Virus record (IMG/VR): IMGVR_UViG_3300028800_000180
Span: 1 to 40,454 of that record
Strand: one strand, 5' to 3'
Length of the DNA stretch: 40,454 nt
Source: a virus
A program made the translations under genes and the position numbers. How positions within the stretch are numbered: the first letter of the stretch is position 1; each line of letters begins with the position of its first letter. This document shows, piece by piece, positions 1 to 40,454 of this stretch. Below the pieces are notes generated by a model. That model did no database searches. It saw nothing but the letters and a program-made list of their open reading frames with translations, and was not told where the DNA came from.

Positions 1-131
1 ATCGTCTCAACTTCCTCATCGATGAGGCGATCGACATCAACGCACAGAAGGAGGCGCCCCGAGAATACCTCGGGGCGTCCATCATCGGGCATTCTTGCGA
101 AAGACACGTTCAGTACCAGCTGCTCGCAGCA
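1..131. repeat. Terminal overlap, left copy
   Basis: Bases 1-131 match 40324-40454, exact for the first 126 bases, then one mismatch (127 c versus 40450 a) and four more matches. A nuclease gene reads through the join in frame, so this marks a circular or circularly permuted genome. It is less likely to be a true short terminal repeat, because it lies inside a gene. Confidence 0.9.
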
Positions 132-704
132 CGCGGGCAGGTAGAGCGCAAAAACTTCCCGCCGAGGATCCGCCGCATCTTCGACCGGGGCCATACCTAC
201 GAGACCAAGGTCAAGAACTGGCTGAAGGATGCCGGGTTCATGTTCGGTTTCGGCGCGCAGGGCCTCGGCTTCGAGGACTTCGGCGGCGTCTTCCGTGGCC
301 ACGTCGACGGGGTGCTCACCGGGTGGCGTCGCAGAGGCGCTCCGTTGCCCATAGAACTACCGGCACTATGGGAAAACAAAGCCCTGGGCGCCAAGAACTG
401 GAAGAAGGTTTCCACGGACAAATTGAAGAATTACTCTTCAACTTACTGGGCCCAAGTGCACATTTACATGAGCTATCTCAAGCTGCCGCGCTGTCTGTTC
501 ACCGCGATCAACGCGGATACCATGGAGATCTACCACGAGCTGATCGACTTCGACCCGGTCGAGGCTGATCTGTGCTGGGCGCGTGCCGGCGCCGTCATCC
601 GTGCCTGTGATGAGGGTTCCATGCTGCAGCGCTGCAGCTCTGACCGCAATTTCTTTACCTGCAAATTCTGTGACTTTTCCCAAACCTGCTGGAGTGCCCA
701 ATGA
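1..704 (+). CDS. Cas4/RecB-like PD-(D/E)XK nuclease, C-terminal part (gene continues from the right edge)
   Basis: The reading frame is open from base 3 and joins the frame starting at 40290 through the terminal overlap, giving a protein of about 245 residues. Visible nuclease motifs are an Asp in GHVDG and an Glu-x-Lys in LWENK, the D...ExK signature of the PD-(D/E)XK fold. One Cys lies near the N-terminus (SCERH) and three more near the C-terminus (CKFC, then C five residues on). This is the arrangement that holds a 4Fe-4S cluster in Cas4 and AddB-type nucleases. It probably resects or trims DNA ends in phage recombination or replication alongside the Sak4-like ATPase and RusA. The stop overlaps the primase-helicase start by ATGA, so the two are translationally coupled. 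Fold and motifs are seen; the Fe-S cluster and the role are inferred. Confidence 0.85.
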   Translation, partial: RLNFLIDEAIDINAQKEAPREYLGASIIGHSCERHVQYQLLAARGQVERKNFPPRIRRIFDRGHTYETKVKNWLKDAGFMFGFGAQGLGFEDFGGVFRGHVDGVLTGWRRRGAPLPIELPALWENKALGAKNWKKVSTDKLKNYSSTYWAQVHIYMSYLKLPRCLFTAINADTMEIYHELIDFDPVEADLCWARAGAVIRACDEGSMLQRCSSDRNFFTCKFCDFSQTCWSAQ

Positions 705-2710
705 TCGATTTTAACGGATGGGGGCACGACGATGCCCCCCTCGACTACGCCAAAATAAACGCTATCGCCTGCGGTCAGTTGCAGGCGATATTTTCGCAAT
801 TTCTCCCTGGTGGCCGTACCGTCCGGAGTGAATATCTGTGCGGGACGATTTACGGCGGCGCCGGCGAGAGCTGCTCCACCAACGTCAGTACCGGCGTAGG
901 CAGCGACTTCGCCGCGGGCGTTGCCTGGGGCGATCCGATCGACCTGGTTGCAAAGGTCCGTGGCGTCCGCATGAGCGAGGCCGCGCAGCTGCTCAGCGAG
1001 TTCCTCGACATCCGTGATGATACGCCTGTGCCAAAGATCGAGAAGCAGAGCTCCGCCGAGAAGTACGCGACCGGCCAGAAGAACGCGCTTGAGCTGTGGG
1101 TATCATCTGACACCTGCCCGCAGAATCACCCCTATCTGACGAAGAAGCAGGTCAACACGGATGGTGGTATCAGGTTGCACCGCGAAACCGGCCAGATCAT
1201 CATTCCGCTGTACGACGAGAAGGGAACGCTGTGGTCCGTTCAGCGGGTGTCGCAGGACGGAGGCGAGAAGAAGATCAACTTCAATGGGAAGATGCACGGC
1301 AACTTCTTCACCATCGAGGGAGAGCGCGACACCGTCTATATCTGCGAGGGATACGCGACGGCCAAGACCGTGGCCATCGCAACCGGGAAGACTGCGGTGA
1401 TGGCGGTGAACACAGGCAACCTGGCGCCGGTTGCAGAAAAGCTCTGCAAGTTGTACCCCGGTAGCCATATCGTGTTCGCCGCGGACAACGATAATGATAA
1501 GCCGGAGAACCCGGGCATTACGGCCGCACAGAAAGCGGTCAAGCAAATCGGCAGGGGAACGGTAGTGGCCCCGCCGGCCGACCCCGGCGCGAAGGTCGAT
1601 TGGAACGACTACGCCCTGGCCAACGGCGCATCTGCGACGCGGGACCTGCTATCCGTGCATAGCAAGCGTGCACTGCCCGTATTGATCGATCTGGTGGACT
1701 TTGCCCCAACCCCGCCGACCTATCTGATCGACAAGCTGATAGAGACGCCATGCACCGGGATGCTAGTGGGGGCTTCTGGATCCGGCAAGACATTCGTCGC
1801 CCTGGACTGGGCCCTGTCGGTCGCAACCGGGACGAAATGGAACGGCCGTGCCGTCAAGAAGGGGCCGGTGATCTACATCTGCGGCGAGGGCAAGTACGGC
1901 ATCTCCAGGCGGGCCGGGGCATGGTTCCACTCACGTGGGCTCTCTCAGGAGCGCGGGCAGTTCTATCTATCAACGTCACGCGTCGAGATCAACCAGGTGG
2001 CATCCGTTCAGCTGATGGCCGACATCGACCAGATCGCCGAGGCGAAGGGGGCGCCCGCGCTACTTATCATCGACACGCTGGCTCGGTCGCTTCCCGCGGA
2101 CGCGGACGAGAACAGCGCCAATGACATGCAGACCTGGATCAACTGCATAGACGGCATCCGCGACCGCTACAACTGCACCGTCCTCATCGTCCACCACACT
2201 GGCCATGCAGACGATGCCAAGGGCCGGGCGCGTGGCTCCTCAGCGCTCAAGGGCGCCATGGATCTTGAGGTGCTGGTCAACAAGCCGCGTGGCATCATCG
2301 AGTGCACCAAGGGCAAAGACATGGAGCCCTGGGCGCCGATCAAATACGAACTCAAATCCGTTCAGGTAGGCGATTGGTCATCTGCCGTTGTCTCCTTCGA
2401 CTTCAACTATGACCCCCGTAAGGATACCAGAGAAACGGCCTACAAAAAGGCGGCGAGAGCGGCTCTATTTGACGCTGTAGTAGCTGACGATCTCGGGGGT
2501 AAATGTCTCCCCGCCACATGGCTGTCGTGCTTTGTAGGAGCGTTTCCCGACAAGACTGAACGCACCCTCAGGGTTGCCCTGTTCAGGAAGGAAATAGGCG
2601 AGGCTCAAAAGATGATCGATGCGGGTGAATTGGAGTACGACGGGAAGTTTTATACGCCGGTTTTGAAGGGTGACGAGGCCACAGAAAAAATGTTCGAAGC
2701 AGTAAAATAA
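701..2710 (+). CDS. Toprim primase fused to RepA/DnaB-like helicase
   Basis: A 669-residue replication protein. The N-terminal third is primase-like. A Toprim domain follows at about residues 200-310, with the catalytic Glu in ICEGYATA and an Asp cluster in AADNDND. A RecA-fold helicase domain then has Walker A GASGSGKT (about residue 356), Walker B LLIIDT and a following VLIVHHTGH block typical of RepA/AAA_25 helicases. It should prime and unwind at the phage fork. No phage DNA polymerase is present, so host polymerase is likely recruited. The start codon overlaps the nuclease stop (ATGA). It is the last gene before an iteron-like region, a usual place for an origin next to its initiator or helicase. 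Confidence 0.92.
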   Translation: MIDFNGWGHDDAPLDYAKINAIACGQLQAIFSQFLPGGRTVRSEYLCGTIYGGAGESCSTNVSTGVGSDFAAGVAWGDPIDLVAKVRGVRMSEAAQLLSEFLDIRDDTPVPKIEKQSSAEKYATGQKNALELWVSSDTCPQNHPYLTKKQVNTDGGIRLHRETGQIIIPLYDEKGTLWSVQRVSQDGGEKKINFNGKMHGNFFTIEGERDTVYICEGYATAKTVAIATGKTAVMAVNTGNLAPVAEKLCKLYPGSHIVFAADNDNDKPENPGITAAQKAVKQIGRGTVVAPPADPGAKVDWNDYALANGASATRDLLSVHSKRALPVLIDLVDFAPTPPTYLIDKLIETPCTGMLVGASGSGKTFVALDWALSVATGTKWNGRAVKKGPVIYICGEGKYGISRRAGAWFHSRGLSQERGQFYLSTSRVEINQVASVQLMADIDQIAEAKGAPALLIIDTLARSLPADADENSANDMQTWINCIDGIRDRYNCTVLIVHHTGHADDAKGRARGSSALKGAMDLEVLVNKPRGIIECTKGKDMEPWAPIKYELKSVQVGDWSSAVVSFDFNYDPRKDTRETAYKKAARAALFDAVVADDLGGKCLPATWLSCFVGAFPDKTERTLRVALFRKEIGEAQKMIDAGELEYDGKFYTPVLKGDEATEKMFEAVK

Positions 2711-2719
2711 TTTGGCACA

Positions 2720-2847
2720 ACCAGCACAAAACCATGTTTTCAACTGGGTGTGAATCACAACCAAGCACAAACCAGCACAAAAAACATGCTGTGCCAAACG
2801 CACCAACCAGCACATCCCCCTTTAGGGGTGTGCTGTTGTGCAGCACA
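2720..2847. other. Iteron-like CAGCACA repeats, candidate replication origin
   Basis: The 271-base gap between the primase-helicase and small terminase genes holds ACCAGCACA at 2720, 2771 and 2806, a variant ACCAAGCACA at 2760, and a perfect inverted pair TGTGCTG-TTGTG-CAGCACA at 2829-2847. The motif CAGCACA therefore occurs on both strands, next to a replicative helicase gene. The layout resembles iteron origins, but it could equally be an operator array. The rest of the gap (2848-2981) holds the regulatory dyad at 2906 and no convincing gene. Confidence 0.5.
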
Positions 2848-2905
2848 GTGATTTGGGCCGAAATCAGGATAGGTCGGCTATATTGCAGAAGGCGTGCCAA
2901 ATAAA

Positions 2906-2920
2906 TTCACTGACGATGAA
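2906..2920 (+). promoter_or_regulatory. Phage regulatory dyad (TTCAC-N6-TGAA), upstream of packaging genes
   Basis: TTCACTGACGATGAA is a 15-base dyad followed at once by A/T-rich sequence (AAATTTATTC) that could act as a -10 region. It is 61 bases upstream of the small terminase start. It matches the copy at 29894-29908 at 14 of 15 positions. It is one of at least seven related sites in the genome. Confidence 0.55.
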
Positions 2921-2981
2921 AATTTATTCTTGAATTGCAAATCTGATCAGAGTAGAAACAGAGCACCGGGAGGATGGGCAG

Positions 2982-3476
2982 ATGGCAAAGACGAAGGCGA
3001 TTATCAGCTTACCAATACCCAAAGAACGCAAAGGTGGAACGGTCGAGAAGATCGACGTCCAGAAGGCTATCGAGCTAAGGCTGAAGGGGGTGAGCTATCA
3101 GGACATCGCCAATCACTTCAACTGCAGCAAGACGGCCGTTATCCTCAGGCTAAAACCATACGTCCCCGCCGCTGACATCAACGTGGAACTTTACAAGAAG
3201 AACCGCGCTGATCTGTACGCGTACACCGGGGCGACGGTTCTCGCGGCTCTTACCGGGGACAACCTAAAAAAGGTCGTGGACAAATCCCCGATGGCTGCCG
3301 TCACTCTTTTCAACTCCCTCTTCAACAACGAGCGCCTGGAGCGGGGCCAGTCGACCCAGAACGTGGCCCAGTTCTGGGCATCAGCGGTGATCGACGCAGA
3401 CAAAGAAGCCCGCACCGTTACCGAAACCGTTACCGAATTGCAGCCTAATGAACTAAACCCTAGTAATGATAAGTAG
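2982..3476 (+). CDS. terS: Terminase small subunit (HTH DNA-binding)
   Basis: A 164-residue protein directly before the large terminase. Residues about 26-55 form a helix-turn-helix of the type AIELRLKGVSYQDIANHFNCSKTAV, common to small terminases and transposase-like DNA binders. The middle is helical and probably oligomerises. The C-terminus is polar and contains TVTETVTE, encoded by a perfect tandem 12-mer that reappears near attP. It should recognise the packaging site and pass DNA to TerL. The start follows a GGGAGGATGGGCAG purine-rich leader. The family call rests on position and the HTH. A transcriptional regulator of the late genes is the alternative. Confidence 0.7.
   Translation: MAKTKAIISLPIPKERKGGTVEKIDVQKAIELRLKGVSYQDIANHFNCSKTAVILRLKPYVPAADINVELYKKNRADLYAYTGATVLAALTGDNLKKVVDKSPMAAVTLFNSLFNNERLERGQSTQNVAQFWASAVIDADKEARTVTETVTELQPNELNPSNDK
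3417..3436 (+). repeat. GTTACCGAAA-type repeat, copy inside terS
   Basis: GTTACCGAAACCGTTACCGA occurs here and, identical over all 20 bases, at 26447-26466. A variant is at 26169-26188. Here it lies within a perfect tandem ACCGTTACCGAA pair (3414-3437) coding TVTETVTE at the end of the small terminase. Confidence 0.8.
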
Positions 3477-3562
3477 TTGTATGGTGTTGGCCTATTGATT
3501 GCCTATCAGTAGGTGCACGGATGGGTGCGCTGGTGGCCCCGCTCCCAAGGCTGCAAGGCAGA

Positions 3563-3632
3563 GGGAGGGGGGAGGCGGGGCCGGGTGCCGTGCGGAGGGT
3601 GCGCCGGGTCAGGGGGGTGGGATGAGACGGGG
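3563..3632 (+). other. Two tandem potential G-quadruplex motifs between terS and terL
   Basis: The 254-base gap between the terminase genes is very G-rich on the + strand. Runs at 3563-3585 (G3, G6, G4, G3 with loops of 1-4) and 3606-3632 (G3, G6, G3, G4 with loops of 3, 1 and 7) each fit the G3+N1-7 quadruplex rule. No gene is convincing in 3477-3730. The final 60 bases turn abruptly A/T-rich before terL. A role in packaging initiation or in transcript control is possible but unproven. Confidence 0.55.
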
Positions 3633-3730
3633 TGCACGTTGTGTGTACTGTCCCCTAATCCCACAACTCAAAATAAAAGGGCCGCTCTAAATTGCTGAAA
3701 AATTTGTAATTTTTTTAAAAGGGGCCTCTT

Positions 3731-5245
3731 TTGAGTGTCGACAAGCAGAAACAGAAAGCCATCGCCTCCGTAAAGCACTGGCGCAACTATCCGCTAGACT
3801 GGGCAAAGGATAGATTCCCATCCGTCAAACTCTCATCCCAGCAGGTAGATTACTTCCTGGAACTGGGGAAGCTGATCCGCGCGAAGGTTAAGGCCCATGA
3901 TGACCCCGATCACCTGACGGAAGAGGAACGGGCCTACGCCAACAAGATCGGTATTTCGATCAGCGCCGGTCAGGGTGTCGGCAAAGACTTCATCGCAGCA
4001 ATGACCATCTGCTACTTTCTGGACGTGTTCCCATACACGAAGATCACTGCAACGGGCGTGACTGGCAAGCATCTGCGAAATGTACTTTGGGCGGAATGTT
4101 CCAAAATTCTCCGCTTAGCCATCTCGACCAACCCTGACGATCACCAAGCGCCGAGCGTGTTGGAACAATCCATCACCTGGCAGACCGAGAAGATGTTCCA
4201 CAAGGGCGCGAAGAATCCCGGCGCCGAGTGGTTTGCAGAATGCGTGACGATTAACCCGCTGGCCACCGAAGACGAGCAGGCCAAAACCCTGTACGGGCGC
4301 CATGCCGATTACCAGCTGATCGTGGTGGACGAAGCGGCGAGCGTCCCTGAACCCGTGTTCGGTCCCCTGGAGGGAACGCTGACGAGCCTTTGCTCAATCG
4401 CGCTGATGATCTTCAACCCGACCCGGGCGAAAGGGTACGCGCACGACTCGCAACATAACAAAGCCGACCAGTGGATCACGGCGCGCTGGAGCGGAGAGGA
4501 CTCGGAACTGGTCAGCCGGGAACACATCGAGAAGATGCTCAAGTACGGCAGGGAGTCGAACACCTACCGGGTGAAGGTGCTGGGCCTCCCCCCCTCCGTG
4601 GCGAGCGGCGGACTGATCCCTTACGATGCGATTCAGGACGCGGTTGAACGTGAATTCGAAACGTCCGACTTCGATCCTGTCATGGGCGCGGTGGATGCCG
4701 GCGGTGGCGGTGACCGATCGGTGGTGTGCATTCGTACCGGCCCGATCTCAGAGTTCCACGAAAAACAGACTTCGGACCCTGACGACCTGAAGGACTGGGC
4801 CGGGTCGATCCTGCTGAAAGAGGACGCCGACGTTGCCTTTGTCGACAATATCGGACTGGGCTGGTATTTGCCGAAAGCTCTCAAGAACATGAACATCAAC
4901 GCCAGGCCGGCAGACTCTCGCAGCACAAAGGACCTTCGAGAGCCAGAAAAGTTCCTGAACAAACGCGCCGAAATGTACTGGGACCTATCGCTTGCATTCA
5001 TCGCCCGGGCGATCAGTATCCCGAACCACGAAGACCTGATCAACGAGCTGGGCGCGATCACCCGTGACGATGTGGGCAGCAAGGTCAAGATCGCCGACAA
5101 GAAGGAGATCCGGAAGAAGCTCGGCTTTTCCCCGGACCACGCCGATGCCTTGGCGATGACCTACTACAAGCCGGACCACCTTTTTCGGAAGGGCGGCAAG
5201 AGAAAAACTAACTCGCTTGACCTGTCGGAGGTCTTTTTGCGATAG
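3731..5245 (+). CDS. terL: Terminase large subunit
   Basis: A 504-residue packaging motor. The ATPase part has a Walker A-like GQGVGKD (about residues 79-85), in which the usual Thr/Ser after Lys is Asp, and Walker B LIVVDEAA (about residues 196-203). The nuclease part has Asp residues in GAVDAGGGGD (about 318-327) and FVDNIG, and a final SPDHADALAM, matching the RNase H-like terminase nuclease triad. Start is TTG at 3731 with AAAAGGGG upstream; no ATG is in frame nearby. It follows terS and precedes the portal, the standard packaging order. It translocates and cuts DNA at the procapsid portal. Confidence 0.92.
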   Translation: MSVDKQKQKAIASVKHWRNYPLDWAKDRFPSVKLSSQQVDYFLELGKLIRAKVKAHDDPDHLTEEERAYANKIGISISAGQGVGKDFIAAMTICYFLDVFPYTKITATGVTGKHLRNVLWAECSKILRLAISTNPDDHQAPSVLEQSITWQTEKMFHKGAKNPGAEWFAECVTINPLATEDEQAKTLYGRHADYQLIVVDEAASVPEPVFGPLEGTLTSLCSIALMIFNPTRAKGYAHDSQHNKADQWITARWSGEDSELVSREHIEKMLKYGRESNTYRVKVLGLPPSVASGGLIPYDAIQDAVEREFETSDFDPVMGAVDAGGGGDRSVVCIRTGPISEFHEKQTSDPDDLKDWAGSILLKEDADVAFVDNIGLGWYLPKALKNMNINARPADSRSTKDLREPEKFLNKRAEMYWDLSLAFIARAISIPNHEDLINELGAITRDDVGSKVKIADKKEIRKKLGFSPDHADALAMTYYKPDHLFRKGGKRKTNSLDLSEVFLR

Positions 5246-5248
5246 AAA

Positions 5249-5276
5249 TTCATCCGTAGTGAAAAATTATTTGACA
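5249..5276 (+). promoter_or_regulatory. Regulatory dyad followed by TTGACA, candidate late promoter
   Basis: TTCATCCGTAGTGAA (5249-5263) is a member of the 15-base dyad family, followed by A/T-rich bases and by TTGACA at 5271-5276. A weak -10 (TAGAGC, 17 bases further) lies at 5294. It sits between terL and the portal gene, so it could drive or control the virion operon. Confidence 0.45.
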
Positions 5277-5316
5277 TTGGTGATTTTTTCGGATAGAGCT
5301 TGAACCTGATGAATTC

Positions 5317-5358
5317 GGGGCCAGGGTGGACGCCTCCCCATCTTCGGCCCCACTTTTT
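5317..5358 (+). terminator. Probable Rho-independent terminator after terL
   Basis: GGGGCC (5317-5322) pairs with GGCCCC (5346-5351), with further G/C pairing inside, followed by ACTTTTTA. It lies downstream of terL and also downstream of the candidate promoter at 5271, so it could act as an attenuator for the virion operon. Confidence 0.5.
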
Positions 5359-5396
5359 ACCGCACCAGACAAGTGCCCGCAGCCGCGGGGGGATCA

Positions 5397-7448
5397 ATGG
5401 AACTCTCCGACCAGGAAAACAGCGAAGACCTTGCAAGGCCCCTTGAGCTCAAGCGGGCCTTTGACGCATGGTTCGACTTTCATCTGAAGCCGATCATCGA
5501 TGACAACCGTAATCGGTACGAGATGATCCTGGCCGATGCCGAAGAGCGCATCTCTCGCGGGCTATCTGCTCTCCCCTCTACAAAAAGCACTTCCATCGTC
5601 GACGGCTACGTTGAAAATGCGATCTTGGAGTACAACCAGGACCCCGACGCAATCAGCTTCACCTCCCGTTCCCCAGAAAACCCACAGCGTGATAAGTTCG
5701 CCCAGATCCTGACCGAAGATTTCATCTACCGAAAGGACAACACCAGCGGTTTTCATCTCTGGCAGGAAGCAAGCCTCCGATCTGGCGCCGCCGATGGCAT
5801 CGAAGCGGCTTTTGTTCATTGGGTGCACGAGAGCTACAAGAAACCCCTCCCTGACAAGTTCGTGACCCCTGCCGGCCAGGAAGTCCCTCAGCAGATTCAT
5901 GAGCAGTACGGCGAAATGCTGGGCTCCCAGCTGGTTCCGCAAGAGAAAGATGTGATCGTCAGGGACACGTGGGTAATTGACCGCCTCATGCCGCGCCGTG
6001 ATTGCTTTTGGGATCCGAAGATTCCCTATCTCGACGTGAATCTTGGGACCTTCGCCGGGATCCTGATGCCGTTCACCCTGGACGAGATCATGAACTACCA
6101 GGCGAAGGGCGTCTTCAACCTCGACTTCACCGAAGAGGACATCGAGGGCCACCTTGCCAACACTCGGGAAGGGAATGACGCCGCGCTACAGCTGGCGAGC
6201 TTCGACTTCTCCGACGCCGAGCGTGTCGACCTGGGCGATAAGAACCGCGCCGAGGTGATGATCTTCTTCGAGAAGAAAAACTTTCAGTGGTTCGTTCAAT
6301 TCTCCATCGCCGGCAGTTTCCCGCTTTCCAGTTCCCTTCCCGTCAACGACGTTTTTTACAACGGGCGTGAGGTCAACAAGCTCCCGCTCGTGGTGGGATA
6401 CCTGAAGGGCCGGCTGTGGGATGCCACCGGTGTCGGCTTCCCCGAGGTAATCGCCCCGATTGAGGATGAGCTCAGCGATCATCGCAACAATGCGAACGAT
6501 GTGGCCAAGCAGATGGCACAGGGCGGCCGGATACGTGTGAGCCCTGACCACAACATCGACCTTGACCAGCTGGCCAACTCCCGCATTTTCGCCGCAGATA
6601 AGGACGAGTTCGAGTTTGTTCAGTTCCCGAATGGGCTGCTTGAGTCAATGCGCATGGACGATTCCCGAAACCAGGATATTGCCGCGCTTGTACCGATGGG
6701 TGTCGCCGACCGTAGCCGGCAGCTCGCCCTTAAGGGGACAACGAAAGGCCTCGGTCTCCACCAGATGCAAGACCAGGATGCCAACGCGAAGCTGGGTGTC
6801 AACCTGATGATCCGCAACCAGTCCTTCTTCATCCCGGTGCTCTCGCTGGTTGCCGAACTGACCATGGCCTACGAGACCGACGAGATCGTGCTCAAGATCG
6901 CCGCGCGCAACGCCGGGACCCAGTTGCCGACCCAGATCCGGAACGGTCGACAGATCATTGATCTCAGCGTTTTTGACTTTGAGGTGGACGTCCAGATCAA
7001 CGCCGGACTGGGCGCGACTCCTCGCTATAAGAAAGCTCAAAATTTAATGCAAATTGTTGAATTCAGGCAAAAAGCGAACATTCCCACCGACTGGCATGCT
7101 GTCGCTGGAATGTTCAACGTGCTGGCAGGGTTCAACGAGAACCAGTTTGATACCCCTCCGCCGCCACCGAAGCCACCCGAGGTTGACTACAAGGCCAACA
7201 TTAATGTGGACCTCGCGCAACTCCCCCCACAAGCCCAGATGATGCTCCTGCAGAAGATGATGACGGGCGGCATGAGCATCACGGCGAAAGTGGATGGCAA
7301 GAACCCGCAGATGCAGCGCCAGGTGAAAGAACTCGAGCAGAACGGCGGCGGCATGGCGGTTCCCGAGCGTACAGCGATGCAGATCCCCGACATGCAAGGC
7401 GCGGCCGGTGCGGCGATGTCGGCCGGGGGGCAGATGAATGGCCAGTAG
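5397..7448 (+). CDS. Portal protein
   Basis: A 683-residue protein placed directly after TerL, the usual position and length for podovirus portals of the P22/SU10 size class. It has an N-terminal helical region, a central mixed domain and a C-terminal Pro/Gln/Met/Gly-rich tail (about residues 590-683), as seen in long portal barrels. I chose ATG 5397 because GGGGGGATCA sits just upstream; a GTG at 5373 is the in-frame alternative. Twelve copies would form the DNA entry vertex and bind the terminase and, after packaging, the adaptor. The stop overlaps the next gene. The call rests mainly on synteny, length and recognisable portal-like sequence such as the ALVPMGVADRSRQLALKGTT segment. Confidence 0.85.
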   Translation: MELSDQENSEDLARPLELKRAFDAWFDFHLKPIIDDNRNRYEMILADAEERISRGLSALPSTKSTSIVDGYVENAILEYNQDPDAISFTSRSPENPQRDKFAQILTEDFIYRKDNTSGFHLWQEASLRSGAADGIEAAFVHWVHESYKKPLPDKFVTPAGQEVPQQIHEQYGEMLGSQLVPQEKDVIVRDTWVIDRLMPRRDCFWDPKIPYLDVNLGTFAGILMPFTLDEIMNYQAKGVFNLDFTEEDIEGHLANTREGNDAALQLASFDFSDAERVDLGDKNRAEVMIFFEKKNFQWFVQFSIAGSFPLSSSLPVNDVFYNGREVNKLPLVVGYLKGRLWDATGVGFPEVIAPIEDELSDHRNNANDVAKQMAQGGRIRVSPDHNIDLDQLANSRIFAADKDEFEFVQFPNGLLESMRMDDSRNQDIAALVPMGVADRSRQLALKGTTKGLGLHQMQDQDANAKLGVNLMIRNQSFFIPVLSLVAELTMAYETDEIVLKIAARNAGTQLPTQIRNGRQIIDLSVFDFEVDVQINAGLGATPRYKKAQNLMQIVEFRQKANIPTDWHAVAGMFNVLAGFNENQFDTPPPPPKPPEVDYKANINVDLAQLPPQAQMMLLQKMMTGGMSITAKVDGKNPQMQRQVKELEQNGGGMAVPERTAMQIPDMQGAAGAAMSAGGQMNGQ

Positions 7449-7788
7449 ACAGGAAGAAATCGAACGTATCGAGAGAACGCTGGAAGATCAGCGGATCATG
7501 CGCGACGCCATCAACCACCCAGGCGTCAAAATGCTTTTCCAGAAGCTGAACGAGCTCAGCGAGACGATGACCGAGAAGCAGATCAACCTTGATCCCTACA
7601 CCCAGCAGGGCGAGATCAAGCGCGCGCAAGAGTTCAGATTCATCGTCAAAAAGTTCTTTCCTCAGATCATAGAAGGCCTCGTTAACTACGATCCCGAGGC
7701 TCCAGATAAACAGGTGGCGCCGAAACGGCGCTGGTCGATATGCGCATGGTTCACAACCGCCTTCGGGCAGAAAGCGAGCACGAAATGA
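7438..7788 (+). CDS. Small helical protein between portal and scaffold
   Basis: A 116-residue charged protein overlapping the portal stop by 11 bases and the scaffold start by ATGA. The sequence is largely helical and polar (EEIERIERTLEDQRIMRD). The C-terminus is basic and aromatic. I do not recognise a family. Its coupling to portal and scaffold suggests a head-assembly role. Confidence 0.7.
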   Translation: MASRQEEIERIERTLEDQRIMRDAINHPGVKMLFQKLNELSETMTEKQINLDPYTQQGEIKRAQEFRFIVKKFFPQIIEGLVNYDPEAPDKQVAPKRRWSICAWFTTAFGQKASTK

Positions 7789-8831
7789 AGATGAAAAAAT
7801 TGCTGAAACTGATTTTGCTTTTCCCGGCAATGCTGATGCTGGGTAACCTCGAAGGACTGGACGCCGCCGCTAGTGAGGACGATGACCAAGATGCGGATCT
7901 TGGTGGCAATCTAGGCGAAGAAGGTGAGGAGGGCGCCGACGCCCCGGACGAAGAGACCGACCCGGATGCGGATCCGGAAGAAGCTGACGCCGAACAACCC
8001 GACAAGAAAGATGAAGAGGAAAACAAGGGCATCAAGCAGAAGAGCTTCGAGGAGAGGCTGAAGGAGATCGAGGAGAAGAACGAAGCCAAGATCGCCGAAG
8101 CCATCCAGAAGCTGCAGCAGCAGACCACTGAACGTGTGGAAGCTGAGAAAAAACCGTTCGTGGATCTTACCGCGGCCCAGGTCGACCAGCTGAACGGTAA
8201 CTACCTGGACATCATCGCACACAAGGCCGACTTGGAAGAGGCTATCCGCGCTGGTGATCGCTCCATGGAGACCGTCACTGCCCTCAGGGCGGCCGAGAAG
8301 TTCATCCACGATACCGAGACCTGGTATGCGGATAACGAGGCCAAGAAAGCCGAGTGGACGGAGAAGCAGGGCCAGTCGGCAAAACTGCAGGCTGAGGCTA
8401 AAGAGCGCAGCGACAGGCTTGCCACCGCTGCCGATGTGTTCCGTGAGGCCAGCAATATCCCCCAGGACGTATGGGACCAGGCTAGCGTGTGGTTCGAGAG
8501 CCAGCTCAAGGCGAATAAGATTCTCGGCCTGGAATTCGCCGACGCCTACCGCCTCAAGGGCGACATGGGCGCCGTGAAGTTCGCCCACGACTACTGCAAC
8601 GAGCACATGGGCAAAGAAGCAGAAGCAGTATTGAAACAGAAACAAGAGGCCAAAACCAAACTCGCTCCCGGTGTCACGGGTTCAAATGGGAAGACCGCAG
8701 AGGCCGACATGAAGACTTTACGGGAACTGCACGCCAAGGCCCAGAAGAGCGGGACTGAAGAAGACTTTCTGGCGTTCACAAATCTGAAGACGAAGCTCGG
8801 CATCAAAGGTTCCATGAATTCGAAGCGCTGA
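7785..8831 (+). CDS. Scaffold-like acidic coiled-coil protein with an N-terminal Sec-type signal
   Basis: A 348-residue protein between portal and capsid genes, the normal scaffold position. Residues about 30-90 are extremely acidic (Asp/Glu runs). About 90-350 is charged and predicted helical or coiled-coil, with a basic end (KGSMNSKR), as in scaffolds whose C-terminus binds capsid protein. Unusually, the N-terminus is Lys-rich followed by a hydrophobic stretch (LLKLILLFPAMLMLG) and small residues (DAAAS), like a Sec signal or membrane anchor. ATG 7785 is chosen because it overlaps the preceding stop (ATGA); 7791 is also possible and leaves the hydrophobic segment intact. Scaffold role is by synteny and composition; membrane contact is inferred. 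Confidence 0.75.
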   Translation: MKMKKLLKLILLFPAMLMLGNLEGLDAAASEDDDQDADLGGNLGEEGEEGADAPDEETDPDADPEEADAEQPDKKDEEENKGIKQKSFEERLKEIEEKNEAKIAEAIQKLQQQTTERVEAEKKPFVDLTAAQVDQLNGNYLDIIAHKADLEEAIRAGDRSMETVTALRAAEKFIHDTETWYADNEAKKAEWTEKQGQSAKLQAEAKERSDRLATAADVFREASNIPQDVWDQASVWFESQLKANKILGLEFADAYRLKGDMGAVKFAHDYCNEHMGKEAEAVLKQKQEAKTKLAPGVTGSNGKTAEADMKTLRELHAKAQKSGTEEDFLAFTNLKTKLGIKGSMNSKR

Positions 8832-8854
8832 AGGGCTGTAAAAGGAGTTAAGAA

Positions 8855-9823
8855 ATGACCGTACCTGCCGGAACTGTACAGACCGTAAACATGGTAGGCG
8901 TCAGGGAGTCCCTCCTTGATGAGCTTTCCATCATCGCGCCGGCCATCGGCGTAACGTACCACGCACTCGGATCGGGGAAGAAGCCGGGAAATAGGAAGCA
9001 TGAATTCCTGACCGACACGATCCGTGCCGCAAACACCAACAATGCCGTGCTGGAAGGGTCGGACCCGACGATCAACGCCTCGACTCAGCCGTCCAGGCTC
9101 TACAACTACACCCAGATCCAGGAAGAGAGCTATGCGGTTTCTTCCACCTCCGGCGCCGTGAAGACTGCCGGCCGCTCCACCGAGCGTGACCTGCAGCGTC
9201 GCAAGAAGATGGAAGGGTTGATGAAGGATATCAACTGGTCCTTCATCAACGGCGTGTTAGCTCTGGGCGATGACGTGACCATTCCGTACAAGATGCGCGG
9301 CATCCTGAACTGGATCATCACCAACCTGAACATGCCGAGCGATGCAACACTGAACGCTGACGGCACCGTTACGGGCGGCACCGTGCGACCCCTTACGGCT
9401 GGGCTGATCAAGCTCACCATGCAAAACATGTACACCACTGGTTCGACCGACAAAAACAAGACCATGAAGGGCCTCTGCAACGCGATTCAGCAGGCGGCCT
9501 TCGACAACGTCGCCTCTGCCGGCGGGTCCAAAACCCGTTTCATCGACGGTTCCAAGGTTGACGACTACGTGGATGTGTACGTGACCGCTTTCGGCAAGGT
9601 CGTCACCGAACTGGACACCGCCATGCCGGTCGACGTGTTCGCCATCCTCAATATGAGCTACTGGAAGAAGGCTACGCTGGAAGCCATCGGCGAGACCAAG
9701 CTCGCAACCACCTCCGGGCTCAACGAGAAGTACCACATCACCGTCAACCATACCCTGGAAGCAAAGAATGAAGCGTCCAGCGGCAGGATCGTCGGCCTCG
9801 ATCAGAACGTCGATTACCAGTAA
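8855..9823 (+). CDS. Major capsid protein, SU10/DUF5309-like
   Basis: A 322-residue HK97-fold candidate following the scaffold. A block near residues 85-130 (NYTQIQEESYAVSSTSGAVK, then AGRSTERDLQ and a DINWSFINGV helix) resembles the conserved core of DUF5309/SU10 capsid proteins. In that family a TQI...SGTA...GR...E motif precedes a long spine helix. It has a strong ribosome site (AAAAGGAGTTAAGAA) and a strong terminator straight after, as expected for the most abundant product. Only the family resemblance is from memory; position and expression signals are visible. Confidence 0.85.
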   Translation: MTVPAGTVQTVNMVGVRESLLDELSIIAPAIGVTYHALGSGKKPGNRKHEFLTDTIRAANTNNAVLEGSDPTINASTQPSRLYNYTQIQEESYAVSSTSGAVKTAGRSTERDLQRRKKMEGLMKDINWSFINGVLALGDDVTIPYKMRGILNWIITNLNMPSDATLNADGTVTGGTVRPLTAGLIKLTMQNMYTTGSTDKNKTMKGLCNAIQQAAFDNVASAGGSKTRFIDGSKVDDYVDVYVTAFGKVVTELDTAMPVDVFAILNMSYWKKATLEAIGETKLATTSGLNEKYHITVNHTLEAKNEASSGRIVGLDQNVDYQ

Positions 9824-9828
9824 TCACC

Positions 9829-9852
9829 GGGGGGCTTCGGCCCCCTTCTTTT
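9829..9852 (+). terminator. UUCG-loop terminator after the capsid gene
   Basis: A perfect G/C stem (GGGGGC-TTCG-GCCCCC) is followed by TTCTTTT. It will limit read-through from the capsid gene and helps set a high capsid to minor-protein ratio. Confidence 0.85.
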
Positions 9853-9864
9853 AAGGAGCATGAC

Positions 9865-10077
9865 ATGCAAAAAGTCTATATGCCTGCCGACTTCGCCAGA
9901 ACGTTCTTGTTCGGGTCGGAAACCAAAACGGACGAAGGCGGAAAGTTCCTTATGCTGAATGAGGAATGCGCGCCCATCGCTGTTAAGGACCACGGCGGGG
10001 TCATCGCGCCGGAACCCGCAGCAGAACCCGAGCCGGCTGCCGCTGCCGGCGCACCCGCAGGAGGTGCCGCAAAATGA
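9865..10077 (+). CDS. Small head-region protein with Ala/Pro/Glu-rich tail
   Basis: A 70-residue protein with a compact N-terminal half and a C-terminus of Pro-Glu-Ala repeats ending in AGGAAK, a flexible tail. Ribosome site TTAAGGAGCATGAC precedes the ATG. The last codons overlap the next start. No family is recognised. Placement just after the capsid gene suggests a minor head or decoration role. Confidence 0.65.
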   Translation: MQKVYMPADFARTFLFGSETKTDEGGKFLMLNEECAPIAVKDHGGVIAPEPAAEPEPAAAAGAPAGGAAK

Positions 10078-10478
10078 AAAAGATGATCTTCGTAGTCCTC
10101 GCAGTCCTCGCTTTGTCGAGTTCGGTATTTGCAGCAAACGCCGGTCAATGGACTCCGTTTAGCAACCTCTCCACTACCAGCAGTGCCGCATCGTACTCCG
10201 CGGCTCAAAACGTGCGCGGTTACCGGACCAAGACCGTGCAGGTCCAGGGTGTCGCCATTGCTGGCCATGCCAATGCAGCTCTTTCCGGGACTGTTCTGGT
10301 GCAATGCGGCCCGACTTCTAACGGCCCCTGGGCAACCTGCACCCAGTCCGATCGCACCGCCGTGAGCACGACGAGCAACGCCATTCTGACCTGGAACGAC
10401 GCGGCTGCTTATATCCGCCTGAGTTGGGCGAAGACGGCCGGCTTGGTGAACGCCTGGATCAACTGGACGGAAAATTAA
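10074..10478 (+). CDS. Small protein with a clear Sec signal peptide, possible virion decoration protein
   Basis: A 134-residue protein with a textbook signal peptide: MKK, then a hydrophobic core (IFVVLAVLALSSSV) and a cleavage site FA-A at about residue 20. The mature part is Ser/Thr/Ala-rich, with two Cys that may pair and a regular beta-like pattern ending in AWINWTEN. Ribosome site GCAGGAGGTGCC lies upstream, overlapping the previous gene. A UUCG terminator follows. Its place in the head operon suggests a virion role, yet the signal predicts export. Either it is exported in the infected cell or the signal has another use. I recognise no family. Confidence 0.7.
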   Translation: MKKMIFVVLAVLALSSSVFAANAGQWTPFSNLSTTSSAASYSAAQNVRGYRTKTVQVQGVAIAGHANAALSGTVLVQCGPTSNGPWATCTQSDRTAVSTTSNAILTWNDAAAYIRLSWAKTAGLVNAWINWTEN

Positions 10479-10483
10479 CCACA

Positions 10484-10506
10484 GAGGGGCTTCGGCCCCT
10501 CTTCTT
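10484..10506 (+). terminator. UUCG-loop terminator
   Basis: Perfect 7-bp stem GAGGGGC-TTCG-GCCCCTC followed by TTCTT. It is the second such terminator within 700 bases, which isolates the two genes after the capsid gene as a short transcription segment. Confidence 0.85.
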
Positions 10507-10520
10507 CAAAGGATGTACCC

Positions 10521-10808
10521 ATGAGCGGCAGCAGCCTTATTCTTGCAGACCATAAGATCGTCGGAGACGAGCAGATCGCCACGCACGCACAGTTCGACGG
10601 TTACATCCGCGAATTTTGCCACGAGGAGCGCAAGAACTCTGACGAGAACTGGCAGAAGGCTGACGAGGATATCAAGGCTGTTGGCCGGGTGCCTAAGGCG
10701 CTTTGGTTACTATGGGAACAGCAGGGCATCACGGAAGATGCAACCGAGCTGATGAAGGCTCTGGAACGGAACCCCGAATTTAAACGCACGAACAAGTGTC
10801 TCATCTGA
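10521..10808 (+). CDS. Hypothetical protein in the head operon
   Basis: A 95-residue acidic, probably helical protein with several Trp residues (ENWQKAD, ALWLLWEQQG). CAAAGGATGTACCC lies before the ATG. No family recognised. It lies between two head-region genes and may be a head-completion or assembly factor. Confidence 0.6.
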   Translation: MSGSSLILADHKIVGDEQIATHAQFDGYIREFCHEERKNSDENWQKADEDIKAVGRVPKALWLLWEQQGITEDATELMKALERNPEFKRTNKCLI

Positions 10809-10826
10809 GACAGAAAGAGAGGCAAC

Positions 10827-11102
10827 ATGAGCACTATGGAAGAACTCGCAGGTAAATTCCGCGTCAGGGTGATCAAGCAGCTCCCCGACACACGGGTAAC
10901 AATTGCAGGCGCGCCCTTCATCAACCCTGGCCACCCTGATCATGATGGCACTCGGCACGCCGAAGAGCTAGCGGCCTATGCAATCGTTCCGGCGCATACC
11001 GTCGAAGCTCTGAAGGCGAATAACAAGCACTATATCTTCTCGGACCCGTTTACCCCTTCGGTGATCGCCGCACCGACCGACGCCGAAAAAAAAAAGGAAT
11101 AG
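10827..11102 (+). CDS. Head-region protein ending in a slippery A10 run
   Basis: In the zero frame this is a 91-residue protein with a mixed alpha/beta body (FRVRVIKQLPDTRVTIAGAP) that ends in EKKKE. Its last codons, GAA AAA AAA AAG GAA TAG, contain a 10-A run and the heptamer A AAA AAG in the phase used by the dnaX -1 frameshift. The ribosome site AAGAGAGGCAAC precedes the ATG. The -1 extension is described separately. The gene precedes the adaptor gene, a region where other phages often use programmed frameshifts, although those are usually in tail-assembly chaperones. No family recognised for the body. Confidence 0.75.
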   Translation: MSTMEELAGKFRVRVIKQLPDTRVTIAGAPFINPGHPDHDGTRHAEELAAYAIVPAHTVEALKANNKHYIFSDPFTPSVIAAPTDAEKKKE

Positions 11103-11179
11103 TCTGCGAAGTGTGCGGTAGGGCTTGCGGAAGCGATTTAGGGCTCGCAGCGCACATGAGAACGCACAAGAAGGGGTAA
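11090..11179 (+). other. -1 frameshift extension encoding a C2H2 zinc finger
   Basis: After a -1 slip on A AAA AAG (11090-11096) the frame continues from GGA 11096 for 27 codons to TAA 11177. It encodes a canonical Cys-x2-Cys-x12-His-x3-His finger: Cys codons at 11105 and 11114, and an HMRTH ending. This fills the otherwise empty gap before the adaptor gene at 11184 exactly, and no start codon with a ribosome site serves it alone. The product would be about 117 residues. Ribosomal frameshifting, transcriptional slippage on A10, or a one-base deletion are the possible explanations. Confidence 0.6.
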
Positions 11180-11183
11180 GAGG

Positions 11184-11837
11184 ATGGCGGTTGTCAACGT
11201 AGGCACGACGATTACCAAAGCGAGGACTAAGTTCCCCGGCGGAATTTCGCGGGCGCCTTTCGTCGTATGGTTCAACGAGGTGGTGCAGGAGATCCTGAAC
11301 CAGCCGCGCGTGTGGAAATTTCTGACTGAACCGATCACCCTGGCCATCGTCAACAACCAGATCACCATCCCGGCCGGCGTCTCGGAAATTGTCTCCATTC
11401 AGGTGGGCGATACGTTCTTCACGCAGAGCGATCAACTGAGTGATCAGGAAGCCGCGAAGATCGACGCGGCTTCGGACAATATCCTGCAGGCCGACAGCAC
11501 TGACCTAGTAACTCCTCCCAGCCTGCAGGGGTACACCTTGACGGCCGCAGGGGTCGTTGTGTTTCACCCGGCGTTAACTGGCACAGCATCGGTGATCGGC
11601 GAGCAAAACATCACGGCCGATTATGCCGACAGTGCGGATACCATCTTCCCGCTCGACTTCCAGGAGCTCTTCATTTTAGGCCTGCGCATGAGCTATTACG
11701 ACTTGCAGAAAGACGGCCGGTTCACCAAGGAAAATATGCTTTACCAGATGGCGATGGGGAAGGCTAAGTCATGGGACAACAGACACAAGCCTCGCCCGCA
11801 CTACAACTCACATGGCTACATCCGAGGGGGTAACTGA
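11184..11837 (+). CDS. Head-tail adaptor, SU10-adaptor-like
   Basis: A 217-residue protein with the pattern of short-tailed phage adaptors. An N-terminal helix contains WFNEVVQEILNQPRVWKF. A beta domain follows (residues about 50-140). Helices near the end include the FPLDFQELFILGLRMSYY segment and KDGRF, which resembles SU10-type and gp6-like connector proteins. It should form a ring below the portal after packaging. It ends by overlapping the next ATG. The ribosome site is AAGAGG. Family assignment is from sequence feel and position, not a search. Confidence 0.72.
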   Translation: MAVVNVGTTITKARTKFPGGISRAPFVVWFNEVVQEILNQPRVWKFLTEPITLAIVNNQITIPAGVSEIVSIQVGDTFFTQSDQLSDQEAAKIDAASDNILQADSTDLVTPPSLQGYTLTAAGVVVFHPALTGTASVIGEQNITADYADSADTIFPLDFQELFILGLRMSYYDLQKDGRFTKENMLYQMAMGKAKSWDNRHKPRPHYNSHGYIRGGN

Positions 11838-12202
11838 TGTCCGGCGCCAGCGAAGGATTCAACGTCTACCTTTCAAGTCGCCCGGTTGCTGTCCCGCTTG
11901 GCTCGACGGACATGGTGTTGCTATTCCAGAACGGAAAACTGACACTGATGTCTCCTTCAACCATTGCCATCGTGAAGACGATTCTGATCGATACTTCTGC
12001 CGGACCGGCATCGTTCCAACTGCCGGCCACCGGTATCATCAGATACCTGAAAGACGATGCGTCGGGCTTTGCGGCGACATTCACGCCACAGGTAGCCGGA
12101 CAGACCATTATGCGCAGTGCGCTACCTTTCGAATGGGATGCAGTGCAGGACGAAACCATAACATTTCAACTGATCGGGTCCAACTGGTACAGGGTGGGTT
12201 AA
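11837..12202 (+). CDS. Small beta-rich virion protein
   Basis: A 121-residue protein, beta-rich by pattern, containing LPATGIIRYLKDDASGF and a C-terminal WYRVG. Short, Gly/Thr-rich segments of this type recur in fibre or tail-accessory proteins. The start overlaps the adaptor stop and the stop abuts the nozzle-like gene. It probably belongs to the tail vertex. No family recognised. Confidence 0.6.
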   Translation: MSGASEGFNVYLSSRPVAVPLGSTDMVLLFQNGKLTLMSPSTIAIVKTILIDTSAGPASFQLPATGIIRYLKDDASGFAATFTPQVAGQTIMRSALPFEWDAVQDETITFQLIGSNWYRVG

Positions 12203-13789
12203 ATGGCGGTTGTCCAGCTCAAAATAATGCCAGATGATTCTGTCGCTGTCAAAGACGGGTGGCAAGTCGCTAGGCAGCGGGATTTTAGGGGCTGCGAAAC
12301 ACAGGCTCTTCTCCCTGAAGCTGTCGGCCGGAATCAGCTGTTACGGATGGAGAATATTATTCTCTTCACGTCAGGCTACCTCTCTGCGTTTTTCCAGACG
12401 GACACTCAAGTCATTGCAGGGGCATCACCGGGGCTCTGCCTCAGTCTGCTTTCTGGTGGAACCTACAACTTCTATTTTGCTCCTGGCGACGGCAATGTGT
12501 ACACCGGGATACTTGACACCGCGTCGGGCGGTCCTACTGACGTGACTGCAGGAACAGCGCATGTGTTGCCAGGTGCGTTCATCTCGGGTATTTCCGAGTC
12601 CGTGACGTTCCTTGCAAAGCACTACGCCTGCAACCCAAATCCTGACAGCACAAAGAACGGGATCATCAACCTGGACGATCTCACCATATCGCTGATTTCC
12701 GGGAAGACATCAACCAAGCTTCGCGTCTATACCAACCGGCTGTGGGTAGTGAACAGCGACGGGACAATTCAGATCTCCAACAATGGTGACGCAACCACAT
12801 GGGACCCGCTCAACATCCTTTGGCTGCCCAACCAGGAACCGGCCATCGACTTTGTGCCAGTACAGGGCGGTGCGATAGTCTATGGCGCAAACTCGGTTTA
12901 TGCCATGTACGGGTCGACCTATCAGGACGTCACTTTTGTCCCGCTGCAGCTCGGCAAACGTTTTACCGCGGGCAATGTTGAAGTGAATGGCGTGGTTTAT
13001 ATCCTCAGCACCGAGGGCATTTATGCCGCAAGTTTGAACGGTGCGAATCTCTTGCCGCACAACCAGCAGGATTATTTCCGGTCGATCTTCTCGGTTCTGG
13101 CAATATCCCCGACGAGCGTTATCGGCCTGCACCTCCAACGTTTCAGGGCGATCATGTTCAGTTGGCCAGTGACGAATGGCGGGTCTCAGAGCCTCATTTT
13201 CTACTACGATGGTAAGGGCGGATACTCCAAAGCGAACATGCTTCTACCGGCAGCGAATCCGGCTGCCCTCGCGCTAAATGACATCAACACCGACTTCTTG
13301 GTCGGTGTGGGCGAGGGTGCTTTCGCTAAAAGCGACTTTCCTTCAACCAACCTCTTGTACCCGAGACAGTCAGTTTTGCAGACTCGGCATGAAGATGCAG
13401 ATTCAAGTCGCACTAAGATCTGGCAGTCTTTTGGGATCACGGTTGATGATACCGTTTTTGGTATCACTATCGAAGCTTTCCTGGACGAATCAGCAGAGCC
13501 GATAATGGTAGCGTCAAGCTCGGTATTGAGTGCCGGCGACAATGTATTCGATCTCAACAGTTCAGAAGGTCTTGCTGATCTGGAGAACTTCCCCGAGAGC
13601 ATCACGATAAGTTTTCGGCTGACGTTCAATAACTCTACGGTAGTGACCACGTATCTCAACGATGATGCCACGCTCGATCTGTTGATGAATGACGACACCG
13701 GGAACTATCTGACTTTTGACAGTATGCCGGGCAATTTTCTTATCAAGGAGTTGCGTTTAAAATACTGTCTGGCTGGTCTGGATATATGA
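12203..13789 (+). CDS. Tail nozzle / tail-stabilisation protein (beta-propeller type)
   Basis: A 528-residue protein in the position of the podovirus nozzle (P22 gp10 and related tail-accessory proteins). The sequence has repeated beta-blade-like stretches such as LRVYTNRLWVVNSDGTIQ, then GDATTWDP, GGAIVYGANSVYAMYG and GVVYILSTEGIYAASLNG. These are typical of propeller-like nozzle proteins. The C-terminal quarter is a separate beta domain. It should form the hexameric tube end that closes the head and opens at the cell surface. It is preceded by the adaptor and followed by two small genes. The nozzle assignment is inference from synteny and sequence style. Confidence 0.7.
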   Translation: MAVVQLKIMPDDSVAVKDGWQVARQRDFRGCETQALLPEAVGRNQLLRMENIILFTSGYLSAFFQTDTQVIAGASPGLCLSLLSGGTYNFYFAPGDGNVYTGILDTASGGPTDVTAGTAHVLPGAFISGISESVTFLAKHYACNPNPDSTKNGIINLDDLTISLISGKTSTKLRVYTNRLWVVNSDGTIQISNNGDATTWDPLNILWLPNQEPAIDFVPVQGGAIVYGANSVYAMYGSTYQDVTFVPLQLGKRFTAGNVEVNGVVYILSTEGIYAASLNGANLLPHNQQDYFRSIFSVLAISPTSVIGLHLQRFRAIMFSWPVTNGGSQSLIFYYDGKGGYSKANMLLPAANPAALALNDINTDFLVGVGEGAFAKSDFPSTNLLYPRQSVLQTRHEDADSSRTKIWQSFGITVDDTVFGITIEAFLDESAEPIMVASSSVLSAGDNVFDLNSSEGLADLENFPESITISFRLTFNNSTVVTTYLNDDATLDLLMNDDTGNYLTFDSMPGNFLIKELRLKYCLAGLDI

Positions 13790-13974
13790 GCAAACCACGA
13801 AAACTCGCCAATTTTACGGATAAAAATCTCGACCAGCAAGTGGTGGAACTGTGCAATGCGCACGTTCTGCCTGACCTGGGCGGCAGTGGCCGGAAATGGA
13901 CAATTACTGGTGTCACGGTGACAACCGGGGATGATGGCAAAGAATATTTGGCCCTGGAGTTCAAGGAACAATGA
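13786..13974 (+). CDS. Small hypothetical protein
   Basis: A 62-residue protein overlapping the nozzle stop by ATGA and the next start by ATGA. It has an N-terminal helix (KNLDQQVVELCNAHVLPD) and a C-terminal beta hairpin (WTITGVTVTTGDDGKEYLAL). The tight coupling says it is a real tail-operon gene. No family recognised. Confidence 0.7.
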   Translation: MSKPRKLANFTDKNLDQQVVELCNAHVLPDLGGSGRKWTITGVTVTTGDDGKEYLALEFKEQ

Positions 13975-14327
13975 CCTTTGAAGAGGTAAACAATTTACTT
14001 GATGAAGTGACCGCCTTCCTGGTGTCTTGTGGTGATTTCTATGTGGTAACCGGGCAGCTTGAGGTAAACGTGCTCGAATGCCTTGCTCTGGGCCACTACA
14101 TCATTCACAGGGGCGATTCTGGGGAGATCACACATTTCTTGTGCTACCGGATGGACGGTCTGGCAATGTTTGTCCTGGATCATGGCAATAAGGACGGCCG
14201 GCCGGGTATGACCAGGATGATAAGAGATCTCCGACAGAAAGAGCCGCAAACAGTCGGTACGGCATGGAGCCACAAAGGTGGATCAATTAGGCATTTCCCT
14301 AACCAGAAAAGCCAGAAAGGAGTGTAG
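13971..14327 (+). CDS. Small hypothetical protein of the tail operon
   Basis: A 118-residue alpha/beta protein overlapping the previous stop by ATGA. The middle has strands ending in HFLCYRMDGLAMFVLDHG; the C-terminus is basic (RHFPNQKSQKGV). Similar-sized genes at this position in short-tailed phages can be acetyltransferase-like, but I see no acyl-CoA loop, so I leave the function open. Confidence 0.65.
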   Translation: MTFEEVNNLLDEVTAFLVSCGDFYVVTGQLEVNVLECLALGHYIIHRGDSGEITHFLCYRMDGLAMFVLDHGNKDGRPGMTRMIRDLRQKEPQTVGTAWSHKGGSIRHFPNQKSQKGV

Positions 14328-14329
14328 TT

Positions 14330-15028
14330 ATGGGCGGTAGTACGAACGTCAGCACCAGCAGTTCGCAGAGCCAGCCGCTTACCGCAGACCAGCGGTCGGC
14401 GATCTTTCAGGGCGCGATGCAGAATATGTCACAGACCAATCCTAGCTACATTACAGGGACTGGTGGCACTCCCGCGGTGTACGACGATCAGGGCAATGTG
14501 GTCACTCCCGGCAGCGGGACAAGTTATAGCCTAAATGCGCCTCAATATGTTGCGCCGACCTACCAGAGCGCCGGCACGCCACAGCAGATCAGCGGCGGCG
14601 ACTTGCAGCAGATGCAGAAGGACATGACGGCAGGCTACACGGCGCCGCTTGATGCTGCCAAGGCGACCGACATAACGAACGAGAACAGCGACCTCGCCAA
14701 GCGCGGGATTTGGTCTTCCGGTCTCGCTGAGCAGGCAATGGGCGACATCAACAAGCAATATGCCCCGCAGTATGCACAGGCCGGGGCAAATGCGACAAAT
14801 GCAGCTTACGGCTTATCGAACAGCCAGAATCAGAGCGTGAATAGTTTGGCGCAGCAGAATGCCAATTCAGCTAACAACTTCAACATCACCAACGCCGCGC
14901 AGCAGAACGCATCGAATTGGGCGCCACTCAATTACCTGCAGGGGCTCTGGAACGGAACGGGCGGCCAGACCAGCAGCAGCAATTCCTTCTCGTTCGGATT
15001 GAGCGGTGGAGTCGGAGGGGGAACCTGA
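14330..15028 (+). CDS. Ejection-type internal virion protein, small
   Basis: A 232-residue low-complexity protein rich in Ser, Gln, Asn, Ala and Gly, starting MGGSTNVSTSSSQSQ and ending in a Ser/Gly tract. The centre is helical and Ala/Gln-rich. This composition, and the place before two larger Ala/Gln-rich genes, matches the three-gene pilot (DNA ejection) set of short-tailed phages such as P22 gp7/gp20/gp16 and T7 gp14/15/16. The ribosome site is AAAGGAGTGTAGTT. The stop overlaps the next ATG. Confidence 0.65.
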   Translation: MGGSTNVSTSSSQSQPLTADQRSAIFQGAMQNMSQTNPSYITGTGGTPAVYDDQGNVVTPGSGTSYSLNAPQYVAPTYQSAGTPQQISGGDLQQMQKDMTAGYTAPLDAAKATDITNENSDLAKRGIWSSGLAEQAMGDINKQYAPQYAQAGANATNAAYGLSNSQNQSVNSLAQQNANSANNFNITNAAQQNASNWAPLNYLQGLWNGTGGQTSSSNSFSFGLSGGVGGGT

Positions 15029-16680
15029 TGAGCTGGGATGAAATAGGTGCGATGCTTTTCCCGAGGCCCTACAACAATCTGAAAAAATATCAGGCCGGGC
15101 AGCAGTTGCCAGACATGCAAAGCGCATATCCGGCGCTGGTCGACTATGCTCAGCAGACCGGCACTACCGACCCACGCTTTTGGAATGATCCCGAGTCGCG
15201 GGCGGTCCTGGCCGAGAGTGGCACGACTGCCGACCTTGGACCGTTCGCAACCGGCACCGACCCGAACAATTACACGCAGGCTGCGAAATCGGACTTCCAG
15301 CAGCGCGCACAGGGTGAGGCCGGTCTCCGTGACTATATCGCCGGGAACGCTTCACCCAACGTCCTGGCGCAACTCACCAGTGCAGATGCAACCAAGCAGC
15401 ACATGGCTGCAATCCGTAACGTGGCGAGCGACTATCAGAATTTGCATGCTGATGGTTCGCAGGGTCTTAACTCCGTCGCAGGGCTCTTGGGGCTTGACCC
15501 CACCGATCTTAAGGGCCTCACTCCTGAACAGGTAATCTCTGCATCAAAGGAAGGCCGAGGGATTAAGAAGGAGGTTACCGACAAGGCCGCGAACGCCGAT
15601 TATTTGGGCGCCATTGCGGGGGTCGGCGGGATGTACCAGAATGCTCAGCCTTTCGACCCTGCCCAGCCACCTCCGGCTGGCGCGAACCCGGTTAACGGCC
15701 TGGTCTATAAGGATGCCACCGGGCAGCCGACGAAGCCTTACCTGATGCCATTCGAGAAGGCAAAAGATTTAATTCTGCAGGCGGCAGGTAGCTACGGTCA
15801 AGATCCGAAGCCGGCACTCGAAGCGCTGACCAAGCAGTACGAAAACACCTACACTAGTCCGGACGGCAAACCTACGGCTTCAAACTGGATGGGCAGGGAG
15901 CAGGCCCAGACGAAGGAGCAGCTATACGCCAGAGCCCAACGCGGGGATGCTGAGGCAGCGTCGATCATTAAGAATATGCAGCAAGACGATGTTGCCCAGA
16001 AAATAGCGGGGCGTCCTCCTCGTATGCCCTCGCCGGGGCGGATGGTGCAGGCATTCGATAACCAGACCCGCAGTCTCGTTTTTGTGGATGCCGCAGACGT
16101 TAAGGCTGACCCCGTGCGCTATGCCCCGGCTGGCGCCCAGATGAAGACGAACCAGCAGCAAACGCTCATTGAAGACATACGCGGCACGCTGAACAACACT
16201 ATGACTTCGCTGGACAAGATGAAGCCGTTCAGCAGTGCACAGCAGGCGCAAATCGCGCTCATGCTCAAACAGCGTGAGCCGACTTCGGCAATGTCGAACT
16301 TCTTGGGCTCCAAGATCGGCCAGACGCTCGACCCCGGTCAGGTCGATTACATCACCGACCTTGCCGTTCTGAAAGAGAACATTCTCGCAATGCGCTCTCT
16401 GCTCGGTGGCGGACAGGGGAGCCAGGACCAGCGCGCGGCCATCGAGGCGACGATCCCCGGCGCCATCCAACCCAACAAGGCATTTGCTAAGGTCCAGCTC
16501 AAGAAGGCACTCAGAACCCTTGACCGGCTGCAGCGCGGAGTGCCGAATGCTTCGCTCAAACCTGAAGGGGAAGGCGCCGCGCCGGGTGCCGCAAAAGGGA
16601 AGGCTGTGGTTGAGCGCCGAAGATCCAAGAGCGGGAAGATCCTCGTTAAGTACGCTGATGGCAGCATAGGAGAGGAATAA
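15028..16680 (+). CDS. Ejection-type internal virion protein, large
   Basis: A 550-residue protein. I chose ATG 15028 because it overlaps the preceding stop (TGATG) and starts MSWDEIGAMLF; the longer open frame to 14917 lies inside the previous gene. It is Gln/Ala-rich and helical throughout, with a Ser/Arg/Lys C-terminus (RRRSKSGKILVKYADGSIGEE) that may bind DNA or the next protein. No lysozyme or protease motif is visible. By position it is the second of three candidate ejection proteins that would form a channel across the envelope. Confidence 0.7.
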   Translation: MSWDEIGAMLFPRPYNNLKKYQAGQQLPDMQSAYPALVDYAQQTGTTDPRFWNDPESRAVLAESGTTADLGPFATGTDPNNYTQAAKSDFQQRAQGEAGLRDYIAGNASPNVLAQLTSADATKQHMAAIRNVASDYQNLHADGSQGLNSVAGLLGLDPTDLKGLTPEQVISASKEGRGIKKEVTDKAANADYLGAIAGVGGMYQNAQPFDPAQPPPAGANPVNGLVYKDATGQPTKPYLMPFEKAKDLILQAAGSYGQDPKPALEALTKQYENTYTSPDGKPTASNWMGREQAQTKEQLYARAQRGDAEAASIIKNMQQDDVAQKIAGRPPRMPSPGRMVQAFDNQTRSLVFVDAADVKADPVRYAPAGAQMKTNQQQTLIEDIRGTLNNTMTSLDKMKPFSSAQQAQIALMLKQREPTSAMSNFLGSKIGQTLDPGQVDYITDLAVLKENILAMRSLLGGGQGSQDQRAAIEATIPGAIQPNKAFAKVQLKKALRTLDRLQRGVPNASLKPEGEGAAPGAAKGKAVVERRRSKSGKILVKYADGSIGEE

Positions 16681-18071
16681 TGGCCTCAGACCTGAAAAAA
16701 GAATGGGAAGACGCCCAGCCCCTCCAGAGCGAGTGGGATGGTGCCGCGCCGGTCAAGAGTGCTCCTAAACAGTTTACCCCCCCCCAGCAGGTAACCGGAG
16801 TCAACGAGGGCGTGCCGCAGTGGGGCCGCGATAACCCGAACCTGTATGCAGGCGTCCAGACAGGTCTTGATCTTCTGCCAATGGCGGCCGGGCTAGTCGG
16901 TAGCCCCCTTGCTGGCCTTGCTGTAGCTGGTGGCATTAATGCGGCCGGGAAGTATGCACAGCGAAAAATCGCCGACCAGCCAACGGATGGAATGGATGTG
17001 GCCAAAGATGCCGCCCTGGGCGCTACAGTAGAGGGCGGGGGCCGTACCCTCGCCGGGGCCTTCAGGGGCGTTACCAACATCCCAGCTGTGCGTCAAGGTC
17101 TCAACTCAGCAGCAAACCGGATCATTCGCAGCGCCGGGAAGTTCGGCACTGGCGGCGGCCTCCAGCCGGCAGAGCAGCAGGCTATGGCTGAAACGGTACT
17201 CAAAAAGGGCTACCTCTTCAACCCCGAGAGTCACGGCGCGCTGCTCGACACCGTGAAGGCGAACAGTAGCGCCGTGGATGACATCTATGCAGCCGGTACG
17301 GCGGCGGGCGATACCTTCCCTGCCGACGAGGTGCTGGCCAATGGCGACTTTGGGAAGCTGATGAATCGCGGGGAAGCTGTGCGCGGGGTGGCGCCTAATT
17401 ATCTCAGCCAGGTCGGGAAGGTCATAAACAACTTCAAGAAGGGCGAGCGAGTCATTCAGCCGGAAGAGCAGTACCTCAATCCTCTGGAAGCGGCATTGAT
17501 GAACAAAAAGCCGGTATTCTCGCCGGCGGAACCAACGGTGACCGCCCCCTATACTCCGACTGACCTGAATGTCTCCAAGCGCCAGATATACCAGGACTTG
17601 GGCAACGCCTACAAAAACGGCAAGATCAACGACGCAGGGGAGCAGGGCGGCAAGACACTTGCCCACGCCATCAAGGAAACCCTGGACGCCAAGTATCCCG
17701 ACGCAGTGCCACTGAATGCCGACTCCTCGGATCTGCTGGCGCTGGAACCGTACTTCGCCCGGGCGATCAATAGGATCAGCCAGCGCGACGCCGTGGGCCT
17801 CGGCGAGAAGATCGCCCTGGGCTCGCTGAAGGACCCGGTAAGCCTTTCGGATCTCTCACCAGGGAAGCTCGGCAAGCTGGTCGCCGCCGTCTGGGACCGA
17901 CCCGAGATCAAAAGCAAGGTGGCGCGAATGATCTACAGCCAGAAGGCCGCAGGGCCAGCAGGCAAAGCGATCAAGGCTGTCGGCAAAGTGGCAGCACCCA
18001 CATTGAAAACGGCGCTCGAAGGCGAGATGTACACGCTGCCGCAACGCTGGAAAACGATAGGCGACGAGTAG
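16680..18071 (+). CDS. Ejection-type internal virion protein with a hydrophobic N-terminal segment
   Basis: A 463-residue protein, start overlapping the previous stop (TAATG). Residues about 60-95 form a Gly/Ala/Leu-rich hydrophobic stretch (LPMAAGLVGSPLAGLAVAGG), a possible membrane-inserting hairpin. The rest is Ala/Lys-rich and helical. This combination is common in the third ejection protein of short-tailed phages. No enzymatic motif is seen. A one-codon gap and a Shine-Dalgarno site lead to a tiny Lys/Pro/Met-rich gene. Confidence 0.65.
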   Translation: MASDLKKEWEDAQPLQSEWDGAAPVKSAPKQFTPPQQVTGVNEGVPQWGRDNPNLYAGVQTGLDLLPMAAGLVGSPLAGLAVAGGINAAGKYAQRKIADQPTDGMDVAKDAALGATVEGGGRTLAGAFRGVTNIPAVRQGLNSAANRIIRSAGKFGTGGGLQPAEQQAMAETVLKKGYLFNPESHGALLDTVKANSSAVDDIYAAGTAAGDTFPADEVLANGDFGKLMNRGEAVRGVAPNYLSQVGKVINNFKKGERVIQPEEQYLNPLEAALMNKKPVFSPAEPTVTAPYTPTDLNVSKRQIYQDLGNAYKNGKINDAGEQGGKTLAHAIKETLDAKYPDAVPLNADSSDLLALEPYFARAINRISQRDAVGLGEKIALGSLKDPVSLSDLSPGKLGKLVAAVWDRPEIKSKVARMIYSQKAAGPAGKAIKAVGKVAAPTLKTALEGEMYTLPQRWKTIGDE

Positions 18072-18097
18072 GACCACAACTAAAAAGGAGAACGACC

Positions 18098-18187
18098 ATG
18101 AAAAAGCCGACTGTGAAAGCCCCTAAAATGCCGAAAGGCCCCGCCATGGCACCCAAAATGCCGAAGATGCCGAAAAAGGGGAAGTAG
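18098..18187 (+). CDS. 29-residue Lys/Pro/Met-rich peptide
   Basis: ATG 18098 has a strong ribosome site (AAAAAGGAGAACGACC). The product repeats the motif PKMPK (KAPKMPKGP, APKMPKMPKKGK), contains no acidic residues and only four kinds of frequent residue (Lys, Pro, Met, Ala). It is too short for gene finders. It could be a DNA-condensing or virion-packaged peptide, or bind the acidic scaffold, but nothing proves function. Confidence 0.6.
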   Translation: MKKPTVKAPKMPKGPAMAPKMPKMPKKGK

Positions 18188-18207
18188 TAACCTCAGAACA
18201 GAGAAAA

Positions 18208-18227
18208 GCCCCCTCGCGCTAGGGGGC
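18208..18227 (+). terminator. Hairpin after the ejection genes
   Basis: GCCCCCT-CGCGCT-AGGGGGC forms a 7-bp G/C stem with a 6-base loop. It has no U run, so it may be a weak terminator or an RNA-processing/stability element between the ejection genes and the ATP-grasp gene. Confidence 0.5.
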
Positions 18228-18246
18228 CGTATCTCCAGGCGGTGAC

Positions 18247-19506
18247 ATGAGCTTATCGAACAAGAAAATTTTGATCATGGACCGGGGCCCGTTCAGCTAC
18301 CTTGCCCCCTTCATGGCGAAGTATTACGGCAAGGTCTTTTACCACCGGATCAGCGGCGGCCCGTACCTCGAAAGCCCTCTCTGCCACATCGGGGAAGGCC
18401 TGCCAGGCGTCACCTGGACGGATAACCCGTGGAAGGTCATGTCTTCAGTGGACGTCGTCTTCTTCCCCGATGTTTATGACGGCGCACTTCAAGTTTTCCT
18501 CAAGAGTGCCGGCGTCCCTGTTTGCGGCTCTCTGGGCGGCGAGAAGATGGAACTCGACAAAGCTTACTTCCTTGCCATGCTAAAAAAGGTGGGGCTCCCG
18601 GTAGCAAAGACGTACTGCGCGGGGGGGCTGTCCGACTTGTGGGACTACGTAAAGGGCAAAGACGGCCCTCTGTACATGAAGAACGCTGACAAGGAGCGCG
18701 GCGATTGGGAAACGCTCCCACACTACAACCAGCACCAGACCCGCAAGTTCATCGAGAAGAAACGTGCATCCCTCGGAGAACGTGCCGAAGACATCGAGAT
18801 CCTTGTCCAGTCTCCCATCGAGGCCGTCTGCGAGTTCGGAATCGATACCTTCCGGCTCGGCGGCAAACTGCCGGCCAAAGTCTGTGGTGGCTACGAGGAT
18901 AAGGACGAGGCGATCATCGAAGCAGTATTTGACGAGATTCCATCCGGCGCCTCCGAAGTAGAGGCAAAGATCGCACCCGTCTATGACTATCTGGGCTACG
19001 CTGGACCCTATTCTAACGAGCTTCGCTATACGGAGCAGGGGAAGGTATACCCGATTGACGAAACGTGCCGCTGTGCGTCTCCTCCGACTGCCTCGTGCTG
19101 TGTCTTGCTGGGTGAGTCCTACGCACAGGCCATTTACGACCTGGCGCACGACGAACTGCCAACAATCAGCAATGACTTCAAGTACGCCGCTGAGTTGGTT
19201 CTTTCGTCAAAATGGCATAACGACAATGAGCTTCATGTCGGATCTGTAAAAGATATCGAAAAGCTCGGCCTATTCGTTAAAAATGGCGTATGCCGAGGCG
19301 GACAGATTTATGCGGTGCCAAATGGCGATGACGGCATTCTTGGCAGCATCGTCTCGGGCCACAAGACCAGCTTCGAAGATGCAATCGAGGATGTGACTAA
19401 AAAGGTGAAGGACTTGAAAATATACCAGCTCGACTTCGACCTGGGCGCATTCGACCGGATCAAGGAAAAAATCGAGGGTGGCAGAAAACAGGGGATCAAC
19501 TTTTGA
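18247..19506 (+). CDS. ATP-grasp ligase-like protein
   Basis: A 419-residue protein with the layout of an ATP-grasp carboxylate-amine ligase. An N-terminal Rossmann-like domain (residues 1-100) is followed by EKMELDKAYFLAMLKKVGLP (about 98-118), as in PurD/carbamoyl-phosphate synthase-type enzymes. Next comes a Lys-containing strand (PLYMKNAD), an ILVQSPIEAVCEFGIDTF strand, and a metal-site-like segment SNELRYTEQGKVYPIDETCR (about 258-277). The substrate is unknown. It lies in the virion operon between ejection and fibre genes, and its stop overlaps the next start (TTGA). It may modify a virion protein, a host metabolite or a peptide. The fold is well supported; the reaction is not. Confidence 0.75.
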   Translation: MSLSNKKILIMDRGPFSYLAPFMAKYYGKVFYHRISGGPYLESPLCHIGEGLPGVTWTDNPWKVMSSVDVVFFPDVYDGALQVFLKSAGVPVCGSLGGEKMELDKAYFLAMLKKVGLPVAKTYCAGGLSDLWDYVKGKDGPLYMKNADKERGDWETLPHYNQHQTRKFIEKKRASLGERAEDIEILVQSPIEAVCEFGIDTFRLGGKLPAKVCGGYEDKDEAIIEAVFDEIPSGASEVEAKIAPVYDYLGYAGPYSNELRYTEQGKVYPIDETCRCASPPTASCCVLLGESYAQAIYDLAHDELPTISNDFKYAAELVLSSKWHNDNELHVGSVKDIEKLGLFVKNGVCRGGQIYAVPNGDDGILGSIVSGHKTSFEDAIEDVTKKVKDLKIYQLDFDLGAFDRIKEKIEGGRKQGINF

Positions 19507-19883
19507 ACGACATCATCATCACCACGATACCACACTGCCGGCAGCGGTACGATACAGCCGGGGATTACCGCGAGACAGGCGGGGCGCTTTGGTCTCTCAC
19601 CGTTTCAGAGATGCCGGATCCTCGCATGGAAGCCGCGCTCATTGTCCACGAACTGGTTGAGATGATCCTCACTAAGCACCGCGGCATCACCTGGGGAGAG
19701 ATTGACCGCTTCGATATGGGGCATCCAGAACTTGACGATCCCGGCGCAGATCCTCGGGCGCCATACCATCTTGAGCACCTGGCAGCAGAACAGATTGAAA
19801 AGCAGATGTGCATCCTTTTGGGTCTTCCCTGGGCTGAGTACCAGGCAGCTTTTGATGCCCTCAAATTCACCAATAAAGAATAA
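19503..19883 (+). CDS. Putative HExxE zincin-like small protein
   Basis: A 126-residue protein starting at TTG 19503, which overlaps the ATP-grasp stop by 4 bases. Residues about 43-52 read LIVHELVEMI, an HExxE helix resembling the HExxH metal site of zincins with Glu in place of the second His. Further conserved-looking acids and histidines follow (GHPELDDPGADPRAPYHLEH). It may be a small metallopeptidase or a metal-binding partner of the ATP-grasp enzyme. The last codons contain a regulatory-dyad-like sequence. Confidence 0.65.
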   Translation: MNDIIITTIPHCRQRYDTAGDYRETGGALWSLTVSEMPDPRMEAALIVHELVEMILTKHRGITWGEIDRFDMGHPELDDPGADPRAPYHLEHLAAEQIEKQMCILLGLPWAEYQAAFDALKFTNKE

Positions 19884-19885
19884 TA
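19866..19885 (+). promoter_or_regulatory. Degenerate regulatory dyad plus TAATAT, before the fibre block
   Basis: TTCACCAATAAAGAA (19866-19880) followed at once by TAATAT resembles the dyad-plus-(-10) elements elsewhere. The same 15 bases recur at 25103-25117. It lies in the end of the HExxE gene and upstream of 19910 and the fibre genes. The right half-site is imperfect (AGAA for TGAA). Confidence 0.35.
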
Positions 19886-19909
19886 TTTCATCAAATACCG
19901 GAGACACCA

Positions 19910-20134
19910 ATGGATGCTGGCAATATGGGATACGGCGCAGGCGGGGGGCTTCTGAGCGCTATTTTGACATGGGTGGGCTTCAAGCAGCGGCTAGACCGGG
20001 CAGATAGTGACATCTCAGAGCTGAAAAAAGCGGTTGTCTTCAAGGATACATGCGGGGTCTGCCACACTTCAACAGTAAGCGCCTATGACAAGCTAGACAA
20101 GAAACTTGATCTTATTTTAGGAAAACTCAAGTGA
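19910..20134 (+). CDS. Small membrane/coiled-coil protein with CxxCH, XhlA-like layout
   Basis: A 74-residue protein. It has a Gly-rich N-terminus and one short hydrophobic segment (GGGLLSAILTWVGF). A charged coiled-coil follows (KQRLDRADSDISELKKAV), then TCGVCH and a second coiled-coil end (YDKLDKKLDLILGKLK). This layout is like XhlA-type holin-associated phage proteins, but the CxxCH element is extra; a lone CxxCH could bind metal or even haem. Ribosome site ACCGGAGACACCA. The stop overlaps the next GTG. Confidence 0.65.
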   Translation: MDAGNMGYGAGGGLLSAILTWVGFKQRLDRADSDISELKKAVVFKDTCGVCHTSTVSAYDKLDKKLDLILGKLK

Positions 20135-20751
20135 ACCGCACCGCGCTGGTGATATTCGGGGGGCTGTTCTTGATGTGTATCTGCGCGACAGCCTATCCGG
20201 CACCGGGCGCAGTGTCGAGCATCGGTCCAGGCTTCGCTTTCAGTAACATATCGGGCGCTGGGGGCGAAATCCGCGCTGGTCACCCCGGTGATACATTCCG
20301 AATTATTGGGGCGGGCACAACCACTGTAAGCGCCAACCCATCCTCTAAGACGTTGACGGTTAATGGCGGTGGTGTTTCCAGCTTCAACGGACGGGCTGGA
20401 GCGGTGGTGCCTCAACCTGGCGATTATACTCCATCGAGCGTAGGGCTTAGTGGTGTCATTCCGCCAACCTCTGTCACCATCCCTGCAGGTGGCACCTACA
20501 CCTATCCGATCATCACATCATCCCTCTGGGGGCGAATCATCGTCGGAGCGAATACGAATAACGCGGATTTCAACATGGACAATGCCGGTAACGTCCAGAT
20601 CATTTCAATGGATTCGTCGGGACTGATCCTCAGCAATAGTAACCTGAGTGGTCACCTATGCATTGGCAGCTCTGTCGCTGCTAATCCAGTCGTGTTTTAT
20701 AACCGTACTGCCAGCATTGTTTCAGTTTTAATTTCAGGATTTTATCAATAA
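20131..20751 (+). CDS. Tail-fibre-like protein with Sec signal
   Basis: A 206-residue protein starting at GTG 20131 (GTGA overlap). N-terminal signal: NRT, hydrophobic core (ALVIFGGLFLMCICATA), small residues. The mature part contains SSFNGRAGAVVPQPGDYT, a segment widely found in phage fibre proteins, and a C-terminal beta domain. Its last 70 residues match in pattern the C-terminus of the next gene (GA...F...AGNVQ/GTVN...SSG...SN...ANP.V..N), so the two are paralogous there. It is probably a receptor-binding or fibre-tip subunit. Confidence 0.7.
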   Translation: MNRTALVIFGGLFLMCICATAYPAPGAVSSIGPGFAFSNISGAGGEIRAGHPGDTFRIIGAGTTTVSANPSSKTLTVNGGGVSSFNGRAGAVVPQPGDYTPSSVGLSGVIPPTSVTIPAGGTYTYPIITSSLWGRIIVGANTNNADFNMDNAGNVQIISMDSSGLILSNSNLSGHLCIGSSVAANPVVFYNRTASIVSVLISGFYQ

Positions 20752-20762
20752 GGGAGATTCGA

Positions 20763-22445
20763 ATGAAAAAATTTAGCTCAGGACTTATGCTCGGCTTGCT
20801 GCTTGTCTCGGCGATGTGCTACGGCGCAACTCAGGTCTTCCAGGGGAACGCGACCGGGACTGCCCTCAATGTAACCGGTACGGTAGCAGTGGCGAATGGC
20901 GGCACAGGAGCCACAACGCTTCCTGCAAACTATTTGCTGATGGGGAATAACACTAGCCCTGTGGCTTACGCCTCTTCGGTGTATCAGGCACCCAGCACCG
21001 GGAACGTACTGCTATTCTCTACGACCGACAACGCAACCGGGAAATTGCAGGTGAACGGCAACGAAACTATTACTGGCGGCTATCTTAAATTTGGCAGTGG
21101 CCTTAGCACCCTCGGTGAAAACTACGGGCTAGGAGTCTCCAGCGGAGACGCTACACATCCCTTCTGGGTCGGCGGATCAGGCTTGGTTGTAGGCACTACA
21201 CCATCAGGAGGCAGTTACGGCGTAGGCAGTGTGTATGCATCGGGGCAGCTTATATCCACCGTCGCGACCGGAACGGCGCCCCTTCAGGTTACATCCACCA
21301 CACCTGTTGCCAACCTCAGCATTGGCGGCAACGCCGCAACTGTAACAAACGGTACATTCACTACCTCGCTGACTAACAACGGCGGCGCTGGCGTGCTCGC
21401 ATGGCCCGCCGCCGGCGCGACACTGACGGTTCCGACGGGTGGCGGTACGCTCGGCTCGGCAGCGTTTACCGCGGCGAGCGCCTACGCTACATCAACGCAG
21501 GGCACTGAGGCCGATAACGCCATGCCGAAAGCGGGCGGCACGTTCACCGGATCGGTGACGATGACGGATGCTACCAATATCATCGCAGGCACAACCACCG
21601 GGACAAAGATAGGCACTGCGACCACACAGAAACTTGGATTTTTCAACGCAACTCCTATTGTTCAGCCAACAGGCGATGTGATCACCGCATTGACGAATCT
21701 CGGCCTGGTCGCCTCTCCAACCATTGCAGCCTCTACCGCAACTAATCTGTCGGGTGGCGCGGGCGGTTCAATCCCCTACCAGTCGGCAGCAAACACGACT
21801 GCGTTTCTGGCGAATGGATCAGCCGGTCAAATGATGCGCTCGACAGGCGGCACGACTGCACCGATCTGGTCCACTCCGACCTTTCCGAATACGGCGCCGG
21901 CCGGAAAAATATTGGTGGGGGATGGTACCAATATGGTGCTGTCAACTCCGACCTTCCCCAACGCCTCGGCTACCGCTCGTAAAATCATAGTGTCAGACGG
22001 TACGAACTGGGTAGCATCCACCGAAACCCATGCAGCCCCCGGGACAGTTGGCAATATTCTTATTTCCGACGGTACGAACTGGGTAGCGAATGCATCGGGC
22101 CCGGTTTTAGACGCAGGAGGTATGCAGTGCACGACGATGCAATTTCAAAAGGAATGCTACTATGCCGGGGCTGTCGCCAACAACGGCACCGTCACTCTTC
22201 CTTCTGTTACAAGCGGCTGGTCTGGCCAAGGAGAGATAACCATTGGCGCTGACGTTGACCGGGCTACGTTCACCACAAACGACACAGGTACAGTCAACCT
22301 TGTAGCGTCAAGTTCGGGCATTGTCTCCAATGCTGCCACTGCATCTAAAATACAAATGGGTGCTGTAACGCCGGCGAACCCGATTGTGATTACTAATGCA
22401 TCGGGAGTGTCGGCCAACATCATTCTTCATTTCAGAACGAAATAA
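20763..22445 (+). CDS. Long tail-fibre-like protein with Sec signal and DGTN repeats
   Basis: A 560-residue Gly/Thr/Ala/Ser-rich fibre-like protein. MKK plus a hydrophobic core (LMLGLLLVSAMCYGA) makes a good signal peptide. The centre is low-complexity beta repeats, including three DGTN units near residues 385-440 (VGDGTNMV, VSDGTNWVAS, ISDGTNWVAN) with a recurring STPTFPN. Residues about 95-160 resemble the middle of the next gene (THPF...LVVG...YGVGSVYASG). The C-terminal 70 residues resemble the end of the previous gene. It has a ribosome site AAGGGAGATTCGA. The modular sharing is typical of host-range proteins. Confidence 0.75.
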   Translation: MKKFSSGLMLGLLLVSAMCYGATQVFQGNATGTALNVTGTVAVANGGTGATTLPANYLLMGNNTSPVAYASSVYQAPSTGNVLLFSTTDNATGKLQVNGNETITGGYLKFGSGLSTLGENYGLGVSSGDATHPFWVGGSGLVVGTTPSGGSYGVGSVYASGQLISTVATGTAPLQVTSTTPVANLSIGGNAATVTNGTFTTSLTNNGGAGVLAWPAAGATLTVPTGGGTLGSAAFTAASAYATSTQGTEADNAMPKAGGTFTGSVTMTDATNIIAGTTTGTKIGTATTQKLGFFNATPIVQPTGDVITALTNLGLVASPTIAASTATNLSGGAGGSIPYQSAANTTAFLANGSAGQMMRSTGGTTAPIWSTPTFPNTAPAGKILVGDGTNMVLSTPTFPNASATARKIIVSDGTNWVASTETHAAPGTVGNILISDGTNWVANASGPVLDAGGMQCTTMQFQKECYYAGAVANNGTVTLPSVTSGWSGQGEITIGADVDRATFTTNDTGTVNLVASSSGIVSNAATASKIQMGAVTPANPIVITNASGVSANIILHFRTK

Positions 22446-22462
22446 TAGGGGGGCTGCCAGCT

Positions 22463-23092
22463 ATGAAATATTTTATATGCGCATGTCTGTTTTTGATCCA
22501 CGCAAGGGCCTACGCAGTGACGCCGCAGGGATTTAACGGCACATGCGGAGGACTCACGGGAACCCCTAACATCTCGGTAGGCACCCTTACCACATCGGGG
22601 CAGAGCGTACTCGGTTCATCCTTGAGATTTTCCTCTGGCAACTCTCTGCTAACTGAAAGCTGGGGCATGGGGGTAACGACCGGAGATTCAACGCATCCGT
22701 TCCATATTGATAGTTCGGCCCTGGTGGTCGGGAGCGCCCCCGGCGGCGGTACGTACGGCGTTGGGAGTGTCTACGCAAGCGGCATGGTGCAGGCAGCCAG
22801 CCACAATACTGTAGCATCGACAGTGAGCGCGACTAATGGATCTGCAACCACGCTGTTCAGCGTGTCCAGCGCGACCGGCATGTACATGTTGATGGCATAT
22901 ATCGCCGGGACTGGCAACGCTTCTGCCTATGTCGCGAATGCCATAATCTCGGTCGAATCTGGATCCGCTCGGATCATGCAGCAAACCAGCGGCTCACTGC
23001 TGTCCATATCGCTTAGTACAACGAACGTCCAGGCGACCCAGACCACGGGATCGACTCAGACGATCTCATACTCTTACCTGAAAATGATTTAA
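22463..23092 (+). CDS. Fibre-like protein with Sec signal, paralogue of the preceding gene
   Basis: A 209-residue protein with an N-terminal signal (MKYFICACLFLIHARAYA, cleavage after AYA). Its residues about 50-110 parallel the long fibre protein: LRFSSGNSLLTESWGMGV, then GDSTHPF and GTYGVGSVYASG. The C-terminal part is beta-rich and Ser/Thr/Gln-rich. It follows the fibre gene after 17 bases and precedes the beta-helix gene. Likely an alternative fibre or fibre-tip module made by duplication. Confidence 0.7.
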   Translation: MKYFICACLFLIHARAYAVTPQGFNGTCGGLTGTPNISVGTLTTSGQSVLGSSLRFSSGNSLLTESWGMGVTTGDSTHPFHIDSSALVVGSAPGGGTYGVGSVYASGMVQAASHNTVASTVSATNGSATTLFSVSSATGMYMLMAYIAGTGNASAYVANAIISVESGSARIMQQTSGSLLSISLSTTNVQATQTTGSTQTISYSYLKMI

Positions 23093-23102
23093 GGGAGGTT
23101 CC

Positions 23103-24518
23103 ATGCAGAAATTGATTCTTTTGTTGCTGGCATTGGCGCTGAGCGCATGCGGGAGCGGAGCGCAGGCAGCTATTTATGCTGTTTCCCCGAACGGCGCCGC
23201 AGTTCCGGCACAGCTATCGTTGTCGGCGGCAGCTGCCGCACCGTCACTCGCGGGGACCATCGTGCATGTTTCATCTGTGCTGTCAGCGGTGCAAAGCAAT
23301 ATCTCCTCGGCCACAGTCCACTCGTGGCCACGGGACAGGGCGCTCGTTGTCGACCCTGGTGGGAGTATCAACCCAACTACTAAATTTGTCGGGCTGCCTG
23401 CAGCGACACCGGAAATGTTCGGAGGTTCGCTACAGCTCGCGATTAAAGCCGCTCAGCAGGTGTTTCTGTCTGGTAACAAGGTCTATACCGCATCTTCCGT
23501 GTCCACAATACCGGCGCCAATTAATATCCTTGGGGCTGGCCCCGGCAGTGTGTTGCAAAATTACGGGCTATCCCTCAACAGTACCGGTGGGTATTACGGA
23601 AAGCTCGATTCATTCCTGGTTAACGGGACCAATGCCTCAAACTCTGTCGGGTTGAAGTTCTACGACACGCACAAAATGACCGTCAGTAATGTCCAGGTGA
23701 ACAATTTCACTACTGGCGCGCTGTTCACTTATGCGTGGAGCAATAACATTTACAATAGCTCGTTCAACAGCAACACGACCGGTGCCCGGATCATCAACAA
23801 CGGCAACGGAATCTCTGCTTACGGGACCAACTTCGACAACAACGCTGCAAACGGGCTGGAGTTGCTGAGTTCTCAAAAACTGACATTCAGCGGGTGCGAC
23901 TTCTCCAATAATGGCGGGTATGGCGTTTACATAGATTCATCCGATAATGGCACATTCCAGATGACTACTGCCAAATTCGATTCCAGCTACATGGAAGGGA
24001 ATGTTGCCGGGGACTTCTATGTGGGTGCGGGAACTAACGGGATTAAGGTCGCAGGTGTCGTCTTCACTGACAACTCGCATTTTGGGACAAAGCCGAACGC
24101 ATATGTTGTGGATAACGCCGCCGACACGCAAATTATTCGACCAAACTTCACTGGTGCATCGTTTACCGATGCAGCCATCCGTTTGAAGGCGGCTTCGCGT
24201 AATACAACGATCATCCCGTTTATCCCGTCCCAAGTAATTGCTGAAACCGGTGCGACGGTATCGACACAGACGGTCCAGGTAGGGACCACGGCGGCGACGT
24301 TGACCTCGGGGGGCGGCTGGACGGGTACTATTAACTGGCCCATCCAATACAATTCCATCCCATTCGTCACCTTGAATATCACATCGGCATCTAACCCCGC
24401 TGGCAGTCTTGGAACCATCCAGGTCAAAAACGGGGTGGGGTATTCCGGAGTCTACGTTGAGATTGTGGGTGGACCGGCGAATGCGAACGTTGTGATCGAG
24501 TGGCGAGCTGGCAACTAA
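23103..24518 (+). CDS. Right-handed beta-helix (tailspike-like) protein with lipoprotein-type signal
   Basis: A 471-residue protein. The signal has a lipobox-like LALSAC (Cys about 16), with a further AQAA signal-peptidase I option. Residues about 140-330 carry the Asn/Gly-rich repeated pattern of parallel beta-helices (NNIYNSSFNSNTTGARIINN, YGTNFDNNAANGLELLSS, FSGCDFSNNGGYGVYIDSS). This fold is used by tailspikes and polysaccharide lyases. The end is a small beta domain. Role: probable receptor-binding or polysaccharide-binding spike. No catalytic residues can be assigned by eye. A lipidated spike would be unusual. Confidence 0.75.
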   Translation: MQKLILLLLALALSACGSGAQAAIYAVSPNGAAVPAQLSLSAAAAAPSLAGTIVHVSSVLSAVQSNISSATVHSWPRDRALVVDPGGSINPTTKFVGLPAATPEMFGGSLQLAIKAAQQVFLSGNKVYTASSVSTIPAPINILGAGPGSVLQNYGLSLNSTGGYYGKLDSFLVNGTNASNSVGLKFYDTHKMTVSNVQVNNFTTGALFTYAWSNNIYNSSFNSNTTGARIINNGNGISAYGTNFDNNAANGLELLSSQKLTFSGCDFSNNGGYGVYIDSSDNGTFQMTTAKFDSSYMEGNVAGDFYVGAGTNGIKVAGVVFTDNSHFGTKPNAYVVDNAADTQIIRPNFTGASFTDAAIRLKAASRNTTIIPFIPSQVIAETGATVSTQTVQVGTTAATLTSGGGWTGTINWPIQYNSIPFVTLNITSASNPAGSLGTIQVKNGVGYSGVYVEIVGGPANANVVIEWRAGN

Positions 24519-24536
24519 TCGAAAAGGAGAATTGAC

Positions 24537-25061
24537 ATGGCAGAGTTCAAGCCGGCATTTAATGCCACATTAGCCAACGAGGGTTTCCCGGGCTATAACA
24601 TTGACAACAATAAAGCCCAGGTCTGCGCCGGGATCAACCGCGCGTATTGGCCGGGCTGGGGCGGCTGGCCGATCATCGATGCGCTGAAGGGGAAACAGAT
24701 GACCATAAAAGAGGTCAACGTTGCGCTGAGATCTGACCCCAAACTAACGCCCTTGGTCGAAGACTTCTACATCCGCAACTTCTGGGCGCCGATGTACAAC
24801 CAGATCTCCGCACAGTCTGTCGCCAATTGGCTATTTGACAAAGGTGTCAACATGGGAATCCCTCAGGCCGTGAAACTCATGCAGCGGGCCGCGGGGGTAA
24901 ATGATGACGGCCGTTTCGGGCCGGCGACTCTGGCGGCAATGAATGCCGCCGATCCGGCGCAGCTCGTCAAGGCAGCCCACGGACAGGCATTGAAGTTTTA
25001 CCAGGATCTTCACGCAAAAGACCCGGTGAAGTATCCGGCCGACATGGTTAATCGCGCTTGA
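24537..25061 (+). CDS. Endolysin, GH108 N-acetylmuramidase type with C-terminal peptidoglycan-binding part
   Basis: A 174-residue protein matching the secretion-activating/GH108 family. The N-terminus has the catalytic-type Glu in LANEGFPGY (about residue 14) and then a GINRAYWPGW segment. The second half holds the conserved NWLFDKGVNMGIPQAVKLMQ and GVNDDGRFGPATLAAMN blocks of the PG-binding_3 module. It has no signal peptide, so it needs a holin or pinholin to reach the cell wall. Its ribosome site is AAAAGGAGAATTGAC. It follows the spike gene and opens the lysis block. Confidence 0.88.
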   Translation: MAEFKPAFNATLANEGFPGYNIDNNKAQVCAGINRAYWPGWGGWPIIDALKGKQMTIKEVNVALRSDPKLTPLVEDFYIRNFWAPMYNQISAQSVANWLFDKGVNMGIPQAVKLMQRAAGVNDDGRFGPATLAAMNAADPAQLVKAAHGQALKFYQDLHAKDPVKYPADMVNRA

Positions 25062-25082
25062 CATATGTTTTTGGAACTAGGA

Positions 25083-25104
25083 TTCACCGTTGCTGAAATA
25101 TAAT
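25083..25104 (+). promoter_or_regulatory. Regulatory dyad directly 5' of TATAAT
   Basis: TTCACCGTTGCTGAA (25083-25097) is followed one base later by a perfect TATAAT (25099-25104), without a -35 at 17 bases. A TTGACA lies farther up at 25058. It is 44 bases before the spanin-like gene at 25148. A second, degenerate site (TTCACCAATAAAGAA) follows at 25103. Confidence 0.55.
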
Positions 25105-25147
25105 TCACCAATAAAGAAGTACCAACAAGCATTTAAAGGAGATACGT

Positions 25148-25507
25148 ATGGAACAGGTTACACAGTACCTCAACGCGCATGCAGGCGAAATAGCAACGAT
25201 TCTCACACTGTTGCTGACCCTCATCAAAAGCGAAACTTTGGCGATGAACAACTCAACAGCTGCAAACGGAATTCTGCATGGCTATAGGCTCGCTCAGGCG
25301 GCATTATCTACCGTCCAGCCGATTGTGGCAGCATTGGAACCGGCGACTGCCGACAGCTCTGTCGCAGACCAGGAAGCACTACCCAAAGACTTGCCTCCTG
25401 CTGGCATGGTAGTGGCACAGACAGCAGATCTCTCCGCAGCTATCGCAGCAAAACAGGCAGAGCTCGCCGCACTCCAGGCTCAAGCGCAGGGGGTGACCGG
25501 TGCGTAA
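25148..25507 (+). CDS. Putative inner-membrane lysis protein (i-spanin or holin-like)
   Basis: A 119-residue protein. It has one N-terminal hydrophobic segment (EIATILTLLLTLIKS, about residues 14-28), a polar middle and a C-terminal Ala/Gln coiled-coil (LSAAIAAKQAELAALQAQAQ). It overlaps by 8 bases a lipoprotein gene, like Rz/Rz1 pairs. An i-spanin has exactly a single N-terminal helix plus coiled-coil, but this helix is not very strong. A holin role is the alternative. AAAGGAGATACGT precedes the ATG. Confidence 0.55.
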   Translation: MEQVTQYLNAHAGEIATILTLLLTLIKSETLAMNNSTAANGILHGYRLAQAALSTVQPIVAALEPATADSSVADQEALPKDLPPAGMVVAQTADLSAAIAAKQAELAALQAQAQGVTGA

Positions 25508-25910
25508 AATCTTTGTAGCTCTCATGTTGGCGCTATCCCTTGCCGGGTGCTCCACCGTCCAGCAGGCGCTTCACCCCAACACACCATCGGCAGTCCTGGA
25601 TGCGCAAGCTACCGCGCAACAGGTCGTGTACGGCTTTGAGTCGGCGTTCCAGGCAACTCCGGACATCGTATCTGCGCTGATGAAAAACGGCATGGTCTCT
25701 GCTCATACCTACAACACTCATATCCTTCCCGCATATAACCAGGGGCTCGGCTCGCTGAACGTGCTGATCTCTGCGCTCAAAGAGTGCTCGGATGCAAGCA
25801 AGGATCCGAACCAAGACCCGAATTACGCTGTGGCGCTGGCAGCGTTCTTGACGGACAAATCTACGATCGACAACATGCTAATCGCGTTCGGAAAAGGAGG
25901 CTCACATTGA
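25500..25910 (+). CDS. Lipoprotein, o-spanin candidate
   Basis: A 136-residue protein starting at GTG 25500. The signal RKIFVALMLALSLAGC has a canonical lipobox (LAGC, Cys 17) followed by STV. The mature part is helical and polar. In the Rz1 position next to a membrane/coiled-coil protein and an endolysin, an outer-membrane spanin is the natural reading. The length exceeds typical Rz1, so the assignment is tentative. It ends with GGAAAAGGAGGCTCACA, which serves the next TTG start. Confidence 0.6.
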   Translation: MRKIFVALMLALSLAGCSTVQQALHPNTPSAVLDAQATAQQVVYGFESAFQATPDIVSALMKNGMVSAHTYNTHILPAYNQGLGSLNVLISALKECSDASKDPNQDPNYAVALAAFLTDKSTIDNMLIAFGKGGSH

Positions 25911-26104
25911 ACCCCGAGGAAATAGCTGCAATCGTCAACTTGGCCACCGCGCTGGCGCCGCCCGTTCTCACCTTCGTCAACAACCTCATGGCTGCCTTCA
26001 ATTCCAGCAATATGACGCAGGATCAGAGGATGCAGGCGATCCTTGACCTGCAGTCGAAGCTCTCACCGATGAAACCGGTGGCGGAACCTGAGTCTGCCGC
26101 ATAG
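25907..26104 (+). CDS. Small hydrophobic protein, possible holin
   Basis: A 65-residue protein from TTG 25907, which overlaps the previous stop (TTGA) and has a near-perfect ribosome site (AAAAGGAGG, 6 bases before). Residues about 4-30 are moderately hydrophobic (EEIAAIVNLATALAPPVLTFV); the rest is polar. The open frame extends upstream, but the ribosome site decides the start. The position in the lysis block suggests a holin or holin partner. I cannot be more specific. Confidence 0.6.
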   Translation: MNPEEIAAIVNLATALAPPVLTFVNNLMAAFNSSNMTQDQRMQAILDLQSKLSPMKPVAEPESAA

Positions 26105-26127
26105 AAAAATAGCAACATGCTGATGTA

Positions 26128-26166
26128 CAAAAAGTCCTCCCCAGAATCGCAGGAGAGGGCTTTTTT
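26128..26166. terminator. Terminator at the end of the lysis genes
   Basis: The sequence AAAGTCCTC ... GAGGGCTTTTTT forms a 6-bp G/C stem extended by A/U pairs, followed by a T run, 30 bases after the last lysis gene. The A run on the other side makes it usable in both directions, separating the late operon from the integrase region. Confidence 0.75.
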
Positions 26167-26168
26167 CT

Positions 26169-26188
26169 GTTACCGAAATGGTTACCGA
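26169..26188. repeat. Putative attP arm repeat, left (P or P')
   Basis: GTTACCGAAATGGTTACCGA: two GTTACCGA units 12 bases apart. It lies 42 bases from the tRNA-derived core. The right counterpart is at 26447-26466 and differs at two positions. The layout resembles integrase arm-binding sites. Confidence 0.55.
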
Positions 26189-26229
26189 AAAAAGAAAGGG
26201 TCTAGCATTTCTGCTAAACCCTTGTAATT

Positions 26230-26277
26230 TGGAGCCATCTAACGGAGTCGAACCGTCGACCTATTGATTACGAATCG
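26230..26277 (-). other. attP core: 3' half of a tRNA-Thr(CGU) gene
   Basis: Read on the - strand this is the 3' part of a tRNA: loop TTCGTAA, variable AGGTC, T arm GACGG-TTCGACT-CCGTT, acceptor AGATGGC, T, CCA. It aligns unit by unit with tRNA-Thr(CGU). The 5' half is absent and the match stops in the anticodon stem, so it is not a tRNA gene. Next to the integrase it is the crossover core that would restore the host tRNA on integration. The rest of the 355-base gap 26105-26459 holds the terminator, the arm repeats, two dyads and nothing gene-like. Confidence 0.85.
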
Positions 26278-26334
26278 TTTTACTTTTGGGACTTAAATTC
26301 CTGAATTTATTTAAAACTTGCGAATCATCGCAAA

Positions 26335-26349
26335 TTCACTGTTGGTGAA
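26335..26349. promoter_or_regulatory. Regulatory dyad in attP
   Basis: TTCACTGTTGGTGAA is the most symmetric copy of the family (TTCAC...GTGAA, outer 5-base arms perfect). It lies between the tRNA core and the integrase gene. It might bind a repressor or a directionality factor. Confidence 0.55.
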
Positions 26350-26421
26350 CCGGGTTTTCGATAACCATGTGTGCTTACTCAACTATCTGAAATAACCCGA
26401 GTCACTGTAGAAGAATTATAA

Positions 26422-26436
26422 TTCAACTTTGGTGAA
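26422..26436. promoter_or_regulatory. Regulatory dyad with TATAAT on the minus side
   Basis: On the - strand the site reads TTCACCAAAGTTGAA followed by T and TATAAT, the same spacing as at 25083. It points away from the integrase toward attP and the lysis genes, so it could make an RNA across attP or be only a protein-binding site. Confidence 0.5.
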
Positions 26437-26446
26437 GAGTGCCGTT

Positions 26447-26466
26447 GTTACCGAAACCGTTACCGA
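26447..26466. repeat. Putative attP arm repeat, right, overlapping the end of the integrase gene
   Basis: GTTACCGAAACCGTTACCGA, identical over 20 bases to the copy in terS. It has two GTTACCGA units at 12-base spacing. It lies 170 bases from the core on the opposite side from 26169, and its last bases are the end of the integrase gene. Confidence 0.6.
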
Positions 26467-27764
26467 GATTCAGCGGCGGTGAACATCTGAGCGCCAAAAG
26501 AGGCCATTGCCGCCTGCTGAACATCCTTGAGGGCGTGTGAGTACCGCTCGGTGATATACGTGGACGAATGGCCTAAAATCTTGCTCAGGACATGCACGGC
26601 AGCAGTCGCCCCCATCTCCTTCGATGCTTTGTACAGGAAGTGAGTGGCGAAGGTATGGCGTAGGTGGTGCGGGGTGAGTTGGCGGAACTTTTCGGCGACC
26701 CTCCTGGCGGCTTGGCGGTCATGCTTGTTCCCGGCTTCGCTCGCCATCTGGTCGTAAAACTTCGCGGTGTTTTCGCGGGCAACCTCGAAGCCGATGTTGC
26801 TGTCATTGCGATAGGGCCGATCCCCACCGTCAGTTGCTCGAACCTTAGAAGGGATCAAATACCCGTTGATCGATCGAACTTTCTGTCCCTTGATCCAGCT
26901 CTCTAGGTAGGAGCGATATGCGCCGGTCAGCGGCACCTCAACCTTCACCCCGCCCTTCACCGTCGTCACGATCTCGTTTTTGGCGAAGCTGATTTCCTCG
27001 ATGCGTAGCTTCAGCATGTCATCATGGCGCAGGCCAGTGTTGAGAATGCCGAAAACGAAGTGGTAGAGGTGCGGAGTCTTGCACTGATCGAGAAGCGCTT
27101 GCATTTCAGTTTCGTCTTCCAAGATAATCTCTTGCCGGTTGTTTGGTGTCAACAGCTTCACCTTAAACACATCGGCCATAGCTTCATGTAGTCGTGGCGT
27201 TTTCCCTGCTCGTTCCTGTGAGCATATGACGCTGTAGAGGCGTTTCAAGGTGGCAAGGCTACCGTTGACTGTGCTGGCGCTCTTATCCTTCATTCTGGCC
27301 GTCTTGAATGCGTCCACATGCTTCTTTTCGATATCCTGCAGGGACATTTTGCCGAAAGCTGCATCGAGCGGCTTCATCATGTTGCGATAGAAGACCGCAG
27401 TCTTCGCGCTTAGGTTGTCATTTGCGCCGAGATCGTCAAGCCATACCTCGAAGCATTTCTTTGCTTCCTTCCAGGAAATAATTGTTTCTTCCCCAGGGAG
27501 CAGGTTGCCGAGTCGTGAAGCTGTCTTGCATTCGGTTATGTAAGCCTCGGCGTCTTTCTTATTGGGGCTGATCGTCCGGCTACGGGTTTCTCCGTTGACC
27601 TGGACCCTCGCCGTGTGGTTCTCGTTCAGCACCATCGGGACGCCGCAATGCTTACAGGGGGCTTTTTTCTCACCAGTGCATACCTTCTTGTAGCCTCGGT
27701 GTTTCCCTACCTCATTCCGGCACCCGGTGTTCTTGCACACCCACATCTTGCGGATCGTCGCCAT
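26460..27764 (-). CDS. int: Tyrosine-recombinase integrase with N-terminal zinc ribbon
   Basis: A 434-residue integrase. The catalytic domain shows the first Arg in NTGLRHDDM (about 248), HHLRHTFATH with His and Arg (about 366-375), the LGHSS His and the nucleophile Tyr in ERYSHA (about 409). The core-binding helical domain precedes it (about residues 90-200). The first 45 residues carry Cys pairs (CKNTGC, VC, CKHC), a zinc ribbon that is not part of the classical lambda Int and may aid arm-site binding. It lies next to the tRNA attP core. The gene ends inside the right arm repeat. It catalyses integration and, with a helper, excision. Confidence 0.95.
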   Translation of the reverse strand: MATIRKMWVCKNTGCRNEVGKHRGYKKVCTGEKKAPCKHCGVPMVLNENHTARVQVNGETRSRTISPNKKDAEAYITECKTASRLGNLLPGEETIISWKEAKKCFEVWLDDLGANDNLSAKTAVFYRNMMKPLDAAFGKMSLQDIEKKHVDAFKTARMKDKSASTVNGSLATLKRLYSVICSQERAGKTPRLHEAMADVFKVKLLTPNNRQEIILEDETEMQALLDQCKTPHLYHFVFGILNTGLRHDDMLKLRIEEISFAKNEIVTTVKGGVKVEVPLTGAYRSYLESWIKGQKVRSINGYLIPSKVRATDGGDRPYRNDSNIGFEVARENTAKFYDQMASEAGNKHDRQAARRVAEKFRQLTPHHLRHTFATHFLYKASKEMGATAAVHVLSKILGHSSTYITERYSHALKDVQQAAMASFGAQMFTAAESR

Positions 27765-27768
27765 GGTA

Positions 27769-28125
27769 TCACCCCTTAAGGTTGTCCAACAGATCGTTCA
27801 CTAGCTTCAGCTTCTTCGGATCTCCGTTAAGCTCGTGCAGGCGGTTAAGGAATTTTCTGTCTTCAATGCTCATAGATGCAGGGGCGATTAATTCAGCAAG
27901 AACCTTCTCACCTCGTGCTAGCATCACCCCTTTGATTTCTTCGGGGGTGCATCCCAGCTCTCCTGCCATCCTAAGCCAAAGCTCGACACTGACAGGCTTA
28001 TTTCGCTTTAACACCTTCCCCCAGCTCTCCTGGGTAATTTCGCTATCAGTCCTTCTTATAAACTCGCTAATCATTTCAAAACCTTTCGCTCTGAATTTTT
28101 CGCGCAGCAAATCATTTTCTTGCAT
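27769..28125 (-). CDS. Small HTH-like regulator upstream of integrase
   Basis: A 118-residue mostly helical protein with an XRE-like stretch (ESWGKVLKRNKPVSVELWLRMAGELGCTPEEIKGVM). I chose ATG 28125 because GGAGGG lies just before it; an ATG at 28137 is in frame but lacks a site. It is 4 bases upstream of integrase on the same strand, so the two are co-transcribed. A promoter and a 15-base dyad lie directly before the gene. This makes it a candidate for the protein that binds the dyads, but that is inference. Confidence 0.7.
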   Translation of the reverse strand: MQENDLLREKFRAKGFEMISEFIRRTDSEITQESWGKVLKRNKPVSVELWLRMAGELGCTPEEIKGVMLARGEKVLAELIAPASMSIEDRKFLNRLHELNGDPKKLKLVNDLLDNLKG

Positions 28126-28155
28126 GGCACCCTCCATGTTCTGGCTTAGTGATTA

Positions 28156-28209
28156 ATCAGTCTTAGTGAATTATGCAGTACAGTAAAGCATGGTATGGCA
28201 TTCTGTCAA
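28156..28209 (-). promoter_or_regulatory. Minus-strand promoter with dyad at the start region
   Basis: On the - strand TTGACA (28204-28209), 16 bases, TTTACT (28182-28187) or TACTGT at 18 bases. The dyad TTCACTAAGACTGAT (28156-28170) lies just downstream of the -10, a place where a bound repressor would block the transcript for the regulator and integrase. Confidence 0.6.
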
Positions 28210-28225
28210 GGGGGTAATTCAAGGT

Positions 28226-28570
28226 TTATTTGGCTGGCGGTATAAATTGGATACCCATAGCGGCTTCCATATCAAAAAAAACGGTATTATTATCACCACA
28301 TTTGACAACAATATTTTTTTGCTGCGTAAACCCTTTTGTTTTGTCTATCGGGAAGGCAATTAAGATGGATTGCATGGCCGGCCCATAGTGGCAGCCACCT
28401 ATGCCCCGATTTATGTAGTGGGGCGGGACGATACTGCAAGGGGTCTTCTCGCACACGATGACCCCGTTTGATTCAATGTACGCAGGGATAGAGCTTTTAA
28501 TTACTAAGTGAGGATCGGCAGCGCATCCCATAACTATTGCCACAGCAGAAGCCAGTGCAATTCGTTTCAC
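28226..28570 (-). CDS. Small lipoprotein coupled to the prophage repressor, superinfection-exclusion candidate
   Basis: A 114-residue protein from GTG 28570, which overlaps the repressor stop (GTGA) and has AAAAAGGAGAAGGC before it. The signal KRIALASAVAIVMGC ends in a lipobox (VMGC, Cys 16). The mature part has four further Cys (CEKTPC, GC, KC) and an aromatic/His-rich centre. Being made from the repressor transcript means it is made in the lysogen. Phage lipoproteins expressed this way are often superinfection-exclusion factors that block receptors or DNA entry. Function is inferred from context. Confidence 0.7.
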   Translation of the reverse strand: MKRIALASAVAIVMGCAADPHLVIKSSIPAYIESNGVIVCEKTPCSIVPPHYINRGIGGCHYGPAMQSILIAFPIDKTKGFTQQKNIVVKCGDNNTVFFDMEAAMGIQFIPPAK

Positions 28571-29202
28571 GCCTTCTCCTTTTTCCAAACTACTTTATGG
28601 AATGAGACTATTTCTTCAGGCTTACAAACCCAAGCCTCAACCGATGGATTGACGCTTGAAAGAACGATCATCCCGTTGTGGAATTTGATGCGCTTGATTG
28701 CCATCTCCCCATTAGCCAGTTGCACAACAACATAATCTCCGCTATGGACTTCCTTTTCGGGGCTGGCAATTACCATCTCGCCAGCTTCGTATCTGGGAGT
28801 CATTGAGTCGCCGCGGATCTCAACGGCGTACGCGCCTGGATCAGTCACATCATATGGCCGCTTGATATATCGAAATCCCCCGCCAGCATAAGGCACTTCA
28901 TAAAAGCCAGAAGGCCCACCGTTGACCATAGATATTACGGCGATCTCTCCAGATGGAGGAGGTATCGAGTGAATATCTTGTGATGCACGGGTAAGCTCGG
29001 AAGCGTCGACCTTTAGCGCGTTGCAAAGTTTAACCGTCAGTCTGGGCCCAAGCCCTTTTCTGCCGGTCTCAATCGAAGAAAGACATGAGGCTGTGGTATT
29101 TGCCAGCTCGGCCAGACTTTCAAGCGTGAGATTCTTTGCTTTCCGTAGCCGGGCCAAGTTCGCCCCTACCGTCTTCCTCATTTCACCCTGAGTAACATCC
29201 AT
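28567..29202 (-). CDS. CI/LexA-type prophage repressor
   Basis: About 211 residues from ATG 29202 (29181 and 29244 are alternatives; none has an ideal ribosome site). The N-terminal HTH is XRE-like (LARLRKAKNLTLESLAELAN, then TTASCLSSIETGRKG). The C-terminal half is an S24/LexA-type peptidase domain with the Ser in RGDSMTPRY and the Lys in EMAIKRIKF. Such repressors self-cleave under RecA activation and release the lytic promoters. It is divergent to the early operon across an operator region with four TTCC/GGA-type palindromes. It is co-transcribed with the lipoprotein gene downstream. Confidence 0.9.
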   Translation of the reverse strand: MDVTQGEMRKTVGANLARLRKAKNLTLESLAELANTTASCLSSIETGRKGLGPRLTVKLCNALKVDASELTRASQDIHSIPPPSGEIAVISMVNGGPSGFYEVPYAGGGFRYIKRPYDVTDPGAYAVEIRGDSMTPRYEAGEMVIASPEKEVHSGDYVVVQLANGEMAIKRIKFHNGMIVLSSVNPSVEAWVCKPEEIVSFHKVVWKKEKA

Positions 29203-29218
29203 TCGACGTACTCTATTG

Positions 29219-29352
29219 ATATTCCGTGGATATGCAATAAGCATAATGGGTATATCCTCCGTGGTGGAATGGCAGCAAAAGTCGCTTGTTGGTAAAAATG
29301 TTCCATTATGGAAAATAAAATATTGACAATCTTTTCCGTATTGGGATATATA
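29219..29352. promoter_or_regulatory. Divergent operator and early promoter region
   Basis: Palindrome-like sites: ATATTCCGTGGATAT (29219), TCCTCCGTGGTGGA (about 29255), a perfect TTCCATTATGGAA (29301-29313) and TTCCGTATTGGGA (about 29334). They share TTCC-N-GGA halves and are candidate repressor sites. The + strand early promoter is TTGACA (29323-29328), 17 bases, ATATAT (29346-29351), with one operator inside the promoter. A possible - strand repressor promoter is TTGCTG then ATATAC (17 bases). Confidence 0.7.
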
Positions 29353-29413
29353 GCATATCACAACGTCTACACGAATAAAGCGGAATTGTGCAAGACTTTT
29401 TAAAGGGGGGAAC

Positions 29414-29584
29414 ATGACGGTTTCAGAGCTGATTGCAAAACTGAACAATGTGCTGGAAAAGGACGGGGACATGAACGTGTACGGCCACGATATGAGCGCG
29501 GTCGTACTGGATCTTTGCGGAGGAGGAGATCTCGAAGATCCGGATTCTCCGACTTTTGGCAAGACGTACCTGTGCATTGGCTAG
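29414..29584 (+). CDS. Short early protein, first gene of the rightward operon
   Basis: A 56-residue protein (MTVSELIAKLNNVLEKDGDM...). The start MTVSELIxKL is a common opening of small phage early proteins. AAAGGGGGGAACATG gives a strong ribosome site, about 60 bases after the promoter. No function can be assigned; it is acidic and ends in LCIG. Confidence 0.7.
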   Translation: MTVSELIAKLNNVLEKDGDMNVYGHDMSAVVLDLCGGGDLEDPDSPTFGKTYLCIG

Positions 29585-29636
29585 CGCATCTATCCTGCAT
29601 CTGGCAGGCAGCTTTAACAGAAAGGGAGGTGATAAA

Positions 29637-29888
29637 GTGGCTGTAGTAAAAGACGAGAAGGTCAAATCGGAAGTGAAAGCCATGACGTGTGCAGAAGCAG
29701 TGAAGATGTACCCTGGCACAGAGGAAATCTATCTGGCGCGCATGTGCTTGAGAGGCCAAATGCTTATCAAGAAGCACGGAGGCGCGTCCAAGGTTCCAAA
29801 AGCACAGAAGAAAACAGCACTGTTCGCCAAGAAGGTTGCAAATCGCTGGTTTATTCCGGTGGCTGAATTGGAGCGTGTTTTTTTATAA
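29637..29888 (+). CDS. Basic DNA-binding protein, Xis/Cro-like candidate
   Basis: An 83-residue Lys-rich protein from GTG 29637, with a near-perfect ribosome site GGGAGGTGATAAA. The end NRWFIPVAELERVFL is the type of wing-helix end seen in excisionases and MerR-like small regulators. The open frame extends upstream, but the ribosome site settles the start. Placed in the early operon opposite the repressor, it is a candidate Cro or excisionase. The dyad at 29894 follows it. Confidence 0.6.
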   Translation: MAVVKDEKVKSEVKAMTCAEAVKMYPGTEEIYLARMCLRGQMLIKKHGGASKVPKAQKKTALFAKKVANRWFIPVAELERVFL

Positions 29889-29893
29889 GATGA

Positions 29894-29919
29894 TTCACTG
29901 ACGCTGAATAATTATAACT
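29894..29919 (+). promoter_or_regulatory. Regulatory dyad upstream of TATAAC
   Basis: TTCACTGACGCTGAA (29894-29908), then TAATTATAAC with the -10-like TATAAC at about 29914. No good -35 at 17 bases (TGATTC). Ribosome site and ATG of the RHH gene follow. The arrangement copies that at 25083 and 2906. Confidence 0.55.
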
Positions 29920-29929
29920 GAGGTGGTGA

Positions 29930-30094
29930 ATGGGCACCAAAAAGCAAAACCCTCGTTACCGAGTCCTGTCGGGCCGAGTGAGCGAGGAAGAGTACCAAGA
30001 GATTGAGGCGCTGGCGCTGGCTGCAGGCAAAACGGTGTCAGATGTGGTCAGAACGGTAATGACGGATTGGGGCAGATCAAGGAGGCAACCATGA
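29930..30094 (+). CDS. Ribbon-helix-helix (CopG/MobC-like) small regulator
   Basis: A 54-residue protein too short for a default gene cut-off. Sequence pattern: a short basic strand (YRVLSGRVSEEEYQEIEALA) then helix-turn-helix-like AAGKTVSDVVRTVM, typical of RHH DNA-binding domains. The strong site GAGGTGGTGA precedes the ATG. It overlaps the next start (ATGA) and sits directly after a regulatory dyad. A candidate regulator of the early operon. Confidence 0.7.
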   Translation: MGTKKQNPRYRVLSGRVSEEEYQEIEALALAAGKTVSDVVRTVMTDWGRSRRQP

Positions 30095-30312
30095 AAAAGC
30101 ACAGGACCTGGCAGTTTATGACCATCGCCACCATCCTCTTCATCGCCGGAGTTGTAGCCAGCTGCGAGGCGCTCAACCGCGAGCAGCGCGGCCTGCAGAT
30201 GCAGTCACAGGCTGAGACCGATGCGATGACCCTCTACCTGGATCGCATCGACGATATCAGAGGGGCAGCAAAGTACCAGGCAAAGGAGTGGGAGGGGAGG
30301 GAGGCGCAATGA
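30091..30312 (+). CDS. Small membrane-anchored or lipoprotein-like protein
   Basis: A 73-residue protein from ATG 30091 (AAGGAGGCAACC before). The N-terminus KKHRTWQ is followed by a hydrophobic helix (FMTIATILFIAGVVASCEA) with a lipobox-like VASC. A Gln/Glu-rich helix follows. Either a signal-anchor protein or a lipoprotein. It overlaps the preceding and following genes by ATGA-type joins. No family recognised. Confidence 0.65.
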   Translation: MKKHRTWQFMTIATILFIAGVVASCEALNREQRGLQMQSQAETDAMTLYLDRIDDIRGAAKYQAKEWEGREAQ

Positions 30313-30449
30313 TCTGCATATGGTGCGGGGCTACGATAGATGGCGCTGACGAACACGGGATTTGCGACAGCTGTCTCGACACGGACTTCCCGGCGATTGC
30401 GGATAAATTCATGGAGATCAAGAAGGGGATGAAAGCACAGAACGAGTAA
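30309..30449 (+). CDS. Two-CxxC zinc-ribbon peptide
   Basis: A 46-residue protein with CIWC (Cys 3 and 6) and CDSC (Cys 19 and 22), a zinc ribbon, and a Lys-rich helix (FMEIKKGMKAQNE). It overlaps the previous stop (ATGA). Small zinc ribbons of this kind are common in early phage operons and can bind host RNA polymerase or nucleases. Function is unknown. Confidence 0.65.
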   Translation: MICIWCGATIDGADEHGICDSCLDTDFPAIADKFMEIKKGMKAQNE

Positions 30450-30470
30450 AGCCGCGCTGCGAACGCGGCT
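30450..30470 (+). other. Perfect hairpin AGCCGCG / CGCGGCT between early genes
   Basis: A 7-bp perfect stem with a 7-base loop starts with the last A of the TAA stop. No U run follows, so it is perhaps an RNA-stability or processing element rather than a terminator. Confidence 0.5.
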
Positions 30471-30509
30471 CAACATGAAACATCAACCATTAACAGGAGG
30501 AATTCTAAC

Positions 30510-30842
30510 ATGAAAATCAAGATTAAAGCAACACGTCACGGTGACCTCTGCCTGGTCCACATCGATCAGCTCCCCGAGGGCCTCACCCTGTCGAGCACAC
30601 CGACCCTGATGCAGGGCGTCAACGGGAACAACCACGACGTCAAGAACGGCACAGCCTACTTCAAAGATGTCGACCAGTTCGTCTTTGGCTATCTGGTCGC
30701 GCTTCCCGGCTGCCAGCTCATCCACCCGGATCACGGCAGCGGTGATGGGGCGATCAAGACGGCGGACATCGGCGAGGGCGTCTATGAGCTGCGCCGCCAG
30801 TTCGAGCATAAACACGAATCCATGACGCCGGTTCTGGACTAA
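30510..30842 (+). CDS. Hypothetical protein upstream of the DUF6745-like gene
   Basis: A 110-residue beta-rich protein (MKIKIKATRHGDLCLVHIDQL...) with His residues (RHGD, HPDHGSGDG). The end is helical (YELRRQFEHKHES). The ribosome site is ACAGGAGGAATTCTAAC. It lies 14 bases before the repeat-bearing gene and is probably made with it. The sequence resembles phage proteins of unknown function with a short beta domain; no catalysis can be assigned. Confidence 0.65.
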   Translation: MKIKIKATRHGDLCLVHIDQLPEGLTLSSTPTLMQGVNGNNHDVKNGTAYFKDVDQFVFGYLVALPGCQLIHPDHGSGDGAIKTADIGEGVYELRRQFEHKHESMTPVLD

Positions 30843-30856
30843 AAGGGGGAATCAAA

Positions 30857-32176
30857 ATGACCAAACGTATCGATAAATTGACCATAGAACAGACAGCCGC
30901 TATGCCGGCATTCGCTAAACAGTGGATCGACATCGGGCTCAAGACCGGCGAAACAGACTGGGCGACGTTCGACCAGAACATGCCGATCTGCTACGAGAAG
31001 GCTGGCCTCAAGTACCCGACCCGCGTGGTGCGCGTTTCCTCCCCACTTGTGGGGGCTCTCGCCGCAAGCGTCGCAGAAGCCATCTGGAGGAAACGCCGCG
31101 ACGCTGTGCGCGACGCTGTGGACGGCGCTGTGGGCGGCGCTGTGGGCGGCGCTGTGGACGACGCTGTGGGCGGCGCTGTGGACGACGCTGTGGGCGACGC
31201 TGTGGGCGTCGCTGTGGACGGCGCTGTGCGCGACGCTGTGGACGACGCTGTGCGCGTCGCTGTGCGCGTCGCTGTGCGCGACGCTGTGGGCGTCGCTGTG
31301 GACGGCGCTGTGGGCGGCGCTGTGGACGACGCTGTGGGCGTCGCTGTGCGCGTCGCTGTGCGCGACGCTGTGGGCGACGCTGTGGGCGTCGCTGTGGACG
31401 GCGCTGTGCGCGACGCTGTGGGCGGCGCTGTGGGCGGCGCTGTGCGCGTCGCTGTGGGCGGCGCTGTGCTTTCTGCCGTTCAGATCGCCAAGAAGGCGGG
31501 TGTATCTATCGGCTGGCATTACTGGCTTGGCGGTCAATTTTGGGTAGGGGGCTGGTGGTGGGGGGCTGTTTCTTCCGTCGCGTTCTTTATGGATGTCTGC
31601 AAATTGAAATTGGCAAAAGACATCGTTGAGCGAGCCAGCGCTTATCGCAAGGTTTGCGAATCAGTCAACTACATCTGGCCTAACCGTGATTTCGTGATGG
31701 TCTGTGCCCGACCGACCAGGATCGAAAAGGATGCCGAGGGCCGGCTGCACTCACTCTCCGACATGGCCATCAAATACCCTGACGGCTGGGGGCTCCATTA
31801 CATTCACGGTGTCAGATTTGAAGATGCTGGGCTTTGGCAGTCCATCGCAGCCGGGACCCTTTCTGCTGCGGAAGTCTTCGCTATCCCCAACATGGAGCAA
31901 CGCCGAGTTGCTTACGAGTGCATGGACAAGCTGAAGATGAAGGAGCTGCCGAACTTCACCATCGTTGACCAGGTCGCAGACGATGGCTGCGGTTTCCCGA
32001 TGCAGATCATCAGTTTTACTCTCAAGGGATTCAATAGGCCTTTCCTTTTCCTCAACGGCTTCTGCCCATCCGGTGGCCGTGAATATTTCCTGGAGACGCA
32101 GCAGTCGGATTGCTGGGAAGCCAAGGCCGCGAGCTTTGGGCTCGATCGCAGCGTGGAATGGGTCGCTGAATACTAA
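30857..32176 (+). CDS. DUF6745-like protein with 31 four-residue repeats
   Basis: A 439-residue protein. Residues 1-80 are helical (KLTIEQTAAMPAFAKQWIDI). Residues about 81-204 are 31 copies of a four-residue unit X-Z-Ala-Val, where X is Arg/Asp/Gly and Z is Asp/Gly/Val. A Trp-rich segment follows (WHYWLGGQFWVGGWWWG), then a C-terminal domain with WGLHYIHGVRFEDAGLW, as in DUF6745 proteins (about residues 310-325). The repeat would form one long amphipathic helix, or a stalk. The repeats are described separately. Reading frame, ribosome site (AAAAGGGGGAATCAAA) and C-terminal conservation support a real gene. Function is unknown; DUF6745 proteins in other genomes also carry low-complexity inserts, as I recall. 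Confidence 0.75.
   Translation: MTKRIDKLTIEQTAAMPAFAKQWIDIGLKTGETDWATFDQNMPICYEKAGLKYPTRVVRVSSPLVGALAASVAEAIWRKRRDAVRDAVDGAVGGAVGGAVDDAVGGAVDDAVGDAVGVAVDGAVRDAVDDAVRVAVRVAVRDAVGVAVDGAVGGAVDDAVGVAVRVAVRDAVGDAVGVAVDGAVRDAVGGAVGGAVRVAVGGAVLSAVQIAKKAGVSIGWHYWLGGQFWVGGWWWGAVSSVAFFMDVCKLKLAKDIVERASAYRKVCESVNYIWPNRDFVMVCARPTRIEKDAEGRLHSLSDMAIKYPDGWGLHYIHGVRFEDAGLWQSIAAGTLSAAEVFAIPNMEQRRVAYECMDKLKMKELPNFTIVDQVADDGCGFPMQIISFTLKGFNRPFLFLNGFCPSGGREYFLETQQSDCWEAKAASFGLDRSVEWVAEY
31097..31468 (+). repeat. 31 tandem 12-bp repeats, coding
   Basis: 372 bases made of 31 twelve-base units, each [CGC|GAC|GGC][GAC|GGC|GTC]GCTGTG. GCTGTG is invariant in every unit even though other Ala-Val codons would do. Only the first two codons vary, from three choices each. 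Longer blocks recur (units 9-12 equal units 24-27). All six frames are free of stops, hence the long false open frames on both strands. Confidence 0.95.
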
Positions 32177-32189
32177 AAGGGGAAACTGC

Positions 32190-33293
32190 ATGACCATCAA
32201 ATACGAAGCCCGCACCCTGACGTGCGAACTGACCGAGGACGAGCTCCTCGCGCGCGGCGATGAGATGGCGAAAACCTACATCCAGGTTGCCGCCCTCGAC
32301 CTCGAAAAAAAGCGGCTCACCGCGAAGATCAAGCCCCTGGACGAGCGCATCCAGGAATTGGTGCTGATCATCGACAGCAAGCAGGAAGAGCGCCGCGTCG
32401 AATGCCGCTGGGTCTACTCCTACGACATCGGCATCAAGGCGCTGATTCGGCCCGATACCGGCGAGGAGATCGAGACCGGCAGGATCAAGGACCACGAGCG
32501 CCAGCAGCAGCTCGAGTTGGAGACGCGGGGCCGGGTTGACGAGGGTCTCGCCCTGGGCGCCGAGGAAAATCTCGACAATGAGCAGACCGTCTGCCTTAAC
32601 ACCAGCTGCCTGCGCTACGAAGCTTCCGAGCCCAACCACTGCTGCATTCTGGAATACGTGAGCGAGTGCGACAACCCGAAAGGGACCGGCGCGCCGAAAG
32701 AGGAGACCACCGATGCGAGACCTGAGACGGAAAAAGAAGAGGAAGGAAGCGAAGCGGGTGATGAGGTGGCTGGCTCCGCTCTTGGCGATGATCCTGATCA
32801 GCCGGTAAGCCTCTGTATCACCTGCCGTGGTCTGTGCGGCGACTTCACTCCCGGTACGGCCGTTACGGAGTGCCCCGGCTTCGACTGCGCGCTCGGCCAG
32901 AACCAGATCGACTGGAGGGATAACACCTGCAAGGACTGGCGCGACTGCAACTATAAGGAGAAGTGTTTCAGCCCTGCGAACGAAGAAGAGCCCGACTGCC
33001 TTTCGGAGCGGCCGGAGACCTTGGCCGATCGTATCAACCAGATCAAAACTGCGCGCGCGTCTGGCATGTCGCTGAGCGAGACTATGGCCTCAGCCATGCC
33101 GACCATCCAGGAAAAGGAGTTCACCTGCAAGATTTGCGGATTCGACGGCGGCACCAAGGTCTACTTGACCCGCCACGTTGAGCGCGAGCACAACCTCACC
33201 ATGACCCAGTACAAGAAGCAGTTCCCCGCCAGTCAGACCGCCCTGCAGCTCGCCCGCGATAAGCGCGCCAAGCTGATCAAGGGGGCGAAGTGA
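32190..33293 (+). CDS. Cys-rich protein with C-terminal C2H2-type zinc finger
   Basis: A 367-residue protein from ATG 32190 (AAAAGGGGAAACTGC before). The N-terminal 110 residues are a coiled-coil domain of the type DLEKKRLTAKIKPLDERIQEL. Residues about 125-160 and 205-265 contain several Cys groups (NTSCLRYE, HCCILEYVSEC; CITCRGLCGDF, CPGFDC, CKDWRDC), which look like metal-binding knuckles. The C-terminus (about 310-350) has FTCKICGF and LTRHVEREHNLTMTQYKKQF, a finger seen in Ros/MucR-type and some phage nuclease-associated proteins. It overlaps RusA by ATGA. Likely a DNA-binding protein of the replication/recombination set. The acidic linker (about 170-200) could mark a fusion of two genes. 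Confidence 0.72.
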   Translation: MTIKYEARTLTCELTEDELLARGDEMAKTYIQVAALDLEKKRLTAKIKPLDERIQELVLIIDSKQEERRVECRWVYSYDIGIKALIRPDTGEEIETGRIKDHERQQQLELETRGRVDEGLALGAEENLDNEQTVCLNTSCLRYEASEPNHCCILEYVSECDNPKGTGAPKEETTDARPETEKEEEGSEAGDEVAGSALGDDPDQPVSLCITCRGLCGDFTPGTAVTECPGFDCALGQNQIDWRDNTCKDWRDCNYKEKCFSPANEEEPDCLSERPETLADRINQIKTARASGMSLSETMASAMPTIQEKEFTCKICGFDGGTKVYLTRHVEREHNLTMTQYKKQFPASQTALQLARDKRAKLIKGAK

Positions 33294-33709
33294 TCATCAT
33301 CCACGTCCCGGGCAAGCCTGTAGCCCAGTCTCGCCCCCGCTTCGCGCGTCGGGGAGCTCACACCGTCGCTTACGATGCTGCACCCTCAAAGGATTACAAG
33401 TCCTGGGTGAAGTCCTGCGCGGTCGACGTTATGGCTGCCACCGGTCAGTCGATCATCGGACGCGACGTTCCGCTCTCGCTGGTGGTCGATATCGAGCTGG
33501 CGCGCCCCAAGGGGAAGCCCAAACGCTTCACCATGCCTACCAGCAAGCCCGACTGTGACAACGTGCTTAAGGGCCTGCAGGACGCCATGGAGAGCATCGT
33601 CTACGAGGCTGATCAGCAGATCGTCAAGGTGACTGTGCAGAAGCAGTTCTCCGCAACACCCGGCGTCACCATCACCATCGAAGAATTCAATGAAGCTCCG
33701 CAAGCCTGA
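33290..33709 (+). CDS. rusA: RusA-family Holliday junction resolvase
   Basis: A 139-residue protein with the RusA signature: an N-terminal PxAQSRPR strand, then KPDCDNVLKGLQDAMESIVYEADQQI with the catalytic Asp residues (KPD, DN, QDA, ADQ). The length fits the family (about 120-140). The start overlaps the previous stop (ATGA). It cuts Holliday junctions from recombination-dependent replication, alongside the Sak4-like ATPase and the Cas4-like nuclease. Confidence 0.92.
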   Translation: MIIIHVPGKPVAQSRPRFARRGAHTVAYDAAPSKDYKSWVKSCAVDVMAATGQSIIGRDVPLSLVVDIELARPKGKPKRFTMPTSKPDCDNVLKGLQDAMESIVYEADQQIVKVTVQKQFSATPGVTITIEEFNEAPQA

Positions 33710-33782
33710 GGAGTTCAAACCAGACCCCGGCCGAGTGCTGACGCCTGAAGAGGTTGAAGCGCTCCGCGCCGAATACCCTTAG
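33690..33782 (+). CDS. Possible 30-residue peptide overlapping the end of rusA
   Basis: ATG 33690 to TAG 33782 overlaps the RusA stop by 20 bases. The peptide has an internal PEEFKPDPGRVLTPEEVEAL pattern rich in Pro and Glu. The ribosome site is weak (GAAGAA). It is included because it fills an otherwise empty gap; it may be a shadow. Confidence 0.35.
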   Translation: MKLRKPEEFKPDPGRVLTPEEVEALRAEYP

Positions 33783-33851
33783 CCGCGCCCAGATAGAAAG
33801 CCCTGCCGGCGCGAGACGAACAACGACCTTTACAGATTAGGGAGGAAGTAA

Positions 33852-34298
33852 ATGCTTAAGAAACTGATGTTGCAGAAAACCGATATCGAAACCCGCATGG
33901 ATGAGCTCCGGCAGGAGATCGCCCCCCGCATGGCGCTGCTGATCGATGAGCTCACCAGCGTGCAGGAGCAGATCCGCGTGGCTATCGCCGAAAAGTTGGC
34001 CGAGCTGCGCCGGCTGCAGGGCAAGGAGTTCGGCGTGGTCAATCTGGTCATGGACGGATACAAGATCGCCGAGACCGTTTCCAAAAAGGTCACCTGGGAC
34101 CAGACGAAGCTGAACGAACTGTTCAGCAAGATCCAGGCATCCGGCGACGAGCCGCGCAACTACATGAAACTGGAGCTGAAGATCGGGGAGAAGGAGTACG
34201 ACAAGTTTGCTCCCGGCATCAAGACCATCTTCGCAGATGCTCGCACCGTGACGCCGGGGCCGGCTTCGGTGAAGTTCGAAGAGGTGGCTGATGCTTGA
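33852..34298 (+). CDS. Coiled-coil protein upstream of the Sak4-like ATPase
   Basis: A 148-residue protein with a long N-terminal coiled-coil (TRMDELRQEIAPRMALLIDEL... AIAEKLAELRRLQG) and a C-terminal alpha/beta part (KLELKIGEKEYDKFAPGI). Overlaps the ATPase gene by 8 bases. It resembles host-nuclease-inhibitor-type or annealing-accessory phage proteins only in shape. The strong site TTAGGGAGGAAGTAA supports the start. Confidence 0.65.
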   Translation: MLKKLMLQKTDIETRMDELRQEIAPRMALLIDELTSVQEQIRVAIAEKLAELRRLQGKEFGVVNLVMDGYKIAETVSKKVTWDQTKLNELFSKIQASGDEPRNYMKLELKIGEKEYDKFAPGIKTIFADARTVTPGPASVKFEEVADA

Positions 34299-35088
34299 TC
34301 AGATTAAGCCGGCGAATACCACCTTCCCCGCGCAAAAGATCCTGATCTATGGCGTTCAGGGAGTCGGCAAGAACACCCTCGCCGCCACGTTCAAGGCCCC
34401 TGTGTTGATCCAGATCGAGGACGGCAGCGCGGCTCTCGATCTGCCAGCGTTCCCCCTGGCCACCAGCTACGAAACCGTGGTGGAGCAGATCAACGCGCTC
34501 TCCGTGGAGGATCATTCCTACAAGACGGTGATCATCGATACCATCGACTGGCTCGAACCGCTGGTGTGGGAGGCGTGCTGCGCCTCGAACAACTGGACCA
34601 GCATTGAGGCCCCCGGCTACGGCAAGGGATACATCGAGCTGGACCGCTGGTGGCGCTACATCATGACCAGCCTCGACCAGCTGCGCTACCAGCGCGGCAT
34701 GGACGTGATCATCCTGGCGCATTCCGAAATCAAGCGCACCGAACCGCCCGACTCCGACCCCTACGACACCTACCAGATCAAGATGCAAAAGCGCGCCTTC
34801 GCGCTGTGGCAGGAGTGGGCCGACATGGTGTTGTTCCTCAATTACAAAGTGCAGATCCACAAGGTAAAAACCGGCCTCAACGAGGAACGCGCCAGGGCAA
34901 CAGGCAGCGGCGACCGCGCCATCTACACGGCCGAGCGCCCCACATGGAAGGCTAAGAACCGCTGGGGACTGCCTGACGAGATCCTGATCGGCAAGGACAA
35001 GACCTGGACCTCATTCCACACTCAACTCGAAGCTGCCACCGGCGGTAAATACATCAGCCCCATCGCTAAAGGAGAAGGTAAGAAATGA
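34291..35088 (+). CDS. Sak4-like RecA-fold ATPase (single-strand annealing protein)
   Basis: A 265-residue protein. Walker A-like IYGVQGVGKNTLA (about residues 19-31) and Walker B-type KTVIIDTIDWLE. The domain is AAA_24/Sak4-like, common in short recombination operons with SSB and RusA. The residue after the P-loop Lys is Asn and Thr comes next, whereas GKT or GKS is the rule; activity may still be possible. The start overlaps the previous gene, and the stop overlaps the SSB-like start (ATGA). It should load on ssDNA and promote strand pairing. Confidence 0.8.
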   Translation: MLDQIKPANTTFPAQKILIYGVQGVGKNTLAATFKAPVLIQIEDGSAALDLPAFPLATSYETVVEQINALSVEDHSYKTVIIDTIDWLEPLVWEACCASNNWTSIEAPGYGKGYIELDRWWRYIMTSLDQLRYQRGMDVIILAHSEIKRTEPPDSDPYDTYQIKMQKRAFALWQEWADMVLFLNYKVQIHKVKTGLNEERARATGSGDRAIYTAERPTWKAKNRWGLPDEILIGKDKTWTSFHTQLEAATGGKYISPIAKGEGKK

Positions 35089-35762
35089 TCGATTTTAATG
35101 ACGCGGAAATCCAGAAAGAGGGCGGGCAGGGAGCAATCCCCGAGGACAGCATAATCCCCTTCAAAATGACCATCAGGCCGCCTAAGGCTGATAAGCAGAG
35201 CGACATACATTCCCTCCTTGGTAAGAGTGGGAAGGGCAACCACTACCTGGACGTCGAGTTCGAGGCGCTGGGCACCTTCTCCGGCAGGAAGATCTGGCAG
35301 ATGTTCACGGTGGCCGGTTCTGATACTGCCGCGAAGATCAGCATGCGCACGTTGCGCGCCATCGTTGAGAGCGCACGCGGCATCAGCCCGACCGACTCCT
35401 CCCCGGCGGCGGCCGAGGGGCGGAAGCTGTCCGACTGGGCCGACTTCAACGAAATGACCTTCTTGCTCAAGGTCGGCACCATCGTAGAGCAGAACGACAG
35501 CAACAAAAACTGGTACGTCAACAACACCATCAAAAAAGTGATCACCAAGGACGACGAGGCATACCTGTCGGGCGAGTTCATAAGCGACAAGCCGCTGCCC
35601 GCACTCCCGACTGCCGGCTCAGATACGAAGCCCACCGCCGGCCCCGGCTCTTCCTCCGCCGGTGGCCCCGCCCCGACCAGTCCGCACCCCGGCACATCTC
35701 CGGCACCTGGTGCGGCGAAGGCTGGTAACGGTGCTCCGCTGCCCCCCTGGGCGACCAAGTAA
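35085..35762 (+). CDS. SSB-like single-strand DNA-binding protein
   Basis: A 225-residue protein starting MIDFND. The beta-rich N-terminal 150 residues include KWxxF-type strands (GRKIWQMFTVAGSDTAAKIS, WYVNNTIKKVI). A Pro/Ala/Gly/Ser tail (about 175-225) ends in PPWATK. A folded OB-like domain plus flexible tail is typical of phage SSBs. It is directly downstream of the Sak4-like ATPase, as in many phages. It lacks the acidic host-SSB tail. The family call is moderate. Confidence 0.65.
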   Translation: MIDFNDAEIQKEGGQGAIPEDSIIPFKMTIRPPKADKQSDIHSLLGKSGKGNHYLDVEFEALGTFSGRKIWQMFTVAGSDTAAKISMRTLRAIVESARGISPTDSSPAAAEGRKLSDWADFNEMTFLLKVGTIVEQNDSNKNWYVNNTIKKVITKDDEAYLSGEFISDKPLPALPTAGSDTKPTAGPGSSSAGGPAPTSPHPGTSPAPGAAKAGNGAPLPPWATK

Positions 35763-35765
35763 GCC

Positions 35766-36404
35766 ATGATCGTACTTGGTGCATGCGTGAGGCTGCACGC
35801 GAGGATTTCAGAGCGCCAGTGCGGGATCAACCGCCAAGGCGGTCATATTTCATGTCAGGGCTGCGCCGGCTTGGGAGAGTTGGCGCAGGTTTCCCTGCCG
35901 GTCGAGGAGAAGGCCATGAAGAAAACTAAACCAGTAAAAAAGAGCATCCATTGCTCGCATACCGGCTGCACGCGCAACGTCAAAGCTGAGGGCGATGAGT
36001 GCTGGCAGCATAAAGGCTTGGGCGACCAGGTGGCGGCCGGGACTGTCACATCCGACAAGGTGGCCGAGGAGCACCCCAAACCTTTCACTCCTGTCTGCGC
36101 CAGCTGCTCCGACATTCCCATTTGCGATCCTCCTGCAGGCATGGTGGAATGCGACAGCTACAACCTTGCCGTGTCCGAGATTCCCGGCCCTATTAAAGGG
36201 TGGGCATATATCGAGCACCCCAAACCCTCCGGCCTCGCCGCGTTTCTCAAGACCCCGCCCCCCCCCGATCCGGACGGACTGCTGATCCCCTTCACCCGCG
36301 AAGAGGTTGTCGCGCTGATCGAGAGCGAGATCACCGCGCAGGATATCCGCGACCTGGCCATGATGCTGTTGGCCGGCGAGCTGCAGCGCGTGGCGGTGAC
36401 TTAG
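35766..36404 (+). CDS. Cys-rich zinc-binding early protein
   Basis: A 212-residue open frame from ATG 35766. The first 50 residues hold CVRLHARISERQC and CQGC, then KSIHCSHTGCTRNV (about 57-70) and CASCSDIPIC follow: several zinc-binding pairs. The start ATG 35766 has a weak site. An in-frame ATG at 35916 has a strong one (GAGGAGAAGGCC), so a 162-residue form is the alternative. The C-terminal 60 residues are helical and acidic, with Pro runs before them. No family recognised; nucleic-acid or protein binding is inferred. Confidence 0.6.
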   Translation: MIVLGACVRLHARISERQCGINRQGGHISCQGCAGLGELAQVSLPVEEKAMKKTKPVKKSIHCSHTGCTRNVKAEGDECWQHKGLGDQVAAGTVTSDKVAEEHPKPFTPVCASCSDIPICDPPAGMVECDSYNLAVSEIPGPIKGWAYIEHPKPSGLAAFLKTPPPPDPDGLLIPFTREEVVALIESEITAQDIRDLAMMLLAGELQRVAVT

Positions 36405-36405
36405 C

Positions 36406-36708
36406 ATGAGTGTGCAAGATAAACCAGCATCAGCATGGGCCGTCACGAAAGCACACATGATTATCTGCTGTTTCAAAAGCAGGGAAGCTGCGGCTCAATA
36501 TTTCAGAGATAGACCTTTCCGCACAGGGATGCAGATTGATAAGTCTGAGCCTCTTTTGCATGATGGGACCAGGTGGAATATATGGGGAATTGGTAAAGCC
36601 GTTTACCCTGAAATATTCCGGCAGCTCAACTTAACTATGCCCACGGCAGGAGTTGTCTCCGCTATTAAGTTATTAGAAGACCAAGGGTATCGGGTGGAAA
36701 AGATATGA
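36406..36708 (+). CDS. Hypothetical protein before the helicase
   Basis: A 100-residue alpha/beta protein, no recognised domain. It has the C-terminal pattern AVYPEIFRQLNLTMPTAGVV and a final Lys-Ile. It starts two bases after the previous stop and overlaps the helicase start (ATGA), so it belongs to the replication operon. Local codon use is more A/T-rich than its neighbours, hinting at recent gain. Confidence 0.65.
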   Translation: MSVQDKPASAWAVTKAHMIICCFKSREAAAQYFRDRPFRTGMQIDKSEPLLHDGTRWNIWGIGKAVYPEIFRQLNLTMPTAGVVSAIKLLEDQGYRVEKI

Positions 36709-38414
36709 TCCTTCGCCCCTACCAAAACCGCGCCGTCACCAAGGCCACCAAGGCGCTCAAGAAGCACGGCAACACACTGACTATCGCTTCCACGGGAGCT
36801 GGGAAAACGGTTATGCTCGCCGCCCTTGCTGGGGCTGTTAAGGGGAAGACGCTGGTCCTCCAACACCGTCAGGAGCTCGTGCAGCAGAACAGCAAAAAAT
36901 TCCTCCAGGTCAACCCGACCTGGGGGGTCTCCTTCTTCACCGCCGAGCAGAAGTCGTTCGGCGGTCAGGCGACATTCGCCATGGTGCAGACGCTATGCCG
37001 CAACCTCGACCACCTACCTAAATTCGACCACATCATTGTGGACGAGTGCCACCACCTGGCGGCACGCACCTACGGCGACACCATCGAGGCATGCCGGGTG
37101 CGCAACCCTAAACTGCTGCTCTCCGGCTTCACGGCAACTCCTGAGAGGGGGGACCGTAAGAGCCTGCGCCGCTACTTCGACAACGTGGCCGAGAAGATCA
37201 CCATCCGGGAGTTGGTCTCCCTGGGCTTCCTTGTCCCGCCAAAAGCCTACGTGGTGAACGTCGGTGCCCAAGAAGAACTCAGGAATCTGGGCACGCTGTC
37301 CGCCTTCGGAGATCAGAGCGACGTGGCCAAGGTCCTCGACACACCCAATATCAACGCCGAGGTCGTTCGGCACTGGTCCGAGAGAGCATCGGATCGCAAG
37401 ACCATTATTTTCTGCGCGACATGCCAACACGCTTACGACGTGGCCGAGGCCTTCAAAAAAGCCGGGGTGGATGCTGGAGTTGTGACAGGGGATATGGCCG
37501 ACGGCGAACGCCGGGCCATGCTGACCAGATTCGACAAGGGGCGGCTGCAGGTGCTGGTCAACGTGGCCGTGCTGACCGAGGGGTACGACTCGCAGCCGAC
37601 GGCCTGCGTGATTCTGCTGCGCCAGTGCTCAGAAAAAGGACCCATGGTCCAAATGGCCGGAAGAGGGCTCCGGACAGTCGACCCGGCGCTATACCCGGGC
37701 GTGGTGAAGAAGGATTGCATCATCCTGGACTTCGGCACGTCGCTACTGACGCACGGCAACCTCGACCAGGAAGATGGGCTTCACGAGGATCATGTCCCGG
37801 ATCCGAACGCCGAGGCGGTAACGAAGACCTGCCCGGTGGAGTATAAGCCGGGAATGGTCTACCGCTTTCCCGACCAGTGCGGCAATGAAGGGTGCGGCGC
37901 CGAAGTGCCGGCACAGACCCGGACCTGTCCGATCTGCGGCTTCCGCTTTGAGCGCATGGACGGGGTAGAAGAGGCGGGGCCCACGGCCATCGACCTGACC
38001 GAAATCGACATACTCAACGCGAGCCCCTTCCGCTGGTTAGACCTCTTCGGAACCGACACTTGCATGATGGCGTGCGGGTTCGCGGCCTGGGTTGGGGTAT
38101 TTTCCCCTGATCGGGGTGAAACGTGGGTAGCGATCGGGAAGCTGCAGGATGAGAAACGAGTCCATCAATTGGCACTCACCGGCCGCATGCAGGCAATAGG
38201 GGCCGCCGACGATTTTTTAAGGAATTACGAAACGGACGGCGCGGCCAAGAAGTCTAAACGCTGGCTTGACGATCCGGCCACTCCCCGGCAGATGGAGATT
38301 TTACAGAAATTCGGGTACGACCCGAACCCGTTTGCGTTCACGAAGTACGCGGCGGCATGTCACTACAATTTCGCCTTTAACAAAAGGCTGATCGAAGGCG
38401 CATTAGGGGTCTGA
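36705..38414 (+). CDS. DEAD/DEAH-box helicase
   Basis: A 569-residue SF2 helicase. Motif I is ASTGAGKT (about 28-35), motif II is DECH (VDECHH, about 110-115), motif III SGFTATPERGD, and motif VI QMAGRGLRT (about 318-326). A Cys4 zinc knuckle follows (CGNEGC and CPIC, about 390-412). It unwinds DNA in replication or repair. The final 15 residues (FAFNKRLIEGALGV) have a diverged second copy after the HNH gene, so this end was probably replaced when the HNH gene arrived. Confidence 0.92.
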   Translation: MILRPYQNRAVTKATKALKKHGNTLTIASTGAGKTVMLAALAGAVKGKTLVLQHRQELVQQNSKKFLQVNPTWGVSFFTAEQKSFGGQATFAMVQTLCRNLDHLPKFDHIIVDECHHLAARTYGDTIEACRVRNPKLLLSGFTATPERGDRKSLRRYFDNVAEKITIRELVSLGFLVPPKAYVVNVGAQEELRNLGTLSAFGDQSDVAKVLDTPNINAEVVRHWSERASDRKTIIFCATCQHAYDVAEAFKKAGVDAGVVTGDMADGERRAMLTRFDKGRLQVLVNVAVLTEGYDSQPTACVILLRQCSEKGPMVQMAGRGLRTVDPALYPGVVKKDCIILDFGTSLLTHGNLDQEDGLHEDHVPDPNAEAVTKTCPVEYKPGMVYRFPDQCGNEGCGAEVPAQTRTCPICGFRFERMDGVEEAGPTAIDLTEIDILNASPFRWLDLFGTDTCMMACGFAAWVGVFSPDRGETWVAIGKLQDEKRVHQLALTGRMQAIGAADDFLRNYETDGAAKKSKRWLDDPATPRQMEILQKFGYDPNPFAFTKYAAACHYNFAFNKRLIEGALGV

Positions 38415-38415
38415 A

Positions 38416-38880
38416 ATGGCAAAGCAAAAGATAAACGGTCTCGATGAATTCTTATCCATGGTTGAAAAAGGGCCAGACTGCTGGTTATGGAAAGGTCCGG
38501 TTGATCAAAAAGGGTATGGAGTTTTTAGTGCGGAAGGCTTTCAACGCACCCACAGGTACAGCTACTTCAAACACCTTGGGCCGATTCCCGAGGGCCTCCA
38601 TGTTCTGCACAAATGTGACGTGAGAAATTGCGTCAACCCTGATCACTTGTTCCTTGGCACTCACGCCGACAACATGGCTGACATGGGCGCAAAAGGAAGG
38701 ACCGGGACCCGGACCGGAGAGAAGCATCACAAGGCGAAACTGACAGAACAGGACATCGTGGAGATCCGCAAGCGGTATGTCCCGCGCAAGGTGACCTTGA
38801 AGTACCTGGCAGAGCAATACGGCGTAACCTTCGCCATGATCGGCTACATAGTCCGTGGCGACAACTGGAAACATATTTGA
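38416..38880 (+). CDS. HNH homing-type endonuclease
   Basis: A 154-residue HNH endonuclease, starting one base after the helicase stop. The HNH block is HRYSYFKHLGPIPEGLHVLH, then KCDVRNCVNPDHLFLGTHADN (about residues 46-85). The C-terminal 50 residues are an HTH-like region (LTEQDIVEIRKRY, then LKYLAEQYGVTFAMI). It is typical of free-standing phage HNH endonucleases. More A/T-rich than the flanking genes and followed by a duplicated remnant of the helicase end, so it is a recent insertion. Confidence 0.92.
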   Translation: MAKQKINGLDEFLSMVEKGPDCWLWKGPVDQKGYGVFSAEGFQRTHRYSYFKHLGPIPEGLHVLHKCDVRNCVNPDHLFLGTHADNMADMGAKGRTGTRTGEKHHKAKLTEQDIVEIRKRYVPRKVTLKYLAEQYGVTFAMIGYIVRGDNWKHI

Positions 38881-38882
38881 CA

Positions 38883-38930
38883 AATTTCAATTTCAATAAG
38901 CGGCTCATTGAGAGCGCGCTGGGGGTGTAG
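38883..38930 (+). pseudogene. Remnant of the helicase 3' end, displaced by the HNH gene
   Basis: Fifteen codons and a stop translate to NFNFNKRLIESALGV, against NFAFNKRLIEGALGV at the helicase end. Most codons differ synonymously (for example CGG CTC ATT versus AGG CTG ATC). Two similar C-termini with different codons cannot be a simple recent copy. The HNH insertion probably brought a diverged helicase end and left the old one here. No upstream homology is visible before 38883. Confidence 0.8.
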
Positions 38931-39158
38931 ATGGGACTTAAAATTGCTGAAAACGCATTCAAAAACGACCTGCCGTTCCTCAGTAGTGCAGAATTGGCAA
39001 TTTACAATGCTGGTTTTGAGCGGGCAATTCTTATGTTTCAGCCAAAGGCAGATGGTGGCCATGCGGAGCATCGCATGTACCACAGGATACTTTATGAGGC
39101 GGGCTTACTTACAGTAGACCAGGGCGCAGGGCGAACGGTTCTCAAGGGGTGCAAGTAA
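38931..39158 (+). CDS. Hypothetical early protein
   Basis: A 75-residue protein whose ATG immediately follows the stop of the helicase remnant (TAGATG), a natural neighbour of the ancestral helicase gene. It is a mostly helical protein (LSSAELAIYNAGFERAIL) with a His-rich stretch (HAEHRMYHRI). It overlaps the next ATG (TAATG). No family recognised. Confidence 0.65.
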   Translation: MGLKIAENAFKNDLPFLSSAELAIYNAGFERAILMFQPKADGGHAEHRMYHRILYEAGLLTVDQGAGRTVLKGCK

Positions 39159-39481
39159 TGGAATGCCCATTGAGTGACCCTGGGATAAAACACGACCAAG
39201 GCAAACTTGACTGGTCGGTGATCCCCCTGGAGATACTGGAACCGCTGGTGGCCGTCTTTATGGCTGGGGAGAAGAAGTACGGTTATCTGAACTGTATGAA
39301 GAAGTTCGAGGACGGCGACCGTCGCCTCTTCGCCGCGGCAATGCGTCACGCTGTCGAGTGCCAGCACGAGCCGCTGGCTAAGGACGGCGACACCGGCTGC
39401 TTCCACGAAGCGCAGGCAGCATGGAACCATCTGATGAGGCTCTTCCATGCCCAGCAGGAGGTGAATAATGCCGTGGCCTGA
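39158..39481 (+). CDS. DUF5664-like dNTP (MazG-type) hydrolase
   Basis: A 107-residue protein (ATG 39158; an in-frame GTG at 39149 is less likely). The pattern KHDQGKLDWSVIPLEILEPL, then FMAGEKKYGYLN and AAAMRHAVECQHE...D...GCFHEAQAAWNHL is that of DUF5664/MazG-like dATP/dGTP pyrophosphohydrolases of phages. These remove nucleotide triphosphates and can serve nucleotide-pool control. No modified-base synthesis gene (PurZ-like) is present. The stop is overlapped by the next gene. Confidence 0.75.
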   Translation: MECPLSDPGIKHDQGKLDWSVIPLEILEPLVAVFMAGEKKYGYLNCMKKFEDGDRRLFAAAMRHAVECQHEPLAKDGDTGCFHEAQAAWNHLMRLFHAQQEVNNAVA

Positions 39482-39617
39482 ACCGAGCCTCACCGACCAC
39501 AACGCGATCTGGAATGAAGGTGAAGACGGCGAGTGTGCGTGTTCTTCCTGCCGGAAAACTGCCAAAGAAGATGCTGAATGGGACAACTACGATGAAGGGG
39601 ACCGCTTCGATGATTAA
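39468..39617 (+). CDS. Small acidic CxC..C protein
   Basis: A 49-residue acidic protein with an ideal site (AGGAGGTGAATA) at ATG 39468, overlapping the previous gene by 14 bases and the next by 8. Cys residues CACSSC suggest a metal site. The end is Asp/Glu-rich (DNYDEGDRFDD). Too short for default calling. Function unknown. Confidence 0.6.
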   Translation: MPWPEPSLTDHNAIWNEGEDGECACSSCRKTAKEDAEWDNYDEGDRFDD

Positions 39618-39963
39618 CCTCCCCAAACTCGCCGCGCGCCTCCAGGCCGCCGGCCTGATAAATAAATCCTTCCTGGAATGCACCAGGGAAGAAATCGAAA
39701 AGCTGATCGAGGCGATCTTTTCCTGTCCCGATCTGGACGAAGTGCCGGTCACCGGCTGGGCGAAACCGATCATCTACGAGACTGAGGACGGTCGCCGGGG
39801 GCTTTCCATCCCCTTCGCCGCCCACCCGAAATATAGGTGGTGGACCCCAGCCGGACAGGACGTCGAGGCGACCCTAATAGAGCTGGGGGCGCCCTACGAG
39901 GTGGCGCGGCTTCACTACCGGGAACTGACTGCAGAGGATTGGGCGAACAAACTGAAACCGTGA
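39610..39963 (+). CDS. Hypothetical protein
   Basis: A 117-residue protein (ATG 39610 with AAGGGGACC upstream; ATG 39592 is in frame). It begins MINLPKLAARLQAAGLINKS and has a central PIIYETEDGRRGLSIPF. The alpha/beta pattern is regular, with no motif I can name. It lies in the replication operon. Confidence 0.65.
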   Translation: MINLPKLAARLQAAGLINKSFLECTREEIEKLIEAIFSCPDLDEVPVTGWAKPIIYETEDGRRGLSIPFAAHPKYRWWTPAGQDVEATLIELGAPYEVARLHYRELTAEDWANKLKP

Positions 39964-39972
39964 GGTGATGCA

Positions 39973-40293
39973 ATGCAATTATATGAAAAAGTGATAACCG
40001 GGAAGCGCACCACCTACCGCCCATACGTGCAGCCAGCAGCGCGCGCCGAGATGGAACTCGACAACGGCCAGGTGGCGACGCTGGCCGGCACCATCGGCAT
40101 GTGCACGCTGATCAGCCTGGAGCGGCACCTGCCCGAACACGCCATGCTCTCCCGCCGCATCAAGGCCATTGAGACCGCTATCGTTGAGTGCGCGAAGCTG
40201 GGCGGTAAAACCATCGATCGGCGCATGACCGACGCCGGTGTGGTCGCCTGGGGCGCGGCGGTGCAGAAGCTTGCGGAGGTGCTTTCTGCATGA
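39973..40293 (+). CDS. Hypothetical protein upstream of the Cas4-like nuclease
   Basis: A 106-residue protein with an N-terminal strand pair (MQLYEKVITGKRTTYRPYV) and helical remainder (ARAEMELDNGQVATLAGTIG). The last bases overlap the start of the nuclease gene (ATGA). It is a common neighbour type in phage replication operons; no function assigned. Confidence 0.65.
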   Translation: MQLYEKVITGKRTTYRPYVQPAARAEMELDNGQVATLAGTIGMCTLISLERHLPEHAMLSRRIKAIETAIVECAKLGGKTIDRRMTDAGVVAWGAAVQKLAEVLSA

Positions 40294-40454
40294 TCGACTT
40301 TAACAGCAAATCCATGCTGTCGGATCGTCTCAACTTCCTCATCGATGAGGCGATCGACATCAACGCACAGAAGGAGGCGCCCCGAGAATACCTCGGGGCG
40401 TCCATCATCGGGCATTCTTGCGAAAGACACGTTCAGTACCAGCTGCTCGAAGCA
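40290..40454 (+). CDS. Cas4/RecB-like nuclease, N-terminal part (continues at window base 3)
   Basis: ATG at 40290 overlaps the TGA of the preceding gene by 4 bases and begins MIDFN, the same five residues that start the primase-helicase and the SSB-like protein. The frame runs to the end of the window. Bases 40324-40454 repeat bases 1-131, and the frame is preserved across the join, so this is the missing 5' end of the nuclease at 1-704. The conserved Cys of SCERH, a presumed Fe-S ligand, lies in the duplicated part. A single mismatch near the edge (40450 versus 127) changes one Ala codon to Glu. Confidence 0.85.
   Translation, partial: MIDFNSKSMLSDRLNFLIDEAIDINAQKEAPREYLGASIIGHSCERHVQYQLLEA
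40324..40454. repeat. Terminal overlap, right copy
   Basis: Second copy of the 131-base overlap with the window start. Removing one copy leaves a circle of 40323 bases. The exact 126-base part is the sort of length left by a fixed k-mer assembler on a circular or permuted molecule, so no biological end should be inferred here. Confidence 0.9.

Follow-up and report, generated by a model that had tools for sequence, protein, structure and literature searches.

A zinc finger in the −1 frame of a small phage gene: probable conserved recoding at an A-run beside the adaptor

Among phage structural genes, the best-known cases of recoding are tail chaperones and major capsid genes. In lambda G/GT, in the major head gene of Lactobacillus phage A2 (a −1 shift), and in the capsid (a +1 shift) and tail genes of Listeria phage PSA, a single gene of the structural module yields two products that have the same N terminus (PMC5009743). 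RNA polymerase slippage lets Thermus thermophilus dnaX, Shigella spa13, and Citrobacter tssM, each with an A/T run of about 9–11 bases, make both a plain and a C-terminally extended product (PMC5009743, PMC4256274), and the end of the spa13 extension overlaps the start of the next gene, spa32, whose expression is affected by the slippage (PMC5009743). In E. coli-type hosts, which may not represent the host of the phage studied here, RNA polymerase slips with high efficiency on runs of 9 A or T in vivo (review, PMC5009743), and slippage reaches about 20–25% at the A11 run of tssM (PMC4256274). E. coli dnaX undergoes −1 ribosomal frameshifting on the heptamer A AAA AAG.

The locus described here resembles the lambda, A2, and PSA genes in that a single structural-module gene would give two products sharing an N terminus; unlike them, it is a different gene with no homology to theirs, and the part added is a C2H2 zinc finger. 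With Thermus dnaX, spa13, and tssM it shares the length of the A-run and the pairing of a plain with a C-terminally extended product, but slippage is known in those three genes, whereas here it is proposed from sequence, for a phage gene preceding the adaptor, with a zinc finger as the extension. A sequence-only reading of this DNA, which proposed a dnaX-type shift, knew of no described case in a head-assembly region; the A2 and PSA head genes are such cases (PMC5009743). In the open-access literature we found no description of a zinc finger added by frameshifting, nor of such a shift in a small gene before an adaptor gene. Frameshifted phage structural genes are known, and the finger-adding arrangement before the adaptor appears to be new.

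The DNA analyzed (the window) is IMG/VR virus record IMGVR_UViG_3300028800_000180, 40,454 bases, which encodes a tyrosine integrase and an S24-type repressor and looks like a temperate phage. Its head module is of the SU10/LUZ24 type, with Pfam matches to both the SU10-type major capsid protein (8855–9823; PF17236, E = 3e-60), which sets the head-module context, and the adaptor, or head–tail connector, protein (11184–11837; PF24175 SU10_adaptor, E = 8e-8); a portal match to PF23899 fell below the cutoff. As in podoviruses with this type of head module, the order is terminase, portal, scaffold, SU10-type capsid, small gene, and adaptor. The gene under study encodes 91 aa (10827–11102) and sits between a 95-aa gene (10521–10808) and the adaptor gene, all on the plus strand, as are the capsid gene and the A-run and −1-frame features described below. 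The small LUZ24 gene gp61 lies directly before the LUZ24 gene in the adaptor position and presumably corresponds to the 95-aa gene, a match made by position and by eye only. Elsewhere in the head module, ORFs 7438–7788 and 7740–8831, both called from their first start codon, overlap by ~49 bases in different frames, and the second may start further downstream. In the early region, ORF 30857–32176 contains a long DAVxxAVxxAV-type repeat tract (~31,050–31,500), with several frames open on both strands, that looks like a tandem repeat expansion.

The 91-aa protein comprises an N-terminal domain and ends ...DAEKKKE. Its N-terminal part gave no match in Pfam, PHROG, or the PDB (the last by profile search); the 91-aa protein had zero matches among 50,697 phage records, in which the fused form described below gave a weak match to the finger only, and no convincing match among plasmids. 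A structure model of the zero-frame protein had a mean pLDDT of 49, too poor for a fold search. The 3′ end of the gene reads GAA (11085) AAA AAA AAG (11094–11096) GAA TAG (11100–11102). It thereby contains an A10 homopolymer (11086–11095), the candidate slip site, and an in-phase slippery heptamer A AAA AAG (11090–11096), with the zero-frame stop one codon beyond the heptamer. This A10 exceeds every other A/T run in the 40,454-base record, for which about 0.11 runs of this length are expected by a first-order Markov estimate. Lysine codons in this phage are mostly AAG (211, vs 95 AAA).

The −1 frame, entered at GGA 11096, closes at TAA 11177–11179 (GIVCEVCGRACGSDLGLAAHMRTHKKG), giving a tail of 27 codons plus stop (11096–11179) and a fused product of 117 aa. 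Only 4 bases separate its stop from the ATG of the adaptor gene (11184). Within the tail lies a C2H2 finger, CEVCGRACGSDLGLAAHMRTH (11105–11167), with the spacing C-x2-C-x12-H-x3-H. The finger scores 17.1 bits against PF00096, below the curated cutoff of 25.2, and the position usually taken by the core Phe of C2H2 fingers is occupied by Cys. With all six frames counted, each simulated window yields on average 0.03 open-frame matches to the strict C2H2 motif, which comes to ~3e-6 per 27-codon tail in one frame. A looser pattern (H-x3-5-H) matches once by chance, within the adaptor gene but not in its coding frame (11624), and for that reason the motif alone is insufficient and comparison with a relative is decisive. 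Upstream of the first Cys codon the open −1 frame contains no ATG, GTG, or TTG, either in the window or in the relative described next, so the finger frame must be entered from the upstream gene. The finger is invisible to standard gene calling.

The relative, L005 (IMGVR_UViG_2894675838_000002; 41,874 bases), was reached through its capsid protein, which is 78% identical to that of the window; identity is 71% for the portal and 59% for the adaptor, and a homologue of the 95-aa gene is present. The homologue of the 91-aa gene (8289–8618 of L005; 109 aa) is 60% identical over the aligned residues, which make up the shared N-terminal part. Its 3′ end reads GTA AAA AAA AAG TAA, with an A9 run (8606–8614) that is likewise the longest A/T run of its record, the A AAA AAG heptamer in the same phase (8609–8615), and the zero-frame stop immediately after the heptamer. 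Despite the difference in run length, the finger lies in the same −1 frame in both phages and, in L005, in that frame only (VTSESVACPECGRECPSKLALSAHMRSHK; 22.2 bits against PF00096, also below the cutoff). The L005 tail extends to the adaptor start, where its TGA stop overlaps the adaptor GTG (GTGA, 8701–8704), an arrangement that suggests coupling of shifted ribosomes with adaptor translation.

The two phages have different bases at 30 of the 69 positions of the finger block but share 14 of 22 residues in the −1 frame, compared with 5 of 22 in each of the other frames, both of which contain stops; eight of the codon changes in the −1 frame are synonymous. When 30 changes were placed at random 100,000 times, none of the placements reached 14 identities, and 0.06% kept both an open frame and all four ligands. 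This conservation, together with the lack of a start of its own, the absence of the finger from 80 other loci, and the existence of in-frame counterparts (both below), indicates that the −1 reading is a selected coding sequence, and one independent homologue provides strong evidence for its translation as protein. The sequence-only reading is borne out in part: its placement of the gene, the A10 run, the heptamer and its phase, the −1 frame, and the finger agrees with the sequence throughout, the finger does lack a start, a homologue does keep both the A-run and the −1 finger, and their conservation supports its view that the −1 frame accounts for the gap ahead of the adaptor gene.

We therefore regard it as probable, from the comparison of these sequences, that a conserved net −1 recoding at the A-run yields both a short and a finger form. 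Ordinary decoding would give the 91-aa protein, stopping just past the lysine-coding A-run, and a fraction of expression events would gain the −1 frame at A10 (A9 in L005) to give the 117-aa form ending in the C2H2 finger. The chances are about even that RNA polymerase slippage is the main route. Slippage on the A-run would produce transcripts one A longer that read straight into the finger; transcripts with one A fewer or two more encode short tails of a few residues before a stop. Both runs (A10 and A9) reach the length, some 9 A/T or more where the frame changes, expected of a gene that uses RNA polymerase slippage, and a run of 9–10 A is a usual place for such slippage, a route that the sequence-only reading left out of account. 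A ribosomal −1 slip on A AAA AAG may contribute, and its 117-aa product would be identical.

The sequence-only reading had assigned the shift to the ribosome, and a programmed −1 frameshift of the dnaX type on A AAA AAG, with RNA polymerase slippage unimportant, is a possible but doubtful account. Both phages have the exact heptamer, correctly phased, and few heptamers shift more efficiently than A_AAA_AAG once a stimulator is present (PMC4066793). No convincing stimulator was found. Inspection of the window (11060–11089, GGTGATCGCCGCACCGACCGACGCCGAAAA) found no Shine–Dalgarno (SD)-like element 10–14 nt before the heptamer, and a GAGG in L005 lies only about 4 nt from it, too close to act as one. 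A possible hairpin in the window (11105–11166) starts about 8 nt past the heptamer, a suitable distance, but 39 of 200 shuffled sequences folded as well (z = −0.90), the corresponding z in L005 is −0.46, no better than shuffles either, and the stem is not shared. Without a stimulator, shift-prone heptamers reach at most about ten times the 0.05% background in E. coli (PMC4066793). Unlike E. coli dnaX, then, the window has neither an SD stimulator nor a supported stem, and its shift would extend the product where that of dnaX truncates it. Of a dnaX-type signal, the window has the heptamer in phase, lacks the SD-like element, and has a possible stem. Polymerase slippage is favored because both runs, at 9–10 A, exceed the A6G that suffices for ribosomes even though the phage prefers AAG for lysine, and because the SD-like stimulator is missing and downstream structure is neither supported nor shared. 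The exact heptamer phase in both phages fits ribosomal slipping as well, and both machines may act.

An error of sequencing or assembly, such that the true run length places the finger in frame in an ordinary 117-aa gene, is improbable. Homopolymers are the commonest site of indel errors and fingers of the same type are in frame in other phages, but two separate assemblies of diverged phages, with runs of 10 and 9, have the finger in the same −1 frame and the zero-frame stop within one codon. Lower still is the probability that the run is a phase-variable contingency locus, at which replication slippage would change the run length and switch genomes between the short and finger forms. Long homopolymers mutate easily and the run length does differ between the two phages; both genomes, however, are in one phase with the finger out of frame, and late structural genes are not, to our knowledge, usual contingency loci. 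Least credible is translation of the finger as a small ORF of its own, from a noncanonical start or by reinitiation past the zero-frame stop. That stop does lie shortly before the first Cys, and an ATA codon precedes this Cys in the window, but the ATA is not conserved, neither phage has a usual start codon there, and the conserved A-run would be left without a role.

The gene with its A-run and −1 finger has a narrow known distribution. Scans of IMG/VR with the capsid, portal, and gp10-like proteins found L005 as the sole close relative, and two scans of genome contigs, run with alignments of the capsid and the portal, added none. At 80 IMG/VR loci with capsids 27–33% identical there was no finger downstream of the capsid gene and no detectable 91-aa gene, so the finger is not a background feature of such loci; LUZ24 also lacks both, in which respect these otherwise similar head modules differ from that of the window. 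Since neither the 80 loci nor LUZ24 have the finger and gene, the arrangement is known from a single lineage with two members, the window and L005.

Very similar fingers nevertheless recur, in frame, at the C terminus of small proteins encoded in structural or packaging blocks of unrelated viruses. In virus L013 the finger protein (6001–6291) is encoded directly before the tail tube gene (PF18906); in L014 (5722–6132) and L015 the finger proteins are encoded downstream of the major head gene; and in Methanosarcina virus MetMV the protein (AZF89962.1) is encoded between the terminase and SPP1-type portal genes. Like the window product, these are small proteins of the head, neck, or packaging block with a single C-terminal CG[RK]x..S..GL..H.RSHK finger; unlike it, they carry the finger in frame, and their N-terminal parts have no clear relation to that of the 91-aa protein. 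PHROG searches with the L013 and L014 proteins returned no family. On the strength of the L013, L014/L015, and MetMV cases, we consider the C-terminal single finger on a small structural-module protein to be a recurring pattern. A small in-frame protein of L106 (5746–6090), likewise from a structural or packaging block, ends in a single C2H2 finger of near-identical look to those of L013 and L014. The C-x2-C-x12-H-x3-H ligands are kept in the window, L005, L013, L014, and L106, and the viruses with in-frame single fingers (L013, L014, and L106) are unrelated, one of them being archaeal. Matches in L003 and L004 (FINPGHPD), which fall within a large unrelated ORF, were rejected as chance, and a finger of the same look in L105 was left out of the count as belonging to a separate 320-aa two-finger protein. 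The window itself has a second, unrelated finger-like motif, CKICGFDGGTKVYLTRHVEREHNLTMTQYKKQFP, near 33126 at the C-terminal end of early-region ORF 31965–33293.

We infer that the finger form may be a minor variant of a neck-region protein that serves neck assembly, contacting DNA or a partner at the portal or adaptor; the tail of the long form is basic and presumably binds zinc. Shifted ribosomes would end at the adaptor start in L005, or 4 bases before it in the window, and by analogy with spa13/spa32 could raise adaptor translation. Tentatively, the locus might encode a neck protein in two forms, their proportion being determined by polymerase or ribosome slippage at the conserved A-run; only the shifted form would carry a DNA- or protein-binding finger, so that a single slip site would govern both how much finger form is made and how much adaptor is available while heads are completed. 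Beside the adaptor gene, an alternative frame encodes a complete zinc finger that is conserved though the DNA of the block differs at over 40% of positions, and it adds to the recurring pattern, so far unexplained, of small structural-module proteins capped by one C2H2 finger. The A-run locus offers a specific and cheap test case for ribosomal versus polymerase slippage in phage morphogenesis.

Follow-up and report, generated by a model that had tools for sequence, protein, structure and literature searches.

A phage HNH gene flanked by two diverged copies of a helicase 3' end: probable homing by replacement of a gene terminus

Introduction

Homing genes are usually regarded as requiring an intron or an intein in order to reside within conserved coding DNA. 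A terminus-replacing kind of homing that involves no splicing has been described for the WHO elements of the yeasts Torulaspora and Lachancea (Coughlan et al. 2020), which are located in yeast nuclear DNA, whose proteins are intein-derived and carry zinc fingers, and whose cleavage activity has been tested (PMC7282813). In fungal mitochondria, mobile ORFs have been disclosed in which an endonuclease ORF has been inserted along with a gene end of foreign origin, the native end being kept downstream (Beaudet et al. 2013; PMC3630166). The resulting C-terminal duplications concern the Glomus genes atp6, atp9, cox2, and nad3, and the atp6 gene of Allomyces is cited in the same paper as the first such case; in Glomus atp6, the native end is about 91% identical to that of a relative, and the two copies share 63.5% identity with each other (PMC3630166).

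As regards phages, MobA and MobE of T4 are free-standing HNH endonucleases, and mobE in the nrdA gene of Aeh1 represents a gene-splitting insertion (PMC2988022). In ICP1 and other phages, nuclease genes are located at the boundaries of genetic exchange and are clustered near essential genes; no description of a displaced gene fragment or of a recoded gene end was found in that work (PMC10448857).

The DNA analyzed here (hereinafter the window) is the entire stretch of 40,454 nucleotides of the IMG/VR virus record IMGVR_UViG_3300028800_000180. It is highly probable that an HNH homing gene devoid of any splicing device has invaded the last codons of a helicase gene of this phage, replacing the end of the gene and displacing the old one.

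Results

General features of the window

The two ends of the window (positions 1-131 and 40324-40454) form a 131-bp direct repeat, 99.2% identical with one mismatch, and the phage sequence L001 (see below) is collinear with the window across the junction of the two ends; on the basis of these two features, the window probably represents an entire phage genome of about 40.3 kb that closes into a circle. A different kind of repeat, i.e., a 12-bp tandem repeat in 31 copies (GCGACGCTGTGG), is located at 31098-31468 inside the ORF 30857-32176, where it encodes a long run of four-residue units (e.g., AVGG/AVDD/AVRD).

Organization of the helicase and HNH genes

The features of the region are listed in Table 1. 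The terminal sequence of the helicase gene is AATTTCGCCTTTAACAAAAGGCTGATCGAAGGCGCATTAGGGGTCTGA, and the HNH_3 gene, which is full-length and intact, begins two bases on; its domain scores 49.3 bits against a curated cut-off of 24.8. The preliminary description had claimed that a second helicase-end peptide, with its own stop, occurs after the HNH gene and just before the next ATG, and this is indeed the case, since AATTTCAATTTCAATAAGCGGCTCATTGAGAGCGCGCTGGGGGTGTAG (48 bp) lies right behind the HNH stop codon (38878-38880), with the next ATG at 38931. The HNH gene is thus embedded between a full-length helicase gene and a fragment of the end of the same gene, which is the architecture of a terminus-replacing (WHO-like) element.

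The two copies share 30 of 45 nucleotides, the remaining 15 bases being different. By codon, 3 are identical, 10 differ synonymously, and 2 carry an amino-acid change (2/15 residues); hence, 10 of the 13 codons that encode the same residue are spelled differently, in agreement with the earlier statement that most synonymous places differ. The similarity score of the two peptides is 63, whereas the maximum obtained from 2713 shuffled gene/locus pairs is 51; this score, together with the independent blastn match of the downstream copy to the helicase end of L001, argues against a chance resemblance.

Three other kinds of mobile element were considered and discarded. A group I intron-encoded HNH element is at odds with the lack of any Rfam intron match in the window at the gathering threshold, and with a helicase frame that reads to its stop codon before the HNH gene. 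An intein does not fit either, as the helicase and HNH genes are separate ORFs, each with its own stop and with no in-frame insertion. Lastly, descent from the yeast WHO family was rejected, because the window protein gave only HNH_3 and weak His-Me finger hits, with no intein-like protein carrying a zinc finger.

Table 1. Coordinates of the helicase-HNH region in the window and of HNH-type genes inserted at one helicase start in Vibrio phages.
Feature	Position	Strand	Evidence or remarks
Superfamily 2 helicase gene, probably chimeric (ResIII/DEAD, PHROG 16), target of the element	36705..38414	+	Pfam ResIII E = 4.1e-23, Helicase_C; phrog_16 E = 2.9e-90
Probable recombination breakpoint (resident helicase on the 5' side, imported 3' tract after)	37981..38022	+	Identity shift vs L001
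Helicase 3' end, probably imported, differently spelled, functional copy	38022..38414	+	
Upstream copy NFAFNKRLIEGALGV plus stop TGA	38367..38414	+	Supplies GGGG immediately ahead of the HNH start codon
HNH_3 endonuclease gene, 154 aa, C-terminus ..NWKHI*	38416..38880	+	Pfam PF13392 E = 3.8e-13; PHROG HNH endonucleases
Displaced old helicase 3' end NFNFNKRLIESALGV plus stop TAG	38883..38930	+	41/45 nt as in HNH-less L001; blastn 38883-38937 E = 1.5e-11
Next gene, directly adjoining the remnant; 75 aa, of no known family	38931..39158	+	
HNH-type gene at the helicase start, L331 (Vibrio phage 1.246.O)	621-1442		
HNH-type gene at the same helicase start, L332 (Vibrio phage 1.225.O)	955-1500		
HNH-type gene at the same helicase start, L317 (Vibrio phage 1.191.O)	2504-3184		

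HNH-less relatives and the displaced copy

If the downstream copy is the old end of the gene, the helicase of a relative without the HNH gene should end like it, as had been predicted. L001 is such a relative, and its helicase protein is 84% identical to that of the window; its gene end matches the remnant at 41 of 45 nucleotides (the first 30 being identical) and the upstream copy at 30 of 45. The blastn comparison revealed that the two sequences are collinear in the upstream genes, the helicase (36705-38324), the helicase end, and the downstream genes, and the segment 38883-38937 of the window is the one that matches the L001 helicase at its very end (5678-5734), the alignment extending from the remnant past the stop codon and into the following gene. 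Nine further HNH-less relatives were compared: eight resemble the downstream copy more than the upstream one, and the ninth is a tie; an HNH-less relative matching only the upstream copy and lacking a remnant, which had been named as the contrary case, was not seen among them. Additional HNH-less relatives (L163, L164, and the distant L165) were retrieved from the genome collection. Therefore, the displaced fragment matches the element-free relatives and the functional end does not, as in a WHO-like element, and the L001 pattern is the reverse of the decay expected in a dead duplicate.

The remnant carries GGGGG ahead of the ATG of the next gene, and it might be argued that it has been kept as the leader and ribosome-binding site of that gene, being a working part rather than a fossil. 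In fact, its GGGGGT lies just upstream of the ATG, and the helicases of the relatives also end with GGGGGT before the next gene. However, such a role accounts for the last few bases only, and the 30-nt identity to L001 precedes the G-run. As a replacement for the displacement by an HNH gene, this explanation looks doubtful; a leader role of the remnant would, in any case, be compatible with that displacement.

Origin of the functional 3' end

The identity between the window and L001 helicase genes is about 80% up to 37981-38022 and 68% afterwards. The breakpoint scan gave a maximum chi-square of 28.9 at 37981, while the best position relative to local conservation was 38009, for which 54 of 5000 block permutations were as extreme. 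In the phylogenetic trees, the window and L001 form a clade (100/100) upstream of the breakpoint, and this grouping is lost downstream; nevertheless, keeping it in the 3' tract was not rejected by the AU test (p = 0.19 with all rows, 0.38 with the most distant row removed), in part because the C-terminus of the helicase is variable. Since the AU test is not significant, the import of about 0.4 kb at the 3' end of the window helicase is considered only probable.

The co-conversion of a foreign helicase 3' end proposed earlier is thus supported by the shift in identity, and not by the tree test nor by the finding of a donor of the upstream copy. Indeed, no donor was retrieved by searching IMG/VR for its exact degenerate DNA pattern, protein searches disclosed no HNH-bearing relative of the window helicase, and blastn of the window region against phages gave no match.

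Survey of HNH loci for further 3' remnants

For HNH loci drawn from IMG/VR and from a small number of other collections, the DNA after the HNH stop was examined for a repeat of the end of the upstream gene. Among the 137 HNH loci with an upstream gene, three carry a 3' remnant, i.e., the window, L070, and L018, in a survey that misses strongly diverged or short remnants. The remnants are placed at 2, 8, and -42 nt from the HNH end, respectively, that of L018 being fused in frame. In L070, the host gene encodes an HNH-family protein, with CHIWMDRTVDGIRFKK before the HNH gene and CHIYLDTTGEGVRFKK after it. In L018, YGTTLERSEAG is located before the HNH gene and YGTTLERAQAG is fused to the HNH end; the host gene is related to RAD52-like annealing proteins, one relative being annotated as such. 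No close HNH-less relative giving a decisive match was found for these two loci, the values for L018 (18 vs 14 of 33 nt) being in the expected direction.

The same test was applied to 938 neighboring gene pairs, some copies of HNH loci still being among them. It matched L068 (the same element as L070), L018, the apparent tandem paralogues L168 and L174, and one low-complexity pair; leaving the paralogues out gives a Fisher p of 0.002, and counting them gives 0.017. L168 looks like tandem paralogues rather than an insertion, as shown by its ORFs, and L174 was judged likewise from the match alone. Five survey matches (L301, L014, L027, L047, and L069) were discarded, being of low complexity or distant from the HNH stop.

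An HNH search in prophages of bacterial genomes yielded few loci. Twelve HNH loci of cultured phages were also checked: no remnant above noise was found in the T7-like, Gordonia, Salmonella, and other phages, and Vibrio phage 1.191.O alone stood out, by inspection.

The mirror-image 5' form

A 5' form of the same organization came to light in the reverse test, in which the region ahead of the HNH gene was searched for a repeat of the start of the downstream gene. In L236 and L251, the HNH gene is located at about codon 15 of a helicase gene; the old helicase start (MLRDYQQRTIDQLYA) persists ahead of the HNH gene, and the helicase begins anew with a differently spelled sequence. The L236 remnant matches the helicase start of the HNH-less MW202867 at 38 of 42 nucleotides, the new start at 21 of 42.

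L236, L246, L232, L251, and L274 share a sharply bounded unit, upstream of which the similarity is at background level. Their HNH genes are 60-88% similar, and the first 1.05 kb of the helicase is about 75-87% identical within each of two groups, then 43-71%, the shared block stopping near 1050 nt into the helicase. Part of this drop is ordinary variability, as the identity falls toward the C-terminus by 7-12 points in HNH-less pairs and by 16-23 points in pairs sharing the element.

These loci bear on the possibility that the HNH gene is an ordinary free-standing gene at a phage mosaic junction, i.e., a passenger of module exchange with no drive and no protective gene end. In phages, HNH genes are known to occur where genetic exchange has its boundaries (PMC10448857), no donor was retrieved for the window, and cleavage is predicted, all of which would suit a passenger. 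On the other hand, the window remnant begins directly at the HNH stop, the same anatomy of the joint is found at genes unrelated to one another, at starts as well as at ends, and the HNH gene of the L236 family forms one sharply bounded unit with the helicase block next to it; on balance, a mere passenger is improbable.

In L183 (2860-3291), an HNH frame starts like the downstream terminase small subunit (KHRATGGKPGGRREGAGRP), which might represent a fused 5' remnant; it is listed as a possible case only, because GxRxGAGRP motifs are common.

Cultured Vibrio phages

The HNH gene of Vibrio phage 1.191.O, which shares 54% identity with its L236 counterpart, is located at the start of a helicase gene. 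The 33 nt preceding the insertion are the helicase start of the HNH-less sibling 1.086.O (33/33), within a matching leader; the 11-residue helicase start they correspond to also occurs, in or at an annotated helicase-type gene, in 12 further Vibrio phage records (with a single mismatch in one of them). Downstream of the insertion, the identity of the helicase to its 1.086.O counterpart is 61% as far as position 1178 (~1.18 kb) and 93% from there on, which makes it a clear example of a chimeric host gene with a breakpoint.

The same site has been used by other enzymes. At this position, phage 1.225.O harbors a different HNH gene (HNH_3 plus AP2); it retains a remnant of its own, in which the start codon has become ACG, and its foreign helicase start is shorter (about 0.25 kb). 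In 1.246.O, a third enzyme (HNH/NUMOD3) is accompanied by a foreign helicase start as in 1.225.O, and no remnant is present. In these sibling phages, three different HNH-type homing genes and two different foreign helicase starts are therefore found at the same helicase gene. The mirror-image 5' form, of which 1.191.O is the clearest case, is considered the decisive support for the replacement of a gene terminus.

A local tandem duplication of the helicase end at the HNH insertion, followed by divergence within the genome with no foreign DNA, would be a simple route to two nearly identical peptides (by target-site duplication), but it is very improbable and may be considered largely refuted: the non-functional copy is the one near the relatives and the functional one is that changed synonymously, the opposite of the outcome expected under relaxed selection; the functional end is divergent as far as about 0.4 kb upstream; and in 1.191.O the siblings are matched at 61% by the functional start and at 100% by the dead fragment.

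Two other observations concern this helicase family. The helicase of 1.086.O (L330) contains a segment (about 840-1080) that is 66-78% identical to its siblings, both sides being about 90%; it appears to be another local replacement, with no nuclease gene adjoining. In L316 (MW202475.1, 480-1194), two adjacent frames, one of which is annotated as NUMOD1, exhibit similar zinc-finger-like repeats (KPC..GHIS..KTQS..C) and lie directly upstream of another helicase of the family; they might be further homing genes at the same site.

Discussion

The terminus replacement proposed for the window may be depicted as follows. The mobile unit would consist of the HNH gene and of the foreign, synonymously different helicase 3' end that immediately precedes it. 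Cleavage most likely takes place in HNH-less helicase alleles, close to the first codons of the remnant (about codon 554), and the break would be repaired, presumably during co-infection, from the HNH-bearing genome, so that the new helicase end and the HNH gene are copied together. Afterwards the helicase would stay whole and probably uncuttable, while the old end, left downstream, could act as a second homology arm and would still bear the ribosome-binding G-run of the next gene.

The recurrence of this organization in other phages, together with its mirror form, suggests a mode of homing and not a single accident. It is likely, though less firmly so than the case of the window itself, that phage HNH homing endonucleases have several times independently come to be accompanied by a start or an end of their target gene that is recoded by nature. 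Introns and inteins would then be joined by a third means of residing in conserved coding sequence, which would be the natural counterpart of engineered home-and-rescue drives, would act at gene starts and gene ends alike, and would reshape genes of replication and recombination. The replacement of a host-gene end would thus be a further solution for homing genes in conserved coding DNA, and the occurrence of phage HNH cases at both gene starts and ends suggests that the route is general. Moreover, sharp mosaic joints within helicase and recombination genes of phages might arise in this way. Vibrio phages 1.191.O, 1.225.O, 1.246.O, and 1.086.O represent a natural with/without series in cultured phages, in which cleavage, resistance, and co-transfer are directly testable.

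No phage report of a displaced gene end with a recoded replacement was found in the open-access literature searched, which is weak evidence of novelty. With T4 MobA and MobE, the elements described here share the condition of free-standing phage HNH homing genes and the co-conversion of flanking DNA; however, the insertions of PMC2988022 are located between genes or split a gene in two, and none is described with a replacement end and a remnant. With the nuclease genes of ICP1, they share the position near essential genes and at recombination edges. As in the WHO elements, the end of the host gene is replaced instead of being spliced; unlike them, the phage elements encode HNH_3 proteins, are found in tailed phages, target replication or recombination genes, also at gene starts, and their cleavage is a prediction. 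The pattern of the window (41/45 and 30/45) is like that of Glomus atp6, whereas the fungal mitochondrial ORFs encode LAGLIDADG or GIY-YIG enzymes, and only 3' ends are described for them in PMC3630166. The terminus-replacing architecture is thus already known from yeast and fungal mitochondria, and what appears to be new, as far as the open-access literature was searched, is its phage HNH_3 version and its extension to gene starts.
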